DNA from: Streptomyces sp. NRRL S-87
GTDB lineage: Bacteria > Actinomycetota > Actinomycetes > Streptomycetales > Streptomycetaceae
NCBI RefSeq assembly: GCF_000719335.1
Contig: NZ_JOGB01000002.1
Coordinates: 1-64,000, forward strand
DNA: 64,000 bases
Direction: 5' to 3'
Both the position numbers and the translations under genes were made by a program. Under the pieces are notes generated by a model. That model did not search any database. It saw nothing but the letters and a program-made list of their open reading frames with translations, and was not told the origin of the DNA. Of the stretch, positions 1-64,000 are shown piece after piece. Every line of letters starts with the position of its first letter. Position 1 is the first letter of the stretch.

Positions 1-62
1 AGGCCCACCCCTGGGGCAAGGGGGCTCCGCCCCTGGCCTTCGGCCACCCCAGGCCCGGGCCT
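1..62. repeat. Foldable extragenic palindrome (three-way junction)
   Basis: Bases 1-6 pair with 57-62 and bases 10-16 with 47-53. Inside lie two abutting 5-bp hairpins, 21-33 (loop TCC) and 34-46 (loop TTC). The whole element therefore closes into a three-way junction. It resembles the GC-rich REP-like palindromes found between Streptomyces genes. It may extend beyond the window edge. Bases 63-232 show no gene or clear signal. Confidence 0.55.
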
Positions 63-232
63 GCCTCCGGACCAGCCTGCCATGACGCCTCAAGAGGCTC
101 CCCCACACACCACGCGGGGTCGAGATGGCCTGGGCGCGCGAGGTCGGGCCGGTCACCGGCGGAGCGGCGAACGGCGCGGCGAACGGCGCTCGGCGGAGGT
201 GGGTGGTGCGGAGGGCGTCGCGTACGGAGGGG

Positions 233-949
233 CTACCAGCGCGGCGGCGAGGCGACGGCCCGGGCGAGGACGTCGTCCAGTGCGCGGGCCGTGGTCTCCA
301 CGTCGTAGTGCGAGTTGTCGATGATCGGCAGCCCGGACCCGTACCAGCCCGCCATGCGGCCGTGGATGCGGGCCACCTCCTCGTCGGAGAGGCGGCGGTT
401 GCCGGAGCGCTCCGCGTTGCGCTCCAGGACGACCTCCAGGCCGGGCAGCAGCACGACGGGCAGCAGTGCCGGGCCCACGTGCCGCTTCCAGCCGCCGAGA
501 CCGACCACCGGCCGGTCGGGGAAGACGGCGTCGTCGACGATGCAGGAGATGCCGTTGGCCAGGAAGTTGCGGGCGGCGAAGCCGCAGGTGCGGCGGGCCA
601 GCCGGTACTGGGCCTCGGAGTGGTCGTTCCAGCCGGCCTGCGGGTCCGCGAAGCCGGAACAGACCCATTCGCGCACGTCGTCCAGGCTGATGTGGGCCGT
701 GGGCACCGGGCGGCTGTTCGCCCAGTGCCGGGCCACCGTGGTCTTGCCCGCGCCCGCGGGACCTATGAGGAGCACCGCGAGCGTCGTGTGGCCCGTGCCG
801 ACGGGCCCGCCCGGCGCGTGGGGGACGGGCATCGAGTGCACCGGCGGGGCCACGGGCGGGAGCGCCACGTGTCCCGTGGGCTCGGTCCACCCGTGCGGGC
901 CCGAAGGGGTCTGGGGCACCGGGCCCCAGCCCCCCGTCGCGTGCTGCAT
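233..949 (-). CDS. P-loop ATPase/kinase-like protein
   Basis: A 238-residue protein of the AAA/zeta-toxin-like P-loop superfamily. It has a proline-rich N-terminus of about 50 residues, then a Walker A motif (GPAGAGKT) after a hydrophobic strand (LAVLLI), and a Walker-B-like strand ending in DDA (SCIVDDAVF). This pattern is typical of small nucleoside- or polynucleotide-kinase-like ATPases that phosphorylate an unknown substrate. No transmembrane segment or signal peptide is visible. The ATG at 949 is chosen because GGACGGAG precedes it; the frame stays open upstream to 1102, but the added residues are low-complexity. The gene lies downstream of aroQ on the same strand, separated by about 200 bases, and is probably its own unit. 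The substrate cannot be told from sequence. Confidence 0.8.
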   Translation of the reverse strand: MQHATGGWGPVPQTPSGPHGWTEPTGHVALPPVAPPVHSMPVPHAPGGPVGTGHTTLAVLLIGPAGAGKTTVARHWANSRPVPTAHISLDDVREWVCSGFADPQAGWNDHSEAQYRLARRTCGFAARNFLANGISCIVDDAVFPDRPVVGLGGWKRHVGPALLPVVLLPGLEVVLERNAERSGNRRLSDEEVARIHGRMAGWYGSGLPIIDNSHYDVETTARALDDVLARAVASPPRW

Positions 950-1084
950 CCGCTGCCACTCCGTCCGTACCGCGAGACGCTGATACGGAAACGTTACCGG
1001 ACGGTCTCGGGCGTCCGGTTCGTCCGCCCGACCTGGGATTCGTCCGGCGACCCGGGGTCCGGCACCGTCGGCCGCGGCCGTACC

Positions 1085-1103
1085 GGTGGGCCCGGGGCCC
1101 ACC
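1085..1103 (-). terminator. Short GC-rich palindrome after aroQ
   Basis: Arms 1085-1093 and 1095-1103 are exactly complementary around one base, giving roughly an 8-bp usable stem. It lies 46 bases downstream of the aroQ stop. It is short compared with other hairpins in this window and has no T-run, so assignment is tentative. Confidence 0.35.
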
Positions 1104-1148
1104 CGTGCTCCCGGGGCGAACCGGTCGCTCCGGGAGCGTCCGGCCGGC

Positions 1149-1589
1149 TCAGGCGTCCAGCTCGTCCGCCAGCGCGCGCAGCGCCAGCCGGTACGAGCCG
1201 ATGCCGAAGCCGGCCACGGTACCCGTCGCCACGGCGGCGATGACCGAGGTGTGACGGAACTCCTCCCGCGCGTACGGGTTGGAGATGTGCACCTCGATCA
1301 GGGGCGCGGTGCGCTGGGCGGCCGCGTCCCGCATCCCGTACGAGTAGTGGGTGAAGGCGCCGGGGTTGATGACGACCGGGATCCGGCCGTCGGCCGCCTC
1401 GTGCAGCCAGCGGATCATCTGGCCCTCGTCGTTGGTCTCCTTGACCTCGACGGCGAAGCCCAGCTCCTCCCCCAGCTTCTCGCAGGCGGCCACGAGCCCG
1501 GTGTACGAGGTGGACCCGTACACGTCGGGCTCGCGCGACCCCAGCCGCCCCAGGTTCGGCCCGTTGAGGACGAACACGCGGCGGCTCAC
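1149..1589 (-). CDS. aroQ: 3-dehydroquinate dehydratase, type II
   Basis: Catalyses the third step of the shikimate pathway, dehydration of 3-dehydroquinate to 3-dehydroshikimate, in the cytosol as a dodecamer. The 146-residue length is typical of type II enzymes. Family signatures are visible: the N-terminal [10 protein letters not shown] strand and lid, the active-site Tyr in the DVYG segment, the [10 protein letters not shown] motif, the catalytic His in [14 protein letters not shown], and the C-terminal [11 protein letters not shown] strand. The GTG start at 1589 overlaps the aroB stop by four bases (GTGA), so it is translationally coupled to aroB. It is the last gene of the aroC-aroK-aroB-aroQ run. 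Confidence 0.96.
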
Positions 1590-2674
1590 GCCGACACCTC
1601 TCCGTACGCGGCGATCAGCATGGCCGGGTCCGGGCCCTCGATGACCGTGGGCTTGGCCAGGCCGTCCAGGACGATGAAGCGGAGCAGGTCGCCGCGGGAC
1701 TTCTTGTCGACCTTCATGGTCTCCAGCAGCTTGGGCCACTGGTCGCCCCGGTAGGTCAGCGGCAGCCCGACCGAGGCGAGGACGGCCTTGTGCCGGTCGG
1801 CGGTGGCGTCGTCGAGCCGGCCGGCCAGCCGGCCCAGCTCGGCGGCGAAGACCATGCCCACCGAGACGGCCGCGCCGTGCCGCCACTTGTAGCGCTCGTT
1901 CTTCTCGATCGCGTGGGCGAGGGTGTGGCCGTAGTTCAGGATCTCCCGCAGACCCGACTCCTTCAGGTCGCTGGAGACCACGTCGGCCTTGACCCGGATG
2001 GAGCGGACGATCAGCTCGGCGGTGTGCGGGCCGGCGGGCGTACGGGCCGCCTCCGGGTCCGCCTCGATCAGGTCGAGGATCGCCGGGTCGGCGATGAAGC
2101 CGGCCTTGATGATCTCCGCGAGGCCGCTGACGTAGTCGTTGACCGGCAGCGACTCCAGCGCCGCCAGGTCGCACAGCACGCCGGCGGGCGGGTGGAAGGC
2201 GCCGACGAGGTTCTTGCCCTCGGCGGTGTTGATGCCCGTCTTGCCGCCCACCGCCGCGTCCACCATCGCCAGGACGGTGGTCGGTACGGCGATCCAGCGC
2301 ACCCCGCGCAGCCAGGTGGCCGCGACGAAGCCCGCCAGGTCCGTGGTGGCACCGCCGCCGACGCCCACGACGACGTCGGTGCGGGTGAAGCCGGACTGGC
2401 CCAGCGCCTTCCAGCAGTACGCCGCCACCTCGGCCGTCTTGGCCTCCTCGGCGTTCGGCACCTGGATGGCGACGGCCTGGTACCCCTGGTCCGCCAGATC
2501 GGCGCGGAGCGCCTCGCCGGTGGACGCGAGCGCCTCGGGGTGGATGACCGCCACCCGCTTGGCCTTGGTACCGATGATGCCGGCGAGCTCGCCGAGCAGC
2601 TGCTCGCCGACCAGGACCTCGTACGCATCGTGGCCGGCGCTCGCGCCGACCTGGATCCGCGTCACGTCCGTCAT
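1586..2674 (-). CDS. aroB: 3-dehydroquinate synthase
   Basis: A 362-residue NAD- and metal-dependent enzyme converting DAHP to 3-dehydroquinate, step two of the shikimate pathway. The NAD-binding region ([19 protein letters not shown]), the segment AVGGKTGIN and the metal-ligand region with [11 protein letters not shown] are all present. The ATG at 2674 overlaps the aroK stop (ATGA) and the stop overlaps the aroQ GTG, so it is embedded in a coupled operon. The length matches the family. The open frame continues upstream to 2803, but that part lies inside aroK. Confidence 0.97.
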
Positions 2675-3189
2675 ACGTCCTTCAACTCCAGTGCGTCGAG
2701 GATCGCCTCGGCGACCTCTTCGGGGGTGCGGTTGTCGGTGGCCACCTCGACGCGCGCGACGTCGGTGTACAGGTGGCGGCGGGCCTCCATCAGCTCGCGC
2801 CACTGCCGGCGCGGGTTGACGGCGAGCAGCGGGCGGGCGGCGCCCAGGCCGACCCGGCGCACCGCCTCCTCGACGTCCATGGACAGGTAGACCACCGGCT
2901 GCCCGGCCAGCAGCGCGCGGGTGTCCTCGTCGAGGACGGCGCCCCCGCCGAGCGCCAGGATGCCCCGGTGCTCGGCGACGGCGGTCGCGACGGCGGCCTT
3001 CTCCAGCTGCCGGAAGTACGGTTCGCCCTCGTCGACGAAGATCTCGGAGATCTCCCGGCCCTGCGCGGCGACGATGTCCGCGTCGGTGTCCCGGTAGGGC
3101 GCGCCGAGCCGTTCGGCCAGCAGCGCGCCCACCGTGGACTTGCCGGAGCCCATCGGGCCGACGAGGACGACCAGGGGTCCGCCGGTCAC
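2671..3189 (-). CDS. aroK: Shikimate kinase
   Basis: A 172-residue NMP-kinase-fold enzyme that phosphorylates shikimate at the 3-hydroxyl with ATP. Walker A is GPMGSGKS at residues 11-18. The shikimate-binding Asp follows in YRDTDADI (about residues 32-39), the Arg of the [17 protein letters not shown] segment follows that, and the GGG at 81-83 is the second substrate-contact loop. The GTG at 3189 overlaps the aroC stop by four bases. It lies between aroC and aroB, the usual actinobacterial arrangement. The length is normal. Confidence 0.97.
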
Positions 3190-4370
3190 CGGATGCGCAG
3201 GTTGTCGAGGTAGGACGTGACGTTGCGGCGGGTCTCGGCGACCGAGTCGCCGCCGAACTTCTCCACCACGGCGTCCGCCAGGACCAGGGCGACCATGGCC
3301 TCGGCGACGATGCCCGCCGCCGGGACGGCGCACACGTCGGAGCGCTGGTGGTGGGCGGCGGCCGCCTCGCCCGTCGCCACGTCCACGGTGGCCAGGGCGC
3401 GCGGCACGGTGGCGATCGGCTTCATCGCGGCGCGGACGCGCAGCAGCTCGCCGGTGCTCAGGCCGCCCTCGGTGCCGCCGGCGCGGCCGGAGGTGCGCTT
3501 GATGCCCTCGGGGGTGGTGACGATCTCGTCGTGCGCCTTGGAGCCGGGCACGCGCGCCAGCTCGAAGCCGTCGCCGACCTCCACGCCCTTGATGGCCTGG
3601 ATGCCCATGAGGGCGGCCGCGAGGCGGGCGTCGAGACGCCGGTCCCAGTGCACGTGGGAGCCGAGGCCGACGGGCACGCCGTAGGCGAGGACCTCGACGA
3701 CGCCGCCGAGGGTGTCGCCGTCCTTGTGGGCCTGGTCGATCTCGGCGACCATCGCCTTGCTCGCGTCCGCGTCCAGGCAGCGCACCGGGTCCGCGTCGAG
3801 CTTCTCGACGTCGGCGGGGGTCGGGTAGAGGCCGTACGGGGCCCTGGCCGCGGCCAGCTCCACCACGTGGGAGACGATCTCGATGCCGGCGGCCTCCTTG
3901 AGGAAGGACCGGGCGACCGCGCCGAGGGCCACCCGGGCGGCGGTCTCGCGGGCGCTGGCGCGCTCCAGGATCGGGCGGGCCTCGTCGAAGCCGTACTTCT
4001 GCATGCCCGCGAGATCGGCGTGGCCGGGGCGCGGGCGGGTCAGCGGCGCGTTGCGGCCGGTCTCCTTGAGCTCCGCCGGGTCCACCGGGTCGGCGGACAT
4101 GACCTTCTCCCACTTGGGCCACTCGGTGTTGCCGACCATGACGGCCACCGGCGAGCCGAGGCTGAGTCCGTGGCGGACCCCGCCCAGGAAGGTGACCTCG
4201 TCCTGCTCGAACTTCATGCGGGCACCGCGGCCATAGCCGAGGCGTCGCCGTGCGAGGTGGTCGGCCACCAGCTCGGTGGTGACCGGGACGCCGGCGGGAA
4301 GGCCCTCCAGCGTCGCCACCAGCGCGGGTCCGTGCGACTCCCCAGCGGTCAGCCAACGCAACCTGCTCAA
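3186..4370 (-). CDS. aroC: Chorismate synthase
   Basis: A 394-residue FMN-dependent enzyme that makes chorismate from 5-enolpyruvylshikimate 3-phosphate, the branch point to aromatic amino acids, folate and menaquinone. The N-terminal signature [10 protein letters not shown] at residues 9-18 is present, as are the [16 protein letters not shown] segment, the [11 protein letters not shown] motif and a C-terminal Asp-rich helix. The stop overlaps the aroK GTG. It is the first gene of the aroC-K-B-Q run, with 114 bases separating it from the upstream small membrane protein. Confidence 0.97.
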
Positions 4371-4484
4371 CGATGCTCCTCATGCTCGCGCCTCGACGTG
4401 CTGCGGCGCGGCCGGGTGCGCGGCCCTGGCCCGCCTGCCCCCGATCCTCCCATGCCGGGGAGGCTGTCTCGATCTCCGGTCCAG

Positions 4485-4727
4485 CTATTGGACGCCCGTC
4501 TCGCCCCCGGGGTCGTCCTGCACCCCTGCCGGGGCCGCCGACCGACGGCGCAGCGCCGCGCGGATCGCCGTGTAGGCGATGATCCCGGCCACGAGGCCGA
4601 GCACCGTGTACGCCACCCAGGCCGGCCCGTCGCCGAACACCAGGCGGCCGAGCCCGACGACGACCCGCCCCCCGTCGAACAGCAGATCGGCCTTCGAGGC
4701 CAGTACCTGGCCCGCCTCCGTACCCAT
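4485..4727 (-). CDS. Small membrane protein of unknown function
   Basis: An 80-residue protein with one clear membrane segment (WVAYTVLGLVAGIIAYTAI, about residues 37-55) followed by Arg-rich residues and an acidic, disordered tail; an earlier amphipathic stretch may contact the membrane. GGGGGAG lies just upstream of the ATG, supporting the start. It is located between aroE and aroC on the same strand. No domain is recognised, and its position inside the aro cluster need not imply a metabolic role. Confidence 0.72.
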   Translation of the reverse strand: MGTEAGQVLASKADLLFDGGRVVVGLGRLVFGDGPAWVAYTVLGLVAGIIAYTAIRAALRRRSAAPAGVQDDPGGETGVQ

Positions 4728-4761
4728 ACCACTCCCCCGTGCGTCGTCGCAGGTGGGAAGC

Positions 4762-5589
4762 CTACCGAGCGGTCAGGGCCTGCTCTCCGGCGGCCCTCAT
4801 CGCGGCCAGCGGGCCGGGCCGGCCGGTCATCTGCTCGACCTGCAGGACGGCCTGGTGGACCAGCAGGTCCAGACCGCCGAGGAGCTTCCCGCCACGCCCG
4901 TCCCAGGCGGCCGCGAGAGCGGTGGGCCAGGGCTCGTACAGCACGTCGAAGAGCGTGCCGGGGGCCTCCGGCACGTGCGCCGCCAGGGCGTCGGTGGTGC
5001 CGGCCGGGGTGGTCGCGATCACCAGCGGCGCCGTCAGCGCCTCGGCCGCGTCCGACCAGGCGGCGGTGCGGACGGCCACGCCGAGCCGCTCGCCCCACCG
5101 GCGCATCTCGTCGGCGCGGGCCTCGCTGCGCACGTACGCCGTCACCTCTCCCGTGCAGACGCGGGAGAGGGCGGCCAGCGCGGAGGAGGCGGTGGCGCCG
5201 GCGCCCAGGACCGCCGCGGACGCGACCTCCTCCACCCCGCGCTCGTGCAGGGCGGCCACGATCCCGGGGATGTCGGTGTTGTCGCCGAGGCGCCGGCCGT
5301 CGTCGGTGAGGACGACGGTGTTGACCGCTTCGACGGAGCGGGCGGTCTCGCTGACCTCGTCGAGCAGCGGGATGACCGCACGCTTGAGCGGCATCGTGAG
5401 GGACAGGCCCGCCCAGGTGGCGTCCAGGCCCTCGACGAACGCGGGGAGCGCGGCCTCGTCGACCTCGAAGCGGTCGTACGACCAGTCGTCGAGGCCGAGC
5501 TCCCGGTAGGCGGCGCGGTGCAGCACCGGCGAGAGGGAGTGCTCGATGGGTGATCCGAGAACCGCCGCTCGCCTGGCTGCCTGCCGCAC
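4762..5589 (-). CDS. aroE: Shikimate dehydrogenase
   Basis: A 275-residue NADPH-dependent oxidoreductase that reduces 3-dehydroshikimate to shikimate. The substrate-binding N-terminal motif GSPIEHSLSPVLH is at residues 12-24. The catalytic Lys is in LTMPLKRAV, the Asn/Asp pair in EAVNTV and NTDIPG, and the Rossmann glycine loop in VLGAGATASSALAAL. The start is a GTG at 5589, four bases after the mltG stop, so it is probably co-transcribed with mltG. Confidence 0.95.
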   Translation of the reverse strand: MRQAARRAAVLGSPIEHSLSPVLHRAAYRELGLDDWSYDRFEVDEAALPAFVEGLDATWAGLSLTMPLKRAVIPLLDEVSETARSVEAVNTVVLTDDGRRLGDNTDIPGIVAALHERGVEEVASAAVLGAGATASSALAALSRVCTGEVTAYVRSEARADEMRRWGERLGVAVRTAAWSDAAEALTAPLVIATTPAGTTDALAAHVPEAPGTLFDVLYEPWPTALAAAWDGRGGKLLGGLDLLVHQAVLQVEQMTGRPGPLAAMRAAGEQALTAR

Positions 5590-5593
5590 GTGT

Positions 5594-7381
5594 CTACCCT
5601 CCGCTGTTCTGCTGCTGATACTTCGCCCGGTTGCGGTTCTGCTCTTCGTTCGTCGCCGCGAACAGGGTCTTGTCCTTCAATGAGACGAAGTAGTACCACG
5701 GGCCCGCCGCCGGGTTGACGGCGGAGTGCAGGGCCTCTTCGCCGGGGTTGCCGATCGGACCGGCCGGCAGACCGTGGACCCAGTAGGTGTTGTACGGGTC
5801 GTGGACCTTGCGCAGTTCGTCGACGGAACCCACGTTCAGGGTGCTGGAGTTCCGGATGTAGTTCACCGTGGAGTCGAAGTCGAGCAGCCCGTAGGTCTCG
5901 GTGTTGTTCGGCTTCAGGCGGTTGTAGACGACCCTGGCGATCTTGTCATAGTCGGGCTTGTTGTTGCCCTCCGCCTGCACGAGGCTGGCCACGGTGATCA
6001 GGTCGAGCGGCGACTTCAGGCCCAGGGACTTCGCCTTGGCCTCGTCGAAGCCGAGGCCCTCGTAGTTCGCGACGGCGTTGGTCACCATCTTCTTGAGCAG
6101 CTTGTCAGGGGTGTCCGACTTGGCGACGTCGTAGCGCTGCGGGTACAGGAAGCCCTCGAGCGGGTCCTTGATGTCCTTCGCGTTCAGGGCCCAGGCGGGC
6201 AGGCCGAGGTTCTTGGCCTCCTTCTTCGCGACCGCGGCGGTCGTGCCCGGGGAGAGCTTCAGGCGCTGGTCGATCTTGGCGTAGACCTCCTTGTTGCGCA
6301 TGCCCGGGTTCACCATGACGAGCTTCTGGGCGTCGCCGCTGACCATCATCGTGACGGCGGACGCCGCCGACATCTCCTTGTGCAGCGTGTACTGGCCGGG
6401 CTGCACGGCCTTCTTGCTGTCCTGCGCCGCCGACGCGAACGCCTCGGCGCTCTTGACCACGCCGGCGTCCTTGAGCACCTGGCCGATGGCGAGCAGGCCG
6501 GAGCCCGGCTTGATCTCGACCTCGACCGAGCCGCTGCCCTCGCCGGTGTAGTCCTCCGGGGCGCCGAACTTCGCCTTCAGGAAGTCGTAGCCGTAGTAGC
6601 CGATGCCACCGACGCCGCCGACCAGGACGACGGCCACGATGAGGCAGGCCATGCCGTTGCGGCCCTTCCTGGGCTTGCGCCCGCCGCCCCGGCCGTTGCG
6701 GCGGCCCCGGCCGCCGCGGCCGCCGTCGTCGCCGTCCTCGTCCTCGTCCTCCCCGCCGCCGGCGAAGAACGCGTGCTCGGGCTCTTCGGTGCGTACGGCC
6801 GCGTCGTCCTCGGCGGCCGGCTCCTCCGGCGACTCCTGCCACTCGCCGGCCGGCTCGGGCACCACGTGGCGCCGGTTGGGCGGCTGCGGCGGCGGGTAGG
6901 CCTCGGCCGTGGGGTACAGGTCGGGGGCCTCGCCGGGGTAGCCGCCGGGCTGCTGGGCGCCGTAGGGATCCGGGGCGCCACCGGTCCAGGAACCGGTGTC
7001 CCAGCTGCCCGTGCCGCCGCCCTGGTACTGCTCGCCGCCCATCGGCTGCTGCCGGGGCTGGCCGGCGTACGTCTGGTGGCCCTGGTGCTGGCCGGGGTAC
7101 GGCTGCTGGGGCTGCTGCGGATGCGGCTGCTGCGCGTACCCCGGGTGCTGGGCGTACTGCTGGTGCTGCTGGTCGTACTGGCCCTGCTGCTGGTACTGGT
7201 CCTGCTGGGCGTACTGGTCCTGCGGCTGGAACGGCTGCTGCTGCGGGTAGTGCTGCGGAGCGCCGCCGGTGGCCTGGTGGTGGCCGGTCTGGGCATGCTG
7301 CCCGGTCCACCCCGGGTCCCCGTACAAGGGGTCGTCAGGGTGCCACGGTTCGGGGCCGGTGCCCCGCCCATACTCAGTCAT
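5594..7381 (-). CDS. mltG: Endolytic transglycosylase MltG (YceG family)
   Basis: A 595-residue bitopic membrane protein that cleaves nascent peptidoglycan glycan strands and terminates their elongation. The first 240 residues are cytoplasmic and of low complexity: a Gln/Pro/Tyr-rich stretch at about 40-120, then acidic and Arg/Gly-rich tracts. One transmembrane helix lies at about 244-264. The C-terminal YceG domain carries the catalytic-Glu segment (SLVQAEGNN) and the conserved YNTYWVHGLPAGPIGNPG and NPAAGPWYYFVS motifs. The long disordered N-terminus is common in streptomycetes and may recruit divisome partners. It is followed closely by aroE; 124 bases separate it from ruvX upstream. Confidence 0.94.
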   Translation of the reverse strand: MTEYGRGTGPEPWHPDDPLYGDPGWTGQHAQTGHHQATGGAPQHYPQQQPFQPQDQYAQQDQYQQQGQYDQQHQQYAQHPGYAQQPHPQQPQQPYPGQHQGHQTYAGQPRQQPMGGEQYQGGGTGSWDTGSWTGGAPDPYGAQQPGGYPGEAPDLYPTAEAYPPPQPPNRRHVVPEPAGEWQESPEEPAAEDDAAVRTEEPEHAFFAGGGEDEDEDGDDGGRGGRGRRNGRGGGRKPRKGRNGMACLIVAVVLVGGVGGIGYYGYDFLKAKFGAPEDYTGEGSGSVEVEIKPGSGLLAIGQVLKDAGVVKSAEAFASAAQDSKKAVQPGQYTLHKEMSAASAVTMMVSGDAQKLVMVNPGMRNKEVYAKIDQRLKLSPGTTAAVAKKEAKNLGLPAWALNAKDIKDPLEGFLYPQRYDVAKSDTPDKLLKKMVTNAVANYEGLGFDEAKAKSLGLKSPLDLITVASLVQAEGNNKPDYDKIARVVYNRLKPNNTETYGLLDFDSTVNYIRNSSTLNVGSVDELRKVHDPYNTYWVHGLPAGPIGNPGEEALHSAVNPAAGPWYYFVSLKDKTLFAATNEEQNRNRAKYQQQNSGG

Positions 7382-7505
7382 CGGTCTCCCGGAGCCGCGA
7401 GACGGTAGGCCGGGGCATGGTTACCCCGGCTTCCGGTCCGCCTCATCCATGGGCGACGGCTGTTCGAAAAGCCGCCACATGGCGCGGAACGTTACCGTAC
7501 CGCGA

Positions 7506-7976
7506 TCAGATGACCACTTCGACGCACTCGCCAGGCGGATTACCTGATACCCGTTCGGTCTCAAGAGCGTTCTGAAGGATGATCACAGCGGCGGCCTGGT
7601 CGATCACAGAGCGGCCCTTCTTCGCGTTCTTGCCGGAGGCCCGCAGGCCCTGGGCGGCGGTGACCGTGGTCATCCGCTCGTCCACCAGACGGACCGTCAC
7701 GGGCTTGATGCCCTTGGCCAGTTCACCGGCGAAGGCGCGCACCTTGGCCGCGGCCGGACCCTCCCGCCCGCTGAGCGAGCGGGGCAGTCCGACCACGACT
7801 TCGAGGGGCTCGTACTCCTCGACGAGCTGGCGCAGCCGCCGGTGGGCGGCCGGGACGTCACGTCCCGGCACGGTCTCCACCGGCGTGGCGAGCACCCCGT
7901 CGGGGTCGCACGAGGCGACCCCGATGCGGGCGTCCCCGACGTCGATCGCGAGTCGACGTCCGCGGCGAAGCGTCAT
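7506..7976 (-). CDS. ruvX: Putative Holliday junction resolvase / pre-16S rRNA nuclease (YqgF)
   Basis: A 156-residue RNase-H-fold nuclease. The first acidic residue is in AIDVGDARIGVA, the central GLPRSLSG strand is typical of YqgF, and the VDERMTTVTA segment supplies the further catalytic Glu. The family matures 16S rRNA 5' ends in several bacteria and was originally proposed to resolve Holliday junctions; the sequence cannot decide between them. It starts two bases after the alaS stop and so is coupled to alaS. The alaS-ruvX-mltG-aroE order is conserved in actinobacteria. Confidence 0.93.
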   Translation of the reverse strand: MTLRRGRRLAIDVGDARIGVASCDPDGVLATPVETVPGRDVPAAHRRLRQLVEEYEPLEVVVGLPRSLSGREGPAAAKVRAFAGELAKGIKPVTVRLVDERMTTVTAAQGLRASGKNAKKGRSVIDQAAAVIILQNALETERVSGNPPGECVEVVI

Positions 7977-7978
7977 CG

Positions 7979-10648
7979 TCAGGCCGTCTCGACCACGAGG
8001 CGCTCGACCGCGGCGATGGCCTCCGGGATGGCGGCCGGGTTCTGGCCACCGCCCTGGGCCACGTCCGGCTTGCCGCCACCGCCGCCACCGAGGGTCTTGG
8101 CGGCGGTGCGGACCAGGTCACCGGCCTTGAGGCCGCGCTCGCGGGCCGCCTCGTTGGTGGCGATGACCGTGAGCGGACGCTCGTTGGCCGTGGTGAACAG
8201 GGCCACGACGGCCGGCCGGTCGCCGGGGATGCGGCCGCGCACGTCGAGGACCAGCTTGCGCAGGTCGTCGGCGCCGGTGCCGTCCGGGACCTGGCCGACG
8301 ACCAGGGCCACGCCGCGGATGTCCTGGGCGTTCTCCGCCAGGCCGGCGGCGGCCTGCAGGACCTTCTCGGCGCGGAACTTCTCGATCTCCTTCTCGGCGT
8401 CCTTCAGCTTGGACAGCATCGAGGAGATCTTCTCCGGGAGCTCCTCCGGGCGGCCCTTGACCAGCTCCTGGAGCTGGGCGACGACCGTGTGCTCGCGGGC
8501 CAGGAAGTTGTACGCGTCGACGCCGACGAGGGCCTCGATGCGGCGCACGCCGGAGCCGATGGAGGACTCGCCGAGCAGCTTCACCAGGCCGAGCTGGGCG
8601 GTGTTGTGCACGTGCGTGCCGCCGCACAGCTCCTTCGAGAAGTCGCCGATGGTGACGACGCGGACCTGCTCGCCGTACTTCTCGCCGAACTCGGCGATGG
8701 CGCCCTGGCGCTTGGCCTCGTCGATCGGCATGACCTCGGCGTGCACGTCGAGCTCGCGGGCCAGGACCTCGTTGATCTTCTGCTCGACGTCGGTCAGCAC
8801 GGTGCCGGGGACGGCGGCCGGGGAGCCGAAGTCGAAGCGGAAGCGGCCCGGGCTGTTCTCGGAACCGGCCTGGGCGGCCGTCGGGCCGAGCGCGTCACGC
8901 AGGGCCTGGTGGGTGAGGTGGGTGGCCGAGTGGGCGCGGGCGATGGCCCGGCGGCGGCGCACGTCGATGCTGGCGTACGCGGTGGCGCCGACGGTCACCT
9001 CGCCGACCTGGACCGAACCCTTGTGGACGGAGACGCCGGGGACCGGCTGCTGCACGTCGCGGACCTGGATGACGGCGCCGGTGTGCAGCTTGATGCGGCC
9101 CTGGTCGGCGAGCTGGCCGCCGCCCTCGGCGTAGAACGGGGTGCGGTCGAGGACGACCTCGACCTCGTCGCCCTCGGAGGCGGCGGGCGCGGAGACGCCG
9201 TTGACCAGCAGGCCGACGACGGTGGTCTCGCCCTCGGTGTTGGTGTAGCCGGTGAAGGCGGTGGCGCCGGATCCGTCGGCGATCTCGCGGTAGGCGGAGA
9301 CGTCGGCGTGGCCGGTCTTCTTGGCCTTGGCGTCCGCCTTGGCGCGGTCGCGCTGCTCCTTCATCAGGCGGCGGAAGCCGTCCTCGTCCACGGAGAGGCC
9401 CTGCTCGGCGGCCATCTCGAGGGTGAGGTCGATCGGGAAGCCCCAGGTGTCGTGGAGCAGGAACGCCTTGTCGCCGGCGAGGACGGTGCCGCCGGCGGCC
9501 TTGGTCTCGGTGACGGCGGTGTCGAGGATGTTCGTGCCGCCCTTGAGGGCCTTGAGGAACGCGGCCTCCTCGGCGAGCGCGACGGTCTCGATGCGCTTGC
9601 GGTCGGTCTCCAGCTCCGGGTACTGCTCGCCCATCGTCCTGATCACGGTGTCGACGAGCTCGCCGACGACCGGGCCGGTGGCGCCGAGCAGGCGCATGTT
9701 GCGGACGGCGCGGCGCATGATGCGGCGCAGCACGTAGCCGCGGCCCTCGTTGCCGGGGGTGACGCCGTCGCCGATGAGCATGACGGAGGTGCGCATGTGG
9801 TCGGCGACCACGCGCAGGGAGACGTCGCTGTCGTGGGTCTTGCCGTAGGCGACACCGGTGAGCTCGGTGGCCTTGTCGATGACGACCTTCAGGGTGTCGG
9901 TCTCGTACATGTTCTGTACGCCCTGGAGGATCATCGCCAGGCGCTCCATGCCGAGGCCCGTGTCGATGTTCTTGGCGGGGAGGTCGCCGAGGATCGGGAA
10001 GTCCTCCTTGCCGTCGCCGGCGCCGCGCTCGTACTGCATGAAGACCAGGTTCCAGATCTCCACGTACCGCTCGTCGTTGACGGCCGGGCCGCCCTCGACG
10101 CCGAAGTCGGGGCCGCGGTCGTAGTTGATCTCGGAGCAGGGGCCGCAGGGGCCGGGGACGCCCATGGACCAGAAGTTGTCCTTCTTGCCCAGGCGCTGGA
10201 TGCGCTCGGCCGGTACGCCGACGACGTCGCGCCAGATCTGCTCGGCCTCGTCGTCGTCCTGGTAGACGGTGATCCAGAGCTTCTCCGGGTCCAGCCCGTA
10301 GCCGCCGTGCTCGACGGAGCCGGTCAGCAGCTCCCAGGCGAGCTTGATGGCGCCTTCCTTGAAGTAGTCGCCGAAGGAGAAGTTGCCGCACATCTGGAAG
10401 AAGGTGCCGTGCCGGGTGGTCTTGCCGACCTCCTCGATGTCCGGCGTGCGGACGCACTTCTGGACGCTCGCGGCGCGCGGGAAGGGCGGCTTGACCTCAC
10501 CCAGGAAGTAGGGCTTGAACGGCACCATGCCGGCCGGGACGAGCAGCAGAGTCGGGTCGTCCGCGATGAGCGACGCCGAAGGGACGACGGTGTGACCGCG
10601 CTCCTCGAAGAAGCTCAGCCAGCGGCGGCGGATTTCAGCCGACTCCAT
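7979..10648 (-). CDS. alaS: Alanyl-tRNA synthetase
   Basis: An 889-residue class II synthetase that charges tRNA-Ala and edits Ser/Gly mischarging. Order: class II catalytic core at the N-terminus (motif 1 region [15 protein letters not shown], motif 2 around [19 protein letters not shown]), tRNA-recognition region, the editing domain with the zinc site HSATHLTH and [13 protein letters not shown], and a C-terminal coiled-coil plus DHHA1-like domain with the glycine-rich [15 protein letters not shown]. The length is normal. The start overlaps by one base the stop of the upstream DUF6167-like gene (TGATG). Confidence 0.98.
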
Positions 10649-10995
10649 CAGTGGTCCTCATTCCGGTTGTACGAATTCAGTCGGGGGTACTGCACGTGTT
10701 CGGCCCGCTCGGGCGCGTCGAGTGCGGCGCGCCTGCGGGGTCCGGGGAGCGCCCGGGCCTGGTCGGGGTCCTGGCGCAGCCCCAGCGCGTCGTTGAGTTC
10801 GTCCTCGCGCTGGGCCATGCCGGCCTTGATGTCGAGGGCGAACTCCTTGAGGCGGTGACCCGCCTCGACGGCCTTGTCCGCGGCCTGCGCGGCGAGGCTC
10901 TCGGGGGTCAGCTGCTTGAGCTTGCGGTTGACCTTGGTCGTGGCCCACACGCCCGCTGCGGCGCCTGCGGTGAACCAGAAGGTACGGCGGAACAT
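10648..10995 (-). CDS. DUF6167-like membrane-associated protein
   Basis: A 115-residue protein with an N-terminal membrane anchor ([21 protein letters not shown]), then a helical, charged region (residues 25-75) and a basic C-terminus. It matches the small conserved streptomycete proteins found next to alaS; no enzymatic motif is visible. The stop shares one base with the alaS ATG and the gene starts nine bases after the DUF948 gene, so the three genes form one transcript. It may tether or modulate a membrane process, but the function is unknown. Confidence 0.83.
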
Positions 10996-11003
10996 CGCGG
11001 CTT

Positions 11004-11432
11004 TCAGTCCTTCTGCTTCCTGCGCCGGGCCGGCGGCACGGTGCGTCCGACGATCACCGTACGCCGGGATGCCTTCGGGGGCACCTCCTCCGTACGGCCC
11101 AGCGCGCGGCGCACCCCGTAGCCGAACGCGGCCACCTTGACCAGCGGTCCGCCGAAGGCGGAGGCCACGGTCGAGGAGAGCGCGGAGGCGTTGGAGGTGA
11201 CCTCCTGGACGTCGCTGGTGATGGCGTCGACCTTGTCGAGCTGGGTGCGGGCGGAGCGCACGGTGGTGGAGGCGTCGGCCAGCAGCGGGACGGCCTGGTC
11301 GGTCACGTCCGCGACGAGCCTGGTCGCCGCCTTGAGCGTCTGGGCCAGCCTCACCAGCACCACGGCGAGGAACGAGACCAGGATCGCCCAGAAGACGGCC
11401 ACGAGGATCCCGGCCACCTCTCCACCGGACAC
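11004..11432 (-). CDS. DUF948-family membrane protein
   Basis: A 142-residue protein. An N-terminal transmembrane helix (about residues 5-28, GILVAVFWAILVSFLAVVLVR) is followed by a long heptad-like helix rich in Ala, Thr, Val and Asp, typical of DUF948 proteins resembling chemoreceptor or methyl-accepting coiled coils. The C-terminus is basic. The GTG at 11432 is preferred over upstream ATGs because GGGAGC lies nine bases before it and the hydrophobic helix starts right after it. It heads the DUF948-DUF6167-alaS-ruvX run. It is transcribed divergently from the NB-ARC gene, across a gap of 146 bases. Confidence 0.82.
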   Translation of the reverse strand: MSGGEVAGILVAVFWAILVSFLAVVLVRLAQTLKAATRLVADVTDQAVPLLADASTTVRSARTQLDKVDAITSDVQEVTSNASALSSTVASAFGGPLVKVAAFGYGVRRALGRTEEVPPKASRRTVIVGRTVPPARRRKQKD

Positions 11433-11578
11433 GTTGCACCGCTCCCTGATCCAAGAGAAAACGCGAGAAAATCTTTCCTCCGACCCTATCGCGCCGGGGG
11501 TGTGCCGCCGTACCGGAATTCCGAGGTCGGCAGAGCCGTTTGTACGCACCGCTTACGGGCCAGTACGCTCCGTGTCCC

Positions 11579-13792
11579 ATGCGACCAAGGACGTGCGGCA
11601 ATCTTCCCTCGGAGCCGGCGGGCTTCGTCGGGCGGGGTCCCGAACTCACCGAGGTGGGGCGCCTGCTGGAGCGCTCGCGGCTGGTGACGGTGACGGGGGT
11701 GGGCGGGGTGGGCAAGTCCCGGTTCGCCCGGGAGGCGGCCCAGGGGCTGCAGGAACGCTTTTGCGACGGCGTGTGGCTGGCCGAGCTGTCCGCCGTGCGG
11801 GCCCCGGGCCTGTTGGACCACGCCGTCACCGAGGCGCTCGGGCTGACCGACCACACCTCACGGAAGCCCCGGGCCGTACTGGCCGACCACCTGGCCGAGC
11901 GGCGCCTGCTGCTGGTCCTGGACGGGTTCGAGCAGCTGGTGGACCCGTGCGCGGAGCTGGTGCGGGAGCTGCTGCGCCGGGCGCCGGGGCTGCGGGTGCT
12001 GGCGGTCGGCCGGCGGCCGCTGTGCCTCGACGGCGAGCACGCCTTCCCGCTGGCGCCCCTGGAGCGTGCGGACGCGGTGGCGCTGCTGGTGGCGCGGGCG
12101 GCGGCCGCGGCTCCGGGCTTCGCGGTCGGGGAGCGGGAGTCGGCCGTGGCGGAGCTGTGCGACCGGCTGGAGGGGCTGCCGCTGGCGTTGGAGCTCGCGG
12201 CGGTGCGGCTACGGTCGCTGTCGGTGGGGCAGCTGCTGGAGCGGCTGGACGACCGGTTCCGGCTGCTGACCGGTGGGGCGCGCGGCGGGCTGCCGCGGCA
12301 CCGGGCGCTGCGGACGGCGATCGGCTGGAGCCATGAGCTGTGCACGGCGCAGGAGCGGCTGCTGTGGGCGCGGCTGTCGGTGTTCGCGGGCCGGTTCGAC
12401 CTGGACGCGGCGGAGTACGTGTGCGGGGGCCCGGACCTCCCTCCGGAGGAGGTGCTGGACGTCCTGGCCGAGCTGCTGGCCCAGTCGCTGCTGGTGCGGG
12501 AGGACACGGCGGCCGGGGTCCGCTACCGGATGCTGGACACCGTACGGGAGTACGGCGCGGTGTGGCTGGCCGCGCAGGGCGAGACGGAGCGGCTGCGGCG
12601 GCGGCACCGGGACTGGTACACGGGCCTGGCCACGTGGTGCGAGCTGGAGTGGTTCTCGCCGCGCCAGCACGAGGTGGCGGCGCTGGTGGACGCGGAGCTG
12701 GCGAACCTGCGGCTGGCGCTGGAGTGCTGCCTGGAGGATCCGCAGGACGCGCACCTGGCCCAGTACCTGGCGGGCACCCTGTGGTTCTCCTGGGCGGGCT
12801 GCGGCCGCCTGGCGGAGGGGCGGCACTGGCTGGACCGGGCGCTGGAGGCGGGTGCGGACCACGAGGGCTCGCGGCTGAAGGCGCTGTGGGTGCTGGGGTA
12901 CGTGGCCGCGCTGCAGGGGGACGCGGTGGCGGCGCTGACCGCGCTGCAGGAGTGCCGGGACGGGGCGGTGCTGGCGGGCAGCCGGGTGGCGCTGGCGTAC
13001 GCGGTGCACCGGATGGGCTGCCTGGCGCTGGTATCGGACGACATGGAGCGGGCGGCGGAGCTGCTGGGCGCGGCGCTGGAGCACTACCGCGAGGTGGGCG
13101 AGCTCAACAGCAACGTGCTGATGTGCCAGGTGGAGCTGGCGATGGCGACGGCGTTCCGGGGGGACCTGCCGGGCGCGCTGCGGCTGTGCGACGAGGTGCG
13201 GGAGATCTGCGAGGACCACGGGGAGCGGTGGACGCGGGCGTACGCGCTGTACGTCCTGGGGTACGCGGCCCTGGGCGGCGGGGAGCTGCGCGAGGCGCGG
13301 GCGCTGCTGTCCGAGTGCGTGACGATCAACCACGCGTTCCACGACCTGCTGGGCCTGGTCCTGGCGGTGGAGCTGCTGGCCCTGGTCACCGTGGCGGAGG
13401 GGGATCCGGCGGAGGCGGCGGTCCTGCAGGGCGGGGCGGAACCGGTGTGGGACTCGGTGGGGCTGCAGCTGTTCGGTTCGGCCTACTTCAACGCACCGCG
13501 GCTGGCCTGCGAGGAGCAGGCGCGGGAGGCGCTCGGTGCGGAGCGGTACGCGGCGGGCGTACGACAGGGGCGGGACCTGGACCTGGACGCGCTGGCGGCC
13601 CGGGCGCTGGCGCCGCCGCCGCGACCGGTGCGGATGCCGCTGCCCAAGCCCCGGATCGAGGGTGCGGCGGAGCGGGTGCCCGGGGACGGACGGTCGGCGG
13701 ACGGCAGGTCTTCGGACGGACGCACGGCGGAGGGCAGGTCCCCGGAAAGCAGCAAGCCCGCCGGCTCCCAGGACGGGAACCGGCGGGCTTGA
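11579..13792 (+). CDS. STAND/NB-ARC ATPase with TPR region
   Basis: A protein of about 737 residues. It opens with the FVGRGPEL entry motif of AfsR/MalT-type ATPases, Walker A GVGGVGKS at 40-47, Walker B in LLLVLDGFEQL at 110-120, and the GLPLALELAA motif of NB-ARC proteins. A winged-helix-like part containing YRMLDTVREYG follows, then TPR-like helices from about residue 390 to 650. The tail is low-complexity with repeated DGR(S/T)-type units. It has neither the SARP/BTAD output domain of AfsR nor a LuxR HTH, so the output is unknown; such proteins act as signal-dependent switches. The ATG at 11579 is likely, but a weak ribosome site leaves 11540 possible. The last 12 codons form a terminator hairpin. 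Confidence 0.85.
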   Translation: MRPRTCGNLPSEPAGFVGRGPELTEVGRLLERSRLVTVTGVGGVGKSRFAREAAQGLQERFCDGVWLAELSAVRAPGLLDHAVTEALGLTDHTSRKPRAVLADHLAERRLLLVLDGFEQLVDPCAELVRELLRRAPGLRVLAVGRRPLCLDGEHAFPLAPLERADAVALLVARAAAAAPGFAVGERESAVAELCDRLEGLPLALELAAVRLRSLSVGQLLERLDDRFRLLTGGARGGLPRHRALRTAIGWSHELCTAQERLLWARLSVFAGRFDLDAAEYVCGGPDLPPEEVLDVLAELLAQSLLVREDTAAGVRYRMLDTVREYGAVWLAAQGETERLRRRHRDWYTGLATWCELEWFSPRQHEVAALVDAELANLRLALECCLEDPQDAHLAQYLAGTLWFSWAGCGRLAEGRHWLDRALEAGADHEGSRLKALWVLGYVAALQGDAVAALTALQECRDGAVLAGSRVALAYAVHRMGCLALVSDDMERAAELLGAALEHYREVGELNSNVLMCQVELAMATAFRGDLPGALRLCDEVREICEDHGERWTRAYALYVLGYAALGGGELREARALLSECVTINHAFHDLLGLVLAVELLALVTVAEGDPAEAAVLQGGAEPVWDSVGLQLFGSAYFNAPRLACEEQAREALGAERYAAGVRQGRDLDLDALAARALAPPPRPVRMPLPKPRIEGAAERVPGDGRSADGRSSDGRTAEGRSPESSKPAGSQDGNRRA
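13754..13790 (+). terminator. Terminator hairpin overlapping the 3' end of the NB-ARC gene
   Basis: Arms 13754-13769 and 13775-13790 form a 16-bp stem with one mismatch and a 5-base loop. The hairpin lies entirely within coding sequence; the TGA stop occupies 13790-13792. It lies between convergent genes (rpsD ends at 13823 from the other side), so it can serve both. Confidence 0.8.
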
Positions 13793-13822
13793 CCAGCCTG
13801 TGAGGCTACGCGCGCCGACGGA

Positions 13823-14434
13823 TCAGCGGGCGTAGTACTCGACGACGAGCTGCTCGTCGCAGATGACCGGGATCTCCTTGCGGTTCGGCTCGCGGTCCAG
13901 GCGGAAGGCCAGGGCCTTCAGGTTGACCTGCAGGTAGCGCGGCGTCTCGCCCTCGCCCGCGTAGCCACCCTCACGGGCGACCTGGAACGGGTGCTTCTCG
14001 CGGCTGCGCTCGCGGACCGTCACGATGTCGTCGGGACGGACGCGGAACGACGGCTTGTCGACCTTGCCGCCGTTGACCTCGATGTGGCCGTGAACGACCA
14101 TCTGGCGGGCCTGGTAGATGGTGCGGGCGATGCCGGCACGCAGGACCAGGGCGTCCAGACGACGCTCGAGCTCGATGACCAGGGCCTCACCGGTCTTGAT
14201 CTCGGCCTTCTTGGCGCGGTCGTACGCACGGGCGAGCTGCTTCTCGCTGATGTCGTACTGGGCGCGCAGACGCTGCTTCTCGAGCAGACGGACCTTGTAG
14301 TCCGAGTTCTGCTTGCGGCCGCGGCCGTGCTCGCCCGGCGGGTAGGGGCGAGCCTCGAAGTACTTGACGGCCTTCGGCGTCAGGGCGATGCCGAGGGCGC
14401 GAGACTTCTTGACCTTGGGTCGCGACTGGTTCAC
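13823..14434 (-). CDS. rpsD: Ribosomal protein S4
   Basis: A 203-residue primary-binding protein of the 30S subunit that nucleates 16S 5'-domain assembly. It has the N-terminal basic arm, the conserved YPPGEHG segment, and the S4 RNA-binding domain ([31 protein letters not shown]). The zinc-binding Cys residues of some S4 paralogues are absent, so this is the C-minus form. The start is GTG at 14434 with GGAGGT nine bases upstream. It is a stand-alone gene outside the main ribosomal operons. Its leader contains the iron box at 14457-14475, shared with the divergent DUF2470 gene. Confidence 0.97.
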
Positions 14435-14456
14435 GGGGAACCTACCTCCATGTAAG

Positions 14457-14475
14457 TTAGGTGAGCCTTACCTTA
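14457..14475. promoter_or_regulatory. Predicted iron box (DmdR1/IdeR operator)
   Basis: The 19-bp imperfect palindrome TTAGGTGAGCCTTACCTTA. Read on the minus strand it differs from the actinobacterial iron-box consensus TTAGGTTAGGCTCACCTAA at two positions. DmdR1/IdeR bind such boxes with Fe2+ and repress iron-acquisition genes. It lies 15 bases before the DUF2470 ATG, where repression of that gene would be expected, and 22 bases upstream of the rpsD start, so rpsD could also be affected. Confidence 0.75.
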
Positions 14476-14490
14476 TTCGAGGAGGACGTA

Positions 14491-15420
14491 ATGTCTCGAC
14501 CACATGGGATCCCCCTGCCCAGTGCGCATCGCAGTTCGGACGAGAACACATCCACGTCCGCTTGCGACGACGGTAGACAGAGTCAGCCGCGTCCCAGGGA
14601 AGGCGCTCGACAGCTCACCGGAGCCGAGCGCGTACGAACCCTCGTTGAGTCCAACGCCTCAGTATCCCTCACTCTGCCCGGTGCTCGTGACGCGCAGGGC
14701 GGCCACGAGCTGGAAGAACTCGGGACAGGGGTGCCGGTCGCGCGGACCGTCACCCCGGACGGGGACGTGATTCTCCTTGTGTCGGGGGAATCCGCGGCAG
14801 CCAGGGCAGCCGCTCACGCCCAGGACGACGACCTCACCGCCGTGATCGAGATCACGGATGTGGCGCCGGTGTCCGTGCCCCATCGTATCCGGGGCCGCGC
14901 GTGGCTCGCCGGGTGGCTCACCCCGGTGCGCGGGGACGACCGCGTGCCGGCCGCCCTGCTGCTCGCCGAGCGGCATCCCGTCGGCGAGCTGCTGGGCCTC
15001 GGGGAGGCGCTGACGGAGGAGCCGCTGCCGGGCCGGTACGGGCGTCCGGCCTGGCAGATGCTGCGCCTGGAGGTCGGCGAGATCGGGGTCGACGACCTGT
15101 GGGGGGCCGAGTCGGTGCACCCCGACGAGCTCGCCGCGGCGGAGCCGGATCCGCTGGCCGCGCACGAGGCGGAGCTGCTCCAGCACCTTGCCGCGTGCCA
15201 CGGCGAGCAGGTGCGGGAGCTGTGCGCGCTGCTCGGCGCGCGGGAGGCGGCGGCCGCGGGGCAGCGGGTCGTACCGCTGGCGCTGGACCGCTTCGGGCTG
15301 CGGGTCCGGTTCGCCGGGGAGCGGCCGTTCGACGCGCGGTTCGACTTCGTCGAGCCGGTGCGGGACGTGTGCGGGCTGCGGCGCGCGATGCGGTCGCTGT
15401 TCGAGGCCGCCGGGCACTGA
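14491..15420 (+). CDS. DUF2470 protein, HugZ-like split barrel (haem/iron related)
   Basis: A 309-residue protein. After a disordered start of about 40 residues there is a split-barrel region like pyridoxamine-phosphate-oxidase/HugZ proteins (ARTVTPDGDVILLVSGES; IEITDVAPVSVPHRIRGRAW). A C-terminal DUF2470 domain follows (LLQHLAACHGEQV through the RFDFVEPVRDVCGLRRAM end). In HugZ the same domain pair binds and breaks down haem. Iron release from haem is therefore a reasonable inference, strengthened by the iron box at 14457-14475. The ATG at 14491 has an excellent GAGGAGG site. It ends 20 bases from the convergent YbaY-like gene. Confidence 0.82.
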   Translation: MSRPHGIPLPSAHRSSDENTSTSACDDGRQSQPRPREGARQLTGAERVRTLVESNASVSLTLPGARDAQGGHELEELGTGVPVARTVTPDGDVILLVSGESAAARAAAHAQDDDLTAVIEITDVAPVSVPHRIRGRAWLAGWLTPVRGDDRVPAALLLAERHPVGELLGLGEALTEEPLPGRYGRPAWQMLRLEVGEIGVDDLWGAESVHPDELAAAEPDPLAAHEAELLQHLAACHGEQVRELCALLGAREAAAAGQRVVPLALDRFGLRVRFAGERPFDARFDFVEPVRDVCGLRRAMRSLFEAAGH

Positions 15421-15440
15421 GCCGGGCCCCGGGCGACCGC

Positions 15441-15782
15441 TCACACCCTGGTCACCGGCGCGAGCAGTTCCTGCCCGGCCCCCGGGACGACGGGGACGGA
15501 CCGGGTGTTGATCATGTCGTCGGCCTCCACGGTGCCTGCGCCCGCCATGTCGACGTGGACGCGCAGTCCGTAGGAGGCGGCGGGATCGAGGTCGGGCAGC
15601 AGCACCCGGAAGGGGATGCGGCCGCCCGGCGACAGCGGGACGTCGGTCTGGACCTGGGCGCCCACCACGATGGAGGCCGCGTCGGCCAGGGAGACGTCCC
15701 GGACCTCGACCAGGAGGCGGGCCGCCACCTGTGCCGGCGCGTCCGGGGGGAGGGCCACGAAGCCCTGCACGGTGTCGCTCAC
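15441..15782 (-). CDS. YbaY-like beta-sandwich protein in ATP-grasp operon
   Basis: A 113-residue protein with the features of the YbaY/YscW family: LLVEVRDVSLADAASIVVG near residue 24, IPFRVLLPDLDP in the middle, and a closing INTRSVPVVP strand. Family members are usually lipoproteins, but this one lacks a signal peptide or lipobox, so it should be cytosolic. The GTG at 15782 overlaps the ATP-grasp stop by four bases, making it the third gene of a tightly coupled operon. A scaffold or substrate-binding role is only inferred from context. Confidence 0.75.
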   Translation of the reverse strand: MSDTVQGFVALPPDAPAQVAARLLVEVRDVSLADAASIVVGAQVQTDVPLSPGGRIPFRVLLPDLDPAASYGLRVHVDMAGAGTVEADDMINTRSVPVVPGAGQELLAPVTRV

Positions 15783-16774
15783 GCCGCCGCCCTGCCCGCC
15801 ACCGGCCGCCGCGACCGTCCGGCCGGGTCCCGGTCATCGATCCGGGACAGCAGCGCGGCCACCTCGGCAGTGATCTGCAGTCCCGTCCGCTCTTCCACGA
15901 ACAGCCACTGTCCGGCGGGATTCACCTCGAAGAACACGTACTCCCCGTCGGGGCGCCTGCGCAGGTCGACGGCCCCGTACACCAGACCGAGGCTGCGGAC
16001 GAGGTGCAGCAGCCTACGGGTGAGGTCTTGGGGAAGGGTCACCGGCCGTACGACCGCCTCGCCGACGACCATCCGCATGTCGACCGGGTAGCGCGTGGCG
16101 GAGGCGTCGATCTCGGCGGCGAAGACGCGGTCGCCGACCACGGTCACCCGCAGGTCCGCGCCCGGCACGAACTCCTGGAAGATCACCGGGGCGTAGCGGA
16201 CGGAGTCCAGCTGCCCGAGGTACTCCCTGCGGACGAGCCGGGTCTCCCGCCAGGCGTCGTCGGCCGCTGCGGCGAAGGCCTTGAAGACGGTCCGTCCGAC
16301 GCCCACCTCGTCGATGAACCGGCGCGCCCGCTCCGGCTCGTTCGTGACGAGGGTGCGCGGCAGCGTCAGCCCGACGCGGCGGGCGACCTCCCACTGGTAC
16401 GGCTTGTGGTGGGCGGCCCCGTCCAGTGCCGGGGGGTTGACCCACGTGCAGTCGAGCGCGTGGAACAGGCCGTGCAGGGCCTGGCCCGTCTCGACGGCGG
16501 CGAAGTTCTGGTCCCGTGCCGTGCCCAGCGCGCGGTCGACGGTGAACGGACGCACCCGCCGCCACCAGGCGACCCGGCAGCGGTCGAGCCGGATGCGCCC
16601 GGTGGGCGGTGTCAGGGTGTGGGCGGGCTCCCCGCCCGCGGCGTAGTCGAGGGTGATCGCGCCGCGGGCGGGGAAGTCGGCCAGGTCGACGCGGACCACC
16701 TCGCGGCCGGCCGACTCCAGCCGGCGGATGACCGCGAGGGCGTGGTCCTCGTCGTAGGAGACGACGAGGATCAT
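15779..16774 (-). CDS. Graspetide-type (MvdD/RimK-like) ATP-grasp ligase
   Basis: A 331-residue ATP-grasp enzyme. The MvdD-clade hallmark WWRR is at 70-73, followed by the WVNPP segment at 111-115, the AHHKPYQ stretch, an ATP-binding Lys near 165, QEFVPGADLRV at 200-210, Asp270 in YGAVDL and the Mg-binding FFEVNPAGQW at 281-290. Relatives form ester or amide crosslinks between Asp/Glu and Ser/Thr/Lys side chains in graspetide (microviridin-type) precursors. The ATG at 16774 overlaps the stop of the astacin gene and its stop overlaps the YbaY gene. No short precursor gene is visible nearby; the Lys/Asp/Pro-rich tail of the protease encoded upstream is the obvious candidate substrate. Confidence 0.85.
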   Translation of the reverse strand: MILVVSYDEDHALAVIRRLESAGREVVRVDLADFPARGAITLDYAAGGEPAHTLTPPTGRIRLDRCRVAWWRRVRPFTVDRALGTARDQNFAAVETGQALHGLFHALDCTWVNPPALDGAAHHKPYQWEVARRVGLTLPRTLVTNEPERARRFIDEVGVGRTVFKAFAAAADDAWRETRLVRREYLGQLDSVRYAPVIFQEFVPGADLRVTVVGDRVFAAEIDASATRYPVDMRMVVGEAVVRPVTLPQDLTRRLLHLVRSLGLVYGAVDLRRRPDGEYVFFEVNPAGQWLFVEERTGLQITAEVAALLSRIDDRDPAGRSRRPVAGRAAA

Positions 16775-17991
16775 CGCGGCCCGCTGCCGGCGGCGAGCAG
16801 CGATCCCAGTTGGGACACGAGACTGTTGTGGTTGGTCACGGCGGTCGTGAGGCCCTGCTGGAGCACCCCGACGAGCTCGGTGAGCCGGCGCACCTGCTCC
16901 GCCAGCCCGTCGCCCTGGGCAGCGGGCACGGTGGGCGCCTGGTGCGGGGTGGCCAGGACGAACGGTGTGCCGTTCGTGCCGACCGCGGGCGTCAACCCGT
17001 CCAGGAGGGGGTTCTTGTCGGTGATCGGGTCCTTGATCGGGTCCTTGCCCGCGCCCTTCATGTCGAAGATCGGGTCCTTGAGGGGTTCCTTGAAGGTGGC
17101 CGGGGCCGGGTACATCGCGTGGACGCCGTCGATGTCGCCCTGGGACAGAGCGGTGCGCTGGCCCATGACCACGCCGGGGGGCAGGGGATGCAGCGCGACG
17201 ATGGTCGGCTTGGTGCCGTCGACGGCGAACGCCCTGGGCGGGTAGTGCATGATCGAGCCGTAGTCGTACGACCCCAGGTCGTCGCCGTCGGCGATGTGCT
17301 GCAGGAAGTTGTGCTGCATGGACGGGTCGACGTTCGAGAACACGATCTTGACGAACTGGTCCCGGTCCTCACGGCTCTGCTCGTGCCAGAGCCCCACCGT
17401 GTGGCCGATCTCGTGGATGGCGTTGCCGGCCGAGCAGTTGGGGCCCAGGGTGATGAGCTGGCGGCCGCCGCGGCGCCCGACGTTCGACGAGCAGCCGTCA
17501 CCCGGGACGAAGGCCACGAAGTCCAGGTGGGAGGAGGAGCGCGGGACGAACCGGATCCGGGTGTGTGCCTCCCAGTGCGCGATCGCGTCCGTGACGCGCG
17601 ACGGGTCGGGGAGGGCGGGGTCGATCTCGAAGGGGACGGTGGCGTTCGGCCAGCGGAACTGCTGGCCGGGGATCCCGACCGATTGGACCACGGGGCCGGC
17701 GTCCGACGAGGCCGCGTCCTGCAGGTCCTTCACACGGCCGAGCACGATGTCGCCTTCGAACACGGCCATCCCGCCCACGTCGGCGTACGGGAGGCCCTTG
17801 GCCGTGAAGGTCTCGCCGGACACCAGCGCGACGCCGGCGATGGGGCCGGACCGGTGTTCGCCTGAGCCGGTCACCCCGTTCTTCCCGGCAGCGGGGCGCG
17901 TGCGGGCGGCGGTCTTCTCCGTCGCCTTCCCGCTCTGGCCTGCGGCGGCCTTCTTCATGCGGCGGTTGGAGTCGGCAGGGGTCGGGCTCAT
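16771..17991 (-). CDS. Astacin-like (M12) metalloprotease with K/D/P-repeat tail
   Basis: A 406-residue protein. The zinc site HEIGHTVGLWH is at 193-203 with catalytic Glu194, and the Met-turn SIMHY is at 246-250; both define astacins. Residues 1-50 are basic and disordered, without signal peptide, which is odd for a normally secreted family. After the protease fold ends (about 296) comes a segment at 300-331 with four Lys-(Glu/Asp)-Pro units and two further Lys and Asp/Pro positions. A predicted coiled coil at about 362-400 follows. It is the first gene of the operon with the ATP-grasp ligase (4-base overlap). GAGGTG precedes the ATG at 17991. The tail is a plausible ligase target. Confidence 0.87.
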   Translation of the reverse strand: MSPTPADSNRRMKKAAAGQSGKATEKTAARTRPAAGKNGVTGSGEHRSGPIAGVALVSGETFTAKGLPYADVGGMAVFEGDIVLGRVKDLQDAASSDAGPVVQSVGIPGQQFRWPNATVPFEIDPALPDPSRVTDAIAHWEAHTRIRFVPRSSSHLDFVAFVPGDGCSSNVGRRGGRQLITLGPNCSAGNAIHEIGHTVGLWHEQSREDRDQFVKIVFSNVDPSMQHNFLQHIADGDDLGSYDYGSIMHYPPRAFAVDGTKPTIVALHPLPPGVVMGQRTALSQGDIDGVHAMYPAPATFKEPLKDPIFDMKGAGKDPIKDPITDKNPLLDGLTPAVGTNGTPFVLATPHQAPTVPAAQGDGLAEQVRRLTELVGVLQQGLTTAVTNHNSLVSQLGSLLAAGSGPR

Positions 17992-18167
17992 GGTTCACCT
18001 CGAGGAGGGGGAGGGGGTGGGCCGCTGCCATCTGTTCCACGTCGCGGCCCCGCTCTACCTCTCCCCTACCTCTCCGGTAGGACCATTCGGCCCGAACCGC
18101 CTTTCACCGCATGGAGGTACCGCAGCCGCCCCACCCGGGCATTCGCCGCCCGGCCCCCAGGGCCGGG

Positions 18168-19517
18168 CTATTCACCCCGCAGGCGGTCGCGGACGCGCTC
18201 GACGACGTCGGCGTACCGCGCCTCGGCGCCGTAGCGGGTGGGCTCGTAGTAGCGGCGACCGGCGATGGCGTCCGGGGCGTACTGCTGGGCCGCGATCGCG
18301 CCCGGCACGTCGTGCGGGTACACGTACCCCTGGGCGTGCCCCAGCTTGGCGGCGCCCTTGTAGTGCCCGTCGCGCAGGTGCGGCGGCACCGGGCCCGCGA
18401 GACCGGCCCGGACGTCGGCGAGGGCGGCACCGATCGCGGTGGTGGCCGCGTTCGACTTCGGGGCCAGCGCGAGGGCGATGGTGGCGTGCGACAGGGTCAG
18501 CGCGGCCTCGGGGAAGCCGATCATGGCGACCGCCTGGGCGGCGGCGACCGCGGTCGGCAGCGCGGTCGGGTCGGCCAGTCCGATGTCCTCGCTCGCCGAG
18601 ATCATCAGGCGGCGGGCGATGAACCGGGGGTCCTCCCCCGCCTCGATCATCCGCGCCAGGTAGTGCAGGGCCGCGTCCACGTCCGAGCCCCGGATGGACT
18701 TGATCAGCGCGCTGGCCACGTCGTAGTGCTGGTCGCCGTCCTTGTCGTACTTCACCGCGGCCCGGTCGACGGCCTCCTCCAGCGTCCGGAGGGTGATCTC
18801 GTCCTCGCCCTGGGCGATGGCCGAGCCGGCCCCCGCCTCCAGCGCGGTCAGCGCGCGCCGGGCGTCGCCGCCGGCGATGCGCAGCAGGTGCGCCTCCGCG
18901 TCGGCCGGCAGCGTGACCGCCCCGCCCAGGCCGCGCTCCTCCGCCAGGGCCCGGCGCAGCAGGCCGCTGAGGTCGTCGTCGGTCAGGGGCTCCAGCGTCA
19001 GCAGCAGCGAGCGGGACAGCAGCGGGGAGATCACCGAGAAGTACGGGTTCTCCGTGGTCGCGGCGATCAGGGTGACCCAGCGGTTCTCGACCGCGGGCAG
19101 CAGGGAGTCCTGCTGGGCCTTGCTGAAGCGGTGGATCTCGTCGAGGAAGAGCACGGTCTCCTTGCCGTACCCGCCCGCGGCGCGGCGCGCGCCCTCGATG
19201 ACGGCGCGGACCTCCTTGACCCCGGCGGTGATCGCGGACAGCTCCACGAACCGCTTCTGGGTCGCCTGGCTCACCACGTACGCCAGCGTGGTCTTCCCGG
19301 TCCCGGGCGGGCCCCACAGGATCACCGAGGACGCGCCGGCCGGGCCGCCGTTGCCGTCGCCGACCAGGCGTCGCAGCGGCGAGCCGGGCTTGAGCAGGTG
19401 CTGCTGGCCCACGACCTCGTCGAGGGTGCGCGGGCGCATGCGGACGGCCAGCGGGGCGCTCGCCGGGTCCTTGGCCTGGCGCTCCTCCGCGGCTGCGGTG
19501 AACAGATCGGGTTCCAC
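18168..19517 (-). CDS. rarA: Replication-associated recombination protein A
   Basis: A 449-residue AAA+ ATPase of the RarA/MgsA/WRNIP1 family, acting at stalled replication forks. Walker A is [11 protein letters not shown], Walker B is [10 protein letters not shown], sensor 1 is in the TTENPYFSV segment, and the C-terminal tetramerisation domain ([18 protein letters not shown] end) is present. The [14 protein letters not shown] entry motif is diagnostic. The start is GTG at 19517. Normal length. It stands downstream of the VKOR gene, with a strong hairpin in between. The astacin operon lies 176 bases further downstream on the same strand. Confidence 0.95.
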
Positions 19518-19548
19518 GCCGAAAGCCTAAGCCAGGGGTACGACAGAA

Positions 19549-19578
19549 CGGCCCGGGCGGCAGCTGCCGCCCGGGCCG
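19549..19578 (-). terminator. Terminator after the VKOR-like gene
   Basis: Bases 19549-19563 and 19564-19578 are perfect inverted repeats. Allowing a 4-base loop this gives a 13-bp GC stem. It sits 22 bases downstream of the VKOR stop and 31 bases upstream of the rarA start, separating the two units. Confidence 0.75.
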
Positions 19579-19600
19579 GGCCGTCGTGCGGATCCGTCGC

Positions 19601-20206
19601 TCAGGAGGTCCAGAAGTCCCACCAGCGCGTGAGGACCAGCATGCCGATCACGCCGACGTGCAGCACCGGCAGGACCCACGTGAACTCCTCGAGGAAGCCC
19701 TTCAGCCAGCCGGGCGCGGGCAGCAGTCCCTGGCGGACGTTGTGCGCGGTGACGTACCAGAACATGAAGATGGTGGCCACCCAGGCCAGGCAGCACCACA
19801 GGCACAGCGCGTTGATGCTGTACAGCGACTGGTACTGCAGCCAGGTGCAGAACCCGACGCCGAACAGCGTGCCGGCGTTGAAGGTGAGCCAGTACCAGGG
19901 GGCGAAGCGGGCCCCGGCCAGCAGGCTCATGCCGACGCAGATCACGATGCCGTACGAGACGAGGCCGAGCATCGGGTTCGGGAAGCCGAAGGCCGACGCC
20001 TGGTCGCTCTTCATGATGCTGCCGCAGGCGACGACCGGGTTCAGGCTGCAGCCCGGGGTGAAGTTCGGGTCCTCGAGGAGCTTGAACTTGTCGATCGTGA
20101 TCACCCAGGAGGCGAGCAGGCCCGCCGCGCCGGTGATCACCAGCAGCCAGGCGAGCGCGCGGCTGCCGCCCACGGTCCGCCTGGAGTCCACCCCTGAAGT
20201 CGTCAT
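19601..20206 (-). CDS. Vitamin K epoxide reductase family membrane protein
   Basis: A membrane protein of about 201 residues with five hydrophobic segments. The loop Cys pair is CSLNPVVAC (between helices 1 and 2) and the active site is the CLWC motif in helix 4, both required in VKOR enzymes. In actinobacteria VKOR re-oxidises DsbA-like proteins using menaquinone, making disulfide bonds on the outer face of the membrane. A DsbA-like protein occurs at 61400-61927, but it lacks a signal peptide, so a functional link is unproven. The ATG at 20206 is chosen over 20221, though no strong ribosome site decides it. It lies downstream of hisS beyond a perfect terminator. Confidence 0.88.
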   Translation of the reverse strand: MTTSGVDSRRTVGGSRALAWLLVITGAAGLLASWVITIDKFKLLEDPNFTPGCSLNPVVACGSIMKSDQASAFGFPNPMLGLVSYGIVICVGMSLLAGARFAPWYWLTFNAGTLFGVGFCTWLQYQSLYSINALCLWCCLAWVATIFMFWYVTAHNVRQGLLPAPGWLKGFLEEFTWVLPVLHVGVIGMLVLTRWWDFWTS

Positions 20207-20356
20207 GGCGTAGCCCGTCATCCCGTTCGTATCGGTCGTCCCGCCCGTCTGGGCACGGTCATTGTGCCGTACGCGCCCGTGTACACCGTTCGGTGGACAC
20301 CGCGGCGTGCGGACGGCGGGGGTTGCGCACGGTGGGGCCTCCGGCCGCCTGCGGAC

Positions 20357-20394
20357 GACGAACGCCGACGCGGTCGGCCGCGTCGGCGTTCGTC
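20357..20394 (-). terminator. Strong terminator after hisS
   Basis: A perfect 17-bp stem (20357-20373 with 20378-20394) and a TCGG tetraloop. It begins 15 bases downstream of the hisS stop, transcribed leftward, and separates hisS from the VKOR gene. Confidence 0.9.
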
Positions 20395-20408
20395 ACGTGG
20401 GAGCCGGA

Positions 20409-21671
20409 TCAGGCCAGCTTCGCCCGCACCGCGGCGACGATTGCGTCGACCGGGACGGCGGTCTGCTCGCCGGACTCCATGTCCTTGAGCTGCACGACGC
20501 CCTCGGCGAGGTCGCGCTCGCCGGCGACGAGCGTCAGGCGCGCCCCGGACCGGTTGGCGTCCTTCATGGCGCCCTTGAGGCCCTTGCCGCCGTACGAGAA
20601 GTCCGCCGCGACGCCCGCCTTGCGCAGCGCGGTGACCGCGCCGAACAGCAGCCGGCGGGCCTCGTCGCCCAGGGCGACCGCGAACACCTCGGTGGTCGCC
20701 GGGATGTCGAGGGCGACGCCTTCGGCCTCCAGCGCGAGGACCGTGCGGTCCACGCCCAGCGCCCAGCCCACCGACGGCAGCGCGGGGCCGCCGATCATCT
20801 CGGACAGGCCGTCGTAGCGGCCGCCGCCGCCCACCGCGGACTGCGACCCCAGGCCGTCGTGCACGAACTCGAAGGTCGTGCGGGTGTAGTAGTCCAGGCC
20901 GCGCACCAGCTTCGCGTCGTCCTCGAACGCCACCCCGGCAGCCGTGACCAGCGCGCGGACCTCCTCGTGGTACGCCTTGCAGGCGTCGCACAGGTAGTCG
21001 CGCAGCAGCGGCGCGCCGCCGAGCTGCTTCTGCACCTCGGCACGCTTGTCGTCCAGGACGCGCAGCGGGTTGATCTCGGCGCGGCGGACGGTCTCCTCGT
21101 CGAGGTCCAGGCCGCGCAGGAAGGCCTGGAGCGCCTCGCGGTAGACGGGCCGGCACTCCTTGTCGCCCAGCGAGTTCAGCAGGATGCGGAAGTTCGACAG
21201 GCCCAGGGAGCGGTAGGCCTGGTCGGCGAGGATGATCAGCTCGGCGTCCAGCGCCGGGTCCTCGGCACCGATCGCCTCGGCGCCGACCTGCGAGAAGTGG
21301 CGGTAGCGGCCCTTCTGCGGGCGCTCGTAGCGGTAGTACGAGCCGGAGTACCAGAGCTTGACCGGGAGGCCGCCGGCCTTGTGCATGTTGGCCTCGAGCG
21401 CGGCGCGCAGCACGGAGGCGGTGCCCTCGGGGCGCAGCGCGAGGTTGGCGCCGCCCTTGGTGGTGAGGGTGTACATCTCCTTGGTGACGATGTCGGTCGA
21501 CTCGCCGACACCGCGCGCGAAGAGCTCGACGTCCTCGAAGCCGGGCGTCTCGACGTACCCGTAGCCGGCCTTGCGCAGCGGGCCGGAGATGGCCTCGCGC
21601 ACGGCCAGGTACTTGGCGGAGTACGGCGGGATGAGGTCGTAGGTGCCCTTGGGGGCCTTGAAGGTGCTCAC
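20409..21671 (-). CDS. hisS: Histidyl-tRNA synthetase
   Basis: A 420-residue class II synthetase that charges tRNA-His. The class II motifs are present: motif 2 around [11 protein letters not shown] and [31 protein letters not shown], the His-specific motif [16 protein letters not shown], motif 3 at [16 protein letters not shown], and an HGTP anticodon-binding domain at the C-terminus. Normal length. It lies ten bases downstream of the MBL hydrolase gene, so these two form an operon ended by the 17-bp hairpin. Confidence 0.97.
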
Positions 21672-21681
21672 GAAAGTCTCG

Positions 21682-22404
21682 TCACATTCCTCGTCGCGGA
21701 GCGGCCGTCGGGTCCGCGGCGCGTCCTTGGCGCAGCGCCGCGACCTCCCGCAGGTACGGGTTGGTCGCGCGCTCGCGCCCGATGGTGGTCTGGGGACCGT
21801 GGCCGGACAGCACCACGGTCGAGTCGTCGAGCGGCAGGCACACGCGGGCCAGCGACTCGAGCATCTCGGCGTGGGAGCCGCCGGGCAGGTCGGTGCGTCC
21901 GATGGAGCCGGCGAAGAGCAGATCGCCCGAGAAGAAGACCGGGGGGATGTCGGCCGCCTCGGGCATCTGGAAGGTCACCGACCCCTTGGTATGGCCGGGC
22001 GCGTGCGCGACGGAGAACTGCATGCCGGCCAGGGTGAGCCCACTGCCGTCGGTCAGCTCCCGGACGTCGTCGGGCTCCCCCACCGTGATCTCGCCCATCA
22101 GCGGCATGCCGATGGAGCGGCCGAGCGCCTTCTCGGGGTCGCTCATCATGTACCGGTCCTCGGGGTGGATCCACGCGGGTACGTCGTGGGCTCCGCAGAC
22201 CGGGACCACCGACGCCACATGGTCGATGTGGCCGTGGGTGAGGACGACCGCGACGGGCTTGAGCCGATGCTTCCTGAGCGTCTCCTCGACTCCCTGGGCG
22301 GCCTGGTGGCCCGGGTCGATGATCACGCACTCCTCGCCGGCGGCGGGGGCGACCACGTAACAGTTGGTCCCCCAGGCCCCGGCGGGGAACCCGGCAATGA
22401 GCAC
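21682..22404 (-). CDS. MBL-fold (glyoxalase II-like) hydrolase
   Basis: A 240-residue metallo-beta-lactamase-fold protein with the THGHIDH zinc motif, a second His ligand in APGHTKGSV, Asp in FFSGDLLF and the final His in LSGHGPQT. This metal-site pattern belongs to the glyoxalase II/hydroxyacylglutathione hydrolase branch, but streptomycetes lack glutathione, so the substrate probably differs. The GTG at 22404 is chosen because AAGGAC precedes it and the conserved N-terminal strand begins there. It overlaps nothing and is followed by hisS after ten bases. It is transcribed divergently from the cyclophilin gene. Confidence 0.9.
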
Positions 22405-22606
22405 GTTCGTCCTTCGGTCGTCATCGTCGCTGGCGGCCGCTGCGGGCGATCCAGCAGGTGAATGCGGCAGACAGAGCCTACCGGCGCTGCTCATCCCACA
22501 GCGAACCCATATACGGTACGGCCTTACCCAGCCCGGACAGCGGTACCTCAGACGTGCACACAGCCGTTCACAGCGGTGCCTCAAGACGTTCAGAAGGAGA
22601 CGACCG

Positions 22607-23395
22607 GTGGTCACCAGCGATCAGCGGCGACGCCAGCTCGCCAGGGAGAAGTTCGAGCGCCAGCAGCAGCGCAGGCTCGCGGACCAGCGCAAGGCGCGCC
22701 GCAGGGCCGCGGTCATCGGCACCGCGGTGGCCGTGGTGATCGCGGCCGTGGCGGCCACGGTGGCGAGCGGCGCCTTCGCCTCGAAGAAGGACGACACGAC
22801 CCCCGAGGCGCAGGCGAGCACCGCTCCCACGCCGTCGGCGGAACCGTCCGCCAAGAGCGAGCCCGCGATGGCGATCGACCAGAAGGCGAAGTACACCTTC
22901 GACCTGAAGACCGACCAGGGCGAGATGAAGATCACCATGGATGCGGCGAAGACCCCGCACACGGTGAACTCGTTCAAGGCGCTGGCGGACAAGGGCTACT
23001 TCGACAAGACGAAGTGCCACCGCCTGACCACCAGCGGCATCTACGTCCTCCAGTGCGGCGACCCCCAGGGCACCGGCAGCGGCGGCCCGGGCTGGACCAT
23101 CCCGGACGAGAACCTGAACGGTCTGGGCAAGGCGGGCGCCGACGGCACCGTCACGTACCCGGCCGGCACCGTGGCGATGGCCAACACCGGCCAGCCGCAC
23201 TCGGGCGGCAGCCAGTTCTTCCTGGTCTACAAGGACTCCAAGCTGCCCCCGACCTACACGCCCTTCGGCACCCTCGACGCGGCCGGCCTGAAGGCCGTCC
23301 AGGACGTGGCCGCGGAGGGTGTGGCCGGCGGCGCCACCGACGGCGCCCCGAAGAAGGCCGTGACCGTCCAGAAGGCCGCCGTCACCCAGAACTGA
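22607..23395 (+). CDS. Membrane-anchored peptidyl-prolyl isomerase (cyclophilin)
   Basis: A 262-residue protein. A basic N-terminus, a transmembrane helix at about 35-57 and a Thr/Pro/Ala-rich linker lead to a cyclophilin domain from about residue 88. Key segments are CHRLTTSGIYVLQCGDPQGTG and the SGGSQFFLVYKDS strand. The active-site segment is the divergent actinobacterial form (Cys next to His-Arg). With one anchor, the domain should face outward and assist folding of secreted proteins. The GTG at 22607 has AAGGAGA seven bases upstream. It is divergent from the MBL gene and upstream of the DUF349 gene, the order also seen in mycobacteria. Confidence 0.9.
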   Translation: MVTSDQRRRQLAREKFERQQQRRLADQRKARRRAAVIGTAVAVVIAAVAATVASGAFASKKDDTTPEAQASTAPTPSAEPSAKSEPAMAIDQKAKYTFDLKTDQGEMKITMDAAKTPHTVNSFKALADKGYFDKTKCHRLTTSGIYVLQCGDPQGTGSGGPGWTIPDENLNGLGKAGADGTVTYPAGTVAMANTGQPHSGGSQFFLVYKDSKLPPTYTPFGTLDAAGLKAVQDVAAEGVAGGATDGAPKKAVTVQKAAVTQN

Positions 23396-23440
23396 CGGGC
23401 GGCGGAGAACCGGCCGGACGGGGGCCGGACCGGGATCGCC

Positions 23441-23459
23441 CGGGGCCCGCCGGGCCCCG
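23441..23459 (+). terminator. Short GC hairpin after the cyclophilin gene
   Basis: Arms 23441-23448 and 23452-23459 form an 8-bp perfect stem with a 3-base loop, 46 bases beyond the cyclophilin stop. It is in a G/C-rich stretch, so a chance palindrome cannot be excluded. Confidence 0.45.
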
Positions 23460-23627
23460 CGGCGCCCGGTCCGGACCGGCGGCCGATATTCCGTCGCGCT
23501 GGATGCGGACAGGCGACCCGGCGGTCGCCTATGTTGGCGTTGTGCAGGGCGGGCGGTGCCCGCCCCAGGAAACTGTGGACGATGCCGGGCGGGTGACCCC
23601 CCGCGGGCATCAGGTGGAGGAGGCGCT

Positions 23628-24857
23628 GTGAGCAGCGACCCGTGGGGCCGCGTCGACGAGACGGGCACCGTGTACGTGCGTACTGCCGATGGCGAGCAGG
23701 TCGTCGGCTCGTGGCAGGCGGGCACCCCTGAGGAGGCCCTGGCCTACTTCGAGCGCAAGTACGAGGGCCTGGTGGTCGAGATCGGCCTCCTCGAGCGACG
23801 GGTGCGGACCACCGATCTGTCCGCCAAGGACGCGACGACGGCCATCGAGCACCTGCGCCAGCAGGTCGAGGAGCACCACGCGGTGGGCGACCTCGACGCG
23901 CTGCGCAGCCGGCTCGACAAGCTGGCCGCGTCGGTGGAGTCGCGCCGCGAGGAGCGCAAGGCGCAGAAGGCCAAGCAGACGGACGAGGCCCGCCACGCCA
24001 AGGAGGAGCTGGTCGCCGAGGCCGAGCAGCTGGCGCAGAGCGACCAGTGGCGGGCGGCCGGCGAGCGGCTGCGCGCGCTGGTGGACACCTGGAAGGGCCT
24101 GCCGCGTCTCGACCGCAAGTCGGACGACGAACTGTGGCACCGCTTCTCGCACGCCCGCTCGGCGTTCTCCAAGCGGCGCAAGGCGCACTTCGCGTCCCTC
24201 GACGCGCAGCGCGAGGACGCCCGCCAGATCAAGGAGCGGCTGGTCGCCGAGGCCGAGTCGCTGTCCGGTTCGACCGACTGGGGTCCGACGGCGGCGCGCT
24301 ACCGCGAGCTGATGGCGGACTGGAAGGCGGCCGGCCGCGCCCAGCGCGAGTCGGAGGACGACCTGTGGAACCGCTTCCGCGGCGCCCAGGACGTCTTCTT
24401 CGCGGCCCGCTCCGAGGTGTTCGCCGAGCGCGACGCCGAGCAGGCCGAGAACCTCAAGCTGAAGGAGGAGCTGGCGGCCGAGGCCGAGAAGCTCGTCCCG
24501 GTGACGGACCTGAAGGCGGCCCGCGCCGCGTTCCGGGGCATCAACGAGCGCTGGGAGGCCATCGGCCACGTGCCGCGGGACGCGCGTCCCAAGGTCGAGG
24601 GCCGGATGCACGCCGTCGAGCGGGCCCTGCAGGAGTCCGAGGAGGCCGAGTGGCGCCGGACGAACCCGGAGGCGCGGGCCCGCGCCGCGGGTCTGACCGG
24701 CCAGCTGCAGGCCGCCGTGGACAAGCTGCGCGAGCAGGCCGAGGCGGCGCGTGCCGCGGGCAACACGGCCAAGGCCGACAAGCTCGAGCGTGAGCTGGAG
24801 GGCCGCCAGGCCCTCCTCGACCAGGCCCTGAAGGGCCTGGAGGAGTTCGGCGGCTGA
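23628..24857 (+). CDS. DUF349-domain coiled-coil protein
   Basis: A 409-residue, highly charged helical protein. It contains at least three successive DUF349 repeats (regions around 150-215, 225-290 and 300-365), each with the W...GPR..R..D..LW.RF-like pattern, for example LVDTWKGLPRLDRKSDDELWHRFSHA. No catalytic motif is visible. The family is widespread in actinobacteria and proteobacteria and its function is not settled. The GTG at 23628 has a GGAGGAGG site. It is located between the cyclophilin and the convergent caspase gene, with a strong bidirectional hairpin following. Confidence 0.9.
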   Translation: MSSDPWGRVDETGTVYVRTADGEQVVGSWQAGTPEEALAYFERKYEGLVVEIGLLERRVRTTDLSAKDATTAIEHLRQQVEEHHAVGDLDALRSRLDKLAASVESRREERKAQKAKQTDEARHAKEELVAEAEQLAQSDQWRAAGERLRALVDTWKGLPRLDRKSDDELWHRFSHARSAFSKRRKAHFASLDAQREDARQIKERLVAEAESLSGSTDWGPTAARYRELMADWKAAGRAQRESEDDLWNRFRGAQDVFFAARSEVFAERDAEQAENLKLKEELAAEAEKLVPVTDLKAARAAFRGINERWEAIGHVPRDARPKVEGRMHAVERALQESEEAEWRRTNPEARARAAGLTGQLQAAVDKLREQAEAARAAGNTAKADKLERELEGRQALLDQALKGLEEFGG

Positions 24858-24903
24858 TCATCCGTCCCCGTCCGGTCGTCCCGACCGGCAGCGGCGGTGG
24901 TAC

Positions 24904-24940
24904 GGGGGCCCGACGGTGCGTACGGCACCGTCGGGCCCCC
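24904..24940. terminator. Bidirectional terminator between DUF349 and caspase genes
   Basis: A perfect 15-bp stem (24904-24918 with 24926-24940) with a 7-base loop. It lies between two convergent genes, 46 bases after one stop and 15 after the other. Confidence 0.9.
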
Positions 24941-24955
24941 GGTGTTTCCGGGCGG

Positions 24956-26092
24956 TCACCGGACCCGGTGGTCCCCCGCGCCGATGTCGATGGCCCGCCA
25001 CAGCACTTCGCAGGCCTGGATGTGGTTGCCGGACTCCTGGAGCAGGTCGGCCAGCCGCCGGCACAGGAGCACCGCCTCCGGCCCGTAGGGCTTGTGGAGC
25101 TGCTGGTAGGCCGACTCCAGTACGGCGATGGCCTCGGCGAGGTGGCCGGTCTCGGTGAGCAGCTCCGAGAGCTCCAGCTGGACGGCGAAGCGCACCGTGT
25201 GCCCCTCCGGCTGCTCCTGGAGGGCGAGCCGGAGGACGGGCAGCGCGTCCCGCGTGTTGCCCTGGCGGCGCAGCATGCGCGCGATGTTCAGCCCGGTGGC
25301 CACGGCGGCCGTGCGCACGTCGGCGTCGAGGACGGGACCCGCGGGGGCCCGGTGCCCCGCCCTGGCCTTGTTGCGGACCAGGTGCAGCGCTCCCATCGCG
25401 TTCTCCTGGGACCGCTGCGGCAGCGGCCGGTTCTTCGCGCCCAGCCGGGCCGTGAGCTCGCGGTAGAGCGCGTCGAGGTCGAGGAGTTCGGCGGCCTCCG
25501 GGATGCCGTGGCGGAGGATGTACAGGAGCTCGGCGGTGAAGGCGGTGTACCGCTCGCCGTCGGGCGCCAGGGCGACCCGGTCGCGGGGTGCGGACGTGAT
25601 CACGTAGACCCCGTCGACGGCGGCCTCGCCGGCGATGGAGCGGGTGTCCCCGGCGAGGGTGCGGGCGGCCCGGCCGCTGAAGCAGCAGTCGAGGACGACC
25701 ACCTTGCGGCGGGCCCGGGAGGCCCGCAGGGCGGTGCGCAGGTGGCTGTAGGCGACGGCCGAGTACCCGACGCCGTCACGGGAGGTGCCGAGGGCGAGGT
25801 AGAGGTCCGCCGAGTCGGGATCGCGCATGCCGTGGCCCGCGTAGTAGACCACCAGGGTGTCGGTGGCCTCGTCGGCGGCCTGGTGCACCGGGTCGAGCAG
25901 GTCGACGGCGCTCTGCGGGTCGAGGACGACGGTGCAGTGTTCGCCGGGGAGCCCCCACACGGTCGCGTCGCGGAGTTCGCCGGCGAGGTCGAGGAGGTTC
26001 GCCTCGACGGCGGGCAGCTGGTCGAGGTGGTGGTAGGCGGCGGTGCCGAGGAGTACGGCGCGGGAGCTGCCGGGGTCAGCGAGGGCCGGCAT
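24956..26092 (-). CDS. Caspase-like (C14) protease with TPR tail, conflict-system effector
   Basis: A 378-residue protein. The N-terminal caspase-fold domain has the catalytic His in VVYYAGHGMR (His87) and the catalytic Cys in VVVLDCCFSG (Cys137), and it lacks a signal peptide. Residues 260-370 form TPR-like helical repeats (ARMLRRQGNTRDALPVL; ELLTETGHLAEAIAVLE). Bacterial caspase-like proteases of this form act as effectors in multi-component conflict or cell-death systems. The ATG at 26092 overlaps EACC1 by 17 bases, so it is the last gene of the kinase-EACC1-caspase operon. Its proteolytic target is unknown. Confidence 0.9.
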   Translation of the reverse strand: MPALADPGSSRAVLLGTAAYHHLDQLPAVEANLLDLAGELRDATVWGLPGEHCTVVLDPQSAVDLLDPVHQAADEATDTLVVYYAGHGMRDPDSADLYLALGTSRDGVGYSAVAYSHLRTALRASRARRKVVVLDCCFSGRAARTLAGDTRSIAGEAAVDGVYVITSAPRDRVALAPDGERYTAFTAELLYILRHGIPEAAELLDLDALYRELTARLGAKNRPLPQRSQENAMGALHLVRNKARAGHRAPAGPVLDADVRTAAVATGLNIARMLRRQGNTRDALPVLRLALQEQPEGHTVRFAVQLELSELLTETGHLAEAIAVLESAYQQLHKPYGPEAVLLCRRLADLLQESGNHIQACEVLWRAIDIGAGDHRVR

Positions 26093-26480
26093 CGCCCTCG
26101 CCCGCGTCGGCGTTCCCCTGCCCGTCCCGCAGCTGCTCGAGGATGTTCCGTACCGTCTCCTGGTCGGCGGCCAGCCGGCCCTCCAGCCGCACCTCCACCG
26201 CTCCGCGGCGCAGCACGGTGGCGGCGGGGCGGCGGAGCGCCGCGCGCCATTGGAGCACGGAGAGGACGAGACCTCCCAGGCCGAGCCCACTGGAGACGGC
26301 GAACTCGAGCACGTCGAGGGTGCCGCCGCCCATGGCCCCCGGTTCCCTGCGAGCACGGGCGGCCGTCCGGCCGCGGACCGCGCCGCCGAGGGCTTCGTCC
26401 TCGCGGAGCCAGGACGACAGCGCCCGCAGGGCCGCCTCGTCGTCGCCGGTCTCCGCAACGCCCACGCTGATGTCAGGCAC
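26076..26480 (-). CDS. Effector-associated constant component EACC1
   Basis: A 134-residue protein. The central hydrophobic helix around residues 50-78 (GAMGGGTLDVLEFAVSSG...) is followed by a basic beta-rich half (AVEVRLEGRLAADQETV), the pattern of EACC1. This component is described as the shared, invariant partner of variable effectors such as caspases in bacterial ternary conflict systems. It starts at a GTG that overlaps the kinase end by eight bases and overlaps the caspase start by 17 bases, so translation is coupled on both sides. The acidic N-terminus (TGDDEAALRAL) is also typical. Confidence 0.82.
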   Translation of the reverse strand: MPDISVGVAETGDDEAALRALSSWLREDEALGGAVRGRTAARARREPGAMGGGTLDVLEFAVSSGLGLGGLVLSVLQWRAALRRPAATVLRRGAVEVRLEGRLAADQETVRNILEQLRDGQGNADAGEGDAGPR

Positions 26481-27918
26481 CGCTCGGGTCCTTTCGCTGG
26501 TCCACCGCCGAGTTCACCCGGGCGAGCAGCTCGACGGCCTCGCCGGCGGCGCCCAGCCGGGCCAGGCAGATGCCCTGCCAGTACATCGCGGTGAGGGTGG
26601 TGGTGTGGGTGGGCCCCAGGGCGGAGGTGCAGGAGTAGACGAGCACCGCCAGCATCTGCGAGGCCTCGGTCAGCTGGTTGGTGAGCACGAGGTTGACCGC
26701 TTCGCGCAGCCGGGAGGCCGCCTTCCGCGTGTCCATCCCGCTCATGACGGTGCGGCGGAAGCCGACGCTGAGGTTGACGCGGTGCAGCGGGCTCGCCGCG
26801 GGTGCCGCGTCGGGTCCGGCCCCGCCCACGTACCACCCGTACTCCGGCAGCTCCTCGGCGGGCGGGGGGCCGGGGACCGGCGGCGGGCCGGGGGCGAAGG
26901 GCCGGAACTGGGTCACGTCCTCGGGGCCCGCGGCGGGCCGCGGGACGGCCGGGGGCGGCGGGGGCGGCACGAAGGCGGGTTCGCCGGGCGGGTCCAGCTC
27001 GTAGTCCCCGTCCGCGGTCGGGGTGGCGAGTCCGCGGATCGCCGCCTCCCTGAGCCGGTCGGCGACCAGCCCGGCCAGGTCCTCGCGACCGCCGTCGGCG
27101 AGCAGCCCGAGCTGGGAGACGGCCGCGCCCGCCGTGGTGGGCCGCTGCTCGGGCCGGCGGGCGCAGAGGGCGTCGATCGCCAGGTTGAGGCGCTCCGGGT
27201 AGCCGGTGTTCCGGCCGGCGAGCGGGGGGATTCCGCTGCCCATGGCCTCGACGAGCACGCCGAGGACGTCCGGCGCGGCGTCGAAGGGGAGTTCGCCGGT
27301 GGCCATCAGGTACATGCACACGCCGAGCGCGTACAGGTCGCCGGCCGGCGCCGGTTCCGTGCCCTCGATGACCTCCGGCGCCATGAACTGGGGAGTGCCG
27401 ACGGCGATGCCCGTGGCGGTCACCCGGTCCCCGCCCACGAGGGAGGCGAGCCCGAGGTCCAGCAGGACCACGCCCCCGTCCCGGGTGAGTCCGACGTTGG
27501 ACGGCTTGACGTCCCGGTGCAGGACGCCCGCTTCGTGCACGGCCCGCAGGGCCTCGGCCATGCACAGGCCGACCCAGGCGGCGGTGGGGGCCGCGACGCG
27601 GCCGACGGCCTTCACGAGCTGGGCCAGGTTCATCCCGTCGAGGAGCTGCATGACCAGGTACGGGGTGCCCTCGTACTCCCCGGAGTCGTACAGGGTGACC
27701 ACGCCGCGGTGCCGGATGCGGGTGAGCGCCTCGACCTCGCGGTGGAAGCGGCGCAGCCACTCCGAGGCGGGGCCCCGGGCCGCGGCGGCGGTCAGCATCT
27801 TGACCGCCACGCGCCGCCCGAGCTTGGTGTCCTCCGCCTCGTACACCGCACCGACGCTGCCGCGTCCCAGCAGTCGCAGCAGCTGGTAGCGGCCCTCGAC
27901 TAACGCACCTTCGGCCAT
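26473..27918 (-). CDS. Cytosolic Ser/Thr protein kinase with TPR-like tail
   Basis: A 481-residue Hanks-type kinase. Gly-loop LGRGSVGAVYEAED at 17-30, VAVK Lys40, HRDVKPSN at 134-141, DLG (instead of DFG) at 154-156, and GTPQFMAPE at 174-182. A proline-rich linker occupies about 310-360. Helical TPR-like sequence at 400-470 (LGPTHTTTLTAMYWQGICLARLG) follows. There is no transmembrane helix, unlike PknB-type receptors. It is the first gene of the operon with EACC1 (8-base overlap) and the caspase. Both outer proteins end in TPRs, so they may bind each other. The ATG at 27918 is preceded by GAGGGGGG. It likely controls effector activation. Confidence 0.9.
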   Translation of the reverse strand: MAEGALVEGRYQLLRLLGRGSVGAVYEAEDTKLGRRVAVKMLTAAAARGPASEWLRRFHREVEALTRIRHRGVVTLYDSGEYEGTPYLVMQLLDGMNLAQLVKAVGRVAAPTAAWVGLCMAEALRAVHEAGVLHRDVKPSNVGLTRDGGVVLLDLGLASLVGGDRVTATGIAVGTPQFMAPEVIEGTEPAPAGDLYALGVCMYLMATGELPFDAAPDVLGVLVEAMGSGIPPLAGRNTGYPERLNLAIDALCARRPEQRPTTAGAAVSQLGLLADGGREDLAGLVADRLREAAIRGLATPTADGDYELDPPGEPAFVPPPPPPAVPRPAAGPEDVTQFRPFAPGPPPVPGPPPAEELPEYGWYVGGAGPDAAPAASPLHRVNLSVGFRRTVMSGMDTRKAASRLREAVNLVLTNQLTEASQMLAVLVYSCTSALGPTHTTTLTAMYWQGICLARLGAAGEAVELLARVNSAVDQRKDPSGA

Positions 27919-27947
27919 TCCGCCCCCCTCGGGGAGCAGCCTACGGC

Positions 27948-30434
<2,487 letters not shown>

Positions 30435-30590
30435 GAGCGCTCCTCGTGCGGTTCCGGGTCCTCCGGTCAGGTCCGGAAAACCCATGGTAGCGAGCGTTCG
30501 GCCGCGCCGTTCGCCTCGCCCACCCAGCGGACGGCCGCACTCCGGCCCGCTCGCCGGCGCCCGTCGCGCCCACCTGCTGCGTACAGCGGA

Positions 30591-30625
30591 AACGGCGGGC
30601 ACCGGAATTCCCGGTGCCCGCCGTT
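30591..30625 (-). terminator. Terminator after apt
   Basis: A 15-bp perfect stem (30591-30605 with 30611-30625) and a 5-base loop. It starts 24 bases downstream of the apt stop, on the minus strand, ending the secDF-apt transcript ahead of relA. Confidence 0.88.
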
Positions 30626-30648
30626 CGAGAGCGTTCGCTCGAAACCGG

Positions 30649-31191
30649 TCAGACGGTGATCAGGGCGTCCAGCGGGGCACCCGCCAGCGCCTGCTCCAGC
30701 CGGGCGCGCCCGGGCAGGAAGCTGAGCTCCATCAGGACCGCCACGCCCGCGACCTCGGCCCCGGCCCGCCGGATGAGCTCCAGCGAGGCCTCGGCCGTGC
30801 CGCCGGTGGCCAGGACGTCGTCGATGACCATGACCCGGTCGCCCGGCCCGAGGTCCTCGGCGTGCACCTCGATCTCCGCGGTGCCGTACTCGAGCTCGTA
30901 CGCCTGGCGCAGGGTCGCGCCGGGCAGCTTGCCGGCCTTGCGGACCGGCACGAAGCCGATGCGGGACTGCACCGCGACCGGTGCGGCCAGGATGAACCCG
31001 CGGGCCTCCAGGCCGACGATCTTCGTCGCGCCGTGCCGGACGCAGAGCTCCACGAGCGCCTCGGTGAGCGCGTGGAAGGCCTCCGGGTCCGCCAGCAGCG
31101 GGGTGATGTCCTTGAACATCACGCCCGGCTTCGGGTAGTCCGGTACGTCCTTGATCCGGCTGAGCAGCAGCTCGCGCACGTCGCCGGTCAC
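30649..31191 (-). CDS. apt: Adenine phosphoribosyltransferase
   Basis: A 180-residue purine-salvage enzyme making AMP from adenine and PRPP. The PRPP-binding loop [13 protein letters not shown] at about 121-133 and the N-terminal [21 protein letters not shown] are diagnostic. The GTG at 31191 overlaps the secF stop by four bases, so it is translated with secDF; adjacency to relA is shared across actinobacteria. Length is normal. Confidence 0.96.
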
Positions 31192-32249
31192 CGGCGGCGG
31201 CCCGTCGCCCGACCGGCCGGACCGGACTGGCCCACGACCTCGGCGCCCGACAGGTCGGTGCCGTCCGACTCGCCCTTGGCGGCCGCGCTCGCACGCTTGG
31301 CGAGGACCCGCTTGCGCAGGGCCTTCATCGCCGGGTCGCGCTCCTTGAGCTCGGCGACCAGCGGGGTCGCGATGAAGATCGAGGAGTACGCACCGGCCGC
31401 GAGGCCGACGAACAGCGACAGCGAGATGTCGTTGAGCATGCCCGCGCCCAGGACGCCGCCGCCGATGAACAGCAGGCCGGCGACCGGGAGCAGCGCCACG
31501 ACGGTGGTGTTGATGGAGCGGACCAGCGTGCCGTTGAGGCTGCGGTTGGCGATCTCGCTGTAGGTGTAGCGGGTCTGCTTGGTGATGTCCTTGGAGGCTT
31601 CCTTCAGACCGTCGAAGACGACGACGGTGTCGTAGAGGGAGTAACCGAGGATCGTCAGCAGACCGATGACCGTGCCCGGGGTGACCTCGAAGCCGACCAG
31701 CGCGTACACGCCGACGGTGATGGTGAGGTCGTGGATGAGCGCGATCAGGGCCGCGACGGCCATGCGCCACTCGAACGCGATGGCCAGGTAGATCACCACG
31801 AGGATCATGAAGACCCCGAGGCCCGTCCAGGCCTTGTTGGCGATCTGCTCACCCCAGCTGGGGCCGACCAGGTCGGCGTTGATGTCCGCTTCCTTGACGC
31901 TCAGGTCGGCGGCCAGCTTCGCCTTGACGCTGTTGGCCTGGTCGGTGTCCAGACCGGAGATCTGGATGCGCAGGCCGCCGGTGCCGAGCTCCTGGACGAT
32001 CGCGTCGTGGCCGGAGGCGCTCTCGGCCTCCTCCTGGGCCTTGGCGACGGAGACGTCGACCTTCGGGGTGGTGAAGACGGCACCGCCCTTGAACTCGATG
32101 CCCATGTTGAGGCCCTGGACGGCCAGCGCCACGATCGCCGTGATGGTGATCAGGACGGAGACGCCGTACCAGATGAAGCGCTTGCCGACGAAGTCGTAGC
32201 CGACCTCGCCGCGGTAGAGGCGGGCGCCGAGGGTTCCGAGCTTCGACAT
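31188..32249 (-). CDS. secF: Protein translocase subunit SecF
   Basis: A 353-residue integral membrane protein that with SecD uses proton motive force to assist Sec export. Six membrane segments are visible, with the extracytoplasmic loop holding FKGGAVF. The C-terminal half has the conserved GYSLYDTVVVFDGLKE stretch. The ATG at 32249 has AAGGAGG six bases upstream, and the gene begins one base after the secD stop. The C-terminal tail is basic and disordered. Confidence 0.96.
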   Translation of the reverse strand: MSKLGTLGARLYRGEVGYDFVGKRFIWYGVSVLITITAIVALAVQGLNMGIEFKGGAVFTTPKVDVSVAKAQEEAESASGHDAIVQELGTGGLRIQISGLDTDQANSVKAKLAADLSVKEADINADLVGPSWGEQIANKAWTGLGVFMILVVIYLAIAFEWRMAVAALIALIHDLTITVGVYALVGFEVTPGTVIGLLTILGYSLYDTVVVFDGLKEASKDITKQTRYTYSEIANRSLNGTLVRSINTTVVALLPVAGLLFIGGGVLGAGMLNDISLSLFVGLAAGAYSSIFIATPLVAELKERDPAMKALRKRVLAKRASAAAKGESDGTDLSGAEVVGQSGPAGRATGRRR

Positions 32250-32250
32250 C

Positions 32251-34020
32251 TCAGACCTCCTTCGCATCGACAGGGGCAGAGACACGACGGGACGACCGCA
32301 GCGGCGGCTTGGCGCCGAGCCGCTTGGGGTCCAGACCCGACCAGGGGTGGCCGTCGGCGAAGAACTTGGTGCGCGCCAGCAGCGTCATGATCGGCTTGGT
32401 GAAGAGGAACACCACGACGATGTCGAGGAGCGTGGTCAGGCCGAGCGTGAACGCGAAGCCCTGGACCTTGCCGACGGTGACGATGAAGAGCACCGCGGCG
32501 GCCAGGAACGACACGAAGTCGGAGACCAGGATCGTGCGCCGGGCGCGCGGCCAGGCCCGCTCGACGGCCGGACGCAGGGTGCGGCCCTCGCGGATCTCGT
32601 CGCGGATGCGCTCGAAGTACACGATGAAGGAGTCGGCGGTGATACCGATCGCGACGATCGCACCGCAGACGGCCGGCAGGTTCAGCGCGAAGCCGATGGC
32701 CTTGCCGAGCAGCGCCATGATCGTGTACGTGAGGATCGCGGAGACCATGAGGCTGACGATGGCGACGGACGCCAGGCCGCGGTAGTAGGCCACCAGGTAG
32801 ATGATCACGAGCGCGAGGCCGATGGCACCGGCGATGAGGCCGGCCTTCAGCTGCTCGCCACCGAGGGCGGCGGTGACGGTGGTGACGCTGTCCTCCTGGA
32901 AGGACAGCGGCAGCGCGCCGTAGGAGAGCATGTTGCCCAGGTCCTGGGCGGTCTGCTGGGTGAAGCCGCCGGTGATCTCGGCGCTGCCGCCGGTGATCGC
33001 GCTGCTCACGGACGGCGCGGAGACCACGTCGCCGTCGAGGACGATGGCGAACTGGTTCTGCGGCGACTGCTGGGAGGCCAGCTTGCCGGTGGTGGCGGCG
33101 AACTTGTCGCCGCCCTTGTCCGTGAACTTCAGCTGGACGAGCCACATGGCGCGCTGCGGGTCGAGGACGCCCTTGGCGTCGGAGATGTCCTTGCCGTCGA
33201 CCTCGACCGGGCCGAGCAGGTACTTCTCCCAGACCTTGCCGTTCTGGCCGCACGCGATGGTGGTGTCGGTGGGCTTGGCGCCCTTGCCGGCCGTGGCGCG
33301 CTGGTCGGGCTTGGCGCAGTCGAGCGCGGCGAACTGCTTCTGCAGGTCACCGGAGGCGGCGCCGGAAGGCGTCGGGGTCGGCGCGGTCTTCTTGCCGTCG
33401 GCCTTCTTGTCGCCGGCCTTCTTGTCGTCCGCCTTGCCGCTGGCGCCGGGCGTCGGCGCGCCCGTGGCCGTCAGGGCCTCGGGAAGCGCGCGGCCCTGCG
33501 AGGAAGCGCTGGCCTTGGGCGTCGGCGTGGCGCCGCCCTTGGTGCCGCTCTCGGCCTTCGGCTTGCCGGAGGAGCTCGCCGACGGGGTCGGCTCCGGCAT
33601 GGTGGGGGTGCCCGGCGCGTACGCGAGCACGGGGCGGAAGTAGAGCTGCGCGGTCGTACCGACCTGCTCGCGCGCCTGCTTCTCGTTGGTCCCCTTGGGG
33701 ATGTTCACGATGATGTGATCGCGGCCCTGCGTCTGGACCTCGGCCTCGGAGACGCCGAGACCGTTGACGCGGCGCTCGATGATGCCGACCGCGGTGTTCA
33801 TGTTGGTCTCGTTGACCGCGTCCGGCTTGCCGGGCTCGCTCTTGGCCTTGAGCGTGATCGTCGTACCGCCCGCGAGGTCGATGCCCAGGCGCGGCGTGGT
33901 CTGCTTGGAGATGAACATCCCCGCGGTGAGCGCCACCATCGCGATGAGGATCACCGCCAGGGCACGGCCCGGCCTGCCCTGCGCCCCCGCGGGCCGTCGG
34001 CCCTTCTTCGGTGCTGCCAC
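32251..34020 (-). CDS. secD: Protein translocase subunit SecD
   Basis: A 589-residue partner of SecF. TM1 is near residues 20-40, the first periplasmic domain (RLGIDLAGGTTITLKA) follows, then a low-complexity Pro/Ala/Lys/Thr insertion (about 145-220), the P1 head region and five C-terminal membrane helices with the GITADSFIVYFERIRDE segment. The long Ala/Thr/Lys-rich insertion is typical of streptomycete SecD. The start is GTG at 34020. It lies between the yajC-linked hairpin and secF. Confidence 0.95.
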   Translation of the reverse strand: MAAPKKGRRPAGAQGRPGRALAVILIAMVALTAGMFISKQTTPRLGIDLAGGTTITLKAKSEPGKPDAVNETNMNTAVGIIERRVNGLGVSEAEVQTQGRDHIIVNIPKGTNEKQAREQVGTTAQLYFRPVLAYAPGTPTMPEPTPSASSSGKPKAESGTKGGATPTPKASASSQGRALPEALTATGAPTPGASGKADDKKAGDKKADGKKTAPTPTPSGAASGDLQKQFAALDCAKPDQRATAGKGAKPTDTTIACGQNGKVWEKYLLGPVEVDGKDISDAKGVLDPQRAMWLVQLKFTDKGGDKFAATTGKLASQQSPQNQFAIVLDGDVVSAPSVSSAITGGSAEITGGFTQQTAQDLGNMLSYGALPLSFQEDSVTTVTAALGGEQLKAGLIAGAIGLALVIIYLVAYYRGLASVAIVSLMVSAILTYTIMALLGKAIGFALNLPAVCGAIVAIGITADSFIVYFERIRDEIREGRTLRPAVERAWPRARRTILVSDFVSFLAAAVLFIVTVGKVQGFAFTLGLTTLLDIVVVFLFTKPIMTLLARTKFFADGHPWSGLDPKRLGAKPPLRSSRRVSAPVDAKEV

Positions 34021-34118
34021 CTTTGTCGTATCTCCCTGTCCAACCGCCGGCGCCGGGTGTGCGCACGGCGGCCACGAAGTGGTTCGGGGCCTGTCCCCCG
34101 CGTCAGTGAGCCATGTGC

Positions 34119-34156
34119 GGGGACCGCGCCGCGCCGGTGGGCGCCGCGCGGTCCCC
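34119..34156 (-). terminator. Hairpin between yajC and secD
   Basis: Arms 34119-34135 and 34140-34156 form a 17-bp stem with one mismatch and a 4-base loop. It is located 11 bases after the yajC stop and about 99 bases before the secD start. It may terminate or attenuate yajC transcription within a functionally linked gene run. Confidence 0.7.
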
Positions 34157-34166
34157 TGCCACGGAC

Positions 34167-34631
34167 TTACTTCGCGTCGGCCTCGCCGTCGTTCTTTCCG
34201 TCCTTGGTGCCCGGGGCCGCGTCCTCGTCGACGCCCTCGGCCTTGCCGAGGTCGATCTTGGAGTCCTCCGCCTTGTCGGCGCCCTCCGTCAGCGAGGAGG
34301 CGTCGTCCGGGACGACCGGCGTGTCGATCGTCAGATCATCGCCGGTGCCGTGGACGATGCGGTTGTACTCCTCGTCCTCCAGGACGGCGCCGATGGCGTT
34401 CTTCGCGAAGACCGCGTGGACGCCGGGGGCCACCTCGAGGAGGACGGTGTCGTCGTTGACCTCCTTGACGGTGGCGTACATGCCGCCGATCGTGCGGACG
34501 CCCGCGCCGGGCGCCATCCGGTCGCGCATCTGCACGGCCTGCGCCTGCTTCTTCTTCGCAGAGCGGGTCATCAGGAACATGGCCCCGATGAGCACGATGA
34601 ACGGGAGGAAGGTCACGAGACTGTTGCTCAT
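34167..34631 (-). CDS. yajC: Preprotein translocase subunit YajC
   Basis: A 154-residue protein with an N-terminal membrane helix (SLVTFLPFIVLIGAMFLMTR) and a soluble YajC domain (KQAQAVQMRDRMAPGAGVRTIGG). The C-terminal 50 residues are acidic and disordered (KAEDSKIDLG...), a streptomycete extension. It associates with SecDF. The ATG at 34631 has AAGGAA upstream. It is downstream of ruvB and upstream of secD. Confidence 0.94.
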   Translation of the reverse strand: MSNSLVTFLPFIVLIGAMFLMTRSAKKKQAQAVQMRDRMAPGAGVRTIGGMYATVKEVNDDTVLLEVAPGVHAVFAKNAIGAVLEDEEYNRIVHGTGDDLTIDTPVVPDDASSLTEGADKAEDSKIDLGKAEGVDEDAAPGTKDGKNDGEADAK

Positions 34632-34873
34632 GGGACGGAGATTCCTTCGCACGACCGCGCTGGAAGAGCGGCCTTTTTGGGGGTGGGCACGCCGACCCTC
34701 GAGACGGGTCGGCATCGGCGGAGTCTAGGCGAGTCCGCACCGTACGAACAACGCCCAGCATCCCACCCCGGTTCCTGACCAGGCGACATCCTGGCCGTCA
34801 CGACTCGAACACGACTGCGGGACCACGCCAAGATCACGGCCGATCACGCATCGTGACGCCCGAACACTCCTGG

Positions 34874-35950
34874 TCACGCACCGAACAGGTCCTGTTGTCC
34901 GCTTGATCCGGTCCCCCCGCCCTGGCGCGGCGGTACGAGGCCCAGGTGGGCCCACGCGGCGGGCGTGGCGACCCGGCCCCGGGGCGTACGGGCCAGCAGG
35001 CCCTCCCGGACGAGGAACGGCTCGGCCACCTCCTCGACGGTCTCCCGCTCCTCGCCGACGGCCACCGCGAGCGTCGACAGGCCCACCGGTCCGCCGCCGA
35101 ACAGCTTGAGCAGGGCCTCGAGGACGGCGCGGTCCAGCCGGTCCAGCCCGCGGCCGTCCACCTCGTACACGGCGAGCGCGGCGGCGGCCACCTCGCGGGT
35201 GATGACGCCGTCGGCCCTGACCTGCGCGTAGTCCCGGACGCGGCGCAGCAGGCGATTGGCGATGCGGGGCGTGCCGCGGGACCGGCCGGCGATCTCGGCG
35301 GCGCCCTCGCCCTCGATCTCGACGTCGAGGAGGCGGGCGGAGCGGTGGATGACGCGCTGGAGCTCTTCGGGCGCGTAGAACTCCATGTGGCCGGTGAAGC
35401 CGAACCGGTCGCGCAGCGGCGGCGGCAGCAGGCCGGCCCGGGTGGTGGCGCCGACCAGGGTGAACGGGGGGAGCTCCAGCGGGATGGCGGTGGCGCCGGG
35501 CCCCTTGCCGACGATCACGTCGACCCGGAAGTCCTCCATCGCCATGTAGAGCATCTCCTCGGCGGGCCGGGACATGCGGTGGATCTCGTCGAGGAAGAGC
35601 ACCTCGCCCTCCTGGAGCGAGGACAGGATCGCCGCCAGGTCGCCGGCGTGCTGGATCGCCGGGCCCGAGGTGATGCGGATGGGGGCGCCCATCTCGGCCG
35701 CGATGATCATCGAGAGGGTGGTCTTGCCGAGTCCGGGCGCGCCGGAGAGCAGCACGTGGTCCGCCGTGGCGCCGCGCTGCCGGGCCGCCTTGAGGACGAG
35801 GTCGAGCTGCTGGCGGACCTTCTCCTGGCCGACGAACTCGTCGAGGTCCTTCGGCCGCAGGGCCGCCTCGACGGCACTGTCGTCGCGGTCGGCGTCGGCG
35901 CCGACCAGGCGCGCCGCGGCGTCCTCGGCGGCTTCCTCGTCCCAGTTCAC
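34874..35950 (-). CDS. ruvB: Holliday junction branch-migration helicase RuvB
   Basis: A 358-residue AAA+ motor of the RuvAB complex. Walker A is [11 protein letters not shown], Walker B is [11 protein letters not shown], the sensor 1 stretch is [20 protein letters not shown], and the C-terminal winged helix ([17 protein letters not shown]) binds DNA. The start is GTG at 35950, 48 bases after the ruvA stop. The C-terminus is Gly/Ser/Gln-rich and variable. It forms one operon with ruvA and ruvC. Confidence 0.97.
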
Positions 35951-35998
35951 GGTGTCTGCCTTCTGTGTCGTGCGGGTGGGTGGTGCGGTGCGGAGCCG

Positions 35999-36631
35999 CT
36001 ACCGGGACCGGTTCAGGGTCTGGAGCGCGGCGCGCAGGAGCTGCGGGACCGGCGCGGATCCGGTCTCGGCCAGCGCGGCCTCCGCCTGCGGCGTCACCGC
36101 CGATACGGCCTCCTCCGCCTCGCGGGAGGCGTACCCCAGCCCGACGAGGGCGGCGGTGAGCTGCTCCGTCCACGGCGCGGGCCCGGTGGCCGCCGCCCGC
36201 TGGGCGCCGACCAGGCCGGACGCGCCGAGCGGCGCCCCCAGCTTGTCCTTGAGCTCGAGCAGGAGCTTCTGCGCCCCCCGCTTGCCGATGCCCGGCACCG
36301 CGGTCAGCGCCTTCTCGTCCCCCGTCGAGAAGGCGAGGCGCAGCGCGTCCGGGCTGTGCACGCCCAGCATCGCCTGCGCCAGCCGGGGCCCGACCCCGCT
36401 CGCGGTCTGCAGCAGCTCGAAGACCTGCCGTTCGTCGTCGTCCGCGAAGCCGTAGAGGGTGAGGGAGTCCTCGCGCACCACCAGGGAGGTGGCGAGCTTG
36501 GCCTCCTGCCCGACCCGCAGGCCGGCGATGGTGTTCGGGGTGCACTGCACGGCCATGCCCACCCCTCCGACCTCGATCACGGCGGTCGTGGGGGCGAGTG
36601 CGGCCACCGGGCCGCTCACGAAGGCGATCAT
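35999..36631 (-). CDS. ruvA: Holliday junction DNA-binding protein RuvA
   Basis: A 210-residue tetrameric junction binder. Domain I OB-fold ([12 protein letters not shown]... [12 protein letters not shown]), two helix-hairpin-helix motifs ([31 protein letters not shown]), an Ala/Gly linker and the C-terminal three-helix domain ([16 protein letters not shown]) that contacts RuvB. The ATG at 36631 overlaps the ruvC stop by four bases. Confidence 0.96.
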
Positions 36632-37245
36632 CGGGTGCGGCCTTTCGGGGCGTACGGGCCCTGCGCGCGCTGGGCGCCCGGGGCGTGCTGGTCCGGCTGT
36701 CGCCCGGCGGCGTGCCGGGCGGCCGCCTGCTGCAGGCGGTTCTGGGCCACCGCCTGCTGGAGGCGGTTCTGTGCGGGTGCCCGCCAGATGTGGCAGATGG
36801 CGAGCGCCAGTGCGTCGGCCGCGTCGGCCGGTTTCGGCGGCGCGTCCAGCCGCAGGAGCCGCGTGACCATGGCCCCGACCTGCGCCTTGTCGGCGCGGCC
36901 GCTGCCGGTGACGGCGGCCTTGACCTCGCTGGGCGTGTGCAGCGCGACCGGTATCCCGCGCCGGGCGGCGCACAGCATGGCGACGGCGCTCGCCTGCGCG
37001 GTGCCCATCACCGTGCGCACGTTGTGCTGACTGAACACCCGCTCCACGGCCACGAGTTCGGGCCGGAACTCGTCCAGCCACGCCTCGATGCCGGCCTCGA
37101 TGCCCACGAGCCGCTCGGGCGCCTCGGCGTCCGCGGGGGTCCGTACGACGCCCACGCCGAGCATGGTCAGCGGGCGGCCGGCGGTGCCCTCGACCACCCC
37201 CACGCCGCACCGGGTCAGACCCGGGTCCACCCCGAGAACGCGCAC
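36628..37245 (-). CDS. ruvC: Holliday junction resolvase RuvC
   Basis: A 205-residue junction endonuclease. Catalytic acidic residues are seen at Asp7 (GVDPGLTR), Glu68 (VERVF) and the Asp pair at 141/144 ([10 protein letters not shown]). The enzyme domain ends near residue 156. A tail of about 50 residues follows, containing a nine-residue duplication (AQNRLQQA at 158 and 167) and then a Gln/Arg/Pro-rich stretch; the tail is likely dispensable. The start is GTG at 37245. First gene of ruvC-ruvA-ruvB. Confidence 0.95.
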
Positions 37246-37363
37246 GCCGCCGTCCCTCCCTCGCTCAGCTGTTCCAGCAGGCTAGCGGCCCCCACTGACA
37301 GCGCCCGACAACCGGGCGGGCCCGGGCGTCGTGTCCCGGCCGTCCGCCGGGCCGCAACGAACG

Positions 37364-37400
37364 CGGCGGGCCGACGGGGGTGTCCCCCGTCGGCCCGCCG
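37364..37400 (-). terminator. Strong terminator after yebC
   Basis: A perfect 17-bp stem (37364-37380 with 37384-37400) and 3-base loop, 21 bases downstream of the yebC stop. It separates the yebC unit from the ruv operon. Confidence 0.9.
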
Positions 37401-37421
37401 ACACGCACCGGTCGGTCGCGC

Positions 37422-38174
37422 TTACGCGTCGACCTGCGCCATGACCTCGTCGCTGACGTCGAAGTTGGCGAAGACGTTCTGCACGTCGTCGCTGTCCTCG
37501 AGGGCGTCGATCAGCTTGAACATCTTCCGCGCGCCCTCCTCGTCCAGCTCGACCTGCATGGTCGGGACGAAGCTGGACTCGGCCGAGTCGTAGTCGATGC
37601 CGGCCTCCTGGAGCGCGGTGCGGACCGCGACCAGGTCGGTGGCCTCGCTGATGACCTCGAAGTTCTCGCCGAGGTCGTTGACCTCCTCGGCGCCCGCGTC
37701 GAGGACCGCGCCGAGGACGTCGTCCTCGGACAGCTCGCCCTTGGGCAGCACGACGACGCCCTTGCGGTTGAACAGGTACGAGACGGAGCCCGGGTCGGCC
37801 ATCGAGCCGCCGTTGCGGGTCATGGCGACGCGCACGTCCGAGGCGGCGCGGTTGCGGTTGTCGGTGAGGCACTCGATGAGCACCGCGACACCGTTCGGAC
37901 CGTAGCCCTCGTACATGATCGTCGCGTAGTCCACGCCGCCGGCCTCGAGGCCGCCGCCGCGCTTGACCGCGGAGTCGATGTTCTTGTTCGGGACCGAGCT
38001 CTTCTTCGCCTTCTGGATGGCGTCGAAGAGGGTCGGGTTGCCGTCCGGGTCGGCACCGCCGGTCCGGGCCGCGACCTCGATGTTCTTGATCAGCTTCGCG
38101 AAGAGCTTGCCGCGCTTGGCGTCGATCACGGCCTTCTTGTGCTTCGTCGTAGCCCATTTAGAGTGGCCGGACAT
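37422..38174 (-). CDS. yebC: YebC/PmpR-family regulator or translation factor
   Basis: A 250-residue cytosolic protein with the family's opening [21 protein letters not shown] and the [22 protein letters not shown] segment. Relatives are DNA-binding transcriptional regulators, and some YebC proteins help ribosomes pass proline stretches. The sequence does not choose between them. The proline-rich tracts of MltG and Rel in this window would be natural targets of a proline-stall factor. It stands between pdxT and ruvC, an order shared across actinobacteria. Confidence 0.95.
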
Positions 38175-38231
38175 CTGCCTGTCTCCTTCGCGTCACCAAC
38201 AGTGTTTCGCCTCGATCCTACCGGGACGCGG

Positions 38232-38825
38232 TCAGGCGCTTGCGCGCACCATGTCCACGAAGTACGCGTGCACGCGCTCGTCTCCGGTCAGTTCGGGATG
38301 GAACGAGGTCGCCAGCACGTTGCCCTGGCGGACGGCGACGGTGTGGCCGTCGTACGTGGCGAGGACCTCCGCGGAAGCACCCACGGACTCGACCCACGGG
38401 GCGCGGATGAAGACGCCCTCGACGGGGCCGCCCTCGATGCCCGCGAACTCGACCTTCGCCTCGAACGACTCGTTCTGGCGGCCGAAGGCGTTGCGGCGCA
38501 CGATCATGTCGACGCCGCCCAGGGTCTCCTGGTCCTCGCGGCCGTCGAGGATCTTGTCAGCGAGCATGATCATGCCGGCGCAGGTGCCGTACACGGGCAT
38601 GCCGGCGCGCACGCGCTCGCGCAGCGGCTCCAGCATGCCGAACAGGACGGCGAGCTTCGACATCGTCGTGGACTCGCCGCCGGGGATGACGAGGGCGTCG
38701 ACCTCGGCGAGCTCCTCGGGGCGCCGGACCGGCCTGGCCACGGCGTCAGCCGAGGCCAGGGCGATCAGGTGCTCCCGTACGTCGCCCTGGAGGGCCAGGA
38801 CGCCAATGACGGGGGGGTTGTTCAT
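38232..38825 (-). CDS. pdxT: Pyridoxal 5'-phosphate synthase glutaminase subunit
   Basis: A 197-residue class I glutaminase that passes ammonia to PdxS. Signatures: [10 protein letters not shown] near the N-terminus, the oxyanion GGEST, the nucleophile Cys in VYGTCAGMI and the His-Glu pair near [13 protein letters not shown]. The ATG at 38825 is 13 bases after the pdxS stop, so it is co-transcribed. Confidence 0.97.
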
Positions 38826-38838
38826 CTTCTGTAGTGCC

Positions 38839-39750
38839 TTACCAGCCGCGGTTGGCGTAGCGCTCGGCCTCGGGCAGGGTGTCGCAGTTGATGCCGACCA
38901 TGGCCTCGCCCAGGTTGCGGGAGGCGTCCGCGATGATCTTCGGGTCGTCGTAGAAGGTGGTGGCCTTCACGATGGCGGCGGCGCGCTTGGCCGGGTCGCC
39001 CGACTTGAAGATGCCGGAGCCGACGAAGACGCCCTCGGCGCCGAGCTGACGCATCAGCGCGGCGTCGGCCGGGGTGGCCACGCCGCCGGCGGAGAACAGC
39101 ACGACGGGGAGCTTGCCGAGCTCGGCGACCTCCTTGACGAGCTCGTACGGGGCGCGCAGCTCCTTGGCCGCGGCGTACAGCTCGTTGTTGTCGAAGCCGC
39201 GCAGCTTGGCAATCTCGTTCTTGATCTGGCGCAGGTGGCGGACGGCCTCGACGACGTTGCCGGTACCGGCCTCGCCCTTCGAGCGGATCATGGCCGCGCC
39301 CTCGGCGATGCGGCGCAGGGCCTCGCCCAGGTTGGTGGCACCGCAGACGAAGGGGGTGGTGAAGGCCCACTTGTCGGAGTGGTTGACCTCGTCGGCCGGG
39401 GTGAGGACCTCGGACTCGTCGATGTAGTCGACGCCGAGGGACTGCAGCACCTGGGCCTCGACGAAGTGGCCGATGCGGGACTTGGCCATGACCGGGATCG
39501 ACACCGCGTCGATGATCTCCTCGATCATGTTCGGGTCGGACATGCGGGCCACGCCGCCGTCCTTGCGGATGTCCGCGGGGACCCGCTCCAGGGCCATGAC
39601 GGCCACGGCGCCGGCGTCCTCGGCGATCTTGGCCTGCTCGGCGTTGACCACGTCCATGATCACGCCGCCCTTGAGCTGCTCGGCCATGCCGCGCTTGACG
39701 CGGGCGGTGCCGGTCTCGGGGGTCTGCGGGGTGGTGTTCAGCGTGCTCAC
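38839..39750 (-). CDS. pdxS: Pyridoxal 5'-phosphate synthase subunit PdxS
   Basis: A 303-residue (beta-alpha)8 enzyme that makes PLP from ribose 5-phosphate, glyceraldehyde 3-phosphate and ammonia. It shows the [21 protein letters not shown] start, the [15 protein letters not shown] stretch ([23 protein letters not shown]) and the phosphate-binding segments [18 protein letters not shown] and [10 protein letters not shown]. The start is GTG at 39750. First gene of the pdxS-pdxT pair; a 731-base stretch without genes lies upstream. Confidence 0.97.
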
Positions 39751-40481
39751 GGATTGACCTCACTCGAAGGAGACGGGTACTGCTCGGCCAAGGAAACAAG
39801 GCCTGTCCAGTCCACTGCAAGGGCCAATGTGGAGCAGGTGGCTCCCACGGGGCGCCACAGTGGCCAGTGCGCGACCCGCCACTCCTCTGCCACCCCCGCC
39901 GGCACGGGACCGTACCGGCCGCTCCCGACCGCCGCCCCGCCGCCGAGGCCCCGCCGTACACCCCGGCCCGGACCACCCGTCCGGACCAGCCGCCCGCCAC
40001 CCGGGCCGGCCGGGCACGAGAGGGACGCTCGTAGCCGCGTAGGCACCTGGCTCCCCCGCGGCGACCTGGCCCGCGCACCGACCCGCCCCCGAGGGCAGCC
40101 CCCGCCCAAAGCCCTGCAAGCCGCCCTGTGGTGCACGGGGAAGCAGACGGGCAGTGCCCCACCCCACCCCCGAGGGCCGCTCAAGCGGCGAGGGGACCCG
40201 AGCACCGCGGGGCGGCCACCCGAAGCGGGCCGCCCGCCCCCGGCCAACTAACGGGAGCGAGCCGACGCCGACACGGGGCCTTCCGAAGCGGGCCCACCCC
40301 TCCGCCGGCCCACCCGAAGCGGGCCCCAGCCCCACCCGGGCCCTTGCCCTTACGAGGAGCACCCACCTCCACCCCGGCCACCCACCCGAAGCCACCTCCA
40401 CCCCGGCCACTCACCCGAAGCGCACCCCACCCCCACCCGGGGCCGGCCGCCGACTCCCGGAGACCCGGGGTCAGCGCAACC
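39751..40481. other. Gene-free stretch upstream of pdxS
   Basis: Several long open frames cross it on both strands, but their predicted products are Pro/Gly/Arg-rich without conserved motifs, lack good ribosome sites and reflect the biased composition. It holds recurring short motifs such as CACCCGAAGCGGGCC and the 29-bp tandem duplication listed separately. The pdxS promoter should lie in the first 100 bases. I see no gene. Confidence 0.6.
40363..40420. repeat. Tandem duplication of a 29-bp unit
   Basis: Two adjacent 29-bp copies, 40363-40391 and 40392-40420, match at 28 of 29 positions. It is non-coding and C-rich on the plus strand. Confidence 0.8.
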
Positions 40482-41027
40482 TCAGGACCCGGGCCGGTCC
40501 GCCAGGGCCGCAGGCGGCTCGTCGTCCATCTCGAAGGCCAGCGGGAACGGCGCGTGGCCCGCGAGCCGGAACCAGCGCACCTTGCGGTGCCGGCGCAGGG
40601 CGCGGGCCGCGCGTACGGCGTCGTTGTGGAAGCGGCGGGCCATCGGCACCCGGCGGACGGCGGCGGCCAGTTCGCCCGCCGCCTCCTCGCCGCCCGGCGC
40701 CTCCTTGACGGCCTCGACCTGGTCCGGGTCCTCGAACACCGCCCGCAGCGCCTGGCTCAGCTCGCTCTCCGCCACCTCTCGGTGGTCCTCCTCGGTCTGC
40801 CGGGCCGCGTGCGCGGCCTCGTACAGGACGATGGAGGCGGCCGGATCGAGCACTCCCGAGGTGGCCACCTCCAGCGCGACGGCCGACCGCCGGACGAGCT
40901 GCGCGTCGAGGGCGGCCCGGGCGGCGTCGATCCGCGTGTGCAGCCGGTCGAGCCGGCCGGCGGTCCAGCTGAGGTACACGCCGATGGCGAGCAGGGCCAC
41001 GGCGATCCAGACGAGGGTTTCGATCAC
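40482..41027 (-). CDS. LemA-like membrane protein
   Basis: A 181-residue protein with an N-terminal membrane helix (VWIAVALLAIGVYLSW) followed by helical sequence resembling the LemA pattern: RLDRLHTRIDAARAALDAQLVRR, then FHNDAVRAARALRRHRKVRW and a closing FPLAFEMDDEP. LemA proteins are membrane-anchored helical bundles of uncertain role. The GTG at 41027 immediately precedes the membrane helix; the ribosome site is weak, so the start is not certain. It lies between pimA and pdxS, flanked on both sides by repeat-bearing spacers. Confidence 0.75.
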   Translation of the reverse strand: MIETLVWIAVALLAIGVYLSWTAGRLDRLHTRIDAARAALDAQLVRRSAVALEVATSGVLDPAASIVLYEAAHAARQTEEDHREVAESELSQALRAVFEDPDQVEAVKEAPGGEEAAGELAAAVRRVPMARRFHNDAVRAARALRRHRKVRWFRLAGHAPFPLAFEMDDEPPAALADRPGS

Positions 41028-41764
41028 GCCGCGCGACTCTACCGTTCCCCTACCGAAGCCCGGTCGGCCGCCTCGGGTCCTGACGGACGCCGCGGCACGA
41101 CCCCGGGGGCCGGGGGCCTCGCCGACGTTCCGCGGGCCGGGGGTCCCGCGAGCGGCCTCCTCGCCACCGCCCTGCGGACGCCAGCCTCGCCGCCGCGCCG
41201 AGCGCCGCCGCGGCGCGGTCCGCCACCCGCCGTTGGCGGGGAGGCCTGCCGGGGCCGGCGCCGTCACCCGGCCGCCGGCCGTTGCCCTGCGGGGCTGGTC
41301 CCCTCCCCGCCCCTTCACCGTTTCTGCCCTCAAGCGCCGGGCGGGCTGGGTCGTTGCCGGTCAACGCCGCGCAGGGCGGGCTGGACGACCACGGCGCTCC
41401 GCGCCGGGTCCGCCTCAAACGCCGGCGGGGCTGGATATCGCGCCCACCGCGGCAGCCGAGCCAACACCCCCGTGCCGAAACAACCGAGCCGACCCCGAAC
41501 CAGCCCGACAACGAGCCCACGCCGACCCACAGCCAAGCCACCCCGGGCCGCCCCGAACCCAAGCCACCCCGCACCGGCCCCCGTGGACCCGAGCCACCCA
41601 GCGCCGGACCAGCCCGAACGGCACCCGAGCCCCCAGCGCCAGACCAGCCCGAACCGCACCCAAGCCACCCCGCGCCAGACCAGCCCGAACCGCACCCAAG
41701 CCACCCCACGCCAGACAGCCCGAACCCAGCCACCCCGCGCAGACCCGCCCGCTCCCGAGCCCGC
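41028..41764. other. Gene-free stretch between LemA-like gene and pimA
   Basis: No convincing gene. Open frames on either strand are Gly/Trp/Ser-rich or Pro/Arg/Thr-rich artefacts of the repeats. It contains the 36-bp minisatellite at 41603-41738 and weaker degenerate copies of the same C/A-rich motif back to about 41510. Confidence 0.6.
41603..41738. repeat. 36-bp minisatellite, four imperfect copies
   Basis: Copies begin at 41603, 41638, 41674 and 41710. The two central copies (36 bp each) differ at one base. The first has several substitutions and the last is shortened to 29 bases. Units read GCCAGACCAGCCCGAACC followed by GCACCCAAGCCACCCCGC. It is located 27 bases downstream of the pimA stop on the opposite side of its transcription. 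Not a CRISPR: units are contiguous without unique spacers. Confidence 0.85.
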
Positions 41765-42925
41765 TCAGTCCCGGGTGAGCCCCCACCGCGTCCGCAGCGG
41801 GACGCGCTCGTCCGTGGCGACCGAGGCCGCGCCGTCCGTGACGGTCTCGTAGACGGCCAGGATGTCCGCGCCGACCGTCGACCAGTCGAAGCGGCGCACG
41901 TGCGCCGAGCCCCGCTCGCTCAGCGCGGCCCGCCGGGCCGGGTCGCCGAGCAGCCGGACGGCGCCCGCGGCCAGGGCGTCGGGGTCCTCGTTCGTGAAGA
42001 GGTCGCCGGCCGCCCCCTGGTCGAGGACCTGCGCGAACGCGTCGAGGTCCGAGGCCAGCACCGGCGCGCCCGCCGACAGCGCCTCGACCAGGATGATGCC
42101 GAAGCTCTCGCCCCCGGTGTTGGGGGCGACGTACACGTCCACGCTGCGCAGCAGCCGCGCCTTGTCCTCGTCCGTGACCATGCCGAGGAACGTCACCCGC
42201 GAACGGAGCTCGGCCGGGAGGGAGGCGACCGCCTCCTCCTCGTCACCGCGGCCGGCGACCAGGAGCCGTACGTCCGGACAGGCCTCGACGATCTTGGGGA
42301 AGGCCGCCATCAGCACCGGCAGGCCCTTGCGCGGTTCGTCGATGCGCCCGATGAAGCCCAGCGTCTGCCCGGACCACTCCGGGTTCGGCTCGGCCTTCTC
42401 GAAGAAGTCCACGTCCACGCCGTTGGGGATGACCACCGCGTCGCCGCCGAGGTGCTCCACCAGCGTGCGGCGTGCGTACTCGCTCACCGCGATGCGCGCG
42501 CTGATCTTCTCCAGCGCCGGCTGCAGGATCGGGTACGCCGCGATCATCGCGCGCGACCGGGGGTTCGACGTGTGGAAGGTGGCCACGATCGGACCCTGCG
42601 CGGCCCAGCAGGCCAGCAGGCCGAGCGACGGCGAGGTCGGTTCGTGGATGTGGATCACGTCGAAGGTGCCGTCGTGCAGCCACCGCCGCACCCGCGCCGC
42701 CGACAGGAAGCCGAAGTTCAGCCGCGCGACCGAGCCGTTGTACGGCACCGGCACGGCCCGGCCGGCGGACACGACGTACGGCGGCAGGGGCGTCTCGTCG
42801 TCGGCCGGCGCCAGGACGGAGACCTCGTGGCCCAGCCGGATCAGGTGTTCGGCGAGGTCGCGGATGTGGAACTGGACCCCGCCGGGGACGTCCCAGGAGT
42901 AGGGGCAGACGATGCCGATCCTCAC
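41765..42925 (-). CDS. pimA: Phosphatidylinositol alpha-mannosyltransferase (GT4)
   Basis: A 386-residue GT-B glycosyltransferase. The opening RIGIVCPYSWDVPGGVQFHI, the donor-binding FIGRIDEPRKGLPVL and the ESFGIILVEALSAGAPVLASD (E-x7-E) motif match PimA, which transfers the first mannose from GDP-mannose to phosphatidylinositol on the inner face of the membrane. The GTG at 42925 overlaps the acyltransferase stop by four bases. It is the third gene of pgsA-acyltransferase-pimA, the conserved PIM assembly cluster. Confidence 0.92.
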   Translation of the reverse strand: MRIGIVCPYSWDVPGGVQFHIRDLAEHLIRLGHEVSVLAPADDETPLPPYVVSAGRAVPVPYNGSVARLNFGFLSAARVRRWLHDGTFDVIHIHEPTSPSLGLLACWAAQGPIVATFHTSNPRSRAMIAAYPILQPALEKISARIAVSEYARRTLVEHLGGDAVVIPNGVDVDFFEKAEPNPEWSGQTLGFIGRIDEPRKGLPVLMAAFPKIVEACPDVRLLVAGRGDEEEAVASLPAELRSRVTFLGMVTDEDKARLLRSVDVYVAPNTGGESFGIILVEALSAGAPVLASDLDAFAQVLDQGAAGDLFTNEDPDALAAGAVRLLGDPARRAALSERGSAHVRRFDWSTVGADILAVYETVTDGAASVATDERVPLRTRWGLTRD

Positions 42926-43932
42926 GCCGTGTTCCCCCCGGTCGCCGGAGCCGGCGACGCCGCCGTCCCCTCCCCGGACCCGGCCCCGGACCGGGACCCG
43001 GCCCCGGACCCCGGGCCCCCTTCGGCCCCGCCCCCCGCACGCGGCTCCAGGTCGTCCAGCCACAGCCGCTGCAGCATGTGCCAGTCCTGCGGGTGCTCCC
43101 CGATGCCCGCGGCGAAGACGTCCGCGACCGCCTGCGTCATCGCCGCCGTCTTCTCGACCCGGGTGCCCGTCTCCGGCACCGCCACGGGCGGGTGCACCCG
43201 CCCGCGCATCGCCGAGCCGGTCCCGTACCAGAGCGTCACCGGCAGCAGCAGCGCGCCGGTCTGCTGGGCCAGCAGCGCCGGGCCGGCCGGCATGCGCGCC
43301 GTCGCCCCGAAGAAGTCGACCTCGACGCCCGAGGACGACAGGTCCCGGTCGGCTACGAGGCAGATCAGGCCGCCGGCGCGCAGCCGCCGGGCGAGGGTGC
43401 CGAACGCGGCGCCGCCGCTGTGCGGCAGCACCTCCATGCCGAGGCCCTCGCGGTAGGCCACGAACCGGTCGAAGAGCGTCTCGGGCTTGAGCCGCTCGGC
43501 CACCGTCGTGAAGCCGACGCCCAGGTGCGTGGTCACCCACGCCCCGGCCAGGTCCCAGTTCGCCAGGTGGGGAAGCGCGATGACGACGCCCCGTCCGGAG
43601 GCGATGGCGTCGCGCAGCTCCTGCTCGCCGTCGATCTCCACGCACGTGCGGATCCGCTCGGCGTCCCAGGCGGGCAGCCGGAAGGACTCCATCCAGTAGC
43701 GCATGTACGAGCGCATGCCAGCGCGGGACAGCTCCCGCAGCCGCTCCGGCCCGGCCCCGGGCACGACGCGCGCCAGGTTCGACTCCAGCCGCTGCACGCT
43801 CTTGCCTCGCCGCCGCCAGGCGGTGTCGGCGATCCGGCGGCCCAGCGCCACGGCGACGGGCTCCGGAAGCTTCTTGACGGTGCTCCAGCCGGCGCCGTAC
43901 AGCCCGTCGGTCAGGCGGTCCCGCACGCTCAC
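42922..43932 (-). CDS. Phosphatidylinositol mannoside acyltransferase
   Basis: A 336-residue LpxL/HtrB-family acyltransferase, the position and type of mycobacterial PatA. The HxxxxD-type motif appears as ALPHLANWDLAGAW, then the GGLICLVADRDLSSSGVEVDFFG segment. It acylates PIMs at the membrane. The C-terminus is Gly/Ser/Ala/Pro-rich and disordered. The GTG at 43932 overlaps the pgsA stop by four bases. Confidence 0.9.
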   Translation of the reverse strand: MSVRDRLTDGLYGAGWSTVKKLPEPVAVALGRRIADTAWRRRGKSVQRLESNLARVVPGAGPERLRELSRAGMRSYMRYWMESFRLPAWDAERIRTCVEIDGEQELRDAIASGRGVVIALPHLANWDLAGAWVTTHLGVGFTTVAERLKPETLFDRFVAYREGLGMEVLPHSGGAAFGTLARRLRAGGLICLVADRDLSSSGVEVDFFGATARMPAGPALLAQQTGALLLPVTLWYGTGSAMRGRVHPPVAVPETGTRVEKTAAMTQAVADVFAAGIGEHPQDWHMLQRLWLDDLEPRAGGGAEGGPGSGAGSRSGAGSGEGTAASPAPATGGNTA

Positions 43933-44753
43933 GCGGCGCCCCCCTCGGCGGTCGTACCCGAGCCGTCGCCGGGGGCAACGACACCGCCGCCAGACCCACC
44001 TGCCGCACCAGGCGCACCAGCCGCGCCCGCCGCACCGGTGGCCGGGGCCTCCGCGTCGGTCCCGTCGAGCCCGGCATCCGCATGCGCATTCGCCTCAGCG
44101 CCCGTCTCCGCGCCCGCCTCCGCGTCCGCCTCCGCGGCCTCCCGCCGTACGGTCACCACCCGCTGGATCAGCGTCACCAGCGACCCGACGGCCACCGCCC
44201 ACAGGGCCACCGGGAGCACCACGCCGAGCCAGCTGGGGGCGCCGAAGGTCTGCAGGCCGGACAGGCCGGCCGCGGTGAGCGAGACGACCAGCCGCTCGGC
44301 CCGCTCCACCAGGCCGTTCACGGCCACCGGCAGCCCTATCGACTCGCCGCGGGCCTTCGTGTACGAGACCACCTGGCCGCTGGCCAGGCAGAAGATCGTC
44401 ACCGCGCACAGCACGTTGTCGTCGCCCTTGCCGGCGTACCAGAGGGCGAGGCCGCCGAAGATGGCGGCGTCCGCGACCCGGTCCAGGGTCGAGTCCAGGA
44501 AGGCGCCCCAGCGGCTGGAGATGCCCGCCTGCCGGGCCATGTTCCCGTCGACCAGGTCCGAGAAGACGAAGAGCGTGATCGTGATCACGCCCCAGAAGAG
44601 CTCTCCCCGGGGGAAGAACCACAGCGCGCCCGCGACCACACCCGCGGTCCCGACCAGCGTCACCGCGTCGGGGCTCACCCCCTTGCGGAGCAGAAACGCG
44701 GCGATCGGAGTGAGGACACGCGTGAAGAATGCACGCGCGTACTTGTTCAGCAT
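43929..44753 (-). CDS. pgsA: Phosphatidylinositol phosphate synthase (CDP-alcohol phosphatidyltransferase)
   Basis: A 274-residue membrane enzyme. The CDP-alcohol motif DLVDGNMAR...GAFLDSTLD gives the D-x2-DG-x2-AR-x8-G-x3-D-x3-D signature. Five or six membrane segments are visible. It attaches inositol phosphate to CDP-diacylglycerol, the first step towards PI and PIMs. The ATG at 44753 (MLNKYARAFF) fits the family; the frame extends 44 codons upstream. The C-terminal 60 residues are Ala/Gly-rich and disordered. First gene of the PIM operon. Confidence 0.92.
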   Translation of the reverse strand: MLNKYARAFFTRVLTPIAAFLLRKGVSPDAVTLVGTAGVVAGALWFFPRGELFWGVITITLFVFSDLVDGNMARQAGISSRWGAFLDSTLDRVADAAIFGGLALWYAGKGDDNVLCAVTIFCLASGQVVSYTKARGESIGLPVAVNGLVERAERLVVSLTAAGLSGLQTFGAPSWLGVVLPVALWAVAVGSLVTLIQRVVTVRREAAEADAEAGAETGAEANAHADAGLDGTDAEAPATGAAGAAGAPGAAGGSGGGVVAPGDGSGTTAEGGAA

Positions 44754-45116
44754 GGCCTTCCCGGAGGGTCGCTTCGCCGCGCGGCCACCACGGCCACCGG
44801 CTGGCCCATCGTAGCCAGCGGCAACCGCCGCGCCGCCCATTGGTCCCCCATCCCGCCCGACCACCCCGGCCCGCGGGGTCCGCACGTCGGTCCCGGCCCC
44901 TCCGCCCGTACCCCCGGGTCACCCACAAAGACGCCTCCCGGCCACCCGCCCGCCCGGCGGCGGGTACGACGTATGGACGCACAGTGACGCGAGTGCAAAG
45001 CTCGAATAACCGCGGGCATCGCCGGAGCCGCCGGTTCCCCCTCCGACTCCCCCCTGTCCGCATCCCACCCTCACCCTCCTCGCCGTGCAAGGAACGAACA
45101 GGGAGGCACCGCAGCC
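44754..45116. promoter_or_regulatory. Divergent promoter region of pgsA and the EF-G-like gene
   Basis: 363 bases without a gene between divergent units. No matching -35/-10 pair or operator stands out. The EF-G-like gene has a clear GGGAGGC ribosome site at its right edge, and pgsA has GGGAAGG at the left edge. Confidence 0.5.
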
Positions 45117-47315
45117 ATGGGCGACAAGGCGAACGCACAGCCCGGAGCCGCCGGCAGGGCACTGACGGCCGACCGGCCCGCCGACATCAGGAACGTGGTG
45201 CTGGTCGGCCACAGCGGAGCGGGCAAGACCACCCTGGTCGAGGCCCTCGCGCTCACCGCCGGGGCCGTCAACCGGGCCGGCCGGGTCGAGGACGGCGGCA
45301 CCGTCTCGGACTACGACGACATCGAGCACCGCCAGCAGCGGTCCGTCCAGCTCTCGCTCGTCCCCGTCGAATGGGGCGGGGTGAAGATCAACATCCTGGA
45401 CACCCCGGGATACGCCGACTTCGTCGGAGAACTCAGGGCCGGTCTGCGGGCGGCGGACGCGGCCCTCTTCGTCGTCTCGGCCTCCGACGGCGTCGACGGC
45501 GCCACCCGCATGGTCTGGGACGAGTGCGCCGCCGTCGGCATGCCCCGGGCCATCGTCGTCACCCATTTGGAGGCATCCCGCGCCGACTACACCCAGATGG
45601 CCGAGCTCTGCGGCGCGACCTTCGGCGGGGACGACCCGGACGCCGTCATCCCGCTCTACCTCCCGCTGTACGGCCCGCCCGGCGCCGACGGCCACGCCCC
45701 CGTCCACGGCCTGCTGGGGCTGCTCTCCCGGCGCGTCTACGACTACACCTCCGGCGAGCGCCGCGAGCGCGACCCCGAACCCGCCGAGCTCGACCTCATC
45801 GCCGACGCCCGCAACCGGCTCATCGAGGGGATCATCGCCGAAAGCGAGGACGAGGGCCTCATGGACCGCTACCTCGGCGGCGAGGACATCGACATCAAGA
45901 CGCTGATCGACGACCTCGAGCGCGCCGTCGCCCGCGGCACCTTCCACCCCGTCCTCATGGCCGCCCCCGCCGCCGACGGCGCCCGCCAGGGCCTGGGCAC
46001 CGTCGAACTCCTCGAACTGGTCACGGGCGGCTTCCCCACCCCCGAGGAGCGCCCCGCCGTCGACGTGACCACCCCTGACGGCGCGGACCGCCCCGCCGTC
46101 ACCTGCGACCCGGCCGGCCCCCTGGTCGCGGAGGTCGTCAAGACGTCTTCCGACCCCTACGTCGGCCGCGTCTCCCTCGTCCGCGTCTTCTCCGGCACCC
46201 TGCGCCCCGACGACACGGTGCACGTCTCGGGGCACGGCCTGGAGGACCGGGGCCACGAGGACCACGACGTCGACGAACGCGTCGGCGCCCTGTCGTCCCC
46301 CTTCGGCAAGAACCAGCGGGTGCTGGCGCGGGCCATCGCGGGCGACCTCGCCTGCGTCGCCAAGCTCGGCCGCGCCGAGACCGGCGACACCCTGTCCGCC
46401 AAGGACCAGCCCCTGCTGATGCGGCCGTGGGACATGCCCGAGCCCCTGCTGCCGCTCGCCATCCGCGCCCACAGCAAGGCCGACGAGGACAAGCTCTCCC
46501 AGGGTCTGTCCCGCCTCGTGGCCGAGGACCCGACCATGCGGCTGGAGCAGAACCCGGACACCCACCAGGTGGTCCTCTGGTGCCTGGGCGAGGCCCACCA
46601 GGACGTGGCCCTCGAACGCCTGCGCAACCGGTACGGCGTCCAGGTCGACGCCATCCCCCACCGGGTCTCGCTCCGGGAGACCTTCGGGGCCCGGGCCACC
46701 GGCAGGGGCCGGCACGTCAAGCAGTCCGGCGGACATGGCCAGTACGCCATCTGCGAGATCGAGGTCGAGCCCCTGCCGCCCGGCAGCGGCATCGAGTTCG
46801 TCGACAAGGTCGTCGGCGGGGCCGTGCCGCGCCAGTTCATCCCCTCCGTGGAGAAGGGGGTGCGGGCCCAGGCCGCCAAGGGGGTCACCGCCGGATACCC
46901 GCTGGTCGACGTGCGCATCACGCTCGTCGACGGCAAGGCCCACTCGGTCGACTCCTCCGACGCGGCCTTCCAGACGGCCGGCGCCCTGGCCCTGCGCGAG
47001 GCGGCCGCCGACACCCGCATCCACCTGCTGGAGCCCGTCGCCGAACTCTCGGTGATGATCCCCGACGAGTACGTCGGCCCGGTGATGAGCGACCTGTCCA
47101 GCCGGCGCGGCCGGGTCGTGGGCACCGAGCAGGCCGGCCCCGGGCGCACCCTCGTGCGTGCCGAGATCCCGGAGATCGAGATCGACCGGTACGCCGTGGA
47201 CCTGCGCTCCGTCTCGCACGGCACCGGCCGGTTCAGCCGCTCGTACGCCCGGCACGAGCCGATGCCGCCGCAGGTGGCGGAGCGGCTCCGGGCCGAACAG
47301 GAAAAGGCCGATTAG
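45117..47315 (+). CDS. Elongation factor G-like protein (EF-G2 type)
   Basis: A 732-residue translational GTPase-like protein with the whole EF-G domain series. Walker A GHSGAGKT is at 31-38, G3 DTPGY at 95-99, and domain IV/V regions such as KQSGGHGQYAICEIEVEPLP and SSRRGRVVGTEQ. Two sites differ from true EF-G: the switch I RGIT motif reads RSVQ (about 75-78), and the G4 NKxD reads THLE (149-152). It is therefore a paralogue, not the housekeeping EF-G; a role in recycling, stress or non-canonical nucleotide use is possible. GGGAGGC supports the ATG at 45117. It is placed between pgsA and the HIT gene, facing the opposite way from both. Confidence 0.9.
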   Translation: MGDKANAQPGAAGRALTADRPADIRNVVLVGHSGAGKTTLVEALALTAGAVNRAGRVEDGGTVSDYDDIEHRQQRSVQLSLVPVEWGGVKINILDTPGYADFVGELRAGLRAADAALFVVSASDGVDGATRMVWDECAAVGMPRAIVVTHLEASRADYTQMAELCGATFGGDDPDAVIPLYLPLYGPPGADGHAPVHGLLGLLSRRVYDYTSGERRERDPEPAELDLIADARNRLIEGIIAESEDEGLMDRYLGGEDIDIKTLIDDLERAVARGTFHPVLMAAPAADGARQGLGTVELLELVTGGFPTPEERPAVDVTTPDGADRPAVTCDPAGPLVAEVVKTSSDPYVGRVSLVRVFSGTLRPDDTVHVSGHGLEDRGHEDHDVDERVGALSSPFGKNQRVLARAIAGDLACVAKLGRAETGDTLSAKDQPLLMRPWDMPEPLLPLAIRAHSKADEDKLSQGLSRLVAEDPTMRLEQNPDTHQVVLWCLGEAHQDVALERLRNRYGVQVDAIPHRVSLRETFGARATGRGRHVKQSGGHGQYAICEIEVEPLPPGSGIEFVDKVVGGAVPRQFIPSVEKGVRAQAAKGVTAGYPLVDVRITLVDGKAHSVDSSDAAFQTAGALALREAAADTRIHLLEPVAELSVMIPDEYVGPVMSDLSSRRGRVVGTEQAGPGRTLVRAEIPEIEIDRYAVDLRSVSHGTGRFSRSYARHEPMPPQVAERLRAEQEKAD

Positions 47316-47365
47316 CGCAGGTAGTTGGCCGAAACCACGTCGGAAAAGGGGCTCACCCGCCCCGC

Positions 47366-47397
47366 GCCGCCCACCCAACTCGCGTGCGGTGGGCGGC
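47366..47397 (+). terminator. Terminator after the EF-G-like gene
   Basis: A 10-bp perfect stem (47366-47375 with 47388-47397) with a 12-base loop, followed by ATTT. It begins 51 bases beyond the stop. Confidence 0.6.
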
Positions 47398-47522
47398 ATT
47401 TCCCCGTCATCCGACGGGGTGATGCGCGCGCCGGATAGGCTTCGTCACGAAGTGTGCACGGTGGGGCTACGGGGAACAGGCCGCAAGGGAGCGGTCGCAG
47501 GCACGTGAGGGTGGGGGCAGCG

Positions 47523-49181
47523 GTGGCGGACGAGAGTTTCGACTTCAGGCCCGGAGCACAGGTCCCGCTCCAGGGCGCCGGCGGCCAGACCGCGGCGACG
47601 AACGCCCTGGCCTCGGCGGCGTACCGGGACAGTCCCGTCGGCGACATCACCAAGGCGGACAACGACTGGCACAAGACCGAGGTGAAGAAGGGCAAGCTCT
47701 CGCTCTTCGAACCCAACCTCGGGGAGGCCTTCTGCACGGCTGTCGAGGCGCGCATGCTCGGCGGCAAGCGCAAGCCGCTCATCCAGTCCTTCGGAGCCGA
47801 GCCGCAGAGCGTGGTCGAGCACTGCCTGGCCGCCTCCCGCATCCGCAAGGAGCGCGACCAGAAGCTCCGCCTGGTCATGTTCCTGTGCGGGGTGGTCTTC
47901 CTGCCGGGCATGCTCCTGTGGATCGCCCTGTTCCAGCTGCGCAGGACCCTCGCGGGCCGCCAGGACGACAGGAAGGCCACCTGGATCGGCACCGCCGTGC
48001 TCGTCGGCATCGGCATACTCGCCGCCGTCCTGATGTTCCGGCTGCCCTTCACCGGCTTCTGGGGCTACTACCTCCGGGGCATGATCATCGCGCCGGTGGT
48101 CGGCTGGACGCTGGCCAAGCGCATCTGCGAGACCACCGCCCACGACCTGCGCGCCCGCTGGGACGGCCTGCTCTCGGGCGACGGCATCGGCGCCAAGATC
48201 CCGCACGCGGTCCCCCAGGACCCGGGCGAGAGCGCCGCCGAGGAGCTGCGCAAGCAGCTCGCCAAGCTCACCGCCGAGGACCGCAGCAACACCGTCTTCT
48301 ACGCCGGCCCCAAGGGCATACTCGGCATGGGGACCCGCTGGGGCAGCTGGCAGATGGCGGAGGACCTCTCCTCCGCCACCCCGGGCGTGGACATCCACCC
48401 GTTCCGCAGCTTCGACGTCATCCGCGCCATCCAGAAGCAGCTCACCCAGCTCCACCTGGGTCCGCTCCACACCGGCGGCTTCCCGACCCCCTCGGTCAAG
48501 CACTGGATCGTCAGCCCGGTCGGCGAGGGCGCGAAGGAGGTGGCCCGCCCCTCCGGCGACGGCCCCGACAGCTTCCAGATCTCCTCCCAGGAGATCACGA
48601 AGATCTGCAACGAGCAGCAGTTCGGCAGCGGCAACCGGCACTACCTGGGCGTCCAGTTCACCCTCTGGGACGGCCAGCTCGTCCTGACGATGCTGTGCAC
48701 GGTCACCGTGCTCTACCAGACCCTCCGGGTGGAGGTCACCGGCCATGCCCTCGGTCCGGTCAACGGCCTGTTCACCTCCAAGTCGGCCCCCAAGACCAAG
48801 GAGCTGGCCAAGACCTTCAAGCCGTGGGAGACGTACGAGGTGACGCTCCCCCTCGTCGACACCAACGAGGTCGTCCGCCTCGGCGTCCGGGCACTGATCA
48901 GCTGGTACCCGCCGATCCTCACCTTCCTCGGCGGCAAGATCGTCCTGCCGGAGCCGTTCGGCATCCGGCACGTGTGGGCCGACCAGCCCTGGCGCCACCG
49001 CTTCATGGCCGACGACGCGATGCGCGCCGCGACCCCGGTGCTGCGGGTGGTGCACTCCGCCGCGATGAAGGTGCTGGAGGAGAACGGCGTGGACACCGAG
49101 CGCTTCAGCAACCGCTCGATGGTCGTCAGCGGCCTGGTGCAGGACGTGTCGCCGCGCAAGGCGGACCTGTACGACGCCTAG
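47523..49181 (+). CDS. Large membrane protein of unknown function
   Basis: A protein of about 552 residues. A soluble N-terminus of about 115 residues precedes two to three membrane helices (KLRLVMFLCGVVFLPGMLLWIALF; WIGTAVLVGIGILAAVLMF; a third in GYYLRGMIIAPVVGW). A large soluble region follows, then another hydrophobic stretch (LVLTMLCTVTVLYQTL). No known domain is recognised. It is typical of streptomycete-specific membrane proteins. The GTG at 47523 is the likely start, but a GTG 18 bases earlier in the same frame is equally possible. It follows the EF-G-like gene on the same strand, after a hairpin, so it is probably separately expressed. Confidence 0.8.
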   Translation: MADESFDFRPGAQVPLQGAGGQTAATNALASAAYRDSPVGDITKADNDWHKTEVKKGKLSLFEPNLGEAFCTAVEARMLGGKRKPLIQSFGAEPQSVVEHCLAASRIRKERDQKLRLVMFLCGVVFLPGMLLWIALFQLRRTLAGRQDDRKATWIGTAVLVGIGILAAVLMFRLPFTGFWGYYLRGMIIAPVVGWTLAKRICETTAHDLRARWDGLLSGDGIGAKIPHAVPQDPGESAAEELRKQLAKLTAEDRSNTVFYAGPKGILGMGTRWGSWQMAEDLSSATPGVDIHPFRSFDVIRAIQKQLTQLHLGPLHTGGFPTPSVKHWIVSPVGEGAKEVARPSGDGPDSFQISSQEITKICNEQQFGSGNRHYLGVQFTLWDGQLVLTMLCTVTVLYQTLRVEVTGHALGPVNGLFTSKSAPKTKELAKTFKPWETYEVTLPLVDTNEVVRLGVRALISWYPPILTFLGGKIVLPEPFGIRHVWADQPWRHRFMADDAMRAATPVLRVVHSAAMKVLEENGVDTERFSNRSMVVSGLVQDVSPRKADLYDA

Positions 49182-49217
49182 CCGCAGGCCCGCGGCCCGC
49201 GGTCCGTCCGCACATGC

Positions 49218-49253
49218 CACGAGGCCCGTACGGTCGTCCGTACGGGCCTCGTG
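49218..49253. terminator. Bidirectional terminator
   Basis: A perfect 16-bp stem (49218-49233 with 49238-49253) and TCGT loop, between the convergent membrane-protein and HIT genes. Confidence 0.92.
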
Positions 49254-49272
49254 CCGTGGTGTCCGGCGGGGC

Positions 49273-49821
49273 TCAGTCGGTGGGCCAGGCGTCGGCCAGC
49301 ATCGACCGCGTGTCGGCCAGCAGCTGCGGCAGCACCTTGGTGTGGCCGACCACCGGCATGAAGTTCGTGTCCCCGCCCCAGCGCGGCACGACGTGCTGGT
49401 GCAGGTGGGCCGCGATGCCGGCGCCGGCCGCGCTGCCCTGGTTCATGCCGATGTTGAAGCCGTGCGCGCCCGAGGCCTTGCGCAGTGCCACCATGGCCCG
49501 CTTGGTGAGGTCGGCCAGTTCGGCCGTCTCCGGGCCGTCGAGCTCGGTGTAGTCGGCGACGTGCCGGTAGGGGACGACCATCAGGTGCCCGCCGTTGTAC
49601 GGGTAGAGGTTGAGCACCGCGTACACGTGCTTGCCGCGCGCCACGACGAGCCCGTCCTCGTCGGACATCTCCGGGATCCCGCAGAACGGGCAGCCGTCGC
49701 CGGCCGCCGGGCCGGTGGGCTTGTTCTCGCCCTGGATGTACGCCATCCGATGGGGGGTCCACAGGCGCTGGAACGCGTCCTGCGTCCCCACGCCGTTCTG
49801 CTGCACCGGCTCACTCGTCAT
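49273..49821 (-). CDS. HIT-family nucleotide hydrolase/transferase
   Basis: A 182-residue protein with the HLHQH active site, a zinc-binding-type CPFCGI near residue 44 and the YPYNGGHLMVVPYRHVADY strand. It is closest to Ap4A-phosphorylase/GalT-like HIT proteins next to thrS, as in mycobacteria (Rv2613c position). The substrate is inferred to be Ap4A or a related dinucleotide. The ATG at 49821 fits homologues. Confidence 0.92.
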   Translation of the reverse strand: MTSEPVQQNGVGTQDAFQRLWTPHRMAYIQGENKPTGPAAGDGCPFCGIPEMSDEDGLVVARGKHVYAVLNLYPYNGGHLMVVPYRHVADYTELDGPETAELADLTKRAMVALRKASGAHGFNIGMNQGSAAGAGIAAHLHQHVVPRWGGDTNFMPVVGHTKVLPQLLADTRSMLADAWPTD

Positions 49822-49859
49822 GCCATGCAGCATATGACCTGGGGCCGGGCCACGAGGAA

Positions 49860-49887
49860 GGCCCCCGGAAAGTCGTTTCCGGAGGCC
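49860..49887 (-). terminator. Terminator after thrS
   Basis: A 12-bp stem with one mismatch (49860-49871 with 49876-49887) and GTCG loop, 34 bases downstream of thrS and 38 upstream of the HIT gene. Confidence 0.8.
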
Positions 49888-49921
49888 TCCACACGCTGTC
49901 TCGGGCCTTCGCCCCGGCGGC

Positions 49922-51898
49922 TCAGACCTGCACGCGGTCCTCGACGACCTGGACCAGCTTGGCCAGGGCGTCGGCCTTCGGGACGCCGTTCTCCTGCGAA
50001 CCGTCGCGGTAGCGGAAGGAGACGGTGCCGGCGGCCATGTCCTCGTCACCGACGATGATCATGAACGGGACCTTGAGCTTCTGGTGGTTGCGGATCTTCT
50101 TCTGCATGCGGTCGGAGGAGGCGTCCACCTCGACCCGCAGGCCCTTCTTCTTCGCCTCGGCGGCGAACTCCTGCAGGTACTCGACGTGCCCGTCGCCGAT
50201 CGGGATGCCCACCGCCTGGACCGGCGCGAGCCACGGCGGCATGGCACCCGCGTAGTGCTCCAGCAGCACCGCGAAGAACCGCTCGATCGAGCCGAACAGC
50301 GCACGGTGGATCATGACCGGCCGCTGGCGCGAGCCGTCCGCCGCCGTGTACTCGAGGTCGAAGCGCTCCGGCAGGTTGAAGTCGAGCTGCACGGTCGACA
50401 TCTGCCAGGTACGGCCGATGGCGTCGCGCGCCTGCACGGAGATCTTCGGGCCGTAGAAGGCCGCGCCGCCCGGGTCGGGGGTCAGCGGGAGGCCCTGCTT
50501 CTCGGCGACCTGCTGGAGGACCGCGGTGGCCTCCTCCCACGCCTCGTCGGAGCCGACGTACTTCTCCGGGTCCTTGGTGGACAGCTCCAGGTAGAAGTCG
50601 GTCAGGCCGTAGTCGCGCAGCAGGTCCAGCACGAACGTGAGGGTGCGGTCGAGCTCCTCGGCCATCTGCTCACGGGTGCAGTAGATGTGCGCGTCGTCCT
50701 GCGTGAAGCCCCGGGCCCGGGTCAGGCCGTGGACGACGCCGGACTTCTCGTACCGGTACACGGTGCCGAACTCGAACAGGCGCAGCGGCAGCTCACGGTA
50801 GGAGCGCCCGCGCGCGTCGAAGATCAGGTTGTGCATCGGGCAGTTCATGGGCTTGAGGTAGTAGTCCGTACCACCGTCGAGCTGCATGGGGGGGTACATG
50901 CCCTCCGCGTACCAGTCCAGGTGGCCGCTCTTCTCGAAGAGGGCGCCCTTGGTGGCGTGCGGGGAGTACACGAACTCGTAGTCGTGCTCCTCGTGCTTCT
51001 TGCGCGAGTAGTCCTCCATGGCACGGCGGATGATGCCGCCGCGGGGGTGGAAGACGGCCAGGCCGGAGCCGATCTCGTCCGGGATGGAGAAGAGGTCGAG
51101 CTCGGTGCCGAGCTTGCGGTGGTCGCGCTTCTCGGCCTCGGCGAGGAAGTCGAGGTGGGCCTTGAGCTCGTCCTTCGACGGCCACGCGGTGCCGTAGATG
51201 CGCTGGAGCATCGGGTTCTTCTCGCTGCCGCGCCAGTAGGCGGCGGCGTTGCGCATCAGCTTGAAGGCCGGGATGGCACGCGTGCTGGGCAGGTGGGGAC
51301 CGCGGCAGAGGTCCTTCCAGCACAGCTCGCCGGTCTTCGCGTCGAGGTTGTCGTAGATGGTCAGCTCGCCGCCGCCCACCTCGACGTTCGCGCCGTCGTC
51401 GGAGCTCGCGGAGCCCTTGATGCCGATGAGCTCGAGCTTGTACGGCTCGTCGGCGAGCTCCTCGCGGGCCGCCTCGTCGGTGACCACGCGGCGGGAGAAC
51501 TTCTGGCCCCGCTTCTGGATCTCCTGCATCTTCTTCTCGATGGCCTTGAGGTCATCGGGGGTGAAGGGCTTGGCGACGTCGAAGTCGTAGTAGAAGCCGT
51601 CCCGCACCGGCGGGCCGATGCCCAGCTTCGCCTCGGGGAAGATCTCCTGCACGGCCTGCGCCATGACGTGCGCGGTCGAGTGGCGCAGGATGTTCAGGCC
51701 GTCCTCGGAGGAGATCTCCACCGGCTCGACGGTCTCGCCGTCCCGGACCACGTACTCGAGGTCCTTCAGCTCGCCCGCCACGCGCGCGGCGATCACGGTG
51801 CGCTCGCCGGAGAAGAGGTCCGCCGCCGTAGTGCCCGTCGTCACCACGCGCTCTTCCCGCTCGGAATCGCGTTGGATGATCACACGGACGTCTGACAC
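49922..51898 (-). CDS. thrS: Threonyl-tRNA synthetase
   Basis: A 658-residue class II synthetase. N-terminal TGS domain, the N2 editing domain with [12 protein letters not shown], the catalytic core containing the zinc-ligand region [10 protein letters not shown], motif 2 in [23 protein letters not shown], and a C-terminal anticodon-binding domain with [17 protein letters not shown]. Normal length. The start is GTG at 51898. No T-box-like leader was noticed in the 146-base upstream gap. Confidence 0.97.
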
Positions 51899-52044
51899 CG
51901 GTCTCTCCTGACTCAGGGGAATGCGCCAGCGGTCACTGCGCGCGCCTGAATCGTACCGAGCGGATGGGGTGGCCCGCGAAACGGTTACGCCTCATCCGGC
52001 GGACGCGGCGGAACCTCTCCCTCCGCCTCCCTCCGCCCGGCCGG

Positions 52045-53307
52045 TCAGTCCGCGCTGCCGCCGCAGACCTCCCCGAGGAAGTCGAAGCCCGTCTCGCTCT
52101 CCTGCAGCGACTTCATGAGCCGGTCCCGCTCCACCTCGTCCAGCGGTACGGGTGCCACGTCCGCGGCGTCGCTGAGCCGCCGGAAGCCGCCGCGCCGCTG
52201 GAGCCGCCCGCTGAGCCGGATGGGCAGGCCGACCAGGTGCGCGTGCCCGGCGACCTGGTACGCCTCCTCGTCGAGGACGGTCCGCACGTACGGCACCTCG
52301 GCCCCGGCCAGCACCTTCAGCCGTACGGTGCCGCCGCCGCGCGCGGCGGACCGGCGCATCCGCACGACCGCCCCGGCGATCCGCACCGGTACGGCCGGCT
52401 CGTCGCGGGTGTAGCGCTCGGCGGCCTCGCGCAGCAGGGGCAGGTCGCCGGGTGAGAACTCGACGGGCTCGGGGCGGGCGGCGCAGCCGGCCGGGGTGCC
52501 CGCCGCGGGCGCCCAGGCGAGCCCGATGCGGGCCCCCTCGGCGCCCGTGACCAGGGCGATCAGCGCGTCGGCCAGTTCCCGGCTGACCCCGGCGGCGACG
52601 GCGGAGTCGAAGGCCTCCATGCCTCCGGTCGCCCGCCGGTAGTCGATGGCCTCGCGGGTGGCGTGCAGGGCGTGGTGGAGGCGGATGACCGCGCCGCGGC
52701 CGCCGTCGACGGGGACGAAGGCGGTGAGCCGGCGCCCGCCGGGGGCGGGGCCGACCAGGACACCGGCCAGCGCCCGCTCGGCCTGGGCGCGGTGCCGGGC
52801 ACCGTGGTAGCCGGCCCGGGCCCGGTCGGCCAGGGCGCCGGCGAGCAGCAGCTGGTGGGCGGCGGAGCGCAGCCGTTCCTGCGCGGCCCAGGACGAGTCG
52901 GCGTGGAGGGCGTCGGGGGCGGGCCCCTCGGGGACCTCGCGCCACCAGCGGACCTCGTCGCTGGGCACGGTCAGGCCGTAGAGCACCTCGCGGGCCGAGG
53001 CGAGCGGGCTGCGGGAGAGGGCGGTGAGCGCCTCGCCGAGCAGGTCCTCGCTGTCGGGGAAGCCGGCCGTCTCGGGGACCAGCAGGCTGGTGCCGGCGTG
53101 GCCGGCGGCGTGCCCGGCGCCGGGCGGCGGGGTCCAGCGGGCGTACCGGCCGGGTGCGCCGCCGCGCCGCTGCCAGCCGTGCCGGTGCAGCAGGGCGCCG
53201 AGGACGGCGGGGTCGACCTCGCCGGGTGCGGGCCGGACGGGCTGCCCCGGGTCGGGCGGCAGCTCGGCGCGGTGCGGGAGGCGGGGTCCGTACGCGTACC
53301 GTTCCAT
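52045..53307 (-). CDS. Protein of unknown function coupled to DUF4365
   Basis: A 420-residue soluble protein, not recognised. It has a proline-rich N-terminus, an Ala/Arg-rich helical middle (LRSAAHQLLLAGALADRARAGYH) and a C-terminal region with beta-rich sequence including VRLKVLAGAEVPYVRTVLDEEAY and LVGLPIRLSGRLQRRG. The ATG at 53307 shares one base with the DUF4365 stop (TGATG), so the pair is translated together. The strong coupling suggests that the two proteins act in one process. Confidence 0.8.
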   Translation of the reverse strand: MERYAYGPRLPHRAELPPDPGQPVRPAPGEVDPAVLGALLHRHGWQRRGGAPGRYARWTPPPGAGHAAGHAGTSLLVPETAGFPDSEDLLGEALTALSRSPLASAREVLYGLTVPSDEVRWWREVPEGPAPDALHADSSWAAQERLRSAAHQLLLAGALADRARAGYHGARHRAQAERALAGVLVGPAPGGRRLTAFVPVDGGRGAVIRLHHALHATREAIDYRRATGGMEAFDSAVAAGVSRELADALIALVTGAEGARIGLAWAPAAGTPAGCAARPEPVEFSPGDLPLLREAAERYTRDEPAVPVRIAGAVVRMRRSAARGGGTVRLKVLAGAEVPYVRTVLDEEAYQVAGHAHLVGLPIRLSGRLQRRGGFRRLSDAADVAPVPLDEVERDRLMKSLQESETGFDFLGEVCGGSAD

Positions 53308-53852
53308 CAAGGTCTCCCTCCGACCCCGACCCGGGTCATGATCTCGCACAGCGCGCGGTCGTCGAAGATCCGCGAGGTGGGGATGCGGACGGTGGTCCGG
53401 GTGCGGCCGGTCACGGCGTGTCCGGCCAGGTTGGTCCAGTAGCAGCAGTGGCGCAGGTCCAGGGCGTCGTGGCCGGCTCTGAGCCAGTCCTCCTGGCGGC
53501 GCGGGACGAGCATCACGACGAGGATCTTGTGCACGGCCACGGGGGTGCGGGCGAGCTTGACCAGGTGGTCGTTGTCGAGGGTGAAGGCGAAGCTGGGCCC
53601 CGGCGGGCGGGGCGCCACCTGATACGTGGCCTTGAGCTGCACCTTGATGGTCACCTCGTCGTCGACGGTGTGACCCGGCGAGCCGTGGCTGACGTGCCAG
53701 TCCACGCCGTTGTCCGGGAACGGCTGGGACAGCGAGCAGCCGGCGGCCGCGGCGACGGCGTGCAGGTATCCCACCTGGAGCGTCTCCATGCAGGCGGTGG
53801 TGGCGAGATTGCCCCGCAGCGGCTCGGTCCGCTCGGGCTGTACGAGCGCCAT
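53307..53852 (-). CDS. DUF4365 protein, PD-(D/E)xK nuclease-like
   Basis: A 181-residue DUF4365 protein. The proposed nuclease core is visible as Asp in DNGVDW and Gln-x-Lys in TIKVQLKATYQV, the spacing seen in PD-(D/E)xK folds. It lacks signal or membrane segments. DUF4365 members are often encoded in defence islands or beside uncharacterised partners. It overlaps the downstream 420-residue gene by one base. It is divergent from the DEDDh exonuclease gene with a gap of about 240 bases. Confidence 0.82.
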   Translation of the reverse strand: MALVQPERTEPLRGNLATTACMETLQVGYLHAVAAAAGCSLSQPFPDNGVDWHVSHGSPGHTVDDEVTIKVQLKATYQVAPRPPGPSFAFTLDNDHLVKLARTPVAVHKILVVMLVPRRQEDWLRAGHDALDLRHCCYWTNLAGHAVTGRTRTTVRIPTSRIFDDRALCEIMTRVGVGGRP

Positions 53853-54093
53853 GGCTCCCCAGGCCTTCCGGGTGTGGCTGCCGATTGCCGATCGATCCGG
53901 TGACGGATTCCCGGTCCGCTGCCGGATCCCATGACGACCGCTCAGTTGTACGGTCCCCCAGTGGTGTTGTCTCCGCGTCAGCCGGGACGCAAACGGCGTA
54001 GTGGCGGACGGCTCCGGGTATCACGGTCTCGGGGGCAGGGGTGGCCGGATCGCGGCGCGCGCCATCTGCCCATCGGGGACGAGGAGTTCGGAC

Positions 54094-54819
54094 ATGACGC
54101 GCTGGTTTGAGGGGCCGCTGGCCGCTTTCGACACCGAGACGACCGGGGTGGATGTCGAGGAGGACCGGATCGTGTCCGCCGCCCTGGTCGTGCAGGAGTG
54201 CGCCGGCGGGCGGGTGCGCGCCACCCGCTGGTTGGTGAATCCGGGGATCCCGGTACCGCGGGAGGCCACGGAGGTGCACGGTCTGACGGACGAGCACCTG
54301 CAGCACAACGGCCGGTGGCCCGCGCCGGTGGTGGAGGAGATAGCCCGGGCGCTCGGCGAGCAGTCGGCGGCGGGCCGGCCGCTGGTGGTGATGAACGCGC
54401 CGTTCGACCTGACGCTGCTGGACCGGGAGTTGCGCCGGCACCGGGCGTCGTCGCTGGCGCGGTACCTGGACAACCGGCCGCTGACCGTGCTGGACCCGCG
54501 GGTGCTGGACAAGCACCTGGACCGCTACCGCAAGGGGCGCCGGACGCTGACCGACCTGTGTGCGCACTACGGGATAGCGCTGGAGGGCGCGCACGACGCG
54601 GCCGCGGACGCGGTGGCCTCGCTGGAGGTCGTACGGGCGGTGGGCCGGCGCTTCGCGGGCCGCCTGGAGCGGTTGAGCCCGGCGGAGCTGCACGCGCTGC
54701 AGGCGGTGTGGCACGCGGCGCAGGCACGGGGGCTGCAGGCGTGGTTCGCGCGCAACGGGTCGGAGGAGGCGGTGGATCCGCACTGGCCGCTGCGCCCGGA
54801 GGTGCCGGCGGCGGCGTGA
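54094..54819 (+). CDS. DEDDh 3'-5' exonuclease (DnaQ-like)
   Basis: A 241-residue exonuclease. ExoI FDTETTG near residue 12, ExoII in VVMNAPFDLTLLD and ExoIII in HDAAADAVASLE supply the DEDDh acidic residues and His. It resembles the epsilon subunit or stand-alone DnaQ-type nucleases, probably trimming or proofreading DNA ends. The ATG at 54094 with GAGGAG upstream is preferred over the in-frame ATG at 54001. Confidence 0.92.
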   Translation: MTRWFEGPLAAFDTETTGVDVEEDRIVSAALVVQECAGGRVRATRWLVNPGIPVPREATEVHGLTDEHLQHNGRWPAPVVEEIARALGEQSAAGRPLVVMNAPFDLTLLDRELRRHRASSLARYLDNRPLTVLDPRVLDKHLDRYRKGRRTLTDLCAHYGIALEGAHDAAADAVASLEVVRAVGRRFAGRLERLSPAELHALQAVWHAAQARGLQAWFARNGSEEAVDPHWPLRPEVPAAA

Positions 54820-54906
54820 CGGACGCGCGGAGGACCCTCGGGGACGGGCCGGTCACGGCAGCGGCCGGAGGCTTCGGGGCGGGTGCGGCGGCTCCGGAAA
54901 CGAGTT

Positions 54907-54937
54907 GAGGCCGGTCCGTCATCGACGGACCGGCCTC
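54907..54937. terminator. Bidirectional terminator between exonuclease and tRNA-Val
   Basis: A perfect 14-bp stem (54907-54920 with 54924-54937) with a 3-base loop, between the convergent exonuclease gene and tRNA-Val. Confidence 0.88.
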
Positions 54938-54943
54938 TCCCGG

Positions 54944-55015
54944 TGGGCGATACTGGGATCGAACCAGTGACCCCTTCGGTGTGAACGAAGTGCTCTCCCG
55001 CTGAGCTAATCGCCC
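54944..55015 (-). tRNA. tRNA-Val(CAC)
   Basis: 72 nt, complete cloverleaf on the minus strand. Acceptor GGGCGAT/ATCGCCC, discriminator A, anticodon stem CTTCG/CGAAG with loop TTCACAC giving anticodon CAC, T-arm with GGTTCGATCCC. CCA is not encoded. Adapted to the GTG codon that dominates Val in this genome. Confidence 0.97.
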
Positions 55016-55054
55016 GGGAACGCACTGAACAATACAGGTGCGGAGGGGGTGGGT

Positions 55055-55531
55055 TCAAACCGCCCCCGACTCGGCTCTCAGGAGCCGGACCAGACCGCGC
55101 CGTCCGGCCCGCATCATCAGGGCGTGGTTCAGGAGGAAGACCGGCCGCCCGGGGACCGCGAGGCGCCGCATCAGGGGCTTGCGGACCACGACCTCCTGCT
55201 CGTACAGGGCGCGGGTGCGGCCGGGCGACGAGGCACTCAGCGTCCAGCGGGCCCAGCCGTCGAGGTCGCCCCGCATCTCGATCTCCAGTACCCCGGCGGC
55301 CGGGTCGCTGCGGCGCTCGGCGGCCGTCACGACGAGCTCGTACGGGAGGACGGAGCGGAAGCGGGCGGTGCCGGCGCGCCCGTCGGGGTCGTCCGGGTCG
55401 CGGGGGGCGACGCTGCGGATCTGGGGCCACCACCGAGGGTACCGCTCGGCCTCGGCGAGGACGGCGAAGACGCGCTCGGGGGGCGCGGGGAGGTCCCACA
55501 CGCTGCGGAAGCGGTAGTGGCTCCAGTCCAT
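55055..55531 (-). CDS. SRPBCC-family (polyketide cyclase/START-like) protein
   Basis: A 158-residue lipid-binding-type protein. The opening FRSVWDLPAPPERVFAVLAEAERYPRWWPQI is the classic SRPBCC start, followed by a beta-sheet and a C-terminal helix (MMRAGRRGLVRLL). No catalytic set is evident, so the ligand is unknown. The ATG at 55531 begins the fold. It is upstream of tRNA-Val on the same strand. Confidence 0.85.
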   Translation of the reverse strand: MDWSHYRFRSVWDLPAPPERVFAVLAEAERYPRWWPQIRSVAPRDPDDPDGRAGTARFRSVLPYELVVTAAERRSDPAAGVLEIEMRGDLDGWARWTLSASSPGRTRALYEQEVVVRKPLMRRLAVPGRPVFLLNHALMMRAGRRGLVRLLRAESGAV

Positions 55532-55670
55532 GGGTTGAGTGTGCGCGCGAACGGCACCGGCCATGCGCGGCGGGACGGGTGCGCGGCCGCGGACTACTCA
55601 CCGCGGATCCGGGTCGATCTGAGTATCCGCACCCATGTCCTCGGTGCGTGACCGGCGCCACACTCCGGGC

Positions 55671-58238
55671 ATGGAGAGAATTCCGCCGCCCGCCGAGGAG
55701 CTGGTCCTGATCGATCAGGAGCTGGTCCGACTCGACGCGCGCCGTGCGCAGTTGCTGGCCCGCCGGGCCTGGCTGGTCAGTGTGCTGCACCAGGCCGTGG
55801 CCCCGCAGCCGCCCTTCCCGACGTGGTCGCCGCGACCGGCCGCCGCCGGTCCCGCCGGGATGGCGGCTGCGGTGGGCGCGCCCGGCGCGGACCGTGAGGT
55901 GTCCGGGCCGAGTGCGCAGAACGTACTGCTGGCGCTGGGCGCGGTGCTGCTCGCGGTGGCCGCCTTCGCGTTCACGGTGGTCAGCTGGGGCTCCATGGGG
56001 ATCGGTGGCCGGGCCGCCGTGCTCGGCGCCGTGACGGCGGCCGCGCTGGCCGCGCCGGTGGTGCTGCTGCGCCGCGGGCTGCGTTCGACGGCCGAGTCGG
56101 TGGCCGCGCTGGGGATGGCGCTGACGGTGCTGGACGCGTACGCGCTCTACGCGGTGGCCCTGCCCGACACGGACGGCACGGCGTACGCGGCGGGGTCGGC
56201 CGGGGTGCTCGCGGCCCTGTGGGCCGGCTACGGCTCGGCCCTGCGCGGGCTCCGGCTGCCGCTGCCGGCGGCGGTGCTCACGGCGCAGCTCCCGCTGCCG
56301 CTGGCGGCGGTCGCCGCAGGGGCTCCGCCCCTGGGGGTGGCCTGGGCGCTGCTCGGCACGGCGGTCCTGGACGCGGTCGCCACGCTCCGGGCCCCCGGCC
56401 GGCCGGCGCGCGTCCTGGCGGGGGCCTGCGGTGTCGCGGTGGGCGGCTGGGCGCTCTTCGCCGGCCTGGTCTTCTCGGCCTCGGCCGCCGCCCCGGCCTC
56501 CGCGGTCGCCCCGGGCGCCCTTCTTCTGGCGGGCGCCGCGCTGGCCCTGGGCGCGGCGTTCCGCGCGACCCCGCGCCCGACCGGAGCGGGTGCGGCCGAC
56601 GCGGCGGCGAAGGCCGGTACGTCCGACGCGGCGGCGGGGGCGCTGGGCGTCCCGGGCGTCCTGGGCGTCCCGGCGGGGAACGGTGCCGGCGCCGGGCGGG
56701 TGCAGGGGGCGGCCGCGCTCGCTGTGGTCGCCGGGCTGGCGGCCGTGGCGGCCCTGGGCGGCGTGGTGCGGGCCGCGCTGCCGGAGGGCTGGGCGGCGGT
56801 GGCCTACCTGCTGTGCGCCGTACCGCTCCTGGGGCTCGGCGGGCTCGTGCGGTCGACCGCGCCGGTGTCGGTCCTGCCGACCCCGGTGCGCCGGGGCCTG
56901 GCCGGGGCCGGTGCGGGAGTGGCGGCGCTGGCCGGGGTGTCCGCGCTGCCCGCGCTGCTCGTCGCGCTGCTGTCGCCCGCCGAGGTGCTGGGCGGGGTCT
57001 GGGAGGGCCGGGCGCCCTCGGCGACGGGTGCGGACTGGACCGCGCCGACCGCGGCCGCGGTGGTGCTGCTCGCGGTGGCGGGGCTGGCGGCACGCCTGTT
57101 CCGGGTGTCGGGTCGGTCGGAGGCGGCCGCCGCGGCCGTGGCCCTGGGCTGGGCCGGGCTGTTCCTCCTCCCGCTCGTGGCGGCGCTGCCCCACCCGGCG
57201 GTGCTCGCCTGGCACGTGCTCCTGACCGTGGCGGCCACGGGGCTCGCGCTGCGGGCCCCCGAGGCCCGGGCGGCGCTGGCGGCGGCGGGGTGCGCCCTGG
57301 CGGGCGCGCTGAGCGTGTCGCTGCTGGCGCTGGTGGGGCGGCCGGGGACGTTCGCGGTGCTGGGCGCCCTGGCGGTGCTGTTCACCGCGGCGGCGTTCGA
57401 CGCCCGGGGCCGGCAGTGGGCGGTGCGGACCTCCGCGGGCCTGGCCGTCGGATGGGCGGTGGCGCTGGCGCTGGCCGCGGCCCGGGCGCTGGAGCCGGCG
57501 CCGCTGTACCGTTCGCTGCTCGTGCTGGCGGTCTCCGCGGTGGTCGCACTGGTCGCGGCCCGGCCGGTGGCGCGCGCGCCGCGTCCGGCGCGGGTGCCCT
57601 TCGAGGCGGCGGGCGCGGGGGCGGCGGCGCTGGCCGTGTGCCTGGTGCTGACCGACCTGCCGGCGCTGGCCCTGGTGCTGGGCCTCTGCGGGGTGCTGGC
57701 CGCGGGCACCGCGGTGCGCCCGGACCGGCGGCGGGTCGGCTACGCGGCCGGGGTGCTGTTCGTACTCGCGGCGTGGGTGCGGCTGGCCGCCTCCGGGGTG
57801 ACCGTCCCCGAGGCGTACACGCTGCCGGTGACGGTGCCGGCCCTGGTGGTGGGCCTGCTGCGCCGCCGGCGCGATCCCGGGGCCTCGTCCTGGACGGCGT
57901 ACGGGCCGGGGCTGGCGGCGATGCTGGTGCCGAGCCTGGTGGCCGCCTGGAGCGACCCGCACTGGCTGCGCCCGCTCCTGCTCGGCCTGGGCGCGCTGGC
58001 GGTGACCCTGGCCGGGGCCCGGCGCCGGCTGGGGGCCCCGCTGCTGCTGGGCGGTGGCGTCCTGGTGCTCGACGGGCTGCACGAGCTGGCCCCGTACGTG
58101 GTCCAGGTCGTCGACGCCCTGCCGCGCTGGCTCCCGCCGGCCCTCGCGGGCGCCCTGCTCCTGGCGGTCGGCGCGACGTACGAGAAGCGCCTGCGGGACG
58201 CCCGCCGCCTGCGCGAGGCCCTGACCCGCATGCGCTGA
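55671..58238 (+). CDS. SCO7613-type multi-spanning membrane protein
   Basis: A protein of about 855 residues, dominated by many Ala/Val/Leu-rich membrane helices after a soluble N-terminus with a short charged coiled coil (LIDQELVRLDARRAQLLARRA). It fits the streptomycete SCO7613 C-terminal family; the function is unknown. It might act as a transporter or scaffold, but no channel or catalytic motifs are visible. The ATG at 55671 is preferred; ATG 55635 is also in frame and no ribosome site decides. It lies between the two tRNA-Val genes and opposite to them. Confidence 0.8.
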   Translation: MERIPPPAEELVLIDQELVRLDARRAQLLARRAWLVSVLHQAVAPQPPFPTWSPRPAAAGPAGMAAAVGAPGADREVSGPSAQNVLLALGAVLLAVAAFAFTVVSWGSMGIGGRAAVLGAVTAAALAAPVVLLRRGLRSTAESVAALGMALTVLDAYALYAVALPDTDGTAYAAGSAGVLAALWAGYGSALRGLRLPLPAAVLTAQLPLPLAAVAAGAPPLGVAWALLGTAVLDAVATLRAPGRPARVLAGACGVAVGGWALFAGLVFSASAAAPASAVAPGALLLAGAALALGAAFRATPRPTGAGAADAAAKAGTSDAAAGALGVPGVLGVPAGNGAGAGRVQGAAALAVVAGLAAVAALGGVVRAALPEGWAAVAYLLCAVPLLGLGGLVRSTAPVSVLPTPVRRGLAGAGAGVAALAGVSALPALLVALLSPAEVLGGVWEGRAPSATGADWTAPTAAAVVLLAVAGLAARLFRVSGRSEAAAAAVALGWAGLFLLPLVAALPHPAVLAWHVLLTVAATGLALRAPEARAALAAAGCALAGALSVSLLALVGRPGTFAVLGALAVLFTAAAFDARGRQWAVRTSAGLAVGWAVALALAAARALEPAPLYRSLLVLAVSAVVALVAARPVARAPRPARVPFEAAGAGAAALAVCLVLTDLPALALVLGLCGVLAAGTAVRPDRRRVGYAAGVLFVLAAWVRLAASGVTVPEAYTLPVTVPALVVGLLRRRRDPGASSWTAYGPGLAAMLVPSLVAAWSDPHWLRPLLLGLGALAVTLAGARRRLGAPLLLGGGVLVLDGLHELAPYVVQVVDALPRWLPPALAGALLLAVGATYEKRLRDARRLREALTRMR

Positions 58239-58375
58239 GGGCACCCCGTGCAGGGCCGGGGCGCAGTCGGTTCCCGCCCCTCCCTCCCCGGCCCCGGCGG
58301 CCGTCCCGGTCCCGTCCGGCAGGCGGGGCGGGGAGGGGCGGCGGGGGAGATAGCCCGCAGGGGCGGAAAACGCAG

Positions 58376-58410
58376 CCGGCCCCGGAGACTCGTCGAGTCT
58401 CCGGGGCCGG
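58376..58410. terminator. Terminator near the second tRNA-Val
   Basis: Bases 58376-58392 and 58394-58410 are perfect inverted repeats around one base. A hairpin of about 15 bp results with a small loop. It ends nine bases from the tRNA 3' end and 137 beyond the membrane protein stop. Confidence 0.85.
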
Positions 58411-58418
58411 TGTCCGGG

Positions 58419-58490
58419 TGGGCGATACTGGGTTCGAACCAGTGACCTCTTCGGTGTGAACGAAGCGCTCTCCCACTGAGCTAATCGCCC
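58419..58490 (-). tRNA. tRNA-Val(CAC), second copy
   Basis: 72 nt, same anticodon CAC and identical acceptor stem as the copy at 54944. Differences are few, in the D-loop, the base after the D-stem, the variable loop and the T-loop (GGTTCGAACCC). Complete fold, CCA not encoded. Confidence 0.97.
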
Positions 58491-58608
58491 GGGCGCACCG
58501 CAAACATTACCCCATGTCAGGGGGTACTCAGGACCACGGACGGCCCAGCGGGCGCCCGCCGGCCGCCGGGCGGCGGCGCGAGCGGGTCGCCGGCGGTGCG
58601 GAGGCCGG

Positions 58609-59085
58609 TCACTCGCCGATCTTCCACGGCATCACGAAGCCGAACTTCCAGACGTAGATCCCGAGCAGGGTGCCGGCGATCACCAGGCCGATGGTGGTCA
58701 GGATGATGTTGCGCCGCCGGACCTTCGGGTCGAGGGCCTTCTGCGCCGCCTCCGTGACCTTGCGCTTGGTCCAGCGGAGCACGAGCTGGGCCCAGACGAA
58801 CTCGGTGGCCCAGATCGCCATGCCCGCGAAGATCACCAGCCAGCCGGGGCCGGGCAGCGGCAGCATGATCACGCCCAGGGCCACGACGGCGAGGCCGACG
58901 ACGAAGACGCCGACCTGCCAGCTCACGTGCAGGCTCCGGCTCCGCTTGATGAAGGCCGGCGCCCGCGAGCCGAGCGGCGCCTCCTCGTCCGGGCCGTTCT
59001 CGGATCCTCCGGCGGGCCCGACCGCGTCGCCCCGCTCTCCGGCCGGGCTCTCCGCGTCGTCCCGGTGGTCACTCCCCGTATTCAT
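58609..59085 (-). CDS. TIGR02611-like membrane protein (PGPGW)
   Basis: A 158-residue protein. An acidic disordered N-terminus precedes a membrane helix with the LPLPGPGWLVIFAG motif and a C-terminal membrane helix (IILTTIGLVIAGTLLGIYVW). This is the PGPGW/TIGR02611 arrangement. The function is unknown. The ATG at 59085 is chosen over an in-frame TTG at 59094. It is divergent from ssgB, with 177 bases between. Confidence 0.85.
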   Translation of the reverse strand: MNTGSDHRDDAESPAGERGDAVGPAGGSENGPDEEAPLGSRAPAFIKRSRSLHVSWQVGVFVVGLAVVALGVIMLPLPGPGWLVIFAGMAIWATEFVWAQLVLRWTKRKVTEAAQKALDPKVRRRNIILTTIGLVIAGTLLGIYVWKFGFVMPWKIGE

Positions 59086-59262
59086 GGGAGCCAACCTACC
59101 GGAGGTCCCAGCACACGTGAACGGCTTGTGGGATCCGCCGTAAGAGGTACCTGAACGACCGCAAAACGGTCAGAGGGGTTTACAACGGCACCGTAGGTGG
59201 CATGTCGATTTCGCCGACGTGCGAATCCCCGAGCGCACACTGAGCGAAAGGCCCTGGCGCTT

Positions 59263-59676
59263 ATGAACACCACGGTCAGCTGCGAGCTGCACCTGCGCCT
59301 CGTTGTGTCGAGCGAGTCCTCACTGCCTGTCCCCGCGGGCCTGCGGTACGAGACGGCCGACCCCTACGCCGTGCACGCCACTTTCCACACCGGCGCCGAG
59401 GAAACGGTCGAGTGGGTGTTCGCCCGCGACCTCCTCGCCGAGGGGCTGCACCGGCCCACCGGTACCGGCGACGTCCGCGTCTGGCCGTCCCGGAGCCACG
59501 GTCAGGGCGTCGTGTGCATCGCCCTGAGCTCACCGGAGGGAGAAGCCCTACTGGAGGCCCCCGCGAGGGCCCTGGAGTCGTTCCTGAAGCGGACCGACGC
59601 GGCCGTGCCCCCCGGCACCGAGCATCGCCACTTCGACCTCGACCAGGAGCTCTCCCACATCCTGGCGGAAAGCTGA
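59263..59676 (+). CDS. ssgB: Sporulation-specific cell division protein SsgB
   Basis: A 137-residue SsgA-like protein with the SsgB sequence: start MNTTVSCELHLRLVVSSESS, middle YAVHATFHTGAEETVEWVFA and end HFDLDQELSHILAES. SsgB positively controls FtsZ localisation to future septum sites in sporogenic aerial hyphae. The ATG at 59263 matches the family length. GAAAGG lies upstream. This gene ties the window to a sporulating actinomycete. It is preceded by a 177-base divergent region. Confidence 0.97.
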   Translation: MNTTVSCELHLRLVVSSESSLPVPAGLRYETADPYAVHATFHTGAEETVEWVFARDLLAEGLHRPTGTGDVRVWPSRSHGQGVVCIALSSPEGEALLEAPARALESFLKRTDAAVPPGTEHRHFDLDQELSHILAES

Positions 59677-59874
59677 GCCAGGGCGGGAGCCGCTGCGCAC
59701 CGTCCGACTCGGGGCGACGGTGCGAGCCGGACAACCACATACGCAGTGCGGGCGCAGTTCTCGCGGGAGCCACCCGCGCGGACTGCGCCCGTGCGCTTTT
59801 TGGGGAAGCCGCTAAAGTTCGGCCACATCGGCGGGCACCGGCCCGCCCGCTGTGGTCCCCAGGGAGCGAGAACC

Positions 59875-60432
59875 ATGCAGATCCCCCACGACACGCGTCG
59901 CGCGCTCGACGTCGTCGTCGATCTCGTGAACACCGCCCCCGAGCCGGGTGGGCCCGACGGGCTCCTGGACGTCGGGGCGCTGCGCACGTTCGTGCACCAG
60001 CACGAGATCAGTGACGTCGGCGAGCTCGGCGCCCGCGACCTGGCGGGGGTGCGGGCGGTACGGGGACGCTTCGCGCAGATCTTCTCCGCCACCACGACCC
60101 GCGAGGCGGCCGGCGTGGTGAACGACCTGGTCGCCGCCGCGGGCACCACCCCGCGACTGACCGATCACGACGGCTACGACTGGCACGTGCACTACTTCGC
60201 GCCGGGCGCGTCCGTGGGCGACCACATCGCGGCGGACTGCGGGATGGCGCTGAGCTTCATCCTGGTCTCGGGCGAGCGCGAGCGGCTGCGCCGCTGCGAG
60301 GCCCCGGACTGCCGGCGGGCCTTCGTCGACCTGTCCCGCAACCGCTCGCGCCGCTACTGCGACAGCCGCACCTGCGGCAACCGCCTCCACGTGGCCGCCT
60401 ACCGCGCCCGCCGCAAGGAAGCCGCCGAGTAA
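59875..60432 (+). CDS. CGNR zinc-finger (ABATE-like) regulator
   Basis: A 185-residue protein. The C-terminal CGNR zinc finger shows Cys in RRCEAPDCRRAFVD, then RNRSRRYCDSRTCGNRLHVAAYR. The N-terminus matches the ABATE ligand-binding-like domain (DLVNTAPEPGGPDGLLDVGAL). Such proteins are proposed stress-linked transcription regulators. GGGAGCG upstream supports the ATG at 59875. Confidence 0.9.
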   Translation: MQIPHDTRRALDVVVDLVNTAPEPGGPDGLLDVGALRTFVHQHEISDVGELGARDLAGVRAVRGRFAQIFSATTTREAAGVVNDLVAAAGTTPRLTDHDGYDWHVHYFAPGASVGDHIAADCGMALSFILVSGERERLRRCEAPDCRRAFVDLSRNRSRRYCDSRTCGNRLHVAAYRARRKEAAE

Positions 60433-60494
60433 CGCACCGGCCCACCGACCCCGCCCCGCCGCCCCGGGATCACGCTCCCTCCGGAAGGGACGGT

Positions 60495-60671
60495 CTACAG
60501 GAGGAACAGGTCGTGGGTGGCCGCCAGCAGGAGCAGGGTGCCGATGACCGTCAGGAAGATCATCAGGGGCGGTTGCGACAGCGCGAAGAGGCAGCCGCGC
60601 TGCGGGTCCTCTTCGGACGCGGCAGGCGCGGGCGCAGTGGTGGCGGGCTCGCCCCGCGACGTGTCGAGCAT
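60495..60671 (-). CDS. 58-residue membrane protein
   Basis: A short gene: MLDTSRGEPATTAPAPAASE, then a helix beginning at PPLMIFLTVIGTLLLLAATH and ending in a hydrophobic DLFLL. One membrane segment at about 36-52. It uses normal streptomycete codons throughout and stops at TAG (60495-60497). No recognised family. Its ribosome site is weak. It is convergent with the CGNR gene. Confidence 0.65.
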   Translation of the reverse strand: MLDTSRGEPATTAPAPAASEEDPQRGCLFALSQPPLMIFLTVIGTLLLLAATHDLFLL

Positions 60672-60781
60672 CTCGGGGCGAATGATGGCGCACCGGACCC
60701 GACACCGGCGATCAACACGCCCACCGGGTGCGGGAGTTGATCATCCTCGGCCAGAACGCGTCCGATTCGTGGCGGATCTCC

Positions 60782-61228
60782 TCATATCCCGTGCTTCTTC
60801 AGGATCGCTTCGATGTCGGAGAAGTCGTCCTCCGGCGCCCCGGCCGGCCGGGGCTTGGCGGGGGCGGACCGGGCCGTTCCGAGCGACGGGGCCGCGGGGG
60901 TCGACGCGCCGGGTGCGACCGAGCCCCGGTCGGCACCCGAGGCCGCGGCCTTCCGGTCCTTGCGGGAGGCCCCGCCCCGGCGCTCGACCGCGCGGGTGGC
61001 CATGAGGAGCACCCAGGCCAGCGCAAGCAGGCCGAAGCCGATCCACACCGAGGGCTTGAAGACGATCCCGGCGAGCCAGGCCACGACCCCCGTGAGCACG
61101 AGGCCGATCGGCACCAGCGAGTACGCCGCTATGCGCGTGGCGGTCAGGAAGCGCCTGCGGTAGGCGGTCAGCGCGGCGATGCCCAGGCCCGCCGCGGACG
61201 CCGCGGAACAGATGGTCTCGGCGAGCAT
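60782..61228 (-). CDS. Membrane protein with conserved DDFSDIEAILKKHGI tail
   Basis: A 148-residue protein with two to three membrane helices (ICSAASAAGLGIAALTAY; AAYSLVPIGLVLTGVVAWLAG; VWIGFGLLALAWVLLM), a basic/Ala/Pro-rich linker and a C-terminal DDFSDIEAILKKHGI. The short acidic-basic tail looks like a protein-docking peptide. GGAGGACC precedes the ATG at 61228. Function unknown. Confidence 0.85.
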   Translation of the reverse strand: MLAETICSAASAAGLGIAALTAYRRRFLTATRIAAYSLVPIGLVLTGVVAWLAGIVFKPSVWIGFGLLALAWVLLMATRAVERRGGASRKDRKAAASGADRGSVAPGASTPAAPSLGTARSAPAKPRPAGAPEDDFSDIEAILKKHGI

Positions 61229-61399
61229 GCGGTCCTCCAGCTTGGTGTGTGCGCCGTCCCGCGATCGGTCCGGTGGTCCGGTTCCTTCCATCCTGCATCG
61301 TGCATGTCCACCGCGGCCACGGCCGAAGCCCCCGGGGGCCGGATCTCCGGGGGATCTCGGGGTTCCTCCCCTCCGTGAGGCGTCTGGAAGACTGGGCGC

Positions 61400-61927
61400 A
61401 TGAGCGAAACCCAGCCTTCCGGCGCCACCGAGCCCGTCGTCCTCGACGTGTGGTGCGAACTCCAGTGCCCCGACTGCCACGCCGCGCTGGAGGACGTGCG
61501 CGCCCTGCGGGCCCGGTACGGGGACCGCATGGACATCCGGCTGCGGCACTTCCCGCTGGAGAAGCACAAGCACGCGTTCGCCGCGGCGCAGGCCGCCGAG
61601 GAGGCCTTCGAGCAGGGCCGGGGCTGGCCGTACATCGAGGCCGTGCTGGCGCGCACCGCGGAACTGGACCGGCGCGGCGAGGCGGTCCTGCTGGACGTCG
61701 CGAAGGAACTCGGCCTGGACGCCGAGGAGTTCGACACCGCCCTCATCGACGGCCGGCACATCCTGATCGTGGACGCCGACCAGGCCGAGGGCAAGGCCAT
61801 CGGCGTCACGGGCACGCCGACGTACGTGATCGGGGGCGAGCGCCTCGACGGCGGCAAGAGCCAGGAGGGGCTGCGGGCCCGCATCGAGGAGATCGCCGAC
61901 CGCCTGCTGGCCGCCGACGCCGGCTAG
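61400..61927 (+). CDS. DsbA-family thioredoxin-fold protein
   Basis: A 175-residue thioredoxin-fold protein with a CPDC active site (Cys23, Cys26) and the cis-Pro loop GVTGTPTYVIGG near residue 138. It matches cytosolic DsbA/FrnE-like oxidoreductases; there is no signal peptide, so it may be a reductase or isomerase rather than an exported oxidase. It is divergent from the DDFSDIEAI gene and convergent with the GNAT gene. Confidence 0.9.
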   Translation: MSETQPSGATEPVVLDVWCELQCPDCHAALEDVRALRARYGDRMDIRLRHFPLEKHKHAFAAAQAAEEAFEQGRGWPYIEAVLARTAELDRRGEAVLLDVAKELGLDAEEFDTALIDGRHILIVDADQAEGKAIGVTGTPTYVIGGERLDGGKSQEGLRARIEEIADRLLAADAG

Positions 61928-61983
61928 GGCCTCCGTCGGCGCACGGCCGCCGCGGGCCCCTGCCGCACGCCCCCGGTCGGTCC

Positions 61984-62010
61984 GTCCCCCGGACCGGGGG
62001 TCCGGGGGAC
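61984..62010. terminator. Bidirectional terminator
   Basis: A perfect 12-bp stem (61984-61995 with 61999-62010) with GGG loop, between convergent DsbA-like and GNAT genes. Confidence 0.88.
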
Positions 62011-62025
62011 CTGGGGACCAGCCGC

Positions 62026-62886
62026 TCAGATCAAGGGTTTGCCGAGGGTGAACTGCACCGTGCGGTACCCCAGGGAGCGGTACAGGCCCAGGGCCGGGGC
62101 GTTGTCCGCGAAGACCTGCAGGCCCAGCAGCCGGGAGCGGGCCCCCGCGGCGGCGCGCTCGGCCAGCAGCATCAGGGTCCGGCCGTGGCCCCGGCCGCGG
62201 TGCTCCTCGGCCACCTCGACGTCGAAGACGTACGAGGTCACGCCACCGGGAAGGGCGGAGTCGCCGCGCGGCAGGGCGGGGCCGGCCGCGGTCCACACGT
62301 GCCCGACCGGCTGCCCGCCGTGCTCCAGCACGGTGAAGGTCGTACCGGGAGTCTCCAGGCCCCGCGGCAGGTTCTGTGCGTGGTCGGCGCGGGACTTCGC
62401 CTCCGCGGCGGCGGCGGGCAGTCCCCGCTCCGCCCACGTGCGCGCGTACGCCGCGACCGCGCGGGCGAGCCATGCGTCGTACTCCCCCGCCGTCATGGGG
62501 CGGCCGACCGCGCCGCGGGGCAGCGCGGGCGGCCGGGCGGCGATCTTCTTGGCCATGTTCCGGCCGGCCTCGGTGTAGCCGAGGGCGGTCGCCATCCGCA
62601 GCGCCTCGACCGCCTCGGCCGGCACCGCGACCTGGATCCGCCGGCAGCCCCAGCCGCGCAGCACCTCTTCTGCGGCGAGCGCGGCCACCGTGCCGCGGCC
62701 GCGGCGCCGGTCCGGCCGGTCGATCCACAGGCCGCGGATCACGCCGACGGACGGGCCGAACGGGGTGTCGGCGGCGAGTTCGACCGTCCCGACGACGCGG
62801 CTGTTCACGCGGACCTCGTACGGGCGCGAGCGCGCTCCGTCCCCGGTCTCCTGGAGCGGCCCGGCCGGCCGCAGTGTCGTGGTCAT
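62026..62886 (-). CDS. Tandem-GNAT acetyltransferase
   Basis: A 286-residue protein with two GNAT units. The first (about 25-115) includes RPDRRRGRGTVAALAAEEVL, the second (about 150-286) includes EVAEEHRGRGHGRTLMLLAE and the final ALGLYRSLGYRTVQFTLGKPL. The acetyl-CoA pyrophosphate-binding R-x-x-G-x-G/A pattern is present in both. The substrate is unknown. The ATG at 62886 is preferred over the GTG directly before it. Confidence 0.9.
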   Translation of the reverse strand: MTTTLRPAGPLQETGDGARSRPYEVRVNSRVVGTVELAADTPFGPSVGVIRGLWIDRPDRRRGRGTVAALAAEEVLRGWGCRRIQVAVPAEAVEALRMATALGYTEAGRNMAKKIAARPPALPRGAVGRPMTAGEYDAWLARAVAAYARTWAERGLPAAAAEAKSRADHAQNLPRGLETPGTTFTVLEHGGQPVGHVWTAAGPALPRGDSALPGGVTSYVFDVEVAEEHRGRGHGRTLMLLAERAAAGARSRLLGLQVFADNAPALGLYRSLGYRTVQFTLGKPLI

Positions 62887-63044
62887 CACAGGTGTTCTAC
62901 CCGCCGGACCCCCCGTCCGTCACCTCTCCGCCCGGAGCCCCGGGGGAGGCCACGCCGCGATGCCAACCTGCTGCGCTTGCAAGGTAGTTGCCGCATACTG
63001 GGCCGCTCTGAAGAAGTCGTGTACACCACACACAGGGGGTGTCC

Positions 63045-64000
63045 GTGGACTCCACGGAGCTGGTGGCGGCGGCCGTCCGCACGATGACCGAGCTGGGCAG
63101 CGGGGCGGCGGGGGCCGCAGCCACGGGGGCCGGCCAGGCCCTTTCCGACCTGGTGCGGCAGCGGCTCACCGCCGGTGCGACGGGACGGGCGGCTTTGGCG
63201 GCCGTGGACGAGCGACCCGGGGACGAGGCCGCGGCCGAGGGACTGCGGGACGAACTGGCGTCCCTCGTGGCGGCGGACGGCGCGTTCGCCGCCGAGCTGG
63301 CCCGCGCCCTGGCCCCGCTGCTCGCGGGTCCGCCGCCGCCCGCGCCGCCGGCACCGCACGGCCCGGGGAGCATCGTGATCGACGGCGGGTCACGGGTGCG
63401 CGGCAGCACCATCGCCCTGGGCCCGGTGACCTTCGCCGACACGCCCTCGGGACGGGCCGCCCTGGTCGCGGTGTGCGCCGGGCTGGCGGTGCTGGTGGTG
63501 ATCCTCGTCTACGGCGGCGCGCAGCTGCTGGGCGACGATCCGGGCCGGCCCGGCGCCGCACCCGGATGGCACGGGAACGGACCGGCGCCGGGCAGTGACG
63601 GCTCGGGCCGCGAGGGAACCTCGGAGGGTGGCACGGGAGGCGGCTCGGGCACCGCGGGCGGCACGACGGCCCGGGCGGCAGCGCTGGCGGACGCGGAGGC
63701 GGCGCGGGCCGTCCTCCCGGACGCGGCGAGCCTGCCGGCAGGGTGGGTCGAGCAGAGCGCCCCGACCGCGGCCCCGTCCTCGCAGGACGACGGATCCTCC
63801 TACGAGGCGCGCTCGCTCTACCTCGGGCGGTACTCCATGGAGACCGAGTTCCGGGTGTTCGCCTACCCGGACGAGGCCACGGCGCGGGCGGCGTACGCCA
63901 AGAAGGCGGGGGCGGCCCGCGAGCAGGGCGCGCACGCCCTGACGATCGGGCAGATCGGCGACGAACGCCTGGCCGTCGTGCTCTCGACGAGCCAGGGGGC
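63045..64000 (+). CDS. Membrane-anchored protein, truncated at window edge
   Basis: The open frame begins at GTG 63045 and runs off the window (318 codons so far). Order: a soluble Ala/Gly-rich helical N-terminal domain of about 100 residues (start VDSTELVAAAVRTMTELGSG), a Pro-rich spacer, a short beta segment with GSIVIDGGSRVRGSTI, a membrane helix (about 146-168, VAVCAGLAVLVVILVYGG) and a Gly/Ser-rich outer part. An outer domain (ETEFRVFAYPDEATARAAYAK) then begins. The N-terminal domain resembles modules found in streptomycete signalling proteins, but no family is certain. Confidence 0.75.
   Translation, partial: MDSTELVAAAVRTMTELGSGAAGAAATGAGQALSDLVRQRLTAGATGRAALAAVDERPGDEAAAEGLRDELASLVAADGAFAAELARALAPLLAGPPPPAPPAPHGPGSIVIDGGSRVRGSTIALGPVTFADTPSGRAALVAVCAGLAVLVVILVYGGAQLLGDDPGRPGAAPGWHGNGPAPGSDGSGREGTSEGGTGGGSGTAGGTTARAAALADAEAARAVLPDAASLPAGWVEQSAPTAAPSSQDDGSSYEARSLYLGRYSMETEFRVFAYPDEATARAAYAKKAGAAREQGAHALTIGQIGDERLAVVLSTSQG

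Follow-up and report, generated by a model that had tools for sequence, protein, structure and literature searches.

Branches 7 and 8 of the graspetide ligases described by Makarova et al. (2022) are accompanied by peptidases and, as reported there, by no predictable precursor, which was proposed to be encoded elsewhere (PMC8939145). Published descriptions of other systems offer two precedents: corallotide carries KxxxD lactams (PMC13097080), and a graspetide leader that was shifted C-terminal of its core still functions (PMC13003496).

We analysed a 64,000-nucleotide stretch of Streptomyces sp. NRRL S-87 (contig NZ_JOGB01000002.1, positions 1 to 64,000; hereafter the window), in which a locus at positions 15441-17991 encodes a ligase, a peptidase and a YscW homologue with no precursor gene, the composition of branch 7. 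An earlier note on this DNA had taken the system to be possibly undescribed. It is not wholly so, because branch 7 is a published description of this ligase-peptidase-YscW neighbourhood, given there without a precursor (PMC8939145); the proposal that a tail of the peptidase serves as the ligase substrate stands. Sequence comparisons make it very probable that the graspetide-type ligase staples the C-terminal tail of the protease whose gene immediately precedes its own, docking on a PFVLATP motif and joining Lys to Asp at i+5. Such a substrate, carried on the enzyme itself, probably answers the question that those authors raised about their two branches.

Three overlapping genes and the astacin tail

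All features of the locus lie on the minus strand. Its three open reading frames overlap pairwise by 4 bases (16771-16774 and 15779-15782), as the earlier note had seen, from which it concluded that the genes act together. The genes appear to form two pairs rather than one trio, because across loci the YscW-like gene tracks the astacin, whether or not a ligase is there. This gene (15441..15782, GTG start) encodes a YscW/YbaY-like protein of 113 aa that matches PF09619 with 24.2 bits (cut-off 22.6). As lower bounds, it is present at 32 of 37 chosen ligase-linked astacin loci, at 24 of 29 chosen ligase-less ones and at none of six non-astacin loci with tails, and its product looks like a companion of the astacin, not of the ligase. 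Membership in a known anti-phage defence system was rejected, as PADLOC gave no match for any of the three proteins.

The protease (406 aa, 16771..17991) is an astacin of family M12A, with a PF01400 domain (165 bits) and a zinc site HEIGHTVGLWH (residues 193-203, 17383..17415) that fits HExxHxxGxxH and whose residues H193, E194, H197 and H203 are invariant in alignment A1. Its score with the LegP-like NCBIfam model NF045530, a 244-position model that stops before the tail, is 297.3 bits against a cut-off of 300, so that it falls short of a LegP equivalog. None of 120 homologues reaches the hydropathy threshold used for a Sec-type N-terminus, in agreement with the earlier description of a leaderless enzyme.

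Profiles and the predicted structure identify the adjacent protein (331 aa, 15779..16774) as an MvdD-type ATP-grasp ligase, predicted to act as a tail-crosslinking macrocyclase. Both the MvdD pre-ATP-grasp (PF21068) and RimK (PF08443) Pfam models score above cut-off, and the best NCBIfam match is TIGR04187, at 234 bits and below its cut-off of 350; a ligase of the MvdC/MvdD/TIGR04187 kind with a pre-ATP-grasp domain is what a graspetide system calls for. The model of the ligase (pLDDT 90.9) is matched best in the PDB by MdnC with its precursor MdnA. The graspetide motifs named in the earlier note are indeed in place: WWRR at residues 70-73 (16556..16567), invariant in alignment A2, and FFEVNPAGQW at residues 281-290 (15905..15934), of which F281, E283, N285 and G288 are invariant in the same alignment. 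A second MvdD-like ligase in the genome (C107) was set aside as a separate, divergent enzyme encoded away from the tail.

The tail of the astacin contains a repeat zone, TFKEPLKDPIFDMKGAGKDPIKDPITDKNPLLDG (residues 299-332, 16996..17097), which has counterparts in homologous tails and is the predicted core with six K(i)-D(i+5) pairs; the Lys/Asp/Pro segment had earlier been placed at residues 300-331. Three KDP triplets in the 48-residue zone were reached in 5 of 20000 shuffles. All six tail lysines have Asp at i+5, whereas an acid at i+5 of all six occurred in 0 of 200000 shuffles, and in 1 of 100000 when any single offset from 1 to 11 was allowed. The repeat pattern is not due to chance.

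A motif overlooked in the earlier note, PFVLATPHQAP (residues 343-353, 16933..16965), is conserved in homologues as PFVLATPHQ between the repeats and a C-terminal helix. The helix spans residues 362-399 by coordinates (16795..16908) and 362-401 in the AlphaFold model, where residues 313-363 have pLDDT below 50; only its appearance suggests a coiled coil. The PF motif resembles graspetide leader motifs of the P-hydrophobic-hydrophobic type, yet lies C-terminal of the core, unlike those of graspetide precursors in the published descriptions compared. It is conserved and tied to the ligase, for which it is the predicted recognition element.

The spacing seen in the window extends to homologous tails. 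An acid is found at +5 for 95% of 165 lysines in Streptomyces and 98% of 938 lysines in other astacins, and in three Lys-poor tails it is found at i+5 of 47-63% of Thr, whereas 16 control tails show no peak at +5. The tails thus have the hallmark of a graspetide core, Lys, Ser or Thr with Asp or Glu at fixed, often repeated spacing. An acid also directly follows Lys (+1) in 72% of cases in Streptomyces and 97% in other astacins, so the pairing is not unique.

Tail, ligase and cassette across bacteria

Among 76 deduplicated astacin loci, a tail rich in Lys and acids is present at 44 of the 45 that have a ligase gene beside them and at 1 of the 31 that have none (47 of 48 and 1 of 32 before deduplication). 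These derive from the best 80 of 326 loci, ranked by how closely they match the full-length window protein with its tail, and tailed proteins may be over-represented because of this ranking. The undeduplicated count omits two copies of the window locus (L001, L002) and six loci truncated by contig ends (L008, L040, L056, L059, L061, L071), and L003 and L010 have no astacin row; deduplication further drops the copies or near copies L029, L024, L025 and L082, and some near relatives remain. Pattern matching finds the PF motif at 39 of the 45 loci with a ligase and at 1 of the 31 without. Before deduplication, 6 of 48 ligase-linked loci escape the pattern; two of these, L048 and L072, carry near variants.

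Supported branches of the astacin tree provide only three independent contrasts. For tail and ligase, all three agree in nearly every one of 200 pairings (sign test, 0.25); the average for the PF motif is 1.6 concordant contrasts of 3. In a nested Streptomyces (L021) the ligase is absent and most of the repeat is gone, and further astacins without a tail have no ligase either. Several loci are less regular. L119/L258 have a ligase inside the tail clade and no Lys-type PF tail within 18 kb, in a screen blind to Thr-type tails; L120, at the base of this clade, and L121 are each preceded by an ORF of ~160 aa whose end resembles a normal precursor core. One tail (P0006) retains a single Lys, which has Asp at +5, even though its contig, to judge solely by equal length, seems to be the one that carries a ligase (P0125); another tail (P0016) has no Lys.

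No conserved short precursor-like ORF was found in the flanks of 22 homologous loci, a chosen subset of which 13 offered the full 4 kb on both sides. This agrees with the earlier note, which had reported no small precursor gene and had named, as a finding against its proposal, homologous operons with a conserved short precursor gene in place of a conserved tail. In the same-strand flanks, the ORFs common to at least three of these loci comprise the YscW-like gene and one cluster of short ORFs (L055, L073, L078), which was rejected as a precursor, since it is antisense to a YscW-like gene in L078. Clustering of neighbouring ORFs of at least 90 aa yielded, by eye, mostly ORFs overlapping the three genes. 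The dedicated short precursor gene with an N-terminal leader that is typical of graspetide systems was not found at these loci.

A cassette of Lys/Thr-Asp/Glu repeats, a PF(V/I)L(A/S)TP motif and a C-terminal segment is also found on M43 proteases, tyrosinases, subtilases and trypsin-like proteases, and Pfam confirms the family for representatives of all four. By hand count, the 120 listed of 201 bearers include 71 M43 enzymes, 22 tyrosinases, 10 trypsin-like proteases, 8 astacins, 4 subtilases, one PF25819 protein and 4 with no named family. The tyrosinases show that the system is not specific to proteases, which corrects the earlier note. The pair of tail and ligase is seen again with unrelated enzymes of several bacterial phyla, with the PF motif kept after the repeats across families. 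Among the non-astacin bearers, the genomic neighbourhoods read were those of M43 enzymes and V8-like proteases, and there ligase genes lie directly 3′ of tail-bearing M43 enzymes (L118, L225, L248) and of V8-like proteases (L168, L169). The L169 protein, from Cellulomonas, has a Thr/Asp tail, for which base-labile ester rings are predicted. One bearer (L181) is a free repeat protein. KFRDDP tails occur on an M43 protein of Miltoncostaea, for instance, and also on the astacin L043, whose ligase, in a tree built on a chosen subset of rows, clusters with the ligases of two M43 enzymes that have this tail (98).

On plasmids, the sole M43 match covering the tail has a ligase beside it, and of the 12 records that match the ligase at 1e-30, none is among the nine whose M43 match ends at residue 320 or earlier. 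None of 47 plasmid records with tyrosinase matches covers 80% of the tailed query. Tyrosinases matched in 8 of 400 Chloroflexota genomes, and the three loci read have neither a Lys/acid tail nor a ligase within the stretches covered; among viral contigs there was one distant ligase and no match to the tyrosinase. No ligase was thus seen next to a tailed tyrosinase in these searches. Tail, motif, ligase, co-occurrence, spacing rule and cassette reuse on unrelated enzymes are direct observations.

Proposed stapling of the tail and competing explanations

Co-occurrence, cassette reuse, rigid spacing and the lack of a conserved short precursor support the earlier suggestion that the tail is the probable ligase substrate, and from them we infer crosslinks and their pairing. 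The ligase would dock on the PFVLATP motif of the tail, activate Asp side chains with ATP and join each to the Lys side chain five residues earlier. Up to six lactams are predicted (K301-D306, K305-D310, K312-D317, K316-D321, K320-D325 and K326-D331), with a loss of 18 Da for each and up to 108 Da for all six. The product would be an enzyme whose tail is chemically stapled and ends with a helical segment.

A different role for the neighbourhood follows from the hypothesis published for branches 7 and 8, in which the protease cuts other cell proteins and the ligase crosslinks the resulting peptides (PMC8939145), leaving the tail as a mere linker. Proteases are the commonest partners among the loci examined, which speaks for this reading, but the tyrosinases and the free repeat protein among the bearers, the rigid spacing from Lys or Thr to acid, and the shared lack of tail and ligase in L021 and the other tail-less astacins make it very improbable. 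Still harder to credit is a RimK-like ligase that adds amino acids to acidic tail residues and forms no rings: the enzyme has a RimK-type ATP-grasp domain and RimK is a more distant fold match, but the RimK-family score is 49 bits against 234 for TIGR04187, the best structural match is MdnC, and the tails hold Lys or Thr besides acids, at fixed spacing.

The crosslinked tail might instead be a precursor on an oversized enzyme carrier, released as a natural product; where the carrier is a protease, it could do the cutting. Cleavage next to Asp is within the reach of astacins and would suit such release. Multi-core repeats are also described in plesiocin and corallotide (PMC13097080). We consider this reading improbable, as tyrosinases could not free their own tails and the PF motif persists after the repeats across families. 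Fungal and plant tyrosinases have C-terminal latency domains and the original microviridin reportedly inhibits tyrosinase, both of which would fit a stapled tail that holds its own enzyme latent until removed. Inhibition of serine proteases by microviridins and plesiocin (PMC13097080) points the same way. However, a tight, site-specific inhibitor is unlikely because one KFRDD tail type occurs on at least five unrelated enzyme families, and we regard tethered inhibition as decidedly improbable.

If the tail is stapled as proposed, its role can be inferred only tentatively. The likeliest is that of a rigid stalk, resistant to proteases, on which an enzyme without a classical signal peptide is held or displayed; a tag for export or anchoring is a more doubtful suggestion. 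On balance, the sequences lead us to favour a general form of bacterial protein stapling, in which ligases recruited by a C-terminal PF(V/I)L(A/S)TP motif would form Lys/Thr-Asp/Glu bonds in the tails of finished enzymes. This would span M12A, M43, S1, S8 and tyrosinase families, and the modification would stiffen, anchor or export the enzymes instead of yielding a peptide natural product.

Comparison with known graspetide systems

The window ligase resembles the microviridin ligases MdnC and MdnB in fold and sequence, whereas microviridins derive from a short precursor with PFFARFL in its leader (PMC8939145). Graspetide group 32 of Carter et al. (2026) is similar, by description, in the diverse families of its neighbouring proteases, but these were suggested to act in maturation or resistance (PMC13097080). 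Closer in chemistry is corallotide (group 15), as described, with a long substrate whose KxxxD repeats form Lys-Asp isopeptide bonds and a TIGR04187 ligase; it differs in having a dedicated precursor with a predicted N-terminal helical domain, later hydroxylation, restriction to Corallococcus and no attached enzyme (PMC13097080).

The match in gene content is with branch 7, which combines an MvdD-like ligase, peptidases of unrelated families and a YscW homologue, and with branch 8, which has the same kind of neighbourhood with a truncated ATP-grasp partner (PMC8939145). Matched by description, they differ in where the precursor is sought: elsewhere in the published proposal, in the enzyme's own tail here. 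The tail thus offers a concrete, testable substrate for two ligase branches published without an identifiable one, with exact K(i)-D(i+5) bonds and mass shifts predicted. If the proposal is true, graspetide chemistry extends from small natural products to the post-translational modification of whole enzymes. It would also supply a natural C-terminal recognition motif, of a kind only built artificially in the published work compared: fuscimiditide with a repositioned leader likewise has its recognition sequence, with the key motif RPFG, C-terminal of the core, but that construct was engineered and its C-terminal leader called unnatural by its authors (PMC13003496), whereas here the order appears to be nature's own.

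The operon, its occurrence and the search for a precursor

Three genes on the minus strand of the window encode an astacin protease of 406 amino acids (16771-17991), an MvdD-type ATP-grasp ligase of 331 (15779-16774) and a YscW/YbaY-like protein of 113 (15441-15782), and each neighboring pair of open reading frames (ORFs) overlaps by four bases, as the earlier note had claimed. A plus-strand gene for a DUF2470 protein (PF10615; window 14461-15420) is convergent with this operon, and a minus-strand gene judged by eye to be ribosomal protein S4-like lies at window 13823-14434.

The system is sporadic within Streptomyces. A protease match at an E value of 0.001 is present in seven of 150 genomes, one being very weak, and the ligase adjoins the protease in four of these seven. 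The closest protease among the matches listed, from Streptomyces sp. NPDC093225, is 95% identical to that of the window. Two Streptomyces loci (L013 and L020) are decaying copies, with the ligase split or frame-shifted in both and the tail frame-shifted in L020. The window's own genome also carries a second, divergent MvdD-like ligase (L137; G000:C107:1604-2476).

The note had reported no small precursor gene, which agrees with our comparison of 1017 ORFs of 28-200 amino acids that flank 22 diverse loci on the same strand (13 loci have the full 4 kb on each side, nine have less). No conserved precursor-like short ORF was found in these flanks, and thus no case among the 22 loci of a separate short precursor conserved where the tail is not. 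Only the YscW-like gene and one ORF of loci L055, L073 and L078 are common to at least three loci; the latter is antisense to a YscW-like gene in L078, is not precursor-like and was rejected.

The YscW-like gene lies beside the astacin in 32 of 37 chosen ligase-linked loci and 24 of 29 chosen ligase-less loci, whereas six non-astacin tail loci, some of which have short flanks, yielded none. All these counts are minimum values, as the search missed the one in L078. This distribution with and without the ligase argues that its product pairs with the protease rather than with the ligase. The proposed three-gene unit therefore holds as regards the overlaps, but the YscW-like gene accompanies the astacin irrespective of the ligase.

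Tails of ligase-linked astacins

Astacin loci were gathered with two catalytic-domain patterns (the 80 of 326 most similar to the complete window protein, together with genus hits); with six loci cut by contig ends set aside, 48 have a ligase and 32 do not. Four or more lysines close before an acid occur in the tails of 47 of the 48 ligase-linked astacins versus one of the 32 ligase-less astacins, and the PF(V/I)L(A/S)TP-type pattern (PF motif) in 42 versus one, although species sampling is uneven and Fisher tests on these counts ignore relatedness. Deduplication gives 44/45 versus 1/31 for the Lys/acid tail, upholding the claim that it goes with the ligase, and 39/45 versus 1/31 for the PF pattern. 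Judged by eye, the ligase-less astacins either carry lectin-like or other repeats at their C-terminal end or are nearly tailless.

On the astacin tree the ligase label switches at least nine times, with three switches forced by well-supported branches. Across three independent supported contrasts, a number that cannot reach significance, the Lys/acid tail is concordant in nearly all pairings, while for the PF motif an average of 1.6 of three agree and none disagree. Streptomyces malachitofuscus (L021), which is nested among ligase-bearing Streptomyces, has little of the repeat left and no ligase within 13 kb.

Among 120 homologues listed of 4195, the catalytic domain is followed by 0 to 14 K-(D/E)-x units, the typical tail unit being T-x-K-E-x-x-K-D-P-I-x-D, and in 116 (by pattern) by a PFVLA-like motif after the repeats and then a C-terminal segment. 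Streptomyces proteins have few K-(D/E)-x units, and the count is zero in homologues P0006, P0016 and P0021. P0006 seems to retain a ligase though its tail has a single Lys, which has Asp at +5.

Residues 299-332 of the window protease contain six lysines, each with Asp exactly at +5, and none of 200000 shuffles reached six of six with an acid there. This spacing rule is general: the share of lysines with an acid at +5 is 95% for Streptomyces tails (165 lysines) and 98% for tails of other astacins (938 lysines), and 16 tails of ligase-less astacins show no +5 acid peak. Because most of these lysines also have an acid at +1 (72% and 97%, respectively), K(i)-D(i+5) pairing is a prediction; the window gives its clearest case, in which +5 fits all six lysines and +1 fits four.

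A tail cassette on unrelated enzymes

The tail of a single M43 metalloprotease, used as query, retrieved 201 proteins. The 120 listed comprise 71 M43 enzymes, 22 tyrosinases, ten trypsin-like proteases, eight astacins, four subtilases, one PF25819 protein and four without a class, as hand-counted from precomputed Pfam assignments, which were confirmed for representatives of the M43, tyrosinase, subtilase and trypsin-like groups. The motif pattern is present in 117 of the 120, and all 37 cassettes inspected combine KFRDD-like repeats with PF(V/I)(L/M)(A/S)TPHHS or a close form, Thr partly replacing Lys in the repeats of P0347. The cassette is modular and, since tyrosinase is not a peptidase, is not bound to proteolysis.

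The ligase lies directly 3′ of a tailed M43 enzyme in L118 (Actinomycetota), L225 (Planctomycetota) and L248 (Burkholderia stagnalis), and of a V8-like protease in two Cellulomonas loci, L168 and L169; these findings cover readable neighborhoods, tailed tyrosinases and subtilases being known as proteins alone. Among plasmid records, the sole M43 match spanning the tail has a ligase beside it, and the twelve records with a ligase match at 1e-30 include none of the nine whose M43 match ends at or before residue 320. In an acidobacterial locus (L181 / L247, genome G672), the gene directly before the ligase encodes a free 376-residue protein built of (DPKFDPKQ)n repeats with PFILTTNWPY at its end, a candidate stand-alone staple substrate.

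Spacing is fixed at K+3/+4 and T+5/+6 in KFRDD tails and at K+4 in KKLRDD/KQLxDPP tails. The tails of L248, L168 and L169 are Lys-poor (4, 1 and 1 over the 130 residues preceding the motif), and Thr takes the place of Lys: 47-63% of the Thr residues have an acid at +5. Such an exchange with the acid retained is what ester/amide graspetide chemistry would predict.

Enzymes of the tail-bearing kinds usually act outside cells, and the threshold for a Sec-type signal is reached by none of 120 astacins and four of 120 KFRDD enzymes. For both reasons, the putative stapled tail is more plausible as a stalk, anchor or export tag than as a peptide antibiotic.

The ligase and known graspetide systems

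The window ligase exceeds the Pfam cut-offs for MvdD pre-ATP-grasp and RimK domains. Among NCBIfam models, TIGR04187 scores highest (234 bits, under the cut-off of 350), with the RimK family model far behind at 49 bits. WWRR, K165, R209, D270, E283 and N285 are unchanged in the alignment columns of 30 chosen relatives. The nearest fold to its AlphaFold model (pLDDT 90.9) is the microviridin macrocyclase MdnC bound to precursor, followed by AMdnB, PruB, CdnC and PsnB, with RimK behind. These domain matches, invariant residues and fold indicate that the protein is most likely an active side-chain macrocyclase.

In a tree with 42 chosen ligases beside tails (L121 left out), 41 fall in one clade (SH-aLRT 97), which also contains the unassigned rows L119 and L120; the ligase of L181 has an unsupported position outside it. 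Two M43 enzymes with KFRDDP tails have ligases that cluster (98) with the ligase of an astacin of the same tail type, L043, which argues that the ligase tracks the type of tail rather than the type of enzyme. L119 / L258 (G367, Actinomycetota) has a tail-clade ligase and no Lys-type PF tail within 18 kb. Near the clade base, in L120 and L121 (G198, G377), an upstream ORF of about 160 residues ends in TFTF(A/C)QT(R/K)SHxxSDDGxxCDSLD (L121: TFTYCQTKSHAGSDDGINCDSLD), a sequence resembling an ordinary precursor core.

Ligases with short precursors form groups apart from the tail-linked ligases. Four Streptomyces examples (L126, L127, L128 and L131) have precursors of the form M-(Q/R/K)-PF(A/T)L-(N/E)YARP ... 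TTSTAGSKTHFDD. Because several short precursors carry MQPFALNYARP, MKPLAFSFL or PFLLQFL, the PFVLATPHQAP of the tail looks like a graspetide leader motif set after the core. A graspetide leader repositioned behind the core remains functional, with RPFG as key motif, according to PMC13003496.

Nothing in the literature searched, with most subscription papers and supplements outside its scope, describes an enzyme tail as a graspetide substrate. According to PMC13097080, Lys and Asp of the repeated KxxxD motifs in corallotide are joined by isopeptide bonds, and the diverse proteases neighboring group 32 are read as serving maturation or resistance. PMC8939145 associates ligase branches 7 and 8 with peptidases of several unrelated families, and branch 7 also with YscW; precursors could not be predicted there for either branch.

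A second ligase clade (97) comprises L044, L136, L245 and L246, in which an enzyme with a Lys/Asp/Glu-type tail is followed by a truncated and then a full ATP-grasp protein. The enzymes are, in that order, an astacin, a trypsin-like protease (by eye), a protein with no Pfam match (L245 4887-6128, minus strand) and an M43 enzyme (by eye). Since the PF motif is absent from these four loci, the truncated partner may perform recognition. By description, this clade matches branch 8 of PMC8939145.
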